Origin: Mytilus galloprovincialis
Taxonomy: Eukaryota > Mollusca > Bivalvia > Mytilida > Mytilidae
Reading direction: 5' to 3'
DNA: 64,000 nt
NCBI RefSeq assembly: GCF_965363235.1
Contig: NC_134851.1
Coordinates: 20,550,347-20,614,346, forward strand
A program made the position numbers and the translations under genes. Under the pieces are notes generated by a model, which was not told where the DNA came from, did not search any database, and saw only the letters and a program-made list of their open reading frames with translations. How positions within the stretch are numbered: the stretch's first letter is position 1; every line of letters begins with the position of its first letter. This document shows, in pieces, positions 1-64,000 of this stretch.

Positions 1-396
1 AAAAAAAGAAGGATATATAATTGAGAGAAAATACAAATAATTTATATCATGTATAACCATGATAACATACATGCACATGTACAGAACCTACAAATTAAAA
101 CAATATATTCATCATGTTCATACACATGTATCTTATATGAAAATAAGTGTAGAAAATTGTCTGCAAATACATGTACATGTCCAACAAATGTCAGATTTGA
201 AGTATTGGTGATGCTAATGAACTTCAAGCTAAAAAAAGATTTTGAAAACACTGTGAACACTGTTAACAATGGTTAATTGTAAAAAAAATTATCCCTATTC
301 ATGATATTTTTTTTACAGTAAAATTACCTGATTATGACTTTTTGTTTTTTTCATATTTTATTTTAAAACCTTCCAGGATTGTAATAAATAACGGAG
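1..396. other. Left edge, probably CWC25 intron
   Basis: AT-rich sequence with no convincing coding segment; the short open frames here overlap on both strands and have no coding character. It ends in a pyrimidine-rich stretch (about 338-376) leading to AG dinucleotides at 375-376 and 395-396, so it is most simply the end of an intron of the CWC25 homologue that starts at 397-401. Confidence 0.4.
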
Positions 397-400
397 AATT

Positions 401-3400
401 ATGGATGCTGAGGAAAAGAAAAGGATTAAAGAAATTATGAGAGATAAAGAGTAAGATACAATTTTGTTGTGATTATCTTTGAAATTTATGACATTATTCA
501 ACATTTGTATAAAATTGAGAATGGAAATGAGGAATGTGTTAAAGAGACAACAATCTGATCAAAGAGCAGAAAATATTGGAAGGCCACCAATGGGTCTTCA
601 ACACAGCGAGAAAATCCAGCACTCAGAGGCATGCTTCAGGTGGCCCCTAAACAAAAATGTGTACTAGTTCAGTGATAATGGACATCATCATGATCATACT
701 TACCTCCAAAATAGGTTAATGAACTAAAATAAAAAATCATACATGACTAACAAAGGCAAGAAGCTCCTGCAAAAATGTGGTGAGGATAAACATGATAAAC
801 ATGTTTTGAGAGATCTCAATCTTCCCTCTATACCTCAAGCCAATGTAGAAAAAACAAACACACAGTAATAAACACTTACAGTAAAACTCAAGTTTAAAAG
901 AAGCAAGAGTGAAATGTCAGAATAGGTAACAAAAGAAACTCAACAAAATGACAAAGTGAATCAATATTAAAGCCAAAATATACCATCTTTAAAGACCTTA
1001 CAACATTATCGTAACTACATGTATATTAATATCATGTACAAATGTATAAGGGTCCAAATATTATCATGTGGTTATATGTCTAATTGGCTAAGAGTTCTAG
1101 GGTGCACTGAACACAGTGCAGGCCAAAATTCCAAGGTCTCACTCAGAAGACGTACAAGCAAGGGTTGTACAAGCAAGGGTTGAAGTCCTGTTTACCAAAT
1201 TCAAATACAGAATGACTTTTGGCTTCATTGGTGCAGGTTTACATATTAAAACTATTATGGCATGCCTTCTGACCATTGCTGACATAAGAAAAACATGGGA
1301 ATTCTAAAATACCAATTAAATTTGTTTGTAATAATCACCTTTTACCACTGAAAATATTAAAATCATGATTATCACAATGTATCATGATTATGCATTACAT
1401 TTTTTCACATTATTGCAGAATTTTTTTAAAGGGTTGTCCCCTTCAGATTTAGAATATAATTTACAGGTATATATTTCTTGATAGTGTTTGAATATAGAAA
1501 AAATCACTACGATTAAAATAAATTGTTTTGTTTCTTTTAAGTAAAACAGAAGAAAAGTTACAATGGATGTACAAGGGAGACAGGCCAGAAATGGAGGAAT
1601 ATCTTCTCGGAAAAAGAATAGACAGACATATTGAAAAAGATGATAAACCTCCTGGTTAGGGTTTTCTGTTTCTAGAAATTTGATTTTTTCCTTACTGTAG
1701 ATTTTTTGTTCCCGTGTCCAAATTTTAGAAGATCTAGGGAAAATTATATTTTGGTAGATATTTGTCTTTGAGTCCAGACTTTTTTACAAATAGATATAGG
1801 AAGATGTTATGTGAGTGCCAATGAGACAACTCTCCATCCAAATAACATTTAAAAAAGTAAACCATCATAGGTCAATGTACGGCCGTCTGCATTCTGTAGA
1901 TTCATTTACTTTCATGAACACCAATTTTGTGGATAAGGTACATGATTTTGAAGACATAAAATCATGTACGGTATCCAGGAAAATTGGTGTTCATGATTTT
2001 GTGGCTTTGCCAAAAGTCTGCAGCAATTGCAACCTGATAGAAATTTGAAATTCGTTGAAATTTAAGTTTGTGGAAACACATGAAAAATGGTATCAACCCA
2101 ATAATAGAAATTCCAAGAACATGTCATACGTCACTATAGAATAAGATTTTTTTTTGTTTTTTTAAAATGTTGTAAATGAAAGGATTAATAAAGACATCAT
2201 TAGGACATTTCAGAAGGGGAAAGTTTTGCTATATGTTTTTATTTATTCCAGTATTGCAAAGAGATATTTTACTGAAGCCATTAGGTTTCACAGAAATGAA
2301 GATTTTTAGAACTTGCCTTTTTAACCGGATTTTTGTGACAAAAATGTCGGTTATTGATTTGGGAATGTACGGCGGCCAGGCGGTCGGGCGGGCGGCAATC
2401 AAATGTTGTCCGTGCATTAACTCATGAACCGTTCAACCAAAGCTTTTAAAATTTTAATATGTTGTTACTGACAACTAAATGAAGGTCAAGTTCAATAATG
2501 GCGATTTTGACTTTTACCGTTCAGGAGTTATGGTTCTTGAAAGATTGAAAAATGGAGTTTTCAGTCGTGTCCGTGCATTTACGCATGAACTGTTCTACCA
2601 AAGCTTCCCAAATTTTAATATGTTGTTACTGATGACAAAATGGAGGTCAAGTTCAATAATGACGATTTTGACTTTTACCATTCAGGAGTTATGGTTCTTG
2701 AAAGATTGAAAAATGGTGTTTCCAGTCGTGTCCGTGCATTTTCTCATGAACCATTCAACCAAAGCTTTTCAAATTTTAATATATTGTTACTGATGACAAA
2801 ATAGAGGTCAAGTTCAATAATGACGATTTTGACTTTTACCGTTCAGGAGTTATGGTTCTTGAAAGATCGTAAAATGGCGTTTCCAGTCGTGTCTGTGCAT
2901 TTACGCGCATGAACTGTTCTACTAAAGCTTCCCAAATTTTAATATGTTGTTACTGATGACAAAATGGAGGTCAAGTTCAATAATGACGATTTTGACTTTT
3001 ACCGTTCAGGAGTTATGGTTCTTGAAAGATTGAAAAATGGTGTTTCCAGTCGTGTCCGTGCATTTTCTCATGAACCATTCAACCAAAGCTTGTCAAATTT
3101 TAATATGTTGTTACTGATGACAAAATAGAGGTCAAGTTCAATAATGACGATTTTGACTTTTACAGTTCAGGAGTTATGGTTCTTGAAAGATCGTAAAATG
3201 GTGTTTCCATTCACATTGTTGCATTTACTCACGAACCATTCAATCTTAGCTTTTCAAATTTTAATATGTTGATACTTATGACAAAATGGAGGTCAAATTT
3301 GATATTGATGATTTTGGTTCTTGTGATATTGCCAGGACACAAATAAATGTTAATAAATCCGGTTTGCTGTCGTTGTGACAGCCTCTTGTTATTTTTGATA

Positions 3401-6400
3401 GCAATAATTGCTTGTGGCATTTCCTGATAGTTTTGTTTTTGGATGGAAGTTTCAATAATTAAAATGCACACGAACCATTCTTAAGTTAAAGTATGTCATC
3501 TTGTAAATACAAGCTCCTGCAGATATGATAGTCTCTTAAGAACAATATTTGCAATATGAAGTTTGAACAGTTACCAGGTTACCTTTTCATGTCATTGTTT
3601 TACATTTATTATTTTATTTTCACTTTCAGATGATGTTGCAATATTTGCAGAGCGTATACAAGCTAACATTGCCTTGGACATGGCTGCTAAGGCAAGAGAA
3701 GATCCATTATTTGCAATCAGGTTGGTGAATAACTGTTCAAAGTTAAATGTAATTGTACATAATGGTAATCTTTAAATGGATGGTGGTCAGTAGTTTTTCA
3801 TGCATTATCTGTTGTTGTTAACAGATTCTATCTAAAAAGGATCAATAGTTGCAGGGGAGCTAACTATTATCACAAGAAAAGAGTTCTGGGCGAAATAACT
3901 GATAAAATAGGAAAAGAGTTGCGGGGGAAATAACTGATAACATAAGAAAAAAGTTGTGGGGAAATAACTGATAACATAAGAAAAGAGTTGTGGGGGATAT
4001 AACTGATAACATAAGAAAAGAGTTGCGGGGGAAATAACTGATAGCATAAGAAAAAAGTTGCAGGGGAAATAACTGATAACACAAGAAAAGAGTTGCTGGG
4101 GAGATAACTTTTAACAAATTATCATGCTGCTTTAAGGTCAATCAAAATCAAATAAAAAGTAAAAGATTAAAGTTTAAATTTTAAAAGCATCTATCAAATA
4201 TTTTCAGTATTTCTGTAAATTAGAATAACAAAAAAATCTGTAAATTGTTATTTTTAACCTCAAGGTTTTTTCCATTATTCAACAGCACAGTAATAAATAG
4301 ATGCAAACATTTATGAATTTACAGTATTGGCATTTAGTAATTCTGTCCTTTTTTAGGCAAAAAGAAGAAGATGTGAAGAGAAGACTTTTAGACAATCCAA
4401 TGAAAATGAAAAGATTACAGAAACAGGTATGATTTTTTAACAAGATTTCCACTGGTAAAATCGGTTAATTTTGTGGTGATGTACTCAGGGTTTTCGCTGG
4501 CGGTCGCCATTGTCGCAATTTGCGAAAAAATAATAATTGTGGCGATAAAAAATTCTTTGGCGAAAGAAATATTTATAACGATTTATTTCCTCCATCTTGT
4601 TTATTTACTTTTTTCGAGTTTCTCGGACTTTACCCGATCAGACAATACTCGGAATTCACCTTGACCTCATTAAGATTTGGACAGAAAATCAATAATCAGC
4701 TGATTGCATTTTATAGCTATCGAAATAAAGGTGTTGATTGTATTGTTTGAAAAAATGATATGGTTAAATGACTTCCGCTAAATGTCACATACATAATCTA
4801 TTTACCACTTTGCGACGCACGTGTTTGAAGCTAGCTTTTGACGTCTCCTCTCCTATTAAAGATAGTTTAGAAAAGAAAGCTGTTGTTGTGACGAAAAATG
4901 TTCAAAAGCAAGAAAAATCTCCGATTTAAAACTTTAATTATCCTTTGACTTTAATATAGGTAATTGCTTAGGGAGTCTACTCGACTACTGTAAAGTCGTG
5001 ACACACGTGTTTCAAGCATAAAATTACGTCTCCAACTTTTTCATTTACGATGGTCAAGGAAAGAAAACTGTCCAAAAGGTTGGGAACAATCCCTCGAATG
5101 AGAGTAACCCTTCAATGTAATGACTACACATGAAATGAGGGATCAATTTCATGTGTTAAAAGCTTTTGTTTTGTTGTAAAAAACACTTCTTAGCTAGTAC
5201 AAAAGGGCACATCAGTATTTTTCTTTTAAAGAAACTTTCCCAACGAACTATACTGGTATTATATGATCAAAACATGTCCATGAATTTTGTTATATTCCAA
5301 GACTTATATCTTCTTTATTATTAAAAGTATAGTGGCCCCTCATTTAGAAAAGTTGTTTAAAATACAATGAATATTTTTCCCTTAAGTTAAAAAAAAATCT
5401 GTTTTTTTACAGTAAATCTTTAGTGTTTATTCATTAAAATGTAGACTCTAAAATAAGTTTGAGAGAATAATTATAGACACAATGGCGCGAAATCATCTTT
5501 TTTAAGGGAAGTGGGGGGGGGGGGGGGGACTAGAAAAAAAGGTAAATTTTAAGCGAAAAATATATTTATGTTACGTGGCGAAAAATATATTGTTTTGGCG
5601 AAAGAGGTGGCGAAAAAAATAATTGACCCAGGGGAAACCCTGGATGTACTGCTGCCAAACATTGACCGTAAATTTACTTCTGATCCATACCTTTTCAAAT
5701 TTTGAAATGAATGACAAAATGGAGGTCATGTTTGATATTGACAAATATCACTTTCACCGTTCAGGAGTTATGGTTCTTGAAAGATTGAAAAATGGTCTTT
5801 CCAGTCATGTTCATGCTTTTACTCATGAACTGTTCAACCAAAACTTTTCAAATTTCAATATATTGTTACTGGTGACAAAATGGATGTTAAGTTTAATATT
5901 GATTATTTTCACTTTTACCATTCAGGAGTTATGGTCCTTGTGTTATTGAAAAATGCAAGGACACAAATAAATGTTAAAAAATCTAGTTTGCTGTCACTCT
6001 GACGGTCTATTAACACAAATATCCCAACATTAGAATAATATTAAAGTTTTCTAATTGTAAATGTTCTGTTTTTAAAGCTTGAAGATAGAAAGAAGAAATC
6101 TAAAAAGAAAGATAAATCAGATTCTGACGATGAACTGATCAGCATGTACCTATCAATTCTCAGTCAGAAAGAGAAATCTCACAAAAAGAATAAAAAGCAT
6201 AAAAAGAAGAGTAGTGATGATTCAGATGAAGAAGATTCTTCATCAAGACATTCTAGAAAACACAAACACAAGCACAGCAAGGACCATGATGATTATGAAA
6301 GTAAACACAGACATGAATCAGATTCAGAGAAACATTTTGACAGCAGAATGAAGTACAAACAAGAAAATTATCGAAGTTCAAACAGTGATAGAAAAGACAA

Positions 6401-9400
6401 TAGAAGAATGGACAGAGATAGAAAATCAGAAAGTAGGAAACATAGACATGATTCTTCATCGGATGATGACCCTCGTCATAAAAGAAAACACAGACATGAC
6501 TCTTCTGATGAAGATTCATCAAGACTTTCTCATCATCGTCATAACAAAGCTGAAAAGCACAGAGACAGTTATAAACATGAAAAACATACAAAAGACAATG
6601 AATTCAGTCACAGACAAAAAGATAATACAGATAGACATAAAAAGCATAAAGGTCATGATAAGGTTAGAGATTCAGAATCTGAAGAAGAGCCAATCAGAAA
6701 GCGACATGATTCAGGGTCAGGAGAGGAGAAAGTTGTTCCTGTTGCAAGAAAATATGGACTTATAGTAAGTGGAGAATTAGGAAATTTATTACAAAATAGT
6801 ATTACCAAAAATATGGAACTCCTAGGTAATTTCATAGAGGGGTTGGTCGATAAAACCTGATAAAATAAAACCCTCAACTACATGTATATCAACCAACGGT
6901 AGAAGAATGAAAAAAAACAACTGTCATATTCCTGACTTGATACAAGCATTTTGTCAAGAAAATGTTGGTTACACCTGGTTTTATAGCTAGCTAAACATTC
7001 CACTTGTTTGAGAGTTGTAAAGTTGGGTTATTGACAATATTTGTTGAGCAACTTGAACTCTTAAATGGGCATAATTAGTTATAAAGTGACAATAATAAGG
7101 ATACTTGTGATATAGCAGCCAAAACAGACAACATAAATATACAACACAGCTGGCTTAAAAATTGAAACAAACATACAAATAAATTTGACAAAGAGGTCAA
7201 CAAAAGATTTGTTGTTGCTAATAGTAAATGCAGTATAGGGGTGATTTTAGTGTGTTCAAATGTGTCTGTTAATTTGTTAATAAAGAATAGTTTCTTTTTA
7301 ATACAAAATATTTAGGTAATAACATTGAACTACATGTAGATTGACCCCATTTTCTAATAGCACATTTTAAAGTCTATCTGGTTATATTCTATTTTAAAAT
7401 TCCATTATTTAGTTTTCCCTATATTCAGAAAAGTCTTTTTTTCAGGTACTAGTCTGTTCCTTAAACAATCTGATAATTTTACACTATCAGTATCTTGAAT
7501 AAAATGTTTAATGATATGATTTAAGAAACTGAAGCAGACACCAGATGATGAAGCAGCTAAAAGAAAGAGATCAAGATCTCCAAAGAAACACAGATCTAGA
7601 TCACCAGTCCAAAAACCCAAATCAACATATAATAAAGCTGATTTTAAGCCAAGGTATGGTTACTCAATATCCCTTCTGCCCGGGTACAAATGTATAAATC
7701 ATTTTTATACGACCGCAAAATTTGAAAAAATTTTCGTCGTATATTGCTATCACGTTGGCGTCGTCGTCTGCGTCGTCGTCGTCGTCGTCCGAATACTTTT
7801 AGTTTTCGCACTCTAACTTTAGTAAAAGTGAATGGAAATCTATGAAATTTTAACACAAGGTTTATGACCACAAAAGGAAGGTTGGTATTGATTTTGGGAG
7901 TTTTGGTCCCAACATTTTAGGAATTAGGGGCCAAAAAGGGCCCAAATAAGCATTTTCCTGGTTTTCGCACTATAACTTTAGTTTAAGTTAATAGAAATCT
8001 ATGAAATTTTGACACAAGGTTTATGACCACAAAAGAACGGTTGGGATTGATTTTGGGAGTTTTGGTTTCAACAGTTTAGGAATTAGGGGCCAAAAAAGGG
8101 CCCAAATAAGCATTATTCTTGGTTTTCGCACAATAACTTTAGTTTAAGTAAATAGAAATCAATGAAATTTAAACACAATGTTAATGACTACAAAAGGAAG
8201 GTTGGTATTGATTTTGGGAGTTTAGGTCCCAACAGTTTAGGAATTAGGGGCCAAAAAGGGACCCAAATAAGCATTTTTCTTGGTTTTCGCACCATAACGT
8301 TAGTATAAGTAAATAGAAATCTATGAAATTTAAACACAAGGTTTATGACCATAAAAGGAAGGTTGGTATTGATTTTGGGAGTTTTGGTCCCAACAGAATA
8401 AGGGGCCCAAAGGGTCCAAAATTAAACTTTGTTTGATTTCATCAAAATTGAATACTTGGGGTTCTTTGATATGCGGAATCTAACTGTCATGACTGTGTAT
8501 GTAGATTCTTAACTTTTGGTCCCGTTTTCTAATTGGTCTACATTAAGGTCCAAAGGGTCCAAAATTAAACTTAGTTTGATTAAAATTAAACTTAGTTTGA
8601 TTTTGACAAAAAATGAATCAGTTAGGTTCTTTGATATGCTAAATCTAAAAATGTACTTAGATTCTTGATTATTGGCCCAGTTTTCAAGTTGGTCCAAATC
8701 GGGGTCCAAAAATAAACTTTGTTTGATTTCATCAAAAATTGAATAAATGGGGTTCTTTGATATACCAAATCTAACTGTGTATGTAGATTCTTCATTTTTG
8801 GTCCTGTTTTCAAATTGGTCTACACTAAAGTCCAAAGGGTCCAAAATTAAACTTAGTCTGATTTTAACAAAAATTGAAATCTTTGGGTTCTTTGATATGC
8901 TGAATCCAAAAATGTACCTAGATTTTTTATTATGGGCCCAGTTTTCAAGTTGGTCCAAATCAGGATCTAAAATTATTATATTAAGTATTGTGCAATAGCA
9001 AGTCTTTTCAATTGCACAGTATTGCGCAATGGTAAGAAATATCTAATTGCACAATATTGTGAAATAGCAAATTTTTTTTAATTAGAGTTATCTTTCTTTG
9101 TCCAGAATAGTAAGCAAGAAATATCTAATTGCAAAATATTGTGCAATAGCAAGATTTTTTTTTAATTGGAGTTATCTTTCTTTGTCCAAAATCAACTTAA
9201 ATCTTTGTTATATACAATATACAATGTATATTCACTTTTTACTACCAACTGATAAATTAAAATAATCTTTACCATTCAGTGATAACAAGCAGTTTTTTTA
9301 CATCTTAATATTTTATGATGTATTTAAATGAGTAGTTATTGTTGCAAACTCCATTAGAAATTTTAATTGAGATTAGTTTTGGAATAAGGGAAAGGGGGAT

Positions 9401-12400
9401 GTGATTAAAAAAATTGGGTTCAATTTTTCTCATTTGAAATTTCATAAATAAAAAAGAAAATTTCTTCAAACATTTTTTTGAGAGGATTAATATTCAGCAG
9501 CATAGTGAATTGCTCTAAGAGAAAACAAAAATTTTAAGTTCATTAGAACACATTCATTCTGTGTCAGAAACCTATGCTGTGTCAACTATTTAATCACAAT
9601 CCAAATTTAGAGCTGAATCCACCTTGAATGTTGTGTCCATACTTGCCCCAACTGTTCAGGGTTCAACCTCTGCGGTCGTATAAAGCTACGCCCTGCGGAG
9701 CATCTGGTTTATTTTTAATATAGGATTTCGCTATATATTTTTCTATAAATGAACTTTATCTTATGCTCAAAATAAAAATAAAATAAAAAAATTGGGTCAC
9801 AGTTCATTTTAGCTCACAATTTGCCTTCAAAAGAAGCATACATTTTTGTAAAGGTACTTATTTTCTGTTGAACTAGTAGGAGAAAAAAAGGTATCAAAAT
9901 AAAAAAAGAACTAAAATACAGAAATCGCTCAAATTTTACAATAGTTTAGTTTTAGTACAGCTTATTTGAAAATAATAATAAAAATATAGGTCACTGATGA
10001 GTTAAAAAAGATATTACAATTATAATGCCAAAAAATGGCATTTTTCATCAAAGGGAGATAATTTTGAGATTTTTCAGTGATATATATATACATTTATATT
10101 TGCAAAGTTGAAAATACTATGAGTTTCTCTAATTTAATGAACAGCAAAGATAAATTTGTTCTTGTTGGCGTAGCCAAGTTCTGTAAAATTAGAATGTCAA
10201 TTTACAAATGATATTTACCTTCCTACTTATTCATGCATTTGTAAAAATGTTTTTTCATGCATTATATCTTATTTGTTATATTGTTGTACTATCATGCCTC
10301 ATGTGAAGCCTTTAGTGAAATTAAATGTTTCATGTTTCAAATGTTAAAAGTCATCTGGGGCCAAAATGAATTGATTTTTCTGGATGATTTTTGTACCATA
10401 TGATAAAGTAACAGCTAATAAAGTAATAAATTAAATTTGTACTGAAAAAAAAAAATGTTTAATTTTTTTCTGAAATTTTTATACCCTGGAGCCTCCTTCA
10501 CTCTGATCCAATCTGTTATTCATTTTGACAGTGGAATTCATGTTTCATCATATGATTGAAAGTGCTTAATTGCATTTTTTTTAACATCAAATTAAAGTTT
10601 CACCATTAGCATGATTAGTGAGATGTTAATTGTTTAATAGTTGCTGACCACGTCAACAATTGTTAAGGTTTCTGCCTGACTCTGTCTGATAAGAACCACT
10701 TGTAATACATCAATGATACACAAAATTAAGCTGCCCTAAAATCATTACATATCTGTTTGTTGACTATTTCCAGGACCTGACCCCTAGGTCATGGGCCAGC
10801 TAAGGTCCAGTTACTTTGAATTAATAAGAAATGTTGTTGTCCTTCAGCATTCAGAATGTCTTTTTTTAAATTTTCTGCAAATAGGCAAGATATATGATAT
10901 TATCTTGAGCTCTGTTTCAACAGTTTATTACTTTAACAGACTTTGGAACATGCCATCACACATTTGCCTTTGGCTGCACCTTAGGCCACAGGGGGGTAAC
11001 TTTGATATTTTTTTGGTAGGGTTGTGCCATTTTTGCCTAAAAAAACGTACCCATTTTAATATAACATTCACAGAAATTCAGTACCTATAGTTATATAAAT
11101 ATTTAAGAAAGAATGATCTATACTTATATACAATATTTAAAATATGACCTATGCTTATGTAAGCACTAACTCATCATCACTCATAATTCATAAATATACC
11201 AGCTACCCTTAAGTTTTTATATATGAATTGACATCGTTTGGTGCACATATATTTTATATGATATGTAGATCATACCCCAAATCAATATACAGTTATCAAA
11301 CGTAAATGCATTTTAATATAGGATGTCATTAAAAAGGAGGGTCATTTTTATATAAAATCTCGCAAAATTATGACCCATATTTTTGGCACATCCCCGTATA
11401 CCCAATAATAGGAAGTTACCCCTCCCCTCCCCCGTGCCTTAGGCACAGATGGCTAATTTTGATTTTCAAATTAATTTTATTTCATAATTATTGCAGGAAT
11501 ATTTTGTCACAATTTAAATATAAAGTGGAAGAGAGAAAGAAAATATAATGGCTAAAAAGAAAAAAAAGAAAAATAACAGTCTTCAAAACATAATCTACAT
11601 ATATACACTAACCAAAAAGGGTTCCCACCTAGGGGCATAATGGTTTTTGGTCTTTGCATTCATTCATCAGTCTATTCATAGAAAATGATAGTACGAGTGA
11701 GCCATCTGTGTAATATGGACACATTTTTATATATCACAGTGATGCATGACCTAATTTTTTGATTTTTATGTTTAGAAAACTTACAGAAGAAGAGAAGAAG
11801 AAAAAGTTAGAGGAAATGATGGATAATGTTAAATGGAGAGATGATAATAGGACGAAGAACGTGAAGAGATATAATGAGGACGAGAAAAGAGAAAAGGAAG
11901 CAAGATCAAAATCACATGAAAAAGGATTCTTAAAGTAAGTGATACATTACTAATCACTGTGTCTAAACCACACCGGCAAAATTTGTTCGGACTCGATGGT
12001 ATCTAACATCCGGCACAATGACGGAAAATTAATAGACAGAAGAAAGCTAGGTTTCTCCTTATTTTCTTATTTTTTTTATGATATCGAAGAATATAAATAC
12101 ACATACAACTATTTTCTATTGTGATATGCAATATTTTCTACAACCGTTCTATATTAATGGAAAAATAAGTAAAAATGCACGTCAAAATGACGAATTGAGT
12201 GAACCTTGCCTCGAAATTGTTTAATTTCTCTTTAAATTGTTCACATTGTACGGAAAGAAAGGTACGGGAAGATAGATATTGACACGGAGATTGCAAATTT
12301 AGTTATTATGGGCATCTCAATAATTGTAACTCTGTGTATGGAATGAAAGAAATGGGTCATGTCAAAATGGAACTGGCCGGTTTCGTCAATGTATACAACC

Positions 12401-15400
12401 CGGTTTCGTCGTAGATTTCAAAATGCATAACCCGGTTTGGTCAAATAAAAAAAATCATAATCGCATTACATTATAATTGATTATTTAACTTCAGCGTTCA
12501 AAATGAGTTTTGTGGGTCGTTCGAAAACAAGTTCGTTCACCGGACAGCGGCTTATTATTAATATGAGTCTCAGATTCAAATAAATAATAAGCAAATTCCT
12601 ACTCTTATAGAACACAAATATTTTAATTTTACTTTGCATTCCGAACTTCTTTAACAGCATATTGAGATTAAAGCTCTCTAAATATGCGTTTTCTATATGA
12701 GTTATGGGAAAATATGTTGAACATGTTTAAACTTGAAATTGAAGTTTACGGTCTTAAAAATCGAAACACACAATTGATATGTGATTTTCTCGCACAAAAG
12801 AATGGACACCTTTATAAGTAATCTAATCATTCCATGTATGTAATCTTTTCTACCATCGTTAAAAATAAATCTTCTTAAGGATAAACGTTGATAATAAGAC
12901 AAACGTATATGCATGCATAATCGACATAGAAAATGAATGTAGGATTACAACTACCATGCATTAAAATAAAATTTATTTATCACTAATTGTAACTATACTG
13001 CTATGTACAAATTAGTATAATAGTCTCAGGTCATCGATAAAATTCAATAATAATTATTTTGTTAACATTATTAAAAAAACCGAGTCTGTACTGTCGCCAT
13101 TGTGTTATGATGATCGTACACTGACGTTGGTCAATATATTTTGACAATATATACGGACAGACGGATTCAGTTTATTTCAAAGTGGGCGTATTTCGAACAA
13201 CCTTTACATACCGCCGAGCGTAGCGAGTCGAACAATATTTTGATTATTTTTTGCTTTACAAAATCGTTAAATACAGGAATCAATATAGTTTTGGCAACCG
13301 AAGGTGGGGTCGGGGCGTGCAACCTATACGTCATCTAGATTCGCCACTTATCTTATAAAGTGTATACCGAATTAAAATATTGTAAGAAATGAGAAAACAG
13401 GGACACCCGGGAAATCGGATTATGTGAGTTGGATTATGTTTATTATAATAAATGCCGAATATCAAGTTCTTTTTATCGATTTCTATACATTTTTCTCAAA
13501 TATATATAAAAGTTATATAGGAAAATGATAAGGCAGACAAATATACAAATAAATCGACTTGGCCGATATCCTAATAAAACTTATTGACCTTTAATTACGA
13601 TTTTTTTTTTTCATTTCTTTGCGTTTTTTCACGCCCGTCCCAATTTTGACAGGACGTGTTATTGTATACACCCGTCTGTCCGTCCGTCCTTCCATCCGTC
13701 CGTTCCTCCATCTATCAGTCATTCGGTCCGTCCGTCTAGCTATCCGTCTATCTTTATGTCCAGCGTAAACATGTCGCACCGTAACTTGAGCTTATCTAGT
13801 TTTCATGAAACTTAACACAGTTATTTCTTGAAATGGTCACACGATTTGTAAACCTTTTAGTGAAAATCAAATTAAATCTTTTTGAGTTACAGAACTTTGT
13901 AAGTAAAACAGGAGTGTGTTTTTTGTTAACATGTCGCGCCATATCTCAAAATGATTTATCATTATTGCATCAAACTTTACACACTTCTTAGTAATATAAA
14001 TCTTAACTTCTGCATACTTTATGGTGATGTTTTAAATTTTGTTTTTTAAGCGTTAATTAGGTTTTCTTTGTAAAAAAAAAAAGGGGGGGTCACATACTGC
14101 GATGTATCTCAAAACCTATATAAAAAAAATATCATAATGTTAATGTTAAAAAAATAATTAGATATCAGTGTTTGCTATTGAGTATTTATATTCCATTTAA
14201 AATTAGTTTGAAGATCAGTGAAATAACGGATACGACTTTCATTAGGAAAATGTGTAGTACTATAATTACCTATGTAAATAAATGTAAACACGCCAAGTTT
14301 ACTTTATAATACATATATATTTAATTTCTTTCGAAAGACAATGTTCAGATCCGTGTTAACGTTGCTTTTCATTAATTGTTGGTTTTAAAAAAATATAAAA
14401 AACCGGGTGATATATATAGACGAAACCGGGTGTTGTGTAGTAAACAACAATGACGAAACCGGTGTATTTTTATTTGACATGACCTATTTCTTTCGTTCCA
14501 TACACATAAATACAAGTATTGAGATGCTCATAATGACTAGTTTTGCAATCTCTGTGTCAGTATCTATCTTCCCGTACCTTTCTTTCCGTACAATGTGAAC
14601 AATTTAAAGAGAAATTAAACAATTTCGAGGCAAGGTTCACTCAATTCGTCATTTTGACATGCATTTTGACTTATTTCTCCGTTAATATAGAACGGTTGTA
14701 GAAAATATTGCATATCACAATAGAAAATAGTTGTTTATGTATATATATTCTTCGATATCATTAAAAAAATAAGAAAATAAGGAGAAACCTATCTTTCTTC
14801 TGTCTATTGATGTTCCGTCATTGTGCCGGATGTTAGATACCATCGAGTCCGATCAAATTCTGCCGGTGTGGTTTAGACACAGTGCTAATGCCGGAATTGA
14901 ATTTGAATGGTGTTTCTTTCAGTGTTCTCGAGTTATGTCCCTTTATAAATGGAATAGTTGCTGAATTTGCAGTTTTTGCATGTAGTGTCAAAGAAAACAA
15001 AGTTTCAATAGGTTTGAATTGGTACATAAACTCTTACTCATTTACAAACTGAACAAATTCTTTTTTTAATTTTTATGCCCATGCTGTAGTAGAGAGGGCA
15101 TTAAGTTTTACCCTTGTTTCCACTGGACATTTAGCAACCAGGAATCAATCTTTTAATTTTTTATTATGCCCCACCTACGATAGTAGAGGGGCATTATGTT
15201 TTCTGGTTTGTGCGTCTGTTCGTCCGTCCGTCCGTCCGTCTGTTCGTTCGTTCGTCTGTCTGTCCCGCTTCAGGTTAAAGTTTTTGGTCAAGGTAGTTTT
15301 TGATGAAGTTGAAGTCCAATCAACTTGAAACTTAGTATACATGTGCCCTATGATATGATCTTATTTAAATGCCAAATTAGAGTTTTGACCCCAATTTTAC

Positions 15401-15838
15401 GGTTCACTGAACCTAGAAAATGATAGTGCAAATTTCAGGTTAAAGTTTTTGGTCAAGGTAGTTTTTGATAAAGTAAAAGTCCAATCAACTTGAAACTTAG
15501 TATACATGTTCCCTTTGATAAGATCATTCTAATTTTAATGCAAAATAAGAGAATTTATTCCAATTTCACGGTCCACTAAACATAGAAAATGATAGTGTGA
15601 GTGGGGCATCCGTGTACTGTGGACACATTCTTGTTAAAACAAATATGTATTTCTTTGCTTTGTAGGTTTACATTCTAACAGCTGTTTGCTTAATTTAATA
15701 AACAACTTTGTTTTATGTTCCAGCTCAATGATGTCCACTCATGCAGAACAGAGTTCAGTAGAAGATAGAATAAAAAGAAACAGATATAATTTACAGAGGA
15801 CAAAAGCGGAAATGGACAAAAATTTCTTAAAGAAATAG
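401..15838 (+). CDS. CWC25: CWC25-like spliceosome-associated protein, N-terminus missing
   Basis: Homologue of CWC25, the splicing factor that joins the activated spliceosome and promotes the first transesterification step in the nucleus. Exons: 401-450 (exon probably from 397), 1542-1654, 3630-3720, 4357-4426, 6078-6764, 7526-7653, 11776-11934, 15724-15838, all with GT..AG borders and matching phases; about 470 residues read. Family landmarks in order: EEKLQWMYKG and EEYLLGKRID, then the DMAAKAREDPLF block, NPMKMKRLQKQ, a long Lys/Arg/Ser/His-rich SR-like region in exon 5 (residues about 110-335), the LTEEEKKKKLEEMM block, and the C-terminal SSVEDRIKRNRYNLQRTK with a final basic tail. The conserved N-terminal block of the family (containing KKSWHPQT) is absent here. 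ATG 401 is only the first Met of the exon; an upstream exon outside the window is expected. Identity is secure, the start is not. Confidence 0.92.
505..1017 (-). repeat. Retroelement 3' tail, dispersed family 1
   Basis: Begins with AAAATTGAGAATGGAAATG and ends near ACATTATCGTAACT. The same sequence, diverged, is found downstream of a reverse-transcriptase fragment at 55172-56040. Shorter pieces lie at 19740-19815 and 37905-38008. The common outer end (GAGAATGGAAATG) suggests the 3' terminus of a retroelement, with most copies 5' truncated. This copy lies in CWC25 intron 1 in antisense orientation. Confidence 0.65.
1792..1900 (+). repeat. Dispersed family 2 copy (GGAAGATG...GAGTGCCAATGAGACAAC)
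   Basis: A truncated copy of a mussel dispersed repeat. Related copies in this window are at 20147-20220, 22245-22450, 43725-43870, 44480-44755, 53217-53584 and 62498-62877. It runs from ATATAGGAAGATGT to TGTACGGCCGTCTGC. No coding content. Confidence 0.7.
1913..1995. repeat. 83-nt near-perfect hairpin
   Basis: Outer arms 1913-1928 and 1980-1995 are exact reverse complements over 16 nt. Inner arms 1938-1949 and 1958-1969 are exact over 12 nt around an 8-nt loop. A further 6-bp pairing (TGGATA with TATCCA) lies between them. It sits in CWC25 intron 2 next to a family 2 repeat. It may be a short palindromic MITE or a hairpin RNA precursor; the sequence alone does not decide. Confidence 0.6.
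2337..3370 (+). repeat. 161-bp tandem array with dimeric higher-order structure
   Basis: Six consecutive units of about 161 bp, marked by the recurring (C)CGTGCATT at about 2410, 2571, 2732, 2893, 3056 and 3217 (the last diverged). Units 2 and 4 share ACGCATGAACTGTTCTAC-type starts. Units 3 and 5 share TTTTCTCATGAACCATTC and the variants ATAGAGGTC and GATCGTAAAATGG. The alternation means that a dimer was duplicated. Single open frames across it are by-products of the repeat. It lies in CWC25 intron 2. Confidence 0.85.
3846..4115 (+). repeat. Minisatellite, about 35-bp unit, seven copies
   Basis: Unit resembles AAGAGTTGCGGGGGAAATAA followed by CTGATAACATAAGAA, repeated with small changes (TGCAGG, TGTGGGG, TGCTGG). 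The antisense open frames with repeating YQLFPPQLFSY-like peptides come from the repeat and are not genes. It lies in CWC25 intron 3. Confidence 0.85.
4486..5642. mobile_element. hAT-type non-autonomous DNA transposon
   Basis: Ends are CAGGGTTTTCGCTGG on the left and CCAGGGGAAACCCTG on the right. Both sides carry the 8-bp direct repeat GATGTACT (4478-4485 and 5643-5650). An 8-bp target duplication with CAGGG ends is the hAT superfamily signature. Subterminal GGCGAAA motifs recur near both ends. A run of about 18 G lies near 5512-5528. No transposase reading frame is present, so it would have to be moved in trans. Inserted in CWC25 intron 4. Confidence 0.8.
5655..5985 (+). repeat. Diverged copies of the 161-bp tandem unit
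   Basis: Two units related to the 2337-3370 array (shared GACAAAATGGAGGTCA and TTCAGGAGTTATGGTTCTTG). They directly follow the right target duplication of the hAT-type element. The final ACACAAATAAATGTTAA matches the end of the larger array. Confidence 0.75.
7708..9710. mobile_element. TATACGACCGC-ended element with internal tandem repeats
   Basis: Starts TATACGACCGCAAAATTTG and ends after CTGCGGTCGTATAAAGC plus a short CATCTGGTTT tail, so about 12 bp is inverted at or near the ends. ATTTTTA (7701-7707 and 9711-9717) may be a 7-bp target duplication, but AT-richness makes this uncertain. Inside are a GTCGTC microsatellite, four units of about 160 bp (TTTTCGCAC..AGGGGCCAAAAAGGGCCC), then about four units built on GGTTCTTTGATATG, then TTGCACAATATTGTGCAAT palindromes (about 8985-9150). 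No transposase frame. This is a high-copy mussel-type element; its superfamily is unclear (a Helitron relative is possible). In CWC25 intron 6. Confidence 0.7.
10987..11436. mobile_element. 450-bp MITE with 8-bp target duplication
   Basis: Ends CACAGGGGGGTAACTT and (reverse complement of the right end) CACGGGGGAGGGGTAACTT. Both are followed by related inner sequence with TGTGCCA and TGGG(T/G), giving imperfect inverted repeats of roughly 80 bp. The flanks carry the direct repeat CCTTAGGC at 10979-10986 and 11437-11444. No coding capacity. In CWC25 intron 6. Confidence 0.75.
11955..14884. mobile_element. CACTGTG-ended foldback DNA transposon with 5-bp target duplication
   Basis: The two ends are inverted copies of each other over about 490 bp (roughly 11955-12450 and 14395-14884), beginning CACTGTGTCTAAACCACACC. 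The flanks carry CTAAT on both sides (11950-11954 and 14885-14889), and no shorter or longer duplication fits. Each arm carries three inward-lying CCGGTTTCGTC-like motifs. The 1.9-kb centre has no transposase-like frame; it contains a GTCC-rich microsatellite (about 13670-13740) within what looks like a nested repeat (about 13627-14100). CAC ends plus a 5-bp duplication fit Transib/RAG-like transposons; arms this long do not. It sits in CWC25 intron 7. Confidence 0.8.
15163..15634 (+). repeat. Dispersed family 3, two-unit copy, sense
   Basis: Starts ATTATGCCCCACCTACGATA, continues with a GTCCGTCC/GTTCGTTC microsatellite, and ends GTACTGTGGACACATTCTTG. The central block (AGGTTAAAGTTTTTGGTCAA to the TAGAAAATGATAGTG segment) occurs twice. 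Other copies are at 33035-33308 and 47930-48225, with a remnant at 11600-11735. It is the left arm of an inverted pair around the last CWC25 exon. Confidence 0.75.
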
Positions 15839-15842
15839 TATA

Positions 15843-15882
15843 AATAAAGTTTTGATTTTACCCTAATGAAATTTGTAATAAA
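15843..15882 (+). terminator. Poly(A) signals of the CWC25 homologue
   Basis: AATAAA at 15843-15848, five bases after the TAG stop, and again at 15877-15882. The second is better placed for cleavage about 15-30 bases downstream. Both imply a very short 3' untranslated region. Confidence 0.5.
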
Positions 15883-16238
15883 TGTAAATATACATGTATA
15901 GGATATTTTCTTTCTAGTTTTAATATTCACAACTAATATAGAAACAGGATGATTTATAACTTACCATTTTGCTTGGATGTCACACTATTGTGTTTTTTGT
16001 CTAATGGTTGCTGTTTCATATCTCCTTTTATCATATAATTTAGTTCAAAATTTCAATTTTTTCTTTCTGACTGCTTATAAAATTCCTCTTTTAATAAATG
16101 TAATCATATATGAAATTTTAGTCTAAATCATAGCTTATACCCCTTAAACCAATAAAAGTGGCACTAGCTACAAGATATATAAAAAATCCAAAATGTGAAT
16201 ATTTTTGTTCAATCAATAATGAAAGTGAAATAGTGAAA

Positions 16239-16722
16239 ACAAGAATGTGTCCAAAGTACAAGGATGCCCCACTTGCACTATAATTTTCCATGTTCCATGG
16301 ACCGTGAAATTGGGTAAATATCTAATTTGGCATTAAAATAAGAAAGATCATACTATAGGGAACATGTGTACTAAGTTTCAAGTTGATTGGGCTTCAATTT
16401 CATCAAAAACTACCTTGACCAAAAACTTTAACCTGAAACTCCCATGTTCATTTTTTTTGTTCAGTGGACCGTGAAATTGGGGTCAAAAGTCTAATTTGGC
16501 ATTAAAATTAGAAAGATCATATCATAAGCAACAAGTGTACTAAGTTTCAAGTTGATTTGACTTCAGCTTCATCAAAAACTACCTTGACCAAAAACTTTAA
16601 CCTGAAGCAGGACGAACAAACGAACGAACGGATGGACGAACGAACGGACGGACGAACGAACGAACAAACGGAGCCACAGACCAGAAAACATAATGCCCCT
16701 CTACTATCGTAGGTGGGGCATA
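16239..16722 (-). repeat. Dispersed family 3, two-unit copy, antisense
   Basis: Reverse-complement relative of 15163-15634, with the same two internal units and the same microsatellite (ACGAACGAACGG). It ends CCTACGATAGTAGAGGGGC when read on the minus strand. The last CWC25 exon and its poly(A) signals lie between the two arms. Confidence 0.75.
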
Positions 16723-16729
16723 AAAAAAT

Positions 16730-19030
16730 TTCACTTTTAGCAGCCAATATGGTTAAATTTTATTAAAATAAGCTAAGACACATTGAATCGCTATTCATGT
16801 GAACTACAATTTAACCCCTTAGCTAAAGATCGATAACGCATGCATTGTGCGTGTAAAGGTATTTAAAAGAAAAGAAAGTCAACATTGAAGAGAAACAAAG
16901 CTAATCATTTGATTGGCTGATTTGATCCACAAAAAAATCATTTTTATAAATGTAAAAACAATGATAAACATGTATATATTTTTAATCTATAATATGAAAT
17001 TAAACAGACCTAGAAAAATCCAATTGCACAAGTTGCTTAATCTTTTTCATATCTATATTTATGTTTACATCACTTATTTGGTCATCAGAGGTCAACTGGA
17101 TAGTTAATTTAATAGATGAGGTCTAGACTAAAATACACAAATTAACGTGCCTATGCCCTACAAATTGTTTATTTTAGGCTTTTGATAGTTTGAATAAATG
17201 TTTTACATTGTTATAAATCAAATATAATAATTTTAGTCAAATCAGTGAACATGAATTTGACATCTATTGCCCCTTTAATATACAATAACATAACAAAATA
17301 AATCATAGAAGAGCAGCAGATACAAATACAATACATACCACCAATAAATATCATAAGATATCAGTACAGACACAGCACATACAGTATACCAGGAAAAGAG
17401 CAGCATATTCATATGAAACATGTGTACACAAGCAATTAAAAGCAGAATACACTTATACAGAACTTCACCAGATTAGGTCCTTTAAGTATATGTAAATAAT
17501 ATTTATACTTTTATTATTAAAAGATTTGGGAAGTTTTTCCACGATTTTCTTTTTGGAAAAAAGATGAATTTATGAAGAATCTGGTTCAATCTCATACTTT
17601 TGATTAGACCTGCTGAGATATCTATTTTCAATACATTGCAAGTCAGGTAATTTATTTTCTAACTACCACAGAACAAACCATTTATTTTTGTGATTATCAA
17701 GGCTGAGTTATTTATTTTCAAAATCCCCCCTACCAGAATATAAAATGGTCGTCCCCTTATAAAGATGTTAAATAAACTGATAATCAACATCTAGAACAAG
17801 CCTCCATACCCAATCGCTTGCCTTTATATATTTTCAGAATTCTGTTTCTATATGAATGTTGTAAAAGAATTGGCATATCTAATTTCCATGGATTTTTTTA
17901 GGCTCTGCCACCTTAGTCATGGTCTATTGACTTTGAATTTTACTAAGTTAACCTGTACAAGTTTGTGATTAGATCAGTTCAAGGGATACCATTTAGGGTA
18001 GGCAAATGTTAATTGGTATTCAGTTGTATTTATGCATTAGCACATCTCATTACCATGGAGAATATTTGGCCCTGCCCCCTTACTCTTTCACAAAAAAGAT
18101 GACAATGTGTCTGTACTCAATAACATGTATGAGAAATTGTATTGTTACTCATGAATGAGATACATGTACTAAAAGTATAAGATGTATATAAGCCTCATTA
18201 ATGAATCAAATTGCATTACACTAAGTACACTCTAATAGCCGAGAACTACAAGTTTGTCCATCCTTATAGCATAGCACAAGAATGACTAGAGATATATTTT
18301 TATAACACAGCGCTCGATCTGTTGTTATAACAAAGTAGTAAGTCATTATTATAGTATTCAACCAAACACATTCTTTTATCATAAAACTAGGTTCATTCTT
18401 ATATAGCAGCATATCGTTTAGAATATTCTTATAGCAGTCCACTAAAGTACTCATTGGGATGTTTCAGCAGCACTCCTCTTTCTCAAAAAGATGTAGAAGA
18501 GACTTGACCAGGATCAGTCATCTGTGTTAGCGAAGCTGTACCCTTACTCTGTCACATGCATATGAAACAGCTTGAGTTCTTAATCAGATGCAAATGAGAC
18601 AAGCCGGGGTTCTCTACTAGAATGAGAAGCTGTACCCTTATATCTTTCACATTATATCAAAAGATGACAAGATGTACTCAATTACATGTATGAGAAGTTG
18701 TTTTATCACTCAATCACATGAATGAGATACATGTACTTAATGTATCAGCTGTGTATCAGCCTGTATCCTAACTGTATCAAACATATGGCAGTATATTTGC
18801 TTAAACATATCAAATATATATGCAAATATATGCAAGATTGTACATTATTATAGCAAGAATTTGGTCCAATCTTATTACATAACACTAGTAACACTATTAT
18901 AAATAATGATACCTTTTTTAAAATATTAAAAGAATATTCAAGGATTTGTTTGCCTCAGCAGAGACATATAATTATTATATGTAAAATGTATAAATATAAT
19001 ATAAAAAATTCAGAAGTGCAAAATATTATT
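16730..19030. other. Intergenic stretch, no gene seen
   Basis: AT-rich sequence between the CWC25 homologue and the next gene. Short open frames on both strands lack codon structure or splice context. Around 18100-18180 and 18660-18740 a segment with ACATGTATGAGAA and GAATGAGATACATGTAC is repeated. Motifs like CATTCTTATAGCA recur at 18240-18440. I see nothing else. Confidence 0.4.
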
Positions 19031-19035
19031 TTTAG

Positions 19036-19188
19036 TATGATTTTGAGGAAGATTTAGTTACTAAATTACCAGAAGATTACGAAACTAGGACAACCAGTAT
19101 TGGCGCATCCAAGGAAGGGATTTTCGTGTGGTCCAATATCGGAGGAATCTACATAGGAAAGGAGAAGATTATTAATTACAAACCATGA
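19036..19188 (+). CDS. Exon-like segment, 50 codons, not assigned
   Basis: After a good acceptor (TTATTTTTAG, ending 19035) a frame begins YDFEEDLVTKLPEDYETR and ends KEKIINYKP with TGA at 19186-19188. The residue mix is protein-like (balanced charge, few low-complexity runs). The frame closes 71 bases before the ATG of the next gene, so it cannot be in the same coding sequence. It could be the last exon of a gene further left, an alternative 3' end, or chance. I do not recognise the sequence. Confidence 0.3.
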   Translation, partial: YDFEEDLVTKLPEDYETRTTSIGASKEGIFVWSNIGGIYIGKEKIINYKP

Positions 19189-19259
19189 CTTTGTAGTGTC
19201 TTTCCCCAGTACTTTGAGTCGCAATTTCAGTGAAATAATCAAGATCTAAATTGTTGAAC

Positions 19260-22200
19260 ATGCAAAGGACAAGAAAACGACCTGAACGAGATGTTGGTCT
19301 ATCAGAATCATCTTCAGATAGTGAAATTGACAAAATCATGCTTAAATCAAACGTAAACGGTCGAAAACGTAGAAGTAAGGACAGTGGCAGTGACAAAAAT
19401 TATGTCGCACCATTTGTCTCTGAGTGGACGACACAAACAGTTGAGAAAAAAATACATATATCTTACGAATCTCTTATAAGTGGGACAGATGTGTTCCAGA
19501 GAGGTAGTATAAACATTGCATTAACAGACATTCAAATGCAGTACTTTGAATACTTGAAGAGTTTTCTAACATTTTCTGAGAGTCTTGATGGGTTTAGACT
19601 TTATGCTTCAAGAATAAAACAACATTTGACAGACATAAATCAGGAATTGTTTATGTCTACTGCATTCTATAGTTGTCATATGTATGTATTGAATTAATCA
19701 AACATAGGTTATATTTTTTAACAGTTTCTCGCTACATTGAAGACCAATTGGTGGCCTTCGGCTGTTGTCTGCTCTATGGTCGGGTTGTTGTCACTTTAAC
19801 ACATTTCCCATTTCCTTTCTCAACAATGCTCAATTTTATTAATTTCAATCCTTCTGTTTCTGCTGATTAATGCAGTGACAGCAGGGTATTATAAAGAATT
19901 TATTGCACACTGGATTTTTCCAGATGCATTTTGTAGAACAAAAAACAATGAAATACAATAACATCAATAGATGACATCCCCAGTGTCTGAGTGACCATTG
20001 ATAGCCGTGATAGCTTCACTGTAGTAGATGAGACGTCATGAGCTCCATATAAAATTTACTAACCCTTTACGAACTTGCAGGTGATCACCTCGGTCCATCT
20101 AACAGTGCTTCTTCTTCTTCCTTGCTAACATGGCTAAGTACAAAATGTAGATATAGGAAGATGTGGTGTGAGTGCCAATGAAACAACTCTCCATCCAAAT
20201 AACAACTAAGGACTGTTTAACCAATCACAACCATGACAACATAATAATATACATGATATACCCATGGTGCTATAACATGTATAAGCATGATAAGTAAATC
20301 TTCCCACAGATTTTAAACGTTACATTGTAAACTTACATGACTTAATAGCATTAAAAAACCTGGCTTAAGACATGTAAGACATGTAAGATGTTTAGTCACA
20401 AATGTTGGTCAACAATGTATAGAACACAAATTATAGAACAAGCATATACTTTGTCAAACATGACAAGCCAGGGTTAATACATGTGTACATGGTGTACATG
20501 GTGTATGTGTAGACAGTATTATGTCATATTAACATGAACATGATGAACAGTGATAAAACAATTGAAAACCATGTTTAGTAATTCAGCATGTTCAGCAAAT
20601 GTTCAGAGACTGCATAAAACAAGTAATCAATTAGTATCAAATGGATTAAATAATACTATCACTGTGAATAGGCTATTTGCCAATTCCCGTAATTGACCCT
20701 GTAATTAGAGATCCCTCTTTCAGTTGTCTCCCTTATGAGGGACATTAATTTTTATTTATAATGGAGAGCTAGCAGAACGAGCAAATTTACCTGTGCGTAA
20801 TGTGAGTAATCTTTAAGGTTTTCAAATCTTTTAATTACATTAATTTGTTGTTAATCTAAATACTTTTGACATCAGAATATATTTTTTATGAAAAATTAGT
20901 TAAACCGACGATACTTTACTTTCAATTCATCATGCTCTGCATTGGAAAATGCCAATTTTGTCCGGTATGGAACCAGTCAACGATTGACAAAGGGAAGTAA
21001 TTTGCTTAAAAAGTGTGTAATAACAGAATCAAATTGGTTATCATGGTAATTGGCAAATGGACTATTGAACCCTGCATTAATTATGATGAAACTACTTCAA
21101 ATCAATTAGATGTTATATTTTACACAGCTGCACAATAATCCTCCATTAAAGGCATTATACTTTATTAAGATTGTGAATGTTGTTTGTATTTTTTAGATCT
21201 CTGCAGTACTTTATACAACTTTTGGAAAATCTATGTGACAAAGCTTCCATGGAAGAACCAGAATATGGTACACTTTTTACAGAGCTAGTGTCACGGTTTG
21301 CTGAAGTTTGTTTATTGATGCCATAGTAGGTTCTATATTAGATATTGATGAATAAGCATAGGTGTGCTGTTCAGATCTAGTGTCACAGTTTGCTTAAGTT
21401 TGTTTATTGATGCTTCAGTAGGTTTAATATTAAATATTGATGGATAAGCATAGGTGTACTGTACAGAGCTAACTAGTGTCATGGTTTGCTGAAGTTTGTT
21501 TATTGATGCTACAGTAGGTTTTATATTAAATATAGATGGATAAGCATATATATATATTGATGCCATAGTAGGTTTTATATTAAATAATATTTATTATATA
21601 TTATGGATAAGCATATGTTTACTTGTGGTGTTTTGTTACTGTTCATGGCGTCAGTTTTAGGTACAATAAAATCACTTCAATACTTTATTGATAGGGGGTG
21701 CTGCTTGGGTTCTGTTTACAAATGGTTTACCCCACCCTTTTCATATAATTTATATTTTAAAAATGTACAAATGATGTATAGCATACCTTTTTGTATATAG
21801 TGTATAGGTCAAAATGTAACCTTTTCCCATATTGTTTGGGTTTCATGTGGTGTGTAATGTCAGAACGTATAATGGGATCTATATTCACCTTATCATATCA
21901 GTGCATATATTTCTGTTGTCTTCCAGACCTATTCACATATTTTCAAGCCTGAAAAGTTGACATATTCCTGGATGTGGCATGTACTTGTTATTTTTTCTTT
22001 ATTTGCAATAGTGTAACAACTTCTTTTTTTTGGGAGGACTCAAATGAGAAAACCAAAAAACTAATTTATACTATAGAAATTCAATTAAGAAACAAAGATA
22101 TTTCTGCCTTTTCTTTGGAACAATTCTTGAATTACTGGATAAAAGGAATGATGTGATGTACTAAACAAATAGGGTGAAATGATTATAATCTAAACCAGCA

Positions 22201-25200
22201 CATCTTTGGTTTGCTCCATCTAAATTATTCAAACTTGTTAATTAGATATAGGAAGATGTGGTATGAGTGCCAAAAAGACATCTCTCCATCCAAGTCACAA
22301 TTTATAAAGTAAACCATTATAGGTTAAGGTACGACCTTCAGCACAGAGCTTTGACACACACTGAACAGCAAGCTATAAAGGACCCCAAAAATTACTAGTG
22401 TAAAACCATTCAAATGTGAAAATATACATGTTAAAGGACCCCATTAAAAATTAAAATAAGTTTGAAGACTTTCATGGTTTTTCTTTAAAGAATACATGTA
22501 TAGACTTATAAGTACATTTTAGTGACTGTGACAATTTTTATTGTTTAATTTCCAATTTTGAATTATGCAAAATGGCCCCTCCCCCCTAAATACAAAAAAG
22601 GAAAATAATACAAATGAGAAAAATCAACAATCTAATGTAAATATAGCAATTCAATACAAGAAACAAATAAGATAGAGATTAACTAATGACATCCACAGTA
22701 TTATCATGATTATAGGCTTCCAACTTGGCCAACTTCCAACAAGCTCATACAGAATTTGGCAGTTGTTAAACATGCACTTGTCCTTAAACAACCAATATTC
22801 TACATACAGTTCAAATCCGTCTCAACAGTTACCCTCTAATTTATATACTAAAACATATATGAAATATTCTTATTTGAACTATGAAAAAAATGAAATATAA
22901 TGAAAAAAAATGTGAACCCTTTGTTTTAATATATATTTCAATTTGATATTTTATACATGTTATAATATATATCATGTATATTTATGCTTTATATAAAGGG
23001 TTTTGATTTTGATTTTACATTTCAGCAATCATTCAGAACGATCTTGTTGGGAGAATTTCTTAGGAAGACCAGGATTTAATCTAATGTCCACTCCAGATCT
23101 TCGTTTCCATAGATATGGCTTTGATTGTTCTAAATCAAGGTCATCTTTTTGTGTAGTTCAGGTAATACACCATGTACACATGAAATTGTACAACTCTTTT
23201 TTAACATGTTTAAGTAGTCAATCTTTGTTAGTCTTGTATGATTTTAAACTTCATGTACATGATACTATACAAGTTTTTTTTAAAGGTTAAGAACATCAAT
23301 TTAAACATGTTTTATTATGTTGCCATAAAGTGACTGACTTTTTTTAACTTGATTGTCCATAGTAACGTAAAGGGGGTTATTTTCAGGGGTTGTAAATTTT
23401 TGCCTATTTTCACAGATAGAACAACCTCGCCAAAATAAATTGCACCAGATAAAAAGTGTTAATGCAAAGGTATCGACAAAAGTTTTGATTCCGCCAAAAT
23501 AATAAACGCCAAAATATTTCATATACCTTATTCAATGAAAATGCCGAAATTTTACACCCACGAAAATAACCTGCTATACGGTATATATCACCTCATTCAT
23601 TATCAGTAGAACTAACATAACTTTAAACTGGCTTAAACTTTTTTAATAATTTCAGCGACCATATTACATATAACGAGTTTTCTTATTTCCCAAAGATCCC
23701 ACTTTTTTAACCCCTTTCCCTACATCTACTATTATTACCCCCTATATCCCCCTCTGAATAGGATGTCTCTACTGTGTCTACAATATGTAGGTTGCAAAGT
23801 GTGAGAGCTTAAAAAATTACATTTAAATTATGTATTTGATACTATGTCTAATTTAAATGATGCAAGAATTATGAAAACTAGAGGTCCATCCGTCTGTTTG
23901 TGTTTCTGCTTCAGACTGATAAAAAATTTGTCACATTTTTAAGAAACAAGTTACAAATTATAGCTCCAAATCCTGAGATAAACCATTGAACTCTTATCTA
24001 ACATTATGAGCTAGCGTGGGAAAAATCGTTAAAGGCAATGTTTTTACATCTTAAAACGTAAGAAATTTAGGGATTGTAAAATAAATTACTTATTCATGTG
24101 AATTTTTAAGAAAATTAAAGGGAGTTTATTCAATTTTTTTTTAACAAAACAAAATTTACTGTAAATATAATATACTAGTAAGTACATGTATATTATTATT
24201 TACTTCTTCAAGGAAATAAAGATTACTTGTACCAGTGGTACTTGTGACTGACATAACAATCTGTCTGACTTTTAAGAAAGAAAATACTGTAAATTCTTAA
24301 AGTTTCACATTTTTTATTATTGTGAAATTGTTACTGACATAATAGATTTGGTAAAACAGCATGACAACCAAAAACTTGCAATTTTACTTTTTTTCATGCA
24401 GTTTTTCTATATTCGTAATTACTGATTTCACATTTAAAAAAATACAACCACAATCAAAGAGGTGCAAAAGATACCTGCAGAGGGACATTCAAACTTATAG
24501 ATCAAAAATAAACTGACAAACAGACATTTAATTGTACAAAACATAGAAAACTAAAGACTAAGCAACATGAACACCACCAAAAACTGAGGGTGATCTTATT
24601 TGCTCTGGAAGGGTAGGCAGATCCTGCTTTACATGTCGCACTCGTCCTATTGCTCACATTTTGCAAACAAGCTGCAGGTAAGTATTCTAATTCGGTTGGT
24701 CACATTTGTGTATACAGTTGTATCAATGAATCTATTTCAGATAAATAATAAAACAAAAGACACTACAGAACCTTGTAGAAAAAAGCACAAATGTGATTCA
24801 GAGACGGAAACTTCAAGTGACGATGATTCTAGATATTCCAGAACATCAGTAGAAGATAGATTAAAAGGCCGACATGCTGGAGCTCTGTTAGTTGACTTGC
24901 ATAATATTATAAAGGACAAGTATGATAACACTTGTGAAGAATACTCAATGCCAGGAATGTTAGTTGATGGAACTAGGGTAAATATATGTTTACATTTTGA
25001 GCCATTCAATATACATGTATATATGAATAAAAAGATGTGGTATGATTGCCAATGAGACAAGTCATGAAGAGTTCAGATGACACAGATATTAACAACAATT
25101 GGTCACTATATGGAGTATGACCTATAGTTGTTAATGTCTGTGTCATTTTGGTCTCTTGTGGACAGTTGTCTCATTGGCAATCATACCACATCTTCTTTGT

Positions 25201-26890
25201 TGATTTTCAACTATAATAACTCCCATACTGGGTAGCCTGTCTGATCACATGATTTTTGTAGGTTGTGGAATACAAATACCTACACAATCTGTTTTTTCTT
25301 CTTCACATATATCTTCCTGACAGCCAAAATACAATTACTATACAATGCTATATATTCAACTAATGTTGTAACTGTTTCATTTCTATTGAGTTAAATCTAG
25401 TGTAGTACTCTCACAGAATAAAAGTTCCGTCATAATATTTATTACAAAGATAATTTATTATGTAACAAAAGTTCCAATTGGAATTATTGTTATGTGATAT
25501 TTATTCCATCAGCATAATAAAAGGACCAATGCCTCAGAATTTTTATCACATAAAACAAATTCCTATAGGATGTTTTGTTACATAATAAATTATCTTTGGA
25601 ATAAACAGGGTCCCCCTCTTTTTGGGAAAAAAATGGTTGCTTATATAGGGAATAACTGAAGCGTGACTGGAGCGGGCCCCCTCTTAGGCAGTCAGTGGGC
25701 CCCAACTTATGAAAATTTCTGGATCTGCCACTGATAGTTAACATTTGAAACCTGTTTTGATTTAGAATATGATTACCATTTAAATATAAAAAAGAAGATG
25801 TGGTATGATTGCCAATAGTCTGTTTTGATTTAATCAATCAGGTGTAAACTAGACTTCAGCATAATGGGAACATTTGTTATACTCATCAACAAAGAAGATA
25901 AGTTCCTAATATTAGTGGATCAAATATAATACAGATAGAAAAAGTGTTCCATGACACAATTTCTGCAGAACAAATATTATTATAATATTGTTTCCCTCAG
26001 GAACAAATATACGTTGACAGTACATGTTACTAAGAGGAGGGTATCTGCATGGAAGAATGCAAAATAAAATTGCAATTTCAGGATGAACAAACAATTAAAA
26101 ATGTCTTGCACATTGTTCTTTTACCAATTTTATGAAACATGGTGAATGACAAACCTTTTTCACGGCTGCACGTGAAATAAAAATGGCAAAACACATTGTA
26201 CGAAAATAACCCTTTATCACCCTCTACTAAACATGTATACCATCATAATTTTGTACTTCATTTTTAGAACATTGTACTGCATTTGTTTACCTCAACTTTT
26301 GTATTTATATTGTATGCAGGCCCATAGACAGGAATTTCCAAGGGGGATGGGGTATTTGGACTTACAAACTCAACTTTAACAGGTCACAATTCAAACAGAT
26401 CGTTGACTTGAACATTGCTTATTTGTTTTCAGGGGGGGGCAGTTAGTATGATTCCTCCGAACCCCTCTGGCTACAGGTATGGTATGTTTCTCTGTATACT
26501 TGTATTTAGTTTTTAGAGAATAAAGTCTCTATCTATCTTTCTATCTACTTATCTATCTATATTGTGATAGCTGAACTATGACTAATAATTGGTTTTGTTA
26601 AACCAAAAATAGAATTTTTAAAGAATCTGTTTTTATCAAATGCTGGTTGATTGAGAAAAAGATACATGCTAGTATATATATATATTTTAATTTGTTATTT
26701 TTGCTCATTTCAGATTAGTTTGACAATGTTGGTAATATCAAAAGACCATTATGAGAGACTTAAAAATGGTCAAGAACTGACCAAAGACCATGCAGCCACA
26801 GTATACTACAGTACATTTTATGACATTTTACTGCAATCTCAACGTAACGATCTCATCCAGTTATTTTTATGTCTAAATAATATGACTTAG
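19260..26890 (+). CDS. Uncharacterised, probably nuclear, multi-exon protein
   Basis: Exons: 19260-19681 (ATG at 19260), 21197-21305, a less certain 21927-21973, 23026-23161, 24741-24977 and 26714-26890 (TAG stop). With this set the phases agree and the length is 376 codons including the stop. The N-terminus is basic with acidic serine clusters (RTRKRPERD, LSESSSDSEID, GRKRRSKDSGSD), suggesting nuclear location. Residues 60-185 look helical. Later segments carry CWENFLGRPGFNLMST, an Asp/Ser cluster (ETETSSDDDSRYSR), GALLVDLHNIIKDKYD and a C-terminal ISLTMLVISKDHYERLKNG. No catalytic motif or membrane segment is seen, and I do not recognise the family. An AATAAA lies near 26932. That the exons are real is fairly sure; the 21305-23026 joins are not. 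Confidence 0.6.
19740..19815 (+). repeat. Dispersed family 1, 3' fragment
   Basis: Short copy (ATTGGTGGCCTTCGGCTGTT through CCATTTCC) of the retroelement tail seen at 505-1017 and 55172-56040, here in sense orientation within the first intron of the uncharacterised gene. Confidence 0.65.
20147..20220 (+). repeat. Dispersed family 2 fragment
   Basis: ATATAGGAAGATGTGGTGTG through CCATCCAAATAACAAC, a truncated copy of family 2. Confidence 0.65.
20668..21065. mobile_element. Possible 0.4-kb MITE
   Basis: Left end TAGGCTATTTGCCAATT and right end AATTGGCAAATGGACTA are inverted with two mismatches. A TA at each border would suit a Tc1/mariner-type insertion, but the duplication is too short to be sure. 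No coding content. Confidence 0.45.
21288..21600 (+). repeat. 92-96 bp tandem repeat that includes the end of an exon
   Basis: GTGTCACGGTTTGCTGAAG recurs with changes at 21288, 21380 and 21476, followed each time by TTTGTTTATTGATGC, an AGTAGGTT..ATATTA segment and GGATAAGCATA. A fourth partial unit follows at about 21555. The first unit begins inside exon 2 of the uncharacterised gene, so the exon end and its donor region were duplicated into the intron. Confidence 0.75.
22245..22450 (+). repeat. Dispersed family 2 copy
   Basis: Runs from AGATATAGGAAGATGTGGTA to about TGTTAAAGGACCCC, including the CACTGAACAGCAAGCTATAA and AATTACTAGTGTAAAACC landmarks of the family. Confidence 0.7.
23350..23585. 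repeat. Dispersed repeat with CGCCAAAATAA motifs
   Basis: Contains several CGCCAAAAT motifs and ends CACGAAAATAACCTGCTATA near CGGTATA. Related to short segments with TTATTTTCG(T/C) at about 42490-42560, 54770-54850, 59643-59735 and 60452-60560. Probably a MITE family; boundaries not resolved. Confidence 0.45.
24440..24715 (-). repeat. Retroelement tail, family 4 (with 33545-34460)
   Basis: Antisense copy of the 3' region that follows the reverse-transcriptase fragment at 33545-34460: shared GCAGATCCTGCT, ACATGTCGCAC, and CAAAACATAGAAAACTAAAG. It is 5' truncated and lies just upstream of exon 24741 of the uncharacterised gene. Confidence 0.65.
25031..25195. repeat. Inverted pair of family 5 ends forming a hairpin
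   Basis: AAAGATGTGGTATGATTGCC starts the left arm and GGCAATCATACCACATCTT closes the right. The arms also share GACACAGATATTAACAAC-like sequence, so the whole segment of about 165 bp can fold back with a small loop near 25112. Confidence 0.7.
25600..25740 (-). repeat. GGGCCC-rich dispersed repeat, copy 1
   Basis: On the minus strand: AGTGGCAGATCCAGAAATTT, then GGGGCCCACTGACTGCC and AGAGGGGGCCCGCTCCAGTC. It matches 29505-29665 in opposite orientation. A shorter relative starting GGGGTGGATCCAGCCATTTT is at 27693-27760. Likely a MITE family with (T/C)GGATC ends. Confidence 0.6.
26318..26480. repeat. Possible short MITE
   Basis: GCAGGCCCATAGACAGGAAT at the left and a GGCTACAGGTATGGT right end, with G-rich inner borders on both sides (GGGGGATGGGG and GGGGGGGCAG). 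The ends are only loosely inverted (CCATAGACAGG versus CCTGTAGCCAG). No genes inside. Confidence 0.35.
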
Positions 26891-26899
26891 TATTGAGAG

Positions 26900-28400
26900 A
26901 TGTGAGCAAGCATTTCAAGTTATTAAACTGCCAATAAAAGATCCGTTAACAATATTGACAAAAGCTGATAATAAAAGATCTATGAAAAATCCAGAAGAAA
27001 GCTGTCAATCAAAGATCTTTGAAAGCTGCCTATTAGAGGCACAGACAAGATATCTATAGAAGCTGATGATAACAGATCTGTGGAAAGCCAACTGTTGAAG
27101 AGCTGTAAAAGAATAGCATGAACTTAACTATTGAAGTCAGGAAGCTTATTTTAGTGTATTTGTATGAAAATAAATAGTCATACAGTGTAGGAAAACAGTT
27201 TGAAGAATGTTATATGATTTATAAATCCTCTGAAAAACAAGAGAATTAAACATTGTTAAATTACTGTAGATAGTTTTTACTTCTGTTTGGTACCAATTTT
27301 TGTTGATTAATGGTGTTTTCATGGATGTTTTATTTTATGATTTTGCTAACTCAGTACAAATTTGTTTACAGTTCTATATATAGTCAATTTATACTTCCTA
27401 GTACACTTACTTATATTAGTGAAATTACCAAAAATTAGTATCGCACAAAAAAAAGGATTCCATTGTAATGCTTTACCCAAAATATTAAGGTGTAATCAAA
27501 TTATGGTGATTTGATGGCATTTGATAGAGAAAAAAATGGATTTTCCCTAACATTGGGTCAACATTTTAGTGTAAACCAAGTGTTGAAAAGTTTTTAGGAT
27601 TCAGCTATACTATTATTTCTTTATAATGCTTTTAATTTTGCCTGCAACGAAAGTCTGAGAATGTGAAATATAGGGATTGACATCAAACCAGCAGGGGTGG
27701 ATCCAGCCATTTTAAAAAGGGGGTTTCCAATCCAAGAGAAAGGGGGAATGATTCTAGGGTTCACATGTCTGTCTTGCAGGTTTCAATCAACCTTGACCTC
27801 ATTTTCATAGTTCATTTCTTTTCATGATTAAAGATTTTGTCCATTTATAAGATATTATATAAGCAATTAAAGGTCAACTGATTTGGTGTATGGAATGTTT
27901 GTCAAGAGCAGATGTCTCATGCAGAGTTCATTTTGACCTTGACCTTATTTTGATGGTTTTATTGGTCAATGTTAAGTTATCATGGTTATGTCTATTTCTT
28001 ACATACTATAACTAATAGGTCAACTGTATTTTGTGTATCAAATGATTGATTTTCTGTTTGGCAGGTTTCATTTGACATTGGCCTCATTTTTATGGTTCAT
28101 TGATCAATACTCAACTGAAGTAATAAGTTGCATTGCTTACTGGTTCTTATATACTATGGTATAAGCAACAAACTAACTATATGTCGTGTATGGTGGTTTT
28201 GCATGAAACTGTTAATTCAATTCCATTCTAGTACCAGTTAATAACTGGTTTACTATTTACATCAAAATTTCAATTGTGCACTGTGGACGATTGGTCGAAG
28301 TAATATACACCTACATTTACTGTATCAACACTGATGTTGTGAATTCTAATCTTGAACATCAGTGGTTCATATTCCTCTCCAAATGACTAGGATTAAAAGT
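26900..28400. other. 3' flank and repeat remnants, no gene
   Basis: After a possible AATAAA at 26932, the segment 27788-28200 carries diverged units with CTTGACCTCATTTT(C/T)ATGG, the same family as the array at 39573-40657. The rest is AT-rich with no coding signal. Confidence 0.45.
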
Positions 28401-28408
28401 GTGCTTAC

Positions 28409-28570
28409 CAAAGGTCATGGTTCTGCTTTGACACTCGATCTTCCTCCACCAATGAAAAGATGATCGCCATGAACAAACAAAGAGTACTGAAAGTGCAAGT
28501 TGAATTAAAGTGAATATAAAAAAAGTATAGGCAATCACATGTCCTTCAACAGTGAGGGAAAAAAACATTT
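28409..28570 (-). CDS. Possible exon of a membrane protein, unassigned
   Basis: On the minus strand an acceptor (CTACAAACAG) precedes a frame that opens with MFFSLTVEGHVIAY. It continues through a 20-residue hydrophobic helix (YTFFIFTLIQLALSVLFV) into CSWRSSFHWWRKIECQ, and a good donor (TTTG|GTAAGC) follows at 28408. A hydrophobic helix followed by an aromatic/basic patch looks like a real membrane exon. I find no partner exon nearby on the minus strand and do not recognise the family. Confidence 0.35.
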
Positions 28571-29504
28571 CTGTTTGTAGCATACCAATAGCTATGAATT
28601 ATATGCAATAGTGTCAAAGACAGTACTGTCTTAGTTTAGATATGCATGTATGACTGCACAAACTATTCTGAAGAATTGTATAACCCTATTGATGCCACAA
28701 AGGGAGCTTCCATTTGACTTTTAGTGTAGGAGAGTAAGGATGAAATTTGAAAAAAAGGTAGGACAGGAGTTTTGAGTGAAAAAAGGTAGGTTGGCAATTT
28801 ATGAAAAACGATTTATTGTAATAAAAGTCCAGATAAACTAAAAATTAATAATAAAAAAAAAAGGCAGGACCAAATTGAGAGAACTAAAAAGGCAGGACAA
28901 AATATTCTTCCTAGCCCCTTCTCCCACTAAAAATTAAATTGTAGCTCCTTTATTTACTAGGGTTGCAGAAAATACTACAGCTTGACATGACCAACTACAA
29001 CTACGACGTCATTTGAAACAATTATAAACATGTATTCATGCTTGCATACATTAAACATAAGGGTATGTCTGACACCTGCAGCAAGAGGTTAAGCAGCCAA
29101 CAAGGAGCGACATATGTTGTTAATACATGGGCGTTTAAAATCCAAATCCTTATATTATTTAACCAGGCTGTCCACCTTTTAAAATCCTAAAACCGCATAT
29201 TTTTTTGTAAGAATTATACCTTCAATTACACAAAAAACCAAACCAAACCAACTAGTTAATAGGTACCGTTGCAAGAAATTGTTTTATCTATAGATCTCGT
29301 TTCGCCCTGTGATAAGTTTAGTTAAATTTAAACATACAGTACATTGATGCATGTTGTACTGTTAAATCAATCATCCTTAATCAGAACGATAGCTGTATGT
29401 GTGAGTGTATGCGAGTGTGAGAGAAAGGCTTTTTATTTTTACTGTATGTGATTACATGCTTGTTATGAGCCCTATGATTAGGAAATACAATGTCTTTATC
29501 AGTG

Positions 29505-29665
29505 GCGGATCCAGAAATTTTCATAAGTGGGGGCCCACTGACTGACCTAAGAGGGGGCCCGCTCCAGTCACGCTTCAATGATTCCCTATTTAAGCAACCA
29601 AAATTTTTCCCCAAAAGGGGGGGGGGGGGCGGGCAACCTGCCCCCCTAAATCCGCCTCTGTTTAT
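29505..29665 (+). repeat. GGGCCC-rich dispersed repeat, copy 2
   Basis: AGTGGCGGATCCAGAAATTT to AAATCCGCCTCTG, so the two borders are themselves inverted (GGCGGAT / ATCCGCC). It contains a run of 13 G. Sister copy at 25600-25740. MITE-like. Confidence 0.6.
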
Positions 29666-29715
29666 CTTATATTTATATAATTTGTAAGCCTTCAAACAGT
29701 GCTGATTTTGCATTT

Positions 29716-29778
29716 CGCTTGGTCTCTTGTGGAGAGTTGTCTCATTTTCAATAATACCACATCTTCTTTTCTATCTTT
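29716..29778 (-). repeat. Dispersed family 5 end fragment
   Basis: GGTCTCTTGTGGAGAGTTGT through ACCACATCTTCTTTTCTATC. A second fragment of the same end is at 30168-30228. Confidence 0.6.
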
Positions 29779-29864
29779 AAATTATTCCTTGTCTAATTTG
29801 AATGAATATATAAGGGGAATGAGGAAGAAGGGGGAAAAGAGGGGAGGGGGGGGGGGGGTCGGAA

Positions 29865-30030
29865 GGCTGATCCCGAAATCCCGGGGTTAAAGACATGAAA
29901 TCCCGAGGTCCCGAATTTAAAGAAATTTAAATCCCGACATCCCGAAATTCGAAAAAGAATTCCCGCGGATCCCGAAAGGATAAATCTCGAGCTTAAAAAC
30001 ACCGGACCACGACGATCCGAAGAAGGTCAC
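29865..30030 (+). repeat. TCCCGA-rich repeat
   Basis: At least six TCCCGA motifs in about 120 bases, usually as paired AAATCCCGA..TCCCGAA separated by A/T-rich spacers, preceded by a G run (29838-29858). Not coding; the proline/glycine-like open frame on the minus strand reflects the repeat. Confidence 0.6.
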
Positions 30031-30239
30031 CCCCTCATTTAATGAACAAATACCATGAATACAGAATGGTATCAGTTACTTACTTGGACAGATTTTAAAT
30101 ATTTGTATTATTAATACTTTAGTTTGAATCAAGTACTCTTTAAAAACCCATTTAATTTCCATGCATTTCATTTGGTCTCTTGTGAAGAGTTGTCTTATTT
30201 GCAATCATACCACATCTTCTTTTCTATCTTAAAAGTGAT

Positions 30240-31890
30240 TTTTGTCGGATTTTAACGAATAGTTAACATACAAATACACCATGACTGCAGTGAATTAGAT
30301 GTACTGATTTTAAATATTAGAATTATTAATACTTTTAATTTGAATTAAGGACTCTTTAGGGAACATTTAGTTGTCTACACGCATGTGTGCATGGGTACAT
30401 ATCATGTATAGAGAGCAATGATTATGGACTTTCCGAATTGATTTTCCTCTGGGTTCAGTATTTTTGTGATTTTACTTTTTACTGACTTCAAATTAATTTA
30501 CATATTTAAGTCAAAACAATTATTTCGTGCAAAACTGTAAAAAGAAAAAACCTGTAGAAATTTATGAGTTCTAAAGTAAACTTTCATCAAGATTAAACAT
30601 ACATTAAATTTTGACATTTCTTTTAAATGTGGTTTTGTATGAAATATCTGTGGGCCTGAATGGGGTTTAACAGAATAGAGAATAATAAACCAATACTGCA
30701 GAAGATGGGGCAACAAAATAAAGAAAAAAATGAGAATAATGGATAATGGGGTTTTTAAACATTAAGAATAGAACATAATGGCCAAAAATAAATCACATAC
30801 AAAAAGATTATAGGATCCCTTTTCCAGAACCTTATAACATGTAATACAGAGCGACTTTTAATCTAGCTTCTGCAACTAGTGTAGTCATTCAATATAAACA
30901 GTCTTGATGTGTCATTTATCATTGTCTAGGCTACATTTATTCGCTAAATAACCGAGAACTAAGGACGACATGTGTGCGACTGAAACAAATAAATACATAA
31001 AACACAGGTATAATACCATTTTTCTTAATCGATGTCTTTTTTTTATTATTATCCTCTTCTCTCAAGTAATGTTGTACAAGTTCAATAGATCAATACTATG
31101 AATAATATATTTTATAATCAAAACAAACTGTTTTTTTTTTTACACTTCCCCTCTGAACAATTTTATCTAAAACCATGATGCATTTTACTTAAACAAATAT
31201 GAACCCGTCTTTTACGCAATATATTGAATGTCCGTTTCCTTACAGATTTTTACTTTCAGTAATTTTATATTTGTATATTTTTTCTTTTGTAGACGAGTCA
31301 ATTGGAGTATAAAAACAGATTTTTTTTTAAATATATATTATGCAAAAGAGAATAGAGATATACAAACCTATGCTTAAAATTAAAGATTAACTGGCAATGA
31401 CATTCAGAAGAACGATAAACGATAACAATACAATCAGCAATTCACAAACACAACTTCGAAAAGTAGACTTTTTGCCAGATATTCCGAATTCTCTGATTTT
31501 ATCAATATAGTCCCATTCAACAATTTTCCCCGCTAACCCCTACTTTTCTTTTTATAATTTTTAGTACACATAATTTAAAAAGTCATGTTTGAAAACTTTA
31601 TAAAATCCAAAGTTTTAGAAAGGAAAAAAGTGTCAATGTTAAATATATGAAAAATCTAGAGAGAATCATGTCCCGCCAAATTTTCAATAGCCTTATATAT
31701 ATATATCTCGAAAACAAACACACAGACCGTTATTTTTTTTCTGATGCTTTAGTTCATTTTTTTTTTATACATACTATCAATTTATAACAGTATAAAAAAA
31801 CGGAGAAGCGAACATCCTTAAGAAAAACCGGGGTGATCATTCACGGGGACTCCCAAATGGTAATCAGATCCCTTCACTAGTGGCACCGAT
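30240..31890. other. Intergenic stretch, no gene seen
   Basis: AT-rich with several poly(T)/poly(A) runs. I find no exon with both splice sites and coding character here. Confidence 0.4.
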
Positions 31891-31905
31891 TACCGTAAGG
31901 TATCA

Positions 31906-32815
31906 ATGTCCGATGCAATGTTGTCGGCTCTCCAACATTTCCGTAGTCTTGCGTTTAACACTCTTGCCATTGCCGAGTTTATGAGCTTCGGTCCTTACTT
32001 GGAAGTTGGTAGGTTATATGTATACTAATGTATTTTAAAAACATGATGGTAGTGAATACGTTCTGCTTTATGGGGTTATTTTGTTGACTATATTTGATAT
32101 GATATGAAATGTTGACTCTTATGAACATAATGAACATATGCATGTGTGAATTATCAAGGTTAATTGCTAGAAAGTGAGCAAGGTTGAATATACAACGACA
32201 TCAAATTGAATGGGTTGTACTACGATATTATGTAATCAACATAAGGAGATTCATCAAAACTATCCAACGGCTCAGAACTGTTTACAACTTATACAGAGAG
32301 AGTTCTGACTGGTTGTGTGTAATGGTTATCAAAAAGAAATTAAAAAAAAAATGTTTTTGTTCAATTCAAGTCCATTCGTACCATTAAACATAGTTTTGCA
32401 TGGGTAATAGTGTGGATAAAAGTAACTATATACTGTAAATCAATTCATTTCTCATCCGGTATATTCAACCACTGTGAAATATTAAGCAATTGTTGACTTG
32501 GCTATTGAACACATTTTTAAATTGCTCATGCATGTTTGAATGCTTAAGGAACAACCAGTTGACGCCAAAGGGACGGGTATGTGCATTTTATTTATACTTT
32601 ATATATTTTTTTCTCTTTTCTTTTCTCAAATGCATTCGAACCAAATCAATGTTTTTTATCAATTTGAAACAGAATATTTTATTTTCTTCCAATGAACAGA
32701 AAATCAAATGTTTATACACCAAAATCCAACATGTTTCTCCCAATAGTTTGATAAAAGCGAATGTGTCTTAGTCAACGCTGCAGCCGAGTATTTTTTCTGC
32801 CCCTTGGAATAGAAG
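31906..32815 (+). CDS. Candidate small gene: three short phase-compatible exons
   Basis: ATG at 31906 opens MSDAMLSALQHFRSLAF, continues to FMSFGPYLEV and reaches donor sites at 32009 (GTAGGT) and 32013 (GTTATA). Using the second, a 28-base exon at 32549-32576 (NNQLTPKGR, donor GTATGT) and a further segment at 32784-32815 (PSIFSAPWNR) stay in frame. Codon use of the first exon is protein-like. There is no signal peptide, no recognised domain and no final exon found, so this may be part of a longer gene, a non-coding RNA or chance. Confidence 0.25.
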
Positions 32816-33034
32816 GTTTTTTTTTTTGTTTTTTGTTTTTTAATTTTCTTTAAAATTCAATACCTTACGAATATCGTGTTCGTTTAAAATCATACTACCT
32901 GCTCTTTTTGCAATTTTATTAACATGTTTAACCCCGCCACATTCTGTATGAATGTTTGTCCCAAGTCAGAAGCCTGTAATACAGTTGTTGTCGTTTGTTG
33001 CTGTTTTACAGGTATGATCTTCGTTCATTTTATA

Positions 33035-33308
33035 TGTCCCATTTATGGGCATTATGTTTTCAGGTCTGTGCGTCCGTTCGTTCGTTCAAATAGTCCGTCT
33101 GTTTGTCCCGCTTCTGGTTAAAGTTTTTGGTCGAGGTAGTTTTTGATGGAGTTGAAGTCCAATCAACTTGAAACTCAGTACACAGTTCCCTATGATATGA
33201 TCTTCCTAATTTTATGCAAAATTGGTTTTTTACCTTATTTTCACGGTCCACTGAACACAGAAAATGATAGTGCGGATGGGGCATCCGTATACTAGGGACA
33301 CATTCTTG
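33035..33308 (+). repeat. Dispersed family 3, single-unit copy
   Basis: ATTTATGGGCATTATGTTTT, a short GTCCGTTC microsatellite, the AAAGTTTTTGGTCGAGGTAG block and the end GGGACACATTCTTG. Compare 15163-15634. Confidence 0.7.
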
Positions 33309-33359
33309 TAATAAATTAGACCGTTAGATTTTTTTTTCGTTTGGGTTGTTTTACATTTG

Positions 33360-33485
33360 TCATTTTGGGTCTTTTATTACTTACTATGCGGTATGGGCTT
33401 TGCTCATTGTTGAAGACAGTACGATGATCTATAGTTATTAATTTCTATGACATTTTGTCTATTGTGAAGAGTTTTCTCATTGGTA
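33360..33485 (-). repeat. Dispersed family 5 copy
   Basis: Carries TATGCGGTATGGGCTTTGCT, ATTGTTGAAGACAGTACG and the GAAGAGTTTTCTCATTGG end typical of the family whose longer copy is at 35757-36305. Confidence 0.6.
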
Positions 33486-33544
33486 TTAAAAGAAAGAAGT
33501 AAAATCACAAAAAAGTACTATTTCCCAGCAAATACGTCTGGGGT

Positions 33545-34460
33545 TAGATATAAAAGAAGAAGATGTGGTATAATTGCGAATGAGACAAATCTCCACAAGA
33601 AACCAAATGACACAGTAAAAGAAGAGGGACGAAAGATACCAAAGGGACAGTCAAACTCATAAATCTAAAACAAACTGACAACGCCATGGCTAAAAATAAA
33701 AAAGACAAACAGAAAAACAATAGTACACACGACACAACATAGAAAACTAAAGAATAAACAACACGAACCCCACCAAAAACCAGGGGTGATCTCAGGTGCT
33801 CCGGAAGGGTAAGCAGATCCTGCTCCACATGTGGCACCCGTCGTGTTGCTTAAGTGATTACAAATCCGGTAAATAGTCTAATTCGGTAGGTCAAATTCAT
33901 GAAAGGGAAGGGGATTGTAGTTACGACGTAAGGAACATATCCGATATCATTTGTGAAACGGTTATTCCATAACGGTCAACCAACTCGTGATGGCGTCCGT
34001 AAAATTTACGAAGGGATGATTTCAACTTCACCATTTGGAACTCTTGGTTTAATAGCTTCCTTGTGAGCAGCAAACCTCTATCAAGAAAATCATGATAGGA
34101 AATGCAAGCACGGGAATATCGTATCAATTGGGAGATATATACCCCGTATGCAGGTGCTGCTGGAATGTTGCTACTTAGAAATGGAAAGTTCACAATTGGA
34201 AAGCTGAAATCATCTCTTTTGTCGTAAAGTTTTGTTTTCAACCGACCCTCATTGTCAATTTCTAGATGTAAGTCAAGATATGAAGCCGACTTAACTGTAT
34301 CTGTAGTATCCTTTATCTCTAGTTCGATTGGATAGATGCGTTCCACATAGTCACCAAATTTTGAATTGTTTAGTGAAAGAACATCACCTATATAGCGGAA
34401 AGTAGAGTTAAAGGATATTGCTAACTTCTTATGTTTCTTCCTAAGAAGTTCCTGCAACAA
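33545..34460 (-). mobile_element. Reverse-transcriptase retroelement fragment with 3' region
   Basis: Minus-strand fossil. 34460-33921 encodes about 180 residues of a reverse transcriptase: the region around the catalytic box, then YPIELEIKDT, SASYLDLHLEI, KTKLYDKRDDF and a thumb-like LRKFYGRHHELVDRYG. This is followed by a non-coding 3' region ending at an ACCACATCTTCTTCTTTTAT border. The short spacing and the LYDKR segment resemble Penelope-like or other non-LTR enzymes; family uncertain. It is 5' truncated and looks broken. Tails of the same family are at 24440-24715 and 63735-63945. Confidence 0.7.
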
Positions 34461-34780
34461 AATAAAGTAATTATCAACAAAAGATCACCGTACGGACTTC
34501 AGCAGTGAACTAGTGATTGTGGTTAACATTTACAGACAGTCTGGTGTTAACTGTTTTTTTTTTGGACATAATTAGTTCGTAAACCTTCGTGGATTTTTTT
34601 GTATGAAAATTGGTTAGAACCTTATCTCCAAGACCAAAAAAATCATCTAAGTTTGATTTTTTTTTTAATTCTGTATTTTATGGATAAATGGACTTCCTTT
34701 CAAGTCAACACTACACTTTGATACTGACAGCAGCAGTCGTAAGAGAGAAACAGGGTTCCGCGGATTCCCTTACCTATTTT

Positions 34781-34787
34781 TATATAA
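34781..34787 (+). promoter_or_regulatory. Possible TATA box of the cytochrome P450 gene
   Basis: TATATAA lies 40 bases before the ATG at 34827. A start site about 25-30 bases downstream would leave a 5' leader of only 10-20 bases. AT-rich background makes chance likely; offered as the best core-promoter candidate. Confidence 0.25.
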
Positions 34788-34826
34788 TGCCTCTCTTTTC
34801 TATAGTAGTTTAAAGCGGACGTTGCC

Positions 34827-37800
34827 ATGGAGATAGTTGGTTTGCCAGACATACCTGTACCGATGCTTATCCTGATTTTGTTGTTTTTCTCACTTTATAT
34901 GTATGTATATGTTTTATTCTATTATACTTTTAAATTAAGATTATAAAGTGGAGATGTGGAGGATGAATATCAATTTCTATTCCAATGTGTTAAATTTAAT
35001 GATGACCGCATTCATCTATTTCAAGAGATAACTAAAAGTTGCCCAATCTTTTTAACTTTTAACGCAAGAGATACACTGATATGGCTTAGAAGAAGATAAG
35101 TCTATTCTCACTGCTGCATGTAAATTTGTTTCGAAAAATTGTTAATTATGTGGCTTTCTTGACTGCTTCAGACACGAGGAGGACTGTGTAAATAGCACAG
35201 CTCCTTGAGTACCGCCCCTTGGTGCATGTCTGTTGCAGTAGAGAAACCTACAATATTCTCAATACCTATTACTGCAGTATATTGTATTTGCTGTGAATAT
35301 ACATGAATTTTTTACATTTTTGTTTGCTTTTCTGCATCAGATACGAGGAGGATTGTTAGAGCTTTTAAGATCACAATCATAGAGCATCGTCCCTTGGTGT
35401 CTGTTGCAGCTAAACAATCATTTATATTTATACATTTCCAGCAAAATATAATAAAATCAAGTGAGAAAAAAAAATAAAAAAAATAAATTACTAAATAAAT
35501 AAAACAATCTCTCAAGTAGCAACTCTTAAATACTTTTTTTATTTAACAAATAATACCTGTATCACTTTATTTCAATTATAGTTTATTTTATAATGTTATG
35601 TAAAATACTGTATGTTGTATAAATTATATATGTTATGTGTATACGCCCCCTGGAGACCTAATTTGGAAAAATAAAATTGATCTTATCTTATCGTATAGTG
35701 ATTAATATTATAACTATTACTGATGTACCCCGTTTTTGACATTCTTACCAATTATATATAAAAAAGAAGATGTGGTATGATTGCCAACTCTCTACAAGAG
35801 ACCAAAATGACACAGACATTAACAACTATAAGTCACCGTACGGCCTTCAACAATGAGCAAAGCCCATACCGGATAGTCAGTTATAAAAGACCCCGAAATG
35901 ACAATGTAAAACATTTCAAACGAAAAAACTAACTGCTTTATTCATATAAAAAAAAAATGAACAAAAAAACAAATATGTAACACCTAAACAAACGACAACC
36001 ACTGAATTACAGGCCCCTGACTTGGGACAAGCACATACATACATAATGTGGCGGGGTTAAACATGTAAGCGGGATCCGAAACCTCCCTCTAACCTGGGAC
36101 AGTGGTTGTATAACAGTACGACATAAGAACGAACTATAAAAAATAGTTGAAAAAGGCTTAAATCATCAGATGGACAAAAATACAGGTGGACGTGGTCGGG
36201 TACTTGTACATCCCAACAACAAAAAACACTAGGAACAGATCTGGGAGTACTCGCAGTTAACTGACAGCTAGATCAAAGCCACTAACAACTAATAAAAAAA
36301 GACTATATTATGTCCGTTTGTTTTGTTCACACATCGTTGCTAATATAATGTATTTTTTTCCGACTGTCATACAGGTTCGAGGTTAAGCTAGATATACAAA
36401 AAGAAATGTTTGTACCAAGTCAAAAATATTACAGTTGTATTCCATTCGATTGATGTGTACGAGCTTTTGATTTTGACATTTGATAATGAACTTTCCGATT
36501 TGAATTTTCCTGGTGGTTCGATATTTTTGTTACATAATTCTTTGATCATTCATTAAGTCATGGTCATCAAATACAGCAAAGCTTATTCATTTTACATAGA
36601 CTGATTGTTGGTCAGTTCCTTCCCTTTGTCATCCGGTTTGTTTTGTTTGCTCATGTTCGTAATCTAGTGATATTGCGAGGGTTTGTTTTCTTATTAGTAT
36701 ATTGCAAGGGATCAATTGCTTCCCTCTTTGCCATGGTCCCAGGTTGTGTGCTATTTATGTTGCCATGATTTGTGTGATATCCTTGTTGACAAGGTTAGCT
36801 TGATACCAACGTGGTCAGGGTTCGTTGCTATCGATGTATTCATGGTTCGTGCTGTATGTGTTCTTTTTCCTGTCATGTTGTCAGGGTTCGTTTACTAGCC
36901 ATCATGGTTTTCGTCGTTCATGACTCGTAAGTAATGGATACAATTTGCATATATCTTCATCTTCGTACTTTATTTGGCCTTTTTAACTTTTTTGGATTCG
37001 AGCGTCACTGATGAGTCTTTTGTAGACGAAACGCGCGTCTGGCGTATATACTAAATTTAGTCCTGGTATCTATGATGAGTTTATATATAGACCAACTAAT
37101 AATTTGGATACAAATTTCCTTTATGTTACAAGTAGTATGTCGGAAATGTATTTTCATCTTACAATTTGCGATACATATTGTAAAGTTTTAAAGGAGATTG
37201 AACTTTATTCATCAAAAAATTTAACTGAATATTTAATCCGTGTACCTTTTAAAATCAACACAGACTAAAATTCATATCATCATATCTCATTTTAACCATC
37301 AAATTAATTTCAGTCAATAAAATACAAATATAATATATAACCTCAATAAGTCAGATTTACACTTTTCTATTGAAGTATTGATTATTATTTCTAGTATGCC
37401 AGTCTGATGCTGATTATATTTATCATTTTATTCATTGCATGAACGATTATTAATATATTTTGAATTTTAAAATTTTATACAAACGGTCAGTAACCTTCAA
37501 AATAAGTTAAATACAATATATAAAAGTCGTTTGATCATTAACTTGTTAACAATTAAGAGTAAAAAGAGCGAGAAACAAGATAAATAAGGAAAATGGGAAG
37601 TCAACTTTTTTCCAAAAATTCAATAAAATTTCAATAGTGATTTGATCAATCAGAATAAAGTTCATTTCCTGTTACCGCATCGATTTCAATGTTCACCCCA
37701 TTCTACCTTATATTTTGGTAATTACACATCAGTCAGTGAAATCTCAGTTTTTAAAATTTTTATTGCAACAGAACAAGAGGTTCCAAAAGTCTCTAACACA

Positions 37801-40800
37801 CAGTATTATCGACTTAATACTTAATATAATATATATATATATATATATATGATTGGGAAGTACTTAATATAATATATATATATGATGGGGAAGTACTGAC
37901 ATTTTTGAAAATGCATTGGTGGCCTTCGGTTGTTGTCTGCTGTTTGGTCGGGTTGTTGTCTCTTTGACTTTGACATATTCCCCATTTCCATTCTCAGTTC
38001 TATTTTTAGATTCACTGCATGGAAGCATTCGTTATGGAGAAGGTTGGGGTATCCAGGACCGATACCATTCCCTCTTCTTGGTAATCTTAAAGACATGGCA
38101 CCTAAGGTAATACTGTAATGGTGGATTAATTGATTGATTAACAGATTTAAAAAAAAAATTTCAGCCCTAAATAGAGTTTATGGATATTTAAGGAATGACT
38201 GTAATATTTTTTCTGTCTATGAAGTAATAACATCAACAATGTGGGATACACCTAATACCTCGCGTAAGTGGTTATTTAAAAGTGTGCACCCCATTGTTTA
38301 TGTTATTTCGAATAGACAAAAAAGAAATATTACAGTTATTCCTTATAATTTAATTCTAAATTTCCATTTCAAGCCGGAGTAAATCATGAAAAAACGTTAA
38401 TGATGTAACGGTCAAATGACCAAACTGTTTTACTCTCGTCAAGTTTTATCAAAAGCCGATGAACTATCAAGGACAACTAGACAAGAATTTCCCTTCCTGG
38501 ATTTTGCATGAACAAATTCCGTTTTATGTCAACGTCCATCATCTCCTGTCATTTCGGAATGTACCCTTAATTTTACCAAATATCCTTTTGTATTATGAAT
38601 GTTATTACTTTATGAATTAAAAAATGTAGATGTCATTTTTTTTGGCAGGGCGTAAGCAAGAATGATCAAGACTTAGTTCCAAAGTATGGTGGTGTTGTAG
38701 GGTAAAATATTACACATAATACATCTTTATACTTATCAACATTTTTTGTGACTCAAAGCGTTTAGAATACAGTTCAATATTTTTAATATCAGGTTGTAAT
38801 GGAATAAATAGCTACAAAGGATTCGTTCTACCTTAAATAAAAAGCAAGGTTTTGATAAATAAGCCTATAATTTGCTTACTTCGGATTATACAGGGTAAGA
38901 CTTTGGTATTGTTCCAAATTTTCCAATCCAAATGAGATATAACAGCATTGTCCTCATCTTTGATCTTCAGAAGTACTTCTTTAAGAAGTGGCTAGTTTTT
39001 AGAGATTCAATGTATTTGTTGTATAAAATGTGTATGATTACATGCTTATATAACATGTATTATATTTGATCATTGATAAGTTCACCTTTTATGGTAAAAT
39101 TAAACCTTGATTTTAAGCATGGAATAAATATCCATAGTTACACCTTTAAAAAAAAGATACATGACACAAGCTTTAATGTTATACAATATTTGACCGTGTA
39201 CTGCTTGAATTTTTCAGAATATTTAATGGCACGATCCCTGTACTATTAGTAACTGATCCAGATCTAATCAAAGAAATATTCATTAGAGAATCCGAAACAT
39301 TTACAAATCGTGTAGTGAGTATTTGCAAAAGAGTTCAGACGGTGCAAGGTTATATCCAAGGCCTGTAATTTTATAAAAGCTTTCGAAGGTCGTGATTATT
39401 TATTTACAATAACTTGTCTTATGTAACAATTCAGGAATATGTTATCTATTCGTATGATGTGTTTGAGCTTTTGATTTTGACATTTGCTTAGGGACTTTCG
39501 GTGTAAAATTTTCTAGGGATTTTGGCATATTTGTTATTTTACTTTTTATATCTACATTTTTCAATTGTGTTTTTGTCGAGCCTGCAACTTTTGTTGCAGA
39601 AAGCTCGACATAGGGATAGTGATCCGGCGGCGGCGGTGTTAGCTCACTTCTTAAAAGCTTTATATTTTAGAAGGTGGAAGACCTGGATGCTTCATACTTT
39701 GTATATAGATGCTTCATGTTACGAAGTTTTCGTCAGTCACATGTCCAATAACCTTGACCTCATTTTCATGGTTCAGTGACTACTTGAAAAAAAAGTTCAA
39801 ATTTTTTGTAATGTTGAATTCTCTCTTATTATAAGTAATAGGATAACTATATTTGATATGTGCGTACCTTGCAAGGTCCTCATGTCTGTCAGACAGTTTT
39901 CACTTGACCTCGACCTCATTTCATGGATCAGTGAACAAGGTTAAGTTTTGGTGGTCAAGTCCATATCTCAGATACTATAAGCAATAGGGCTAGTATATTC
40001 AGTGTATGGAAGGACTGTAAGGTGTACATGTCCAACTGGCAGGTGTCATCTGACCTTGACCTCATTTTTATGGTTCAGTGGTTATAGTTAAATTTTTGTG
40101 TTTTGGTGTGTTTCTTCATACTATATGCAATAGGTCTACTATATTTGTTGTATGGAATGATTGTAAGATGTACATGTCTAGCGGGCAGATGTCATGTGAC
40201 CTTGACCTCATTTTCATGGTTCAGTGGTCAAAGTTAAGTTTGTGAGTTTTGGTCTTTTTACCTAATACTATATGCCTTAGGTCAACTATATTTGGTGTAT
40301 GGAAATATTTTATGATCTTTATGTCAGTCGCGAAGGTTTTATTTGACCGTGACCTCATTTTCACAGTTCTTTGCACAGTGTTCAGTTTTTGTGTTTTGGT
40401 CTATTTTTCTTTAACTATAAGTAATGGGTCAACTATATATGTTGTATAGAAGCATTGTTAGCTGTACATGTCTGCCTGGCATGGTTCATCTGACCTTGAC
40501 CTCATTTTCAAGGTTCATTGGTCTTTGTTGAGTTATCTTGGTTAATGTTAAGTTTATGTGACAGTTGTAATAAAGCTTAGCTTTATACTCAGGACTATCA
40601 ACATAATATCAATGATTAGTATAGAAGGCGAGACATTTCAGCGTGTACACTCTTGTTAACTTTTAACAAACATGGCCTCAATAGGAGAAGGATATGGCGT
40701 TGTGAAAAATAAGACTGTTTTTCAGACCATGTGTAATCCGTCATAATTTGTCTTTATGTGCATGTTTATTTTGTATTGTATCAAAGATAGCTTGTAATTT

Positions 40801-43800
40801 GTTTCCTTATTTGTATAGTTCATACACTGTTCGTTTACGTTTCAATGATCAAATCAGGATCGCAAAACATATGCACTATTCATTGATGGCAATAACGAAC
40901 AAAGAGTTAAATTGACTTTTATATCAACATGATCAACTTTACTGCATGTTGCGAATGCACATCAATATACACATGTTAAAACGATGATTTTATCTTAAAG
41001 GTTATATTTCCTGCCGATGAGGTGCTCCAGGGTCAGATTTCTGTATCTGAAGATGAACACTGGAAATTCATTAGAAGCATTATGCAGCCTACGTATACTT
41101 CAGGAAATCTGAAACATGTATGTCTAAAACAAGTGTCAAACAAATTATTGTATAAAGTTATCTTTCTGAATTTTACTTTTTGTCATGGAAATCCATTCAA
41201 CTTTTAAGCCTCTATTTTGTAGATTTTGATAGTAAAGTTATGATCAAATATTAAATTTCCATTATTAATTGACTGCTCTAAGTATAGATATAATGTCTCA
41301 TTTATACAAAATGATTACGTACCAAGTTGCAATATCAGTTCTTTTTCGTACTTCCCATTTCATTGAGCGGTATTATGCACATTGCAAATTAATGTTGTTT
41401 TGATCTTAAACACAACAATTGAATCGAACCACGATTTGGGTCCTCGTTGACTGAGTGGTATTAGAATTTCATCTAATGTTATCATATCCTGTCATATACA
41501 AAAACCGAATTTGTGAGTTCGAACCCTTCAATTGGCAGATGCGTTCGACTCCCATTCTTTACTGTCTATGATTTTCCGATTTTCTTGACAAAGGTCGGTG
41601 TTTGTCATTGGATCTCTTTTCCATTAACAGCTGACTTCTACAATAAATATGTTTATTCCATCGAATCTTTTGGTACGATTTTACTTTTTGATATCGAGAA
41701 TTATTTGTTATTTAAAATATGTTGTGTAACTTACATACTTCATGTTGTAGATCAAAAGTTCCTGATGAAATTTAATTTTAAATATTTGATAGATTCTACC
41801 AACGGTACAGAAGTCTTGTGATGATCTTGTCAATGTAATTGCACAGAGAGTTGCAGGTGGTGCCGTCATAGAAATGAAAAAGTGGGTTTATCGTTTTTTT
41901 TATAGTCTAAGTACTCTGTAAACAGCTTGATTATTTTTCTTATGATTTTTAAAATTTATTTTGTCCAAATACAGTAATTTAGCAATGTTCAAATCTCTTA
42001 ATTTAACCGATTAGGAAGAAACAAATCAACTTTTTTCTACACTGTACACTCTACTGCTTATCAGTCGTTTTCACATTTTGATTCAGATTAAATTTAAGTT
42101 AGTGTTTATTTAAAAAAATAATTGGAAAAAACATGTGAAAAATGAAAATTTTTGCTTTACCAAAAGTATCTCAAAAACGAAATTTACAACAAAAAAAAAA
42201 AAAAGATATATGGCTAAAGTTTGTAATTGTTTTTTCATGTGGAACACATTCAGTTGATTTACTGGTCATCCATTTGCAATCTTTATATAAGATGACCTGC
42301 CTAATGGAAATAGCAATTACTTCATCCTTGTATAGTAACGATGGTAACATATTGATTTGACTAGTTACAAACGGCATCCAGACCACAAATTGGAATTGAA
42401 CCCAGTTGAGTCTGCTTCGATAGAAAAGAAGTTCCAAATCTTTAAAACTATAAGGCATTTTGTTAACGTACATAGGAACAAGTACTGTAAACCAACTTAT
42501 TTTCGTGGATACTTTATTTTGCGGTCAGCTCTTTCTATCACACTTCGCGGCGATTTAAATTCGCAACTTTCAAATTCACTTAAAGTTGTACGATAAGGAT
42601 AATGCAAATAAATTGCTCGTGAAAATTAGTTGGTTAACAGTAACCGCAGCAACATAAAATTTTAATACCGTATTGAAGGTAGCTTATTAAATGCTACTAA
42701 TTATTATGTCCATTTTTGTCTCTCATTTCGCTAATGTGCTTTGTATGTATGCCTTTTTGTGTTTCGTTGTTGACTTATTGTTTGTTTTTATATTGATTAA
42801 GATTATAACACATTGTTGACTGCTGTTCCCCTATTTTCGACATTTTGATCTAATGTCTGTTTGTTTACTTATCGTTATAATTATTATTGAATTATATGAG
42901 ACTGTCATACGTGTGAGGGGTTTAGCTAGCTATAAAACCAGGTTAAATCCCCATTTTTATAAATGGAAACAATGCCTGTACCAATAATTATCGTAGGTAC
43001 TAGGAGTATAATTTAGTACATCAGACGCGCGTTTCATCTACGTAGGACTCATCAGTTACGCTCATATCAAAATAGTTATAAAGCCAAACTAGTACAAAGT
43101 TGAAGAGCATTGAGGATCCAAAATTCCAAAACAGTTGTGCCAAATACGGTTACGGTAATCTATGCCTGGGATAAGAAAATCCATAGTATGTCAAAAAATA
43201 CAAAGTTTTGTAAACTGGAAATTTATTAAAAAACCAAGTCAGGAATGTGACAGTTATTATATACATGTTCGTCTGATGTGTTTAAGCTTTTGATTTTGCC
43301 ATATAATCAGAGACTTCCCGTTATGAAATTTCCTTGGAGTTCTTTTTTTTTTTGTTATTTTAATTTTAAGTTACAATTAATTTCCCAATACTTGATATTA
43401 CCACATATAATTCTCTGGTCCGGTGCATAACGTTTGCGCGCATAACCATTACATTTGCGCGCAAAAATCATTACGTTTGCGCGCAGCTTTTGATTACATT
43501 TGCGCGCATTTTTTACAGGTAAACTCAGGTAAAATACAGGTAATAATACTGATTTATTAGGGGAAAAAGTGATAAAGCTGCATATTTTTTTCAGATACAA
43601 TTCAACAGGCAAAGGTGTTTGCAAATTTTTAAGAAAATCTGCGACATAGCCCATTTATTGTGACTTGACCTTTAGATAAAACAGAGTTTATACTTGTTTT
43701 AGAATTCAATATGAACACTATTAGACCATTGGGTTTCCCGTTTGAATGGTTTTACACTAGTAATTTTGGGGCCCTTTATAGCTTGTTGTTCGGTTTACTA

Positions 43801-46800
43801 TTATAAATTGTTATTTGGATGGAGGGTTGTCTCATTGGAACTCACACCACATGTTCCTATATATAATTTGAATGACAAACTATTTCTAAAATTGATAATT
43901 AATAGTCATAATTATCCGTTATGAAAAAAACAAATTGGATAGGGTAGGTGTCGTTGCTTCATGAAGTCAGACGAACCAAATTATTACTATGAACCCTAAT
44001 ACTTGTTAAATACAGGAATTTCGATTTGAACTTTTGGATCTGAAATGATTACTCCTTAAATGTTTTTTTTTACTATTTGTAGAATTTGCGGTGGATATAC
44101 AATGGATGTGATTTGTAGCACAGCTTTTGGTCTTCATTCAAACTCGCTCAAAGAACCCGACAATGATTTTGTGGCATACTCCGCCGGGATTCTTACGTCT
44201 AATCTTGTTAGGCCATTTTTTATTATGTGTAGTAAGTAAAAATAAATTTCAATTCACCGAAAATATATATTACAGCATAATCTTCAGTCATCGTTATAGA
44301 AACACGCAGCATTATTAATTAAGTTGACGAGAAGGATATTATAGTGTAAAAAGTTTTATTTGCAAATTCCTGCTTTTTGTTTTATTAAACTATAAACTTT
44401 CGATACTAGCAGTTATTTTTTCAATCAAAAATTGATACACATCCGATATATCGCGTTTAATTTACGTAGACAGAAACCAGTCTCTGATGTACAGTAGTTG
44501 TCGTTTGTTTATGTTATTTATACATGTTTCTCGTTTCTCGTTTTTTATATAGATTAGATCGTTGGTTGTCCCGTTTGAATGGTTTTACACTAGTAATTTT
44601 GGGGCCCTTTATAGCTTGTTGTTCGGTGTGAGCCAAGGCTCCGTGTTGAAAACCGTACATTGACCTATAAGGGTTTACTTTTTTAAAATTGTTATTTGGA
44701 TGGAGAGTTGTCTCATTGGCACTCATACCACATCTTCCTATATCTATTGTCCGATATAGAAACAGCCCACGATTGACAAAGAGCAGTATATTGTATTAAC
44801 AAAGTATGATAACAGAAATAAGTCGTTAATTTGCAAACGGATTGTTATTAAATACTTCAAATATCGAGTTGAAAACTATAATTTGCGTTCAAAAGAAATA
44901 GTTTTTTTTTGATAAAGTGATTATTTTGACGTTGTTCAAATTGCATGTCTAGAAAATTGAATACAATTTGAATCTTTTTCTTGACGTACCCTTCTTTAAT
45001 ATCCATTGCATGAGTGTAGCTTGAAGTAAATATATTTTTTTATCATTATTTGAGTGTTTTTTTTGCACATCATCATACCAGAAACGCTTAAAATATTTCC
45101 ACCTTTGACATGTCTAATAACCTTATATATCATCTCAAGAATATTTCGAAATATGTTTTGTTGGTGTTAAGGGGCGGGTTCTATATGTAGGGTATTTCAT
45201 TTAAAACAAAAAAGGTGGCATCCTTCTTTTATTTTTTAATGATTGGTTTTCCACTGAACATTTAAATAGTCATAGAGCTAATAGTATTCGATGAAAAGGA
45301 CCTGAAATGATTGCCAAATCCATCTAAGGTCAACTGAGAGAGATATACCGAACTTTTGTTAAAGGGAAGTAATATTTTCCCGGACTTTTTCGGAACATCT
45401 CTCCAAGTACGTATGAAAATAACAAAGTGATACGATAATTTTACTTCTTAAAGCTATAAACAAACAATTTTAGAAACGTTTGTTCAACTGTGTCATTAAT
45501 TGATCATACAATTTCTTTTTTAAGTGGTATTTCCGTTTTTGAAGAATTTGATGGGAATCCTATTCAAGGTCCCAAAATTTGGACGAAATGTTGAAGAGTT
45601 TTTCAGGAACGTGGTGTCCCAGATTATTGCAGACAGAAAGATAAACAACAATGTACGAAAGAATGGATGAGTAAATCATTCATTAAGTGTAATTCTTTTT
45701 TATAAATTATACGACGGTAACAACAACACTTTTACAGTAGTCAAACAACAGTTGTGTGGAATACTATTTGTAGGAGTTATTATAAAATGTATAGCTAGCC
45801 TTTTTGGCGTTGATCTAATCATTTGCACACACCAGTAGGACGTCATTGATTCATCAAACTGAAAAAGAAACATTTGCCAACTTTGTAGTACTCTTCAGAA
45901 TGTAATAGAATTTGTCAAAAGTGTAAATATTTTGTATGATATGGGCAAAAATCACACATGTCCGTTGCCATGTTCTACTCGTAATATATTGTATAAATAA
46001 TGAAATTATACTTTTTGAAAGAAACTACAATATTGATACCTTAAGCAATTATAATTTTGCCACACATACCATGTTGAATACCTGCAATAATTTCTGAAGC
46101 ACATTGAAACAACCCCTTCCCTAAGGTCTTAAGTGGTGTTTGTGTTGCACAGTCTTAAGTTTTATATTATATACATAATCAACTGCTGTTTCAATTGTTT
46201 TCATAATTTAGCCGATCTCTTTTCGACTGTTTTGATTTTATATCATTCACCTCTTAGTTCTATCCATCAGTTTAGAAATTACTTTGTATTTTATATTATC
46301 ATATTGTCAACGCACTACCCAATAACCGTTCATGTTATTGCTTTATAGGAAACAAGGCTCTTTGGTTGTTTAAACGTCAAAAGGCAAACAAATCATGCTC
46401 AGACCTATCTATCGTGATAAAACGTAAAATGATATAGTTATGTGATGTAGTAGAACACATATTCAATAAAGACAAAATACAAAAAAATAAATGCCACATC
46501 ATCACAACTAATTGTGAGGATGGTGATACTCACAACAATTGTAAATGTGAATGTCGTTGCATTGATGGGATTAACAGATTTTGCAAAACCATGTTTTGAA
46601 AAATTTATAACCGAAACGAAATATTGTTAAAACTGTATGATTACGACGGTTTTTTTTTGTGTTCTTTTTCAGAATAGTTTTCGAGATTTTTTTCAATCAA
46701 TGATAACAGCTCAAAACGTCAAACCTAAAAGCAGTGCACCCAAAAAAGACACTAAAGAAGAGATTCACACTGCACACAATAATAAAGGTAGTATGTTAAC

Positions 46801-49800
46801 ATTCAAGACATGCCACTCAGAAGGTTTATTTGGGCTAATGCGTTCTTGGTAGACATTTCGATAATTATGTTTTTTGGTAGGTGTCGCCAGCCAGGTGGAA
46901 ATAGCATAATATTTTTAAAGCGAAATAGTGTGTCTGTCATCTTTGATTTTATTTGATTAATACCATTAGTATATATGAACATGCATTAATACTTCTACTA
47001 CAACTACTACCACTACTACTGCAGCTACTGATAATGGTATTACATAGAAATTGTTCAATATTAATGATAATAGTAGTCCAATCTGTGGATGCAGACGTAC
47101 TAATACTACTCTTTCTACTTCTTATTAAAATAAGTGTGTATGCCTGACGTGTGGTTCGTCTACACAAGACTCATCAGTGACGCTCAAATAAAAAAGGTGG
47201 AGCATTGAGGCCCAAAAAATACGAACGGAAACAAGTTGACATAGAAATAGATCATATTCATTTTTCTGCATTGTTTAAGACATTTATTCCTTCAAATACA
47301 ATTTATTATGATATTCAGTTTGTATATTTACAGAGAAACATATACATGATATAGTCACTGATTATTTCAATCTATAATTCATCATTCATCCACTACATTA
47401 TATGTTAAAAAAAAACTTGCAACAAGGTCATTATTTGGTAATACTAGTATATGTTGTTATATATGTTTTAGGAATGACCGAGGATGAAATAGTAATGAAT
47501 GCGATGATTTTCTTTGGAGCTGGGTATGACCTTACATCTAATACGCTTATGTTTGCTGTCTATGAACTCGCCTTACATACAGAAATGCAGGAGAAACTTT
47601 TTGAAGAAATTGACAATGAATTAGGAAAGGTAACTTCATATTTATATTAGAAAAATCAATATAATAGAAAATTAATTAATGTAATTTGTGTATTTGTCAT
47701 AACTCAGCAATTGTTTGGTCACTTTACATAGCAAGGAAACATCTTACGTTACTGAAAGTGGCCATTTTGCTTTCTGTGCATCCGTCGTTTCATCTTATAG
47801 TTCTGTAATTCTGTACCACGTTAACATTTTAAGTTAAGGTAGTTAATCATTGAGTTGTGGTCACATCAGTAGAGGCTTAGGACACATTTTCATCATGAAA
47901 ATTTGATACAAATTTAATGTTTTTATGACCGACCTACGATAGTAGAGGTGGCATTATATTTTCTGGTCTGTGTATCCGCCTGTCCGTTCGTTTGTTCGTC
48001 CGTTCGTCTGTCAGTCCCGCTTGAGGTTAAAAGTTTTGGTCAAGGTAGTTTTTGATGAAGTCCAATCTACTTCAAACTCAGTACACATGCTCCGTATGAC
48101 ACATGTGACATGATCTTTCTAATTTAAATCCAAAATTATATTTTACCCCTATTTCACGGTCCTCTGAACATAGACAATGATAATGCGAGTGGGGTATCCG
48201 TGTACTGCGGACACATTCTTGTTACCATAATTTCACTGATCATTTAACATAGGAATGTCATAAAAATTACATTTTCTGTATTGCTTATAGGATGCTCCAA
48301 CGTATGAATCTATTTCAAGCTTACAATACCTAGATATGTTTTGTCTGAAGTTCTCCGTCTTCATGCAGCGTTTCACAGGTAAATGCGCACATACGTTATG
48401 CAATTCTGCGAATAGATAAAGAATATCTATGTGAAGAAATTTTAGATGTTGATCGTATAATGTTCAATTAAATAAGGTTAATGATTCATTAATACATGCA
48501 GATACGGCTTCAAGATGACATTAAACCGATTTATATATACACTATAACAGTTTAGCTGTTTGCTTTTGAAATCATTGAAAAAAGTGTTAAAAATTGACCT
48601 GTCTTAAAAAGAGGTTTTTTTTTTTTAAATGTGAGGAAAGAGTTCTTACACTATACAATTATTGACTTTCGATTTTTGTTGATACAATGATTTATTAACT
48701 CCAGAGATACGTTTTTCACCGAGTAAAACGGACGAGAATGAATGTCATATCACTGGCGTTGATAAATCATTGTAGCAACTAAACTCAAAGGGCAACATTC
48801 TTTTTAAAAGTTCAGGCTTTTTTTTTTATCCTTCTTCAGTTTTCTACTATTTGATAATGATACTTTTCAAAATTTCATTGTCATAAAATACATATAATAT
48901 ACCTTTTTGTTTTGACGAACAGTCAAAGTTCGCTACATGATTGTGTATAATTTTAACAGTTTTTCCATATAAGTTCAAATTCACTAGGTTACATTCGAAA
49001 TTGTCAAAGAATATTTTCCATAGAATTTTTAGCAACAATGCAATTTACAAACAAAATTGGTATTTGGTGTTTTATGAGATATGTTAGTTAATTTAAGATG
49101 TACTAACTTGTTATAGATGTATGTTAACACTACACAACTTTCTAATAGGATCAATCGATATACAAAGAATGACATTACAGTTAATGGTATGTTTATACCC
49201 AAAGGAACTGACGTTACAATACCAATATCGGCATTACACAGGATTTCACAGTACTGGCCAGACCCAGAACAATTTGATCCACAAAGGTATCATTTATATA
49301 AATTGTCTACACTTAACCCATTTCCTTTCTGAGTGTGATTTTTCACTATATGCATTTACAGTCTTGTTTGCTGACAAATATGACTTAATTTAAAGGCATC
49401 TTTTAAAAAGGAAACAATTGTGAAACATTTAATGTATAATTGGAACAACTGCGATTGTCACTTGCTAAGGTTTAGTATCGAGCAGAGAAAGCAATTGGTT
49501 CGATTTTAGGTATGGTCAAACAAAACAATGTGAAATTAATATTTGATGGTCGTCTATAGACAGCGGTATTAGAATTAGTACAGATATGATAACAGCAATA
49601 CAAAAAAAATACTAAAAACATAACAAAACAAAGCAAATTGCAAAATAAGAAAAAAAAGGGGTGTCGTTAAATTTAATGCTTGATATGTTTGATATTTAAA
49701 TAGGTTTACACAAGAAAACAAGGCAAAGAGGCCAATGTATAGCTACTTACCTTTCGGACTTGGACCACGTGTTTGTGTGGGAATGAGGTTGGTTGTCATG

Positions 49801-50633
49801 GAAACAAAGATGGCACTTATAGCAATGATTCAGAATTTTAAGTTTTTTTCATGTTCGAAAACGGAGGTACGTACAAAATAAATTTGATTTTTTTATGTAT
49901 CTACATAGGGAGTATACGTGACAAAACGAAATATATAAGTTAGTGATATGCGAAACTTATGTCACAAGGAAAGAATGTGTAATTCACGAAGAATGAAGTA
50001 TAAGAATATTAGAAACACACGCTTCTACATCGCTATATAAATTACAGACACATTCAACGTTAGAAAAAAATTATTTTCTTGATAAGGGAATATGGGTTAT
50101 TTTCCCCGTTCCATTAACGTGAATCTATATGTTTTCTTAAATATTATTACAATTTAGGGGAAACATTAGTTTTCGGATGGTAATTTCTCATTTGTTCATT
50201 CAAAATATACAAGTCAAAGTAAATCAATCAGGGGATCGAAGTAACAGCCAACATATTGGTTCAAATGGACGGATCGGGTACACATATAATTTAAAAGTCA
50301 ACATCAGCCGTGATGTGAAGACTCGCCAGGTCAAAACGTCATGAAAGAGATTAGTCGAGAGTACATAAGATATAACGCGTGCTCGTTTCAGATACCCGTA
50401 TAATTCAAGCAAAAGTTATGTTAAAAGAATGTTGACATCTAATAATTCGATGATAATGGGTTGCTGAAATATACCAAAAGAAGAAAAATGAGCAAAATAA
50501 ATAAAGAGGACAGAAAATCATCCTCATAAAGAACTGAGAAGTTCCTATTTTATTACAGATACCAATACCACTGGAAAAAGGACTTTTGGCAAGACCACTG
50601 AATGGGGTATATCTGCGAGTAGAGAAAAGATAG
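34827..50633 (+). CDS. Cytochrome P450, CYP3-clan type
   Basis: Heme-thiolate monooxygenase of the endoplasmic reticulum, closest in layout to vertebrate CYP3A. Exons: 34827-34900, 38010-38106, 38649-38701, 39218-39314, 41001-41117, 41793-41881, 44083-44231, 45525-45652, 46673-46787, 47472-47629, 48291-48378, 49149-49286, 49704-49866, 50559-50633; about 513 residues. An N-terminal anchor (MLILILLFFSLY) and proline-rich hinge (GYPGPIPFPLLGN) are followed by the C-helix WKFIR, the I-helix FFGAGYDLTS, the K-helix EVLRL..R (in the frame implied by the intron phases), FDPQRF, the heme loop FGLGPRVCVG with its Cys ligand, and a short basic end. The start is ATG in a GCCATGG context. Oddities: exon 11 (48291-48378) is one base short for its phases, just before ExxR, and the I-helix Thr is Leu. 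Possibly inactive, unless these are sequence errors. Confidence 0.92.
34930..35697 (+). mobile_element. 3' end of a non-LTR (LINE) retrotransposon
   Basis: Begins 30 bases after P450 exon 1. The first part encodes GDVEDEYQFLFQCVKFNDDR, the C-terminal pattern common at the end of LINE polymerase proteins, and a stop after TLIWLRRR. A 3' region follows, containing a direct repeat (about 35155-35260 and 35330-35420, sharing ACGAGGAGGA and TGTCTGTTGCAG). It ends in AATAAAATTGATCTTATC and a TTATC-type terminal repeat at about 35680-35697. Strongly 5' truncated. Confidence 0.6.
35757..36305 (+). repeat. Dispersed family 5, long copy
   Basis: Starts AAAAAGAAGATGTGGTATGA, passes GTACGGCCTTCAACAATGAG, GAAATGACAATGTAAAACAT and CAGGCCCCTGACTTGGGACA, and ends near AACTAATAAAAAAAG. 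The longest copy in the window; ends are seen alone at 25031-25195, 25792-25815, 29716-29778 and 30168-30228. In P450 intron 1. Confidence 0.7.
36360..37085 (+). repeat. Retroelement tail with GACGAAACGCGCGTCTGGCG end
   Basis: The first part (CGAGCTTTTGATTTTGACAT, AACTTTCCGATTTGAATTTT) recurs at 39434-39540, 43235-43370 and, inverted, at 58975-59150. The terminal part, GAGCGTCACTGATGAGTC plus GACGAAACGCGCGTCTGGCG, recurs at 43013-43195 and 47130-47215 (inverted) and 51980-52135. It looks like the conserved 3' end of a widespread mussel retroposon. No coding capacity left. Confidence 0.55.
37828..37885. repeat. (AT)n microsatellite with duplicated flank
   Basis: Two AT runs, each preceded by ACTTAATATAAT and followed by GAT(T/G)GGGAAGTACT. 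Confidence 0.8.
37905..38008 (+). repeat. Dispersed family 1 tail abutting P450 exon 2
   Basis: GCATTGGTGGCCTTCGGTTG to CATTTCCATTCTCAGTTC, a sense-oriented 3' fragment of the retroelement family at 505-1017 and 55172-56040. Its last bases run straight into the TATTTTTAG acceptor of P450 exon 2 (38010). Confidence 0.7.
39573..40657 (+). repeat. Element with about 148-bp tandem units (GACCTTGACCTCATTTTCAT)
   Basis: Opens with GTCGAGCCTGCAAC and GTTGCAGAAAGCTCGAC, a hairpin, and a GGCGGCGGCGG run. About six units follow, each marked by CCTTGACCTCATTTTCATGG (or a close variant) near 39753, 39910, 40058, 40202, 40350 and 40495. It ends near GTGTACACTCTTGTTAA. Remnants of the family are at 27788-28200. 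In P450 intron 4. Confidence 0.7.
41437..41615 (+). mobile_element. tRNA-derived SINE
   Basis: TCCTCGTTGACTGAGTGGTA resembles a tRNA 5' end with an A box (about 41446-41459), and GTGAGTTCGAACCC at 41513-41526 resembles a B box. The distance and the following non-tRNA tail (CGACTCCCATTCTTTACTGT, TTCTTGACAAAGGTCGGTG) are typical of mollusc SINEs. In P450 intron 5. Confidence 0.55.
43013..43195 (-). repeat. GACGAAACGCGCGTCTG-type retroposon end
   Basis: On the minus strand, AACTGATGAGTCCTACGTAG followed by ATGAAACGCGCGTCTGATG; upstream on that strand TTTGGCACAACTGTTTTGGA. Related to 36360-37085 and 51980-52135. In P450 intron 6. Confidence 0.6.
43433..43508 (+). repeat. Four spaced TTTGCGCGCA repeats
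   Basis: TTTGCGCGCA at 43433, 43454, 43476 and 43499, each preceded by A(T/A)AAC or ATTAC plus one base; spacing 21, 22 and 23 bases. It stands out in an AT-rich intron (P450 intron 6). Confidence 0.8.
43725..43870 (-). repeat. Dispersed family 2 copy
   Basis: TGGTTTTACACTAGTAATTT, GGGGCCCTTTATAGCTTGTT, and the GTTGTCTCATTGGAACTCAC border; internally shortened compared with 44480-44755. Confidence 0.7.
44480..44755 (-). repeat. Dispersed family 2, long copy
   Basis: Contains CAGTAGTTGTCGTTTGTTTA, GGGGCCCTTTATAGCTTGTT, GAGCCAAGGCTCCGTGTTGA and the CCACATCTTCCTATATCTAT border. In P450 intron 7. Confidence 0.75.
46970..47035. repeat. (ACT)n-like microsatellite
   Basis: Imperfect ACTACT/ACTACC runs within P450 intron 9, followed on the minus strand by a GACGAAC/CGTCTGGCG-type retroposon end at about 47130-47215. 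Confidence 0.65.
47930..48225 (+). repeat. Dispersed family 3, single-unit copy
   Basis: CGACCTACGATAGTAGAGGT, a GTCCGTTCG microsatellite, GGTCAAGGTAGTTTTTGATG, and the GTACTGCGGACACATTCTTG end. In P450 intron 10. Confidence 0.75.
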
Positions 50634-50639
50634 AGTACA

Positions 50640-51975
50640 AAACCAACGAGAACTTTTGCACCTCTAATATAGCATCTATATATCGTATTTTTTAAAATAA
50701 TTCGAATGCATAATGCATATTTTATTATATAAATCACATTGTTTTATTTTTTAAGGTTTATTTCTTTGGCTGTAAGAAATGACATGCACGTTTACACATC
50801 ATGCACAGTTTTATCGTTAACAATAGTATACCTATATATATTATTGCATTTAATGTATCGGATGTACATGTCATGATTTATTTTAACTTTAATTTATATG
50901 TATGTTATTCTTTATGTAAATAACTTACAACACAATTATGTTTGTTTGAATTTTGCAGTCAGTTGTGATTTTATTTATGTGATGAATATTTACACAGTTT
51001 TGGCTAGTGGATGCCAACTATTGTTACATTAACCTGGCAAGGAGGAGGTGTTCTGGGGGATGGCATCCACTTTTTTAGCGATCAATGCATTTGAACTGGA
51101 ACATACAGTTGTATCCTGGGTTAGGAAACCCTTTTGAAAATGGTTGCTTATCCAATTTGTCAATATAACTGAACTATAAACAACTGTCATACAATGGGCA
51201 GGCAGATACCCATTTGAAATTAAGCAAAACGAAATCGAACTCTTTGTTACACAAAGTCAAAAAGGCCAAGTTGGTATATGTCTATTGTTAATATATATGA
51301 TGCATGGGTTTAAAAGATCAATAAAGGTGCGTAATGGAGTATTTTATGCAGCTTATATACGTATTTTCACTTAAGTTATAGTTTTTAGTTTCGAAATATT
51401 TGTAAACTTTTGAACACAACTGCAGAAAGATAATATATTAATCTTTTAAAGCATTTCTTTTTATCTCCCACCCTGAAATATTTTTCGGCTATATATGGAA
51501 ATTATTTTATCGAACAGAAAAAGTCGAGTGCTCCTTTATGTTCAGAGGCGTTTGATGTTTATCAAAGGTATTGCAAATTATGGCCGTGCTTACACCACAA
51601 AAACTTCTATAAATACAGACAATCTGATGCTTCTAGGAACGTTTTAAGGCATGGCAAAACCTGTAAACTAGTTATATTTACTCTGTTTTTATGAAAAATA
51701 AGAACTGACCGGGATTTTGATGTGCATTTTTTCAGACTGCAAAATATACCAAAACAAACAAACACAAGAGATTTATTTGACAAAGTCAACTCAGTTGAAC
51801 AGTTTAAATCACCTGTTGTTTACCGATTTCTATTGGTTTTTTTAATGTAATTAGTTAATACTTCAGTTTTATCATGTATATCTTTTATAAAGTCATTTTA
51901 TAAAATTTACTGTTTGCAAAAATATAAATTGCTCTAAATAATAAGGATGTTCTTATCCCAAGCAGAAAACTCTAG
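50640..51975. other. P450 3' flank, no gene
   Basis: AT-rich. AATAAA at 51320-51325 is a possible poly(A) signal for the P450 transcript, about 690 bases after the stop. No exon-like sequence is seen. Confidence 0.4.
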
Positions 51976-51979
51976 CCGT

Positions 51980-52690
51980 ATTTGGCACAACGTTTTTGAA
52001 CCTTTAATCGTCAGTGCTGTACAACTTTGAACTTGTTTTGACTTTCGAAATTTTGTATCTGGGCGTCACTAGTAAGTCTTGTGTTGGCGAAACGCACTTC
52101 TTGCGTATTAAATTTTAAACCTGGTGCCTTTTGTTAACTATTATTCGAGTGTTTCTTTGTCTAATATGTTCTCCTATTTATTTGTATTGTAGTCCTGTAA
52201 TGGCATGTTGTCATTTTAATGTTATATTTAACATTGTGCCATTAAAGCGGGAGGTTTGCATGCAACAAAACCAGGTTCAACCCACCATTTTTTTCGTTAA
52301 AAAAATGTTCTGTACCAAGTCAGGAATATGGCCATTGTTATAATATAGTTCGTTTCTGTGTGTGTTACGTTTTAACGTGGTGTTTCTGATGTGTCGTTTG
52401 CTTTCCCTTATATATGAGTGTGAATTCACATTACTATAAGACGTGTAGAAGGGAGTTTTCTATTCCAAATTCATGTACAAATGGTTTTGGTTTTGATGTT
52501 ATGTTTGTTATTCTCATCGGATTTTGTCTAATGCTTTCTAATGTCGTTTCATTGTATGTGTTACATTTTAATGTTGTGTCGTTGTTCTCTTATATTTAAT
52601 GCGTTTCCATCAGTTTTAGTTTGTTACCCCGATTTTGTTTTTTTCCCACCGATTTACGAGTTTTGAACAACGGTATACTACTGTTGCCTT
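51980..52690 (+). repeat. Retroelement tails in sense orientation
   Basis: 51980-52135 is the GGCGTCACTAGTAAGTCTTG / GGCGAAACGCACTTCTTGCG type end. 52190-52690 is another 3' region carrying GCGGGAGGTTTGCATGCAAC, GTACCAAGTCAGGAATATGG and AATGCGTTTCC. It ends GAACAACGGTATACTACTGT plus TGCCTTTAT. The last 130 bases recur at 56518-56650 and 57020-57155. Confidence 0.6.
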
Positions 52691-53216
52691 TATTGTTCAT
52701 CTATTGTCCATACAAATATATACTACTCACAATATTGAATATATGAAGGGAGCTTCTCAAACTTTTCCCCAACTAATATAAGTTTATTTTTACACTTTTT
52801 GAAGGGATGAAAAAAAAATGAGTAGCAAAATCAAGAAAAGTTTACAATTTTATAAAACATATTATGCATTTAAAATTTAATTAGCTTGGTCCTGTTATGC
52901 CTCAAAACTTCACCAAAAGTACAGGTTTGGCTGTACTCGGAGTAAATGTTGTGGTGTTAAAACGTCCATATTAGCGAAAGGGTTATAATGAACCATAAGT
53001 TAACCCCTTTGTCTTGAAAATGTTTTTCGCAAAAAATATTAGATACATCATTGCACGTCAGAATATATTTTTCAATATAAGGAGGCATAGAATAAAACAT
53101 TTACAGTTCAAAAAATGAAATATATGGAACCTTTCTAATGTGTCATAATAACAGAATAGGTACGTATGTATTATGTGGTACTTGGCGACAGACTTCTTTA
53201 TTGTGTGAACTATCTA

Positions 53217-53584
53217 GTTTTTCTATGTTGTGATGTTATACTCTTGTTTCAGAAAGAGGGAGAAGGGTTTGGTACCATTGAAACGATTAATCCTGCAGCA
53301 AATGTTTGCACCTGTCCTAAATCAGGAATCTGATGAACAGTAGTTGTCGTTTGTTTATGTAATTTATACGTGTTTCTCTTTTTTCATATATGTTAGATCG
53401 TTGGTTTTCCTGTTTGAATGGTTTTACACGTCTAGTAATTTTGGGGCCCATTATAGCTTTTTGTTCGGTGTGAGACAAGGCTCCGTGTTGAAGGCCGTAC
53501 ATTGACCTATAATGGTTTACTTTTATAAATTGTTATTTAGATGGAGATTTGTTTCATTGACACTCATACCACATCTTTCTGTAT
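53217..53584 (-). repeat. Dispersed family 2, extended copy
   Basis: Includes the outer segment (GTTGTGATGTTATACTCTTG, GCAAATGTTTGCACCTGTCC) as well as the family 2 core and the ACCACATCTTTCTGTATC border. Matches 62498-62877 along its length. Confidence 0.75.
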
Positions 53585-53599
53585 CAAGGGTTATTAGTA

Positions 53600-55165
53600 T
53601 TCAACACTGAAAATTTTGAGTCTGCTCTTCTCCAAAATATTCAATTTGAATCATTTTACTACTTTTCATCGGTTCTTTTCTTGTCTTGATCACATCGAAT
53701 TGGTCCAGTAGTCAGCGCTTCTGTGTTGATACCAATTGTCATTGATATGGTCATAATCAATTAATTTTTTTTCTTCTAAAAACTCATAATTTTCTAACCC
53801 AAAACATAATAATCATGAAAATGATTCTCAAATAAAACATAACAATATAGCACAAACAAAATTAGATACAATAAAGACATACAATAGAAATAAAACAATA
53901 AGAAAGAATGTGTTCAAGAAGGACAACAGTTCTTGTTCCGCGGTATTAATGTAAGACAATGTCATTGAATGTCTTGTTAAAATGACATAGCAATTATCAA
54001 ATGATGGTTATTTTTTTTTTCAATGAACAAAACTGTTTGAGTTTAACAATATATCAAAACTTTTGTTTTCGTATTCAACGAACGTTCAAGTGTAAACAAT
54101 TAATACAAAATTGTATAAAAAAGCATATCATTCTGATTTAAAGAGTGGGAATGATTGTCACTGTAATGAATTAAACCTCACATACTATTTTTAAGTATTA
54201 TAAACACTAAAGTCTAAATTGATTTACTTAAAATCATTGTCAAATAGCGCGAATTGCGTGCGCAAAAGATAATAATTTCTTATCAATTTGATAGCGTGTC
54301 AGGTTATGATGAATTTTTTGTTATGGGTCGGTGATTGTATTTTTGAAAAGAATAAATCTTGTAAGAAGCAATATCTATATATAACATGTATTGCAGTCTC
54401 TACATTCTTCAATTAGCCTAGTTTTACTTTAACATACATTAAATTACGTAGATCTAAAGGATAACGGTAAAAACATCGATCATTAGTGTATAATAATAAA
54501 CTATTAGTAGTACAAGAAGAATTAAGAAATAATTAATGCAAGCTATACTTTATTGTAGTTTAAACATAGATAGGCATCATAATCGTGATAATTTTTGCCC
54601 GAGCGATAGAAAAACTTTTAAGAGTTTGAAAGTGTATTAAGTAAATGAAATATATTAGATGCATGCCAATTTGATAAAATTCATTTTTCTGTGGTAGTCA
54701 ATTTACGCATTGTAAACAAATTTTATAGATGTCGAGCATGGGTTTATTTACAAAGTGACGTGCTTCATGTAGACTTTGGCAAAACCACGAAATCAAATAT
54801 CTACAAAAAGCAATATTTCTGCAATCCACGAAATTTTGTTACCAACGAAAATATATGAATCAACAGTATACTGGTGCCTATTGATTTTATGGTTTTTTTT
54901 TCTGCTTCGTAACGATTCTCTGCTTTTTTCACCAATTCCTTTTTCTTGTTTCACCAGTGTCCAAGGTAAGGGGAGGGTTGAACGCCCACAAACATGTTTA
55001 ACCATACTAAATTGGTATGTATCTGTCCCTTTTTAAAATATAGTTAAGAGTTATATCATTGGTAGTAACCCGACATTGCCGTATTTGTTAATGGTCTTTT
55101 TTTGACACATTTTTTTTCAAAATTATCATTATGTGGTTTGCATTTTCGTAAATATGATAAAGATG
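53600..55165. other. No gene seen
   Basis: AT-rich. A short TTATTTTCG-type repeat remnant is at about 54770-54850. Otherwise I find nothing. Confidence 0.4.
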
Positions 55166-55171
55166 ATAATA

Positions 55172-56040
55172 AAATTGAGAATGGAAATGTGGAATGTGTC
55201 CAAAAGACATCAACCCGCCCATAAGAAGACAAGAAACTAAAATTAAAAATCATACAAGACTAACAAAGGCCCTGACTTCGGCCAGACGCAAAAATGCAGC
55301 TAGGATAACTCAACCCTCCTCCTATACCTCTAGCCAATGTAGAAAAAACAAACGCACAACAATTCGCATAGTAGAACTCAGTTTAAGAGAACTCCAAGTC
55401 CAATGTCAGAATAGGTAACAAAAGAAACTAAACACATGACAATAATACATAAATTAACAAAGGACTACTAGCAGTTACTGACATGCCAACTCCAGACCTC
55501 AATTAAACTGATTGACAAATAATGGCTTCATCATATGAATATGAATATCAGGCACAATTCCTTCAGTTAGGGGTTTAGTATTATACCATCATAAAATATC
55601 AGAAGAACATAATCCGTGTCATGCCAACAACTGATTTTAGAATAAATTTGTTTAATTCCGATGCAAAGACCTTATAAGGGAATCAATATCTAAGCCAAAA
55701 TATACAATCTTTAATGACCTGAAAATAGTATCCTAACTATATCCCTTCTTAATTAGTTTAGTTATAGGTTGTGTCAGCTGTTGATGTGAAAACTGACATT
55801 TTTGTTGTTTGAAAAGAATATTACCATAAAAAATTGGATGTGAAATACCTGAACGTATAAGATGTCTACATGTTGAGTTATATTTACGAATGATGTCCTT
55901 GTACCGATGATAAAATTTAGTAAATGTTTTGACTAGTTTGTGATAAACACATTTGATGTTCATACCTTTATCAATTAGAAACGAATCAGTAAGGTAGTCT
56001 TGATAATAAAACCTAGTTCTTAAGATAAAGTTCAATGCAT
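55172..56040 (-). mobile_element. Reverse-transcriptase retroelement fragment, family 1
   Basis: Minus-strand fossil. 56035-55733 encodes about 100 residues resembling the C-terminal part of a mussel retroelement polymerase (KFYHRYKDIIRKYN, HLIRSGISHPIFYGN). The rest is a 3' region that matches 505-1017 and ends at CCATTTCCATTCTCAATTTT. This ties dispersed family 1 to a reverse-transcriptase element, probably Penelope-like or another non-LTR type. It is 5' truncated and looks broken. Confidence 0.6.
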
Positions 56041-56517
56041 CATTTACTTAAATCTAAATACACATCATGTTAATGTTTCAATAACATCTCAACATCTTGT
56101 AGTGATAATAATTAAATGTAAATAGTTAATTGTACTTAATAAATTTTCCAAGCTAAATTGGTATTTAAGAAATGAGCAATCAAGATTTGTCTACTTTTGA
56201 AAACCAAACAACATGCATGATGCATAGGAAAATTTATGCTCAAAGTAGGAGAATCCTTTTATTCCTGGTACGTTTAAAAATAAACGACAGAATCTCCAAC
56301 TGTTAGAAATTAATAGCAGAAGAACGTTTTATTTACTTTTAAATTGTTAACTTATTTCTTTGTTTACTCTCTCAATCAACTCGTAATTCGTTTGCTGACG
56401 TTCTGTCCTTTAAAGTTGAACGTACGAATAAAATCGTAAATAACGTTTTATTTCTGAAGATACCATCTAAAAATATATATTTTTGTAACATTTTGGTTTT
56501 TGGCTAATATATATAAT

Positions 56518-57155
56518 GTCGCTGTTCTCCTCTTATATTTAATGCGTTTCCCTCAGTTTTAGTTTGTTACAACGATTTTGTTTTTTTCTCCATAGATTAA
56601 CGAGTTTTGAACAACGGTATACTACTGTTGCCTTTATTATACATTAAGCACCAAATAATTCAGACACAATTTTAAAGTAATGAGGAATATGCTTCGATGC
56701 ATAGTTATTCATTTCGAAACACACTGATGTCAGGCAGCCAACATAAAATAACATGAAATAGAGAAAAAAAAATTCACTTATTTTCTAAATAATGTCACAA
56801 CATTATTTATCTAGCAAAAAACAAAAGTCATGAACTAAAATTAGCTACTTTAATATTTCATAAAAAGCTAGTGAGGGAGAAACCAAATTATTTTTCCATA
56901 CTGATACCGACGGTCTGTCTAATAACACAAAAACACAAAGAAAAACAAACTAATCTCATTCACTGTTTGGTGTATTGGAATTGAAAAACATAAAATATAA
57001 TTACATGATAAATTTTTTTTCAGTGTTCTGTTGTTTCGTTTTTGTCCTCTTATAATCAACGTGTTTCCCTCGGCTTTAGTTTGTACCCCGTATTTTTTTC
57101 TCTTTCAATTGATTTATGACGTTTGAACAGCGGTCTACTACTGTTTCCTTTATCA
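56518..57155 (+). repeat. Two copies of a retroelement 3' terminal segment
   Basis: 56518-56650 and 57020-57155 share TTTCCCTC(A/G)G, TTTAGTTTGT, GTTTGAACA(A/G)CGGT and CTACTACTGTT. They match the last part of 51980-52690. The 370 bases between hold nothing I recognise. Confidence 0.6.
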
Positions 57156-57159
57156 AACT

Positions 57160-59230
57160 GGCATATATGTATCCTTACAATTCTTATGAACGAATGACTT
57201 ATTATAATAAGTAATTCAATGTATTTATATAAGAAATATGTAATGTACATTTAAATCCATATTGCACAAATACTGAACTTAAAGGAATATCAATTCGGAA
57301 AGTCCATAATAACAAGGCAAATCAAATAAAACGTATCAAAAACGAATGGACAAGAACTGTGTTGGTCAAAGTGACAATTAAGCCTTTGTAATTCAGACAG
57401 GCAATCTATCAAACCAGATGCATTATTTTAAAAGCATACGAAATCAACGTCCATTTTTAACACGTTAATCCTATCAACGTTCTATAATTAAACTTAGAAA
57501 TCAAGTAATATGAAGTCAGTACGCAAGAGACAACTGTGTTATTATTTATATAATTTATGTATCTCCGTCAAATGGCTCTGACGTAAAATAAACCGTATGT
57601 AAAATGAAAATAAGATTTTATTTCAGAATCGAATTATCGTTACATTAAGCGTTATGTGAAACACATTGTATATATCGCTGTTCTTTAAATAATCTCAGTA
57701 ATTGTTTCATACTGTTACATCGATCAATTATATAGATCATAAAAGTTATGCAAAAAACACGTAACAGAAAGTTATTAATTATGTCAATGTAAGAAGTCGG
57801 AGAATTTACAACACTAATTTAGATATAAAATAAAAAAAAGGTATCTGATCAAACTTGGGGAAAACAACCATTTCGATATGTGAAAAAGAATAATATTGGA
57901 CATTTTGTCTTCTAGCAATATAAAATGACAACATCTTCTACAAATACAATTATGTGTGAACAAAAATTGACATGATAAAATAAAAAAAATCCGAACACTG
58001 AGGAATAAATTCTTATTCAAATGGCAAAGTAAAGTTCGAACATATCAAAACGAATAGGTAACAACTGTCATATTGAAAGAAAATAGATATTTTTACGAAA
58101 GCATTTACACCAGCAAATACGTTGAAAGCCTTCACATTAACTGAGTTATAATTCAGTTGTGGATGTTTTTTATGAACATTTGTATATCATAATGTTTTGT
58201 TTTATCTTTTGTATTGTACATATTTCAAACAGGTTGTTTTCTCGTTTGAATTGTTTGAATGTTTTTTTTTATTATAGGTTTTTTTTGTAGATCAATTACT
58301 GTGCAGTATACGTTTTTCAATTTTGTTTCTAATTGTCGCATTGACTATCAAAAATAAATTATAGGTTTGATTTCTGCTCTATCAATTTCTGCTATTAATT
58401 GTCGATCTCTTAAGAAGTCTTTTTTTCCGCTAGAATGTAGATGAAATTAAATGACTGCCAGCGTATGAAGTCTTTATTTTGTGTGCAACTGATAACAATT
58501 TAGTTTTCCGCATCTTTGGTAGCCGCGCAGACATGTTTTTTTTTTTTTTATAGTATATTATAACTAAATGTTAGCTTCTGTAAATGAAATACTTAATTTT
58601 GCAGAAACAATTGACTTTATAATGTGTTGTTAGTATTTTTGTTCTCATTTGTTTCATGTGACATCGACAGTATTTATTTAAGAAATTCTCGCCACAGAGT
58701 TAATGTTCAAAGTGTTTTCTGAATTTCGAAACTTTTAACTAAAAAAATAAATGTTGTCGTTGGTGACAAAGTAATGTAAACAACGGATTTTAAAGCATCT
58801 TCTACGTTTATAAAGGTGGTCAGACGTCAAATTCGCTAAACCAATAAAACCAAATATATTTGTACTATATGTGGCAGTGCAAAAGTCAGATTACCAGACA
58901 CAACCTCTCTATCGGGTTGGACCATAATGAGTACCATGGAAAAAAGTAAAATAACAAAAAAAACTGAACTCGGGGGAAATTAAATCGGAAAGTCCCTAAT
59001 CACATGGCAAAATCAAATGACAAAACACATCACAAACGAATGGACAACAACTGTCATATTCCTGACTTGGTACAGGCATTTTCAAATGTAGAAAATGGTG
59101 GATTAAACCTGGTTTTATAGCGCTAAACCTCTCACTTTGTACGACAGTGTCATCAAATTCCGTTATATTTACAATGATGGTGATGGAATACTAAGGTGAA
59201 CGATTTCAAAGTTAAAACTTTTAAAATTTG
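57160..59230. other. No gene; retroelement tail at 58900-59150
   Basis: 58900-59150 is an antisense copy of the tail with CGGAAAGTCCCTAATCAC, ACTGTCATATTCCTGACTTG and CCTGGTTTTATAGCGCTAAA (compare 6905-7000 and 36360-36560). The rest is AT-rich without coding signal. Confidence 0.45.
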
Positions 59231-59233
59231 TAT

Positions 59234-62200
59234 TTACAGTTGCGTAGCATTAACTATTTTAACATTAGTAGATGAACTGTTAGTTTTCAAAACAATAGCA
59301 TTTTTGTTCGAAGATTTACGACATTTGCAGAATATGTTATGATTAAATAAGAGAAAAACAATTGGATTTGTCAAACTGTTCAATGGTGCTTGTCCAACTA
59401 GTACTCTGTACGTTATTCCAAATTGTAACTCATTGTAATAGCATAGCAGAGATGCAGAGAATAATGGAATCCAGCATATCACGTACACTGAAATAAAAAA
59501 TGGTATAAATGCATATGTACAGCATAACTCTATCAAAAAAAAAAAAAAAAAAAAATGCATTTGTGTGACAAAAGTATTCATCGTTGTTTATTACTGAGTA
59601 AATTTTAAATGCTGCTTGAAAATTACAATCAGCTTAATGTACTGTGGATTCATTTATTTTCTTTTTTGTGGTTGACTCTTTGCGATTGAAATCTAAGAAA
59701 ATTGGTATCCAACGAAAAACAGTGAATCCAAAATATTGCTTATGATTCAAATTTAAAATCTTTAAGTCATACCTACTGAAACCACAAACAGTTGTTTTAC
59801 AGTCCTCATCTTGGCGTAGAAATTAACACGTTCATGCATACCTGCAAAAACAAAACACTATGTATTTGGAATAGGTCTAAAACAGTAAATGATGGTTCTT
59901 ACTTCATAAAATTTACATTAATTAATTTTTGTTATCGTTTCGTGGAAACTATTTGCTCTTAATTAAAATAGAATTAACAGCTGATTTCGAAACCTATCAA
60001 AGTTTAAAAAGAAACTAAACTACTCGCTTAATTGAAATAATAACATATCCTTGTACCCTTTAAAAAACATATTCTACAGCAAAAATATTCAACCCAAAAT
60101 AACACTTTGAAGAGCATATATTGTGTTTGCTTAAGAATACCATATTTCAACCTATAATGCAAATAACGGATCAACTCATAATAGAATGCATGAAATTAGA
60201 AAAAAAAATCGCGACGTTTTACCGTTGTTGCAACGGACTAAAATTTATATTTATGGACTATTTTAAATACACAAGGTAATATTTACTTATTAGAAGTAAA
60301 ATTAAAGTAACAACTACAAAACATTATGTATCACTGAATAGAAAAATCGATATATTATATCGACATCATGATAAACTATTGTTATTTAATTTCAATATAC
60401 ACTATAAACTTGCAAACGGTTAGTTTATTGAAAGTTTGAAATTGAATAATATAAACCGATTTATTTTCGCAGATTCTTGATCTCGCATTTTAACCTTTGT
60501 AGTCCACTTCGAAGCTATTCAATTTCGCAATTTTCTAATTTACTTGATGTAGTTGAATAAAAAAAGATTTAAGTATAAAATATTCACGATAACTAATATT
60601 AGCGTTATAGGATCAGGCATCAGACAATTCTAGATTAAATAAGATGGTATACAGTTCTCCAGTTAAAACCATTGCTAATACCAATTATCATTCATTAAAA
60701 AAAGTCATAAACAGTGCATTCTTACCGTCGCTATTTGAGTTTGATGTCATAAATTTGCAAGTATGTCTTCTGTGGATCGCCATATAAATCATTATATAAC
60801 AAGTTATAATGAATATTATCGGTATTATAATGAGGACACACACATCAAAATATCGAATTTCCTGCAAAAAAAATCTTGCTGTTATTGAGAAGACATAACG
60901 AGTAAATGACATTAAATACCTCCGAATTGCAAATTAATAACTGGATAATTCAAAAGCAATATTATACACGATGGACTTTGGTGATCATTGATAACTCAAT
61001 AAGGAATTTCATTTTTAGACATGATAAGTTGCATTCATTTGAATTGGTCATTTTATTATTTTTTTGAAATTATCCGAAAGAAATATACAAAGCAAACATG
61101 CATTTTTAGTCTTATAAAGCATGTTTACATCTAGTGACTTTGATTTAATGCACAATTGAAATTAGAAAAAAAAAGTATTTGGTATATATGTATTGAATGG
61201 TGTTGCTTTCACCAACGATTTATATATTAATTTGATTGAATCAATCTGTGGTAATGAAATAATGATTATTGATAGCTCTTACATGGTTAAAACAATGGTT
61301 CATTGTTAAAATAGTCTATTTTATATTCATGCAACGTTTAACTATACCGGGGACTATATATAAGTGTAGGAGGCGAGTTTACTGTACAAGTAAAAGTGAC
61401 TTATAATGATATCTTGCTTACTGGGTCGTAGGGAAATTCATGAAGGCATACATCCTCGTCAAAGTTTTGTGGTGGGTAGTATGTCGTATGCACAGAATAT
61501 TGAATTGCAAGTAGCGACCCAAGTATCCATGCAGACAGTGCTAATCCATATTTATATATCCTTAATCTAGTGACGGGTGATAATGGTTTCACTACCACGT
61601 TCATTCGGTCTATAGAGAGAACAACTATGGCATATGTTGACACATAAAATGAGAACGGTGCGAGGTATCCATAAAATATATGACAGGTGAACTCATTCCA
61701 ATCAACCTCGAACCAAACATGAATCGTTTCCGGCAAAACATGAAAAATTCCGACACACAAATCTGAAAAGATATATTTAGTTGTTTAACCATGGAGTCAA
61801 AAATAAACATTTACATAACATACAGACTAAATAGAAATTTTGAAGTATTGATAAGGAGAGTGAGAAAATCTGTATAACGAATATTGAAAAACATTGAAAT
61901 ATGATATAGCATAGTTACGCCAGCAAAGTGTATTTGTATTGATGAAATGTCCTAAATTTGTATCAATGCAAGTATTTGTAAACACTATGTCTTATTTTTG
62001 TTTTAAAGGTCTTCCGGGATCCAATGAGTTTGTCCGAATGAAAACACCTTCGAAAATATGCAAGCAGAACTTTTATTGGCTGATTCAATTAACAGATAGT
62101 AGAATGAACTTTTGTCAGATCATTGTAAGCATAACTTGTACACATGATATGTATTTTAATAATTTTGACATTTTTGTTAAATAGCATGCATGGTAAAGTC

Positions 62201-63078
62201 TAATCAACTAGTAACTAACTGCTGATAACATATCTTGTGTATCTGTATATTTTTTTGGAGGGAATTAAAGATGAATGTATTCATGTATATTGAATAATTA
62301 CTTTACCAAATTGATAATTATTGTAATAATTATTGACATTGCTAATTATATTGACTCTTAACCTGTTTCGATTAAATGTGAAGGTTTTTTTTATGAAAAA
62401 TACAGTTTTGATAATAATAAATAAATCAATAAAAGGTCAAAGTGTATTAATTTACGTTTTTTGATTGAGTTAAGCCTGCCAATTGATATTTTATCGTGTG
62501 TTTTTCTATGTTGTGATGTTATGCTATTGTTTAAGAAAAAGAGAGAAGGTTTGGATCCATTAAAACGTTTAATCCCGCTGCAAATGTTTGCACCTGTCCT
62601 CAGTCAGGAATCTGATGTACAGTAGTTGTCGTTTGTTTATGTAATTTATACGTGTTTCTCGTATCTCGTTTTTTTATATAGATTAGACCGTTGGTTTTTC
62701 CGTTTGAATGGTTTTACATTAGTAATTTTTGGGCCCTTTATAGCTTGGTTTCGGTGTGAGCCAAGGCTCTGTGTTGAATGCCGTACATTGACCTATAATG
62801 GTTTACTTTTTTAAAACTGTTATTTGGATGGAGAGTTGTCTCATTGGCACTCATACCACATCTTCCTATATCTATCTATACAAAAAGCTATAAAGAATTT
62901 ATTTTTACTCTATTTCTTAAATATATGGCTACTTACCTGCATAGGCTAAATTAGCGACAAAGAATCCCATTCTTGATTTTTTCTTTTGTTTCATCAATAA
63001 TCCAATGACAATAATATTCAATATAACAATTCCACCGAATATACTTAAGGAAATCCACTTAAATATTCCTTCAAAAAT
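59234..63078 (-). CDS. Rhodopsin-class G-protein-coupled receptor, neuropeptide type, N-terminus missing
   Basis: Seven-helix receptor of the plasma membrane; the pattern is closest to the vasopressin/oxytocin, neuropeptide S and crustacean cardioactive peptide (CCAP) receptor group. Exons in order: 63078-62937, 61762-61422, 60861-60726, 59841-59773, 59487-59234, with compatible phases; 313 residues. TM1 GGIVILNIIVIGLLM, TM2 ANLAYADLCVG (Asp of TM2) and VLPETI, the disulphide Cys in NEFTCHIF and in DVCLHEF, TM3 ending LSIDRM, TM4 ALSAWILGSLLA, TM5 IIIPIIFIITCYIMIY, TM6 VVYVICWIPLFSA, TM7 LNSLTNPIVFLLFN, then a Cys/Lys-rich helix 8 (FCKCRK). DRY is DRM and NPxxY is NPIVF. The extracellular N-terminal exon was not found before 64000. 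The ligand cannot be told from sequence. Confidence 0.87.
62498..62877 (-). repeat. Dispersed family 2, extended copy
   Basis: Carries TCTATGTTGTGATGTTATGC, GCAAATGTTTGCACCTGTCC, GATGTACAGTAGTTGTCGTT, GAGCCAAGGCTCTGTGTTGA and the CCACATCTTCCTATATCTAT border. It sits in the first intron seen of the receptor gene, about 60 bases from exon 62937-63078. Confidence 0.75.
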
Positions 63079-63349
63079 CTAAGGTAAAGTTATTAAACAT
63101 AGCGTATGGAATACACATGATAGGACAGACAGTTCATACTTTTCTTATGAACATACTAAAGAAGATACACTTAAATATTCCTTTGGAAATTCAGTTATAA
63201 AATATGAGGTATAGAATTTATTTCAGCTGACAGGTGCTAATTTTTCCCATAAATGTCTAACTATAGTTTTAGCTGCTGAATCCTACTTATGGTCATATTT
63301 TGTCTGCTTTAGTTGACCACCGAATGTTATCAATATAACAGAACTTTAC

Positions 63350-63945
63350 CCGACTATCATACAAGTGGGAGGTTGACACGGTTCAAGTTGATATGAAACC
63401 AAGTATAATCTACCATTTTCTTCGGACAAAGCATGTATCAATTTAGGAGTTTAACAGCTGTATTTCGTTTAGTCTTTTGATTGACAGAGTTTGATTTTGT
63501 CAGTTTTATGGACTTTTTTTATTTGCCTTTGAGTTCAGTATTTATGTTATACTTTTTTATATACTGTTCTTTACTCTAACAACCATATTAACTTGTATTT
63601 TATAGAACATTTTTTTTTATTCATAAGACAATCGAGAAATATTTGTCACTAACATTGTATGCACTGCTTACATTGCATTCCATTTTTTTTAGTCGAAATA
63701 TGATTGGCAAGCCATAGTTTACGATATGTCTTTTCATGTCACATGTGGAGCAGGATCTTCTAACACTTCCAGATCACATGAGATCACCCCAGTGTTTTTT
63801 TTATTCGTGTTGCTTAGTGTTTAGTTGTCTTTGTTGTGTGTTGTGTACTATTATTTGTCTGTTCTTATTGTATAGCCATGGCGTTGTCCGTTTATTCTCG
63901 ATCTGTTTGACTGTACCTCTGGTATCTTTCGCCAATCTTGTGCAA
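63350..63945 (+). repeat. Two retroelement tails in sense orientation
   Basis: 63350-63560 carries CGACTATCATACAAGTGGGA, TTGATTGACAGAGTTTGATT and a TTATGGACTT segment like 36360-36560. 63735-63945 carries CACATGTGGAGCAGGATCTT, CACATGAGATCACCCCAGTG and ATAGCCATGGCGTTGTCCGT. This is the 3' region of the reverse-transcriptase family at 33545-34460. Both are 5' truncated. Confidence 0.6.
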
Positions 63946-64000
63946 TAATTGAACTAATATTGATTATATGGAAAGAGATAACTAATATGCATTAAGGTTA

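Follow-up and report, generated by a model that had tools for sequence, protein, structure and literature searches.

A high-copy non-autonomous transposon family with CACTGTG tips, long inverted arms and 5-bp target-site duplications in Mytilus galloprovincialis

Background

CACTA elements proper make target-site duplications of 2-4 bp, the tips of hAT elements follow the rule Y-A-R-N-G, and the arms of Transib elements are short. The broad CAC...GTG group of EnSpm/CACTA, Mirage, Chapaev and Transib, or 'CMCT' clade, is reported to comprise lineages with mostly 5'-CA..TG-3' ends and duplications of 2-5 bp (PMC12730594). Among Transib elements, hopper and transib2 are described as making 5-bp duplications at the target CCANTGG (PMC3276498), and a CCAGG duplication is given for a Transib relative (PMC4411706). 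The recombination signal sequence (RSS) cut by RAG has the heptamer CACAGTG and the nonamer ACAAAAACC; the tip of ProtoRAG is CACTATG, and GC-leaning duplications are stated to be common to ProtoRAG, Transib and RAG (PMC8289069). For the RAG-like (RAGL) transposons of protostomes, a consensus start of CACTWMCAAACKTYKBB and duplications of invariably 5 bp have been reported, along with non-autonomous copies in an oyster (PMC7204232).

Results and discussion

Structure of the element in the window

The DNA analysed here, referred to as the window, is a 64,000-nucleotide stretch of the M. galloprovincialis genome (contig NC_134851.1, positions 20,550,347 to 20,614,346), in which a sequence-only reading had placed a transposon with long inverted arms, a CACTGTG start and exact CTAAT repeats on both sides at 11955-14884. 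All of these features are present: the copy is 2,930 bp long, and the order across 11950-14889 is CTAAT-CACTGTGTCTAAACC...GGTTTAGACACAGTG-CTAAT. The two CTAAT duplications, at 11950-11954 and 14885-14889 on the forward strand, were read directly in the window sequence, and their length of 5 bp is the rule in the family. The left terminal inverted repeat, with the tip CACTGTGTCTAAACCACACCGGC, covers 11955-12442 on the forward strand; its counterpart on the reverse strand, read in the window and recovered by an inverted-repeat search, covers 14397-14884, such that the tips are CACTGTG on the left and CACAGTG on the right. Over 438 nt (11955-12392 and 14447-14884) the arms are 92% complementary without gaps, and a gapped alignment extends to about 478 bases (element positions 2453-2930 against the opposite end, for instance in copies L049 and L055). 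In an alignment of 67 arms, the similarity persists to around position 450 and then falls off, with the conservation of the first 23 positions being partly due to query selection.

Three motifs had also been claimed for each arm. On the forward strand of the left arm there are indeed two exact copies of CCGGTTTCGTC, at 12377-12387 and 12400-12410, and a third with one mismatch, CCGGTTTGGTC, at 12432-12442; the right arm, read by eye, has exact copies at 14419-14429 and 14452-14462, and the third there, at 14396-14406, agrees at only 8 of 11 bases, making the original count slightly generous. The motifs were rejected as specially conserved binding sites: the first two have conservation values that are ordinary for the arm (0.929 and 0.948), the third is among its least conserved 11-mers (0.681), and 63%, 40% and 97% of arm 11-mers, respectively, are at least as conserved.

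The interior, 12443-14396, is non-coding, with no frame of more than 81 aa from stop to stop and no Pfam match at cut-off. It contains three degenerate copies of a 23-nt sequence between 13769 and 14114, spaced 160 and 163 bases apart, and a length-variable site at 13448/13449 (element position 1494/1495), at the equivalent of which several other copies carry extra sequence. An Rfam search of the window returned no matches. The peptide of the exon adjoining the element had no Pfam match at cut-off.

Copies, duplications and age of the family

The 23-bp tip, allowing up to 2 mismatches, was found 600 times in the 1.38-Gb genome (288 forward and 312 reverse matches), as against no matches to a reversed-pattern control; hence the family numbers roughly 300 elements. 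Thirty-two complete copies, all picked by their intact or nearly intact tips, were assembled from the window copy, 12 tip pairs in loci L009-L038 and 19 in L039-L058, with the L057 copy excluded for its missing end. An exact 5-bp duplication lies directly outside the tips in 30 of these, and in the remaining two the flanks match at 4 of 5 bases. The flanks of L043 and L044 are shared, and the two are treated as a single insertion, so that 29 of the exact duplications are independent. With 600 tips against none in the control, and exact duplications around nearly all complete copies, the notion that the structure is a chance inverted repeat or an assembly artefact is refuted, its remaining probability being negligible.

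Among the matches listed, 65 tip pairs were recognised on contigs C1-C7, unpaired tips being excluded and roughly 235 pairs lying outside the list; these range from 562 to 10,885 bp, with a median of 3,439 bp and eight pairs of at least 5 kb. The window copy is 99.1% identical to that in L047 over 2,932 bp, and 99.4% identical to that in L038 over 1,523 bp, with diverged copies falling to 70-80% identity in places. Given that some copies are about 99% alike, the family has moved recently. There are hundreds of copies, many of them young.

Coding capacity and long copies

Stop-to-stop frames overlapping the window copy reach at most 81 aa, and neither six of its frames nor three from L051 had a Pfam match at cut-off. 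Larger copies were represented by 20 regions, comprising eight pairs spanning 4.8-8.0 kb (L039-L046), L047 with two shorter pairs, and 11 tips with no listed partner (L048-L058); outside this set are a 4.8-kb pair, C2:35339512-35344278, and three long pairs from C4 and C5. In the copies read, 20 regions being read through and others in part, no recognised transposase belonging to the element was found. The long copies were rejected as autonomous elements, as they consist of the common core with inserts or a variable interior, and matches to the core pick up again beyond the gaps. Frames in L046 resemble reverse transcriptases by eye, and Pfam gave them no name; similarly, the middle of the 10.9-kb copy on C3 (L063) is, by eye only, a Gypsy-like reverse transcriptase frame, with the flanking pieces belonging to the common core. 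The idea of a sister family sharing the 15-bp tip was also rejected, there being only six matches, either family variants or chance (the reversed control gave two). As the exact 15-bp tip is common to no other family, no partner is evident. The 15-bp tip was not found in PMC text, and the topical literature, a scope that excludes Repbase and Dfam, had no matching element by its titles.

With repeated copies, inverted ends, a constant duplication length and no coding capacity, the element is close to certain to be a high-copy, non-autonomous cut-and-paste DNA transposon with terminal inverted repeats, in agreement with the sequence-only reading, which had taken it for a non-autonomous element and anticipated CAC ends with 5-bp duplications in most copies. 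As a kind of element it is ordinary, and what is unusual is how its ends combine.

A second element with CAC ends

Within L055, positions 3185-8792 are an insert of 5,608 bp with the tips CACCGTGTATC, a CACCGTG start and, in the single copy checked, TTCAT duplicated on either side. Its first 316 bases returned 656 candidates, and all 40 that were scored match at 93-100%, from query base 1 or 2; hence the end of this nested element is sharp. It was rejected as a coding partner, none of its ten frames having a domain match at cut-off. It is like the window element in having a CAC-N-GTG-T tip, a 5-bp duplication, many copies and no domain in its frames, and unlike it in its inverted repeat of only about 11 bp, its length of 5.6 kb and its unrelated interior. 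The coincidence of a CAC-N-GTG-T tip and a 5-bp duplication in two unrelated families favours one type of enzyme with these habits behind both, two being a small number from which to generalise.

Candidate transposases

We lean, at slightly better than even confidence, towards the explanation that the element is moved by a DDE transposase belonging to the CMCT group, in which Transib is counted. Such an enzyme, encoded elsewhere, would bind the near-identical ends, cut next to the terminal CAC and join the two to target DNA at positions staggered by 5 nt, which would produce the 5-bp duplications seen in the copies. Counted against this is that no element with these tips that encodes any transposase was found. 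The EnSpm/CACTA, Mirage and Chapaev (CMC) elements share the CAC...GTG ends, and their enzymes are well represented in this genome: the CACTA-type profile PF02992 gave 49 matches from 58 candidates scored, many lying in open frames 485-1006 aa long. In the 1 kb read upstream towards the start of one CACTA-type element, no tip of this kind was found. As these long open frames are present, and a recognisable Transib or RAG1 is not, an EnSpm/Chapaev-type enzyme is more likely within the CMCT group than a Transib or RAG-like one, and is our best guess for the mobilising enzyme, held at somewhat less than even confidence. The duplication of 5 bp differs from the 2-4 bp of CACTA elements proper and would for that reason be unusual outside Transib, the wider CMCT range being 2-5 bp.

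The duplication length and the tip are also what suggested, in the sequence-only reading, that a RAG- or Transib-like enzyme moves the element. One base, the central one, separates CACTGTG from the RSS heptamer CACAGTG; a duplication length of 5 bp is standard, as in Transib (PMC3276498) and protostome RAGL (PMC7204232), in copies here selected by their tips; the nested element adds CACCGTG tips with a 5-bp duplication; and RAGL transposons, some of them non-autonomous as in the oyster, are reported from molluscs (PMC7204232). The remainder of the tip is less accommodating. In register, the tip agrees with the RAGL consensus start CACTWMCAAAC over CACT only, with TCT in place of the consensus AAA at positions 8-10, and AAA at 11-13. 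As had been remarked previously, no RSS nonamer ACAAAAACC follows after 12 or 23 bases, positions 20-28 being CGGCAAAAT and 31-39 GTTCGGACT by eye. Nor is the target GC-rich, an early observation on CTAAT that extends to the family: the A+T content of the 29 independent duplications is 81% (117 of 145 bases), against 68% in the window and loci (p about 0.001). This is contrary to the GC bias described for Transib, ProtoRAG and RAG, and to a GC-rich palindromic target of the Transib type, such as the CCANTGG motif of hopper and transib2 (PMC3276498). The arms, too, are far longer than the short ones of Transib.

Searches for the protein itself were negative. The RAG1 profile PF12940 gave no candidates in the whole genome, a result without a positive control, the control genomes being empty too; a single RAG1 sequence and a RAG1L chain (6b40) match at E 1.1e-77, and therefore the profile should detect a RAG1L. 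The catalytic half of Transib (244 aa), a sequence that matches HzTransib 6PQN at E 1.2e-84, had no genome-wide matches at E<=10, one candidate being scored and the search having no positive control of its own. Likewise, a 55-aa Transib motif query, also with no control of its own, had no match in the genome, and pieces of RAG1 and Transib had none by phmmer at E<=10 in 8,762 open segments of the fetched loci. By contrast, part of Mos1, searched in the same mode as the Transib query, gave 116 matches at E<=10, and 16 of them, weakly Mos1-like at 24-43% identity, reached E<=0.001; the same search modes do detect other transposases in this genome (hAT, CACTA-type and Mos1-like). The assembly thus probably lacks any recognisable gene of the Transib or RAG1-like kind, and it is possible that one was lost, is very diverged or is unassembled. 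As the family is young its enzyme should be recent, which also speaks against this origin, and a survey of molluscs identified one Transib element (PMC10294476). Hence, of the proposal that a RAG- or Transib-like enzyme is responsible, the CACTGTG end and the 5-bp rule have stood, and the expected Transib/RAG1-like protein in a relative and the target preference have not. It is seven bases and a duplication length, rather than a protein, that link the element to RAG and Transib, and a transposase of this kind, one that has since been lost, has diverged too far or is absent from the assembly, is possible but unlikely.

Another group in which 5-bp duplications occur is hAT5 (PMC12730594, citing Kapitonov and Jurka 2007), of which the element could be a non-autonomous member. 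The hAT transposases are abundant in this genome, with 638 candidates, 150 of them scored and all matching, and several open frames of 500-852 aa. The tip, however, breaks the hAT rule at position 3, where it has C, and of the 86 hAT matches compared (those of the 150 on C1-C7) none lies inside the 65 listed tip pairs, the nearest being 38 kb away. Similarly, none of the 49 CACTA-type matches is inside a listed pair, and the nearest is at 0.5 Mb. This comparison decides against neither group, as the contigs that carry the pairs, C1-C7, have just 18 of the 49 CACTA-type matches, and roughly 235 pairs are outside the list. Membership of hAT5 we consider improbable.

No family examined accounts for the tips, arm length, 5-bp duplications and AT-biased target together, and no partner was found among the 65 listed pairs, both of which would be expected of a lineage outside the superfamilies considered here. 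Nonetheless, the missing partner is weak evidence, coming from 20 copies read through and others in part out of a larger family, and it is doubtful that the element belongs to such a lineage, just as it is that the mobilising enzyme is of none of the EnSpm/Chapaev, Transib/RAG-like and hAT5 types. As an alternative to a RAG or Transib link, the sequence-only reading had proposed a new long-armed group with CAC ends, which this may be. A narrower proposal, that the window element and the CACCGTG element within L055 are both moved by an undescribed transposase lineage with CAC ends and a 5-bp stagger, related to but distinct from Transib/RAG, with long arms in one family and AT-rich targets, is a long shot.

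As it stands, this is one more unclassified transposon family in a large genome; were a coding partner related to RAG or Transib, it would add a long-armed lineage with AT-rich targets beside the ancestor of V(D)J recombination. Whichever enzyme is responsible, hundreds of copies with an exact 5-bp duplication make the family a clean data set on the end and target preference of a transposase. Of the 29 independent cases, 24 have a pyrimidine just 5' of the duplication and 17 a purine just 3' of it, a preference in the flanking bases that is weak at most.

Insertion sites and composite copies

The long-armed element lies 20 bases downstream of the GTAAGT donor (position 11935) of a putative exon (KLTEEEKKKKLEEMMDNVKW..., in the 11777-11954 region of the window), and therefore seems to have inserted at the start of an intron. 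We take this exon to resemble CWC25; a Pfam search with it did not confirm the likeness.

Elsewhere in the genome, the copies at loci L043 and L044, 254 kb apart on contig C1 (131.64 Mb and 131.89 Mb), are 98.8% alike with flanks identical over 15 bp or more, and probably represent a segmental duplication or an assembly duplicate. L043 (2144-4208) also shares with another locus, L045 (5156-7227), an insert of ~2.07 kb with GCGTCACACTGTCCCGA-like ends, found in opposite orientations at two different sites of the long-armed element; its target is perhaps TTAA. On contig C3 (87779708-87780269), opposite tips of the family lie just 562 bp apart, this being a putative miniature or rearranged copy.

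The copy at L055 contains a nested 5.6 kb element (3185-8792) with CACCGTGTATC tips and a 5-bp duplication, TTCAT. Hundreds of candidate copies of it are found across the genome (656 at first look), and ten frames checked for domains had none.

CACTA-type transposases

Matches to the CACTA-type transposase profile PF02992 number 49, over many contigs. Several sets have open frames of equal length and equal scores, such as those of 1006 aa on C7, C10 and C14, which suggests recent CACTA-type activity in this genome.
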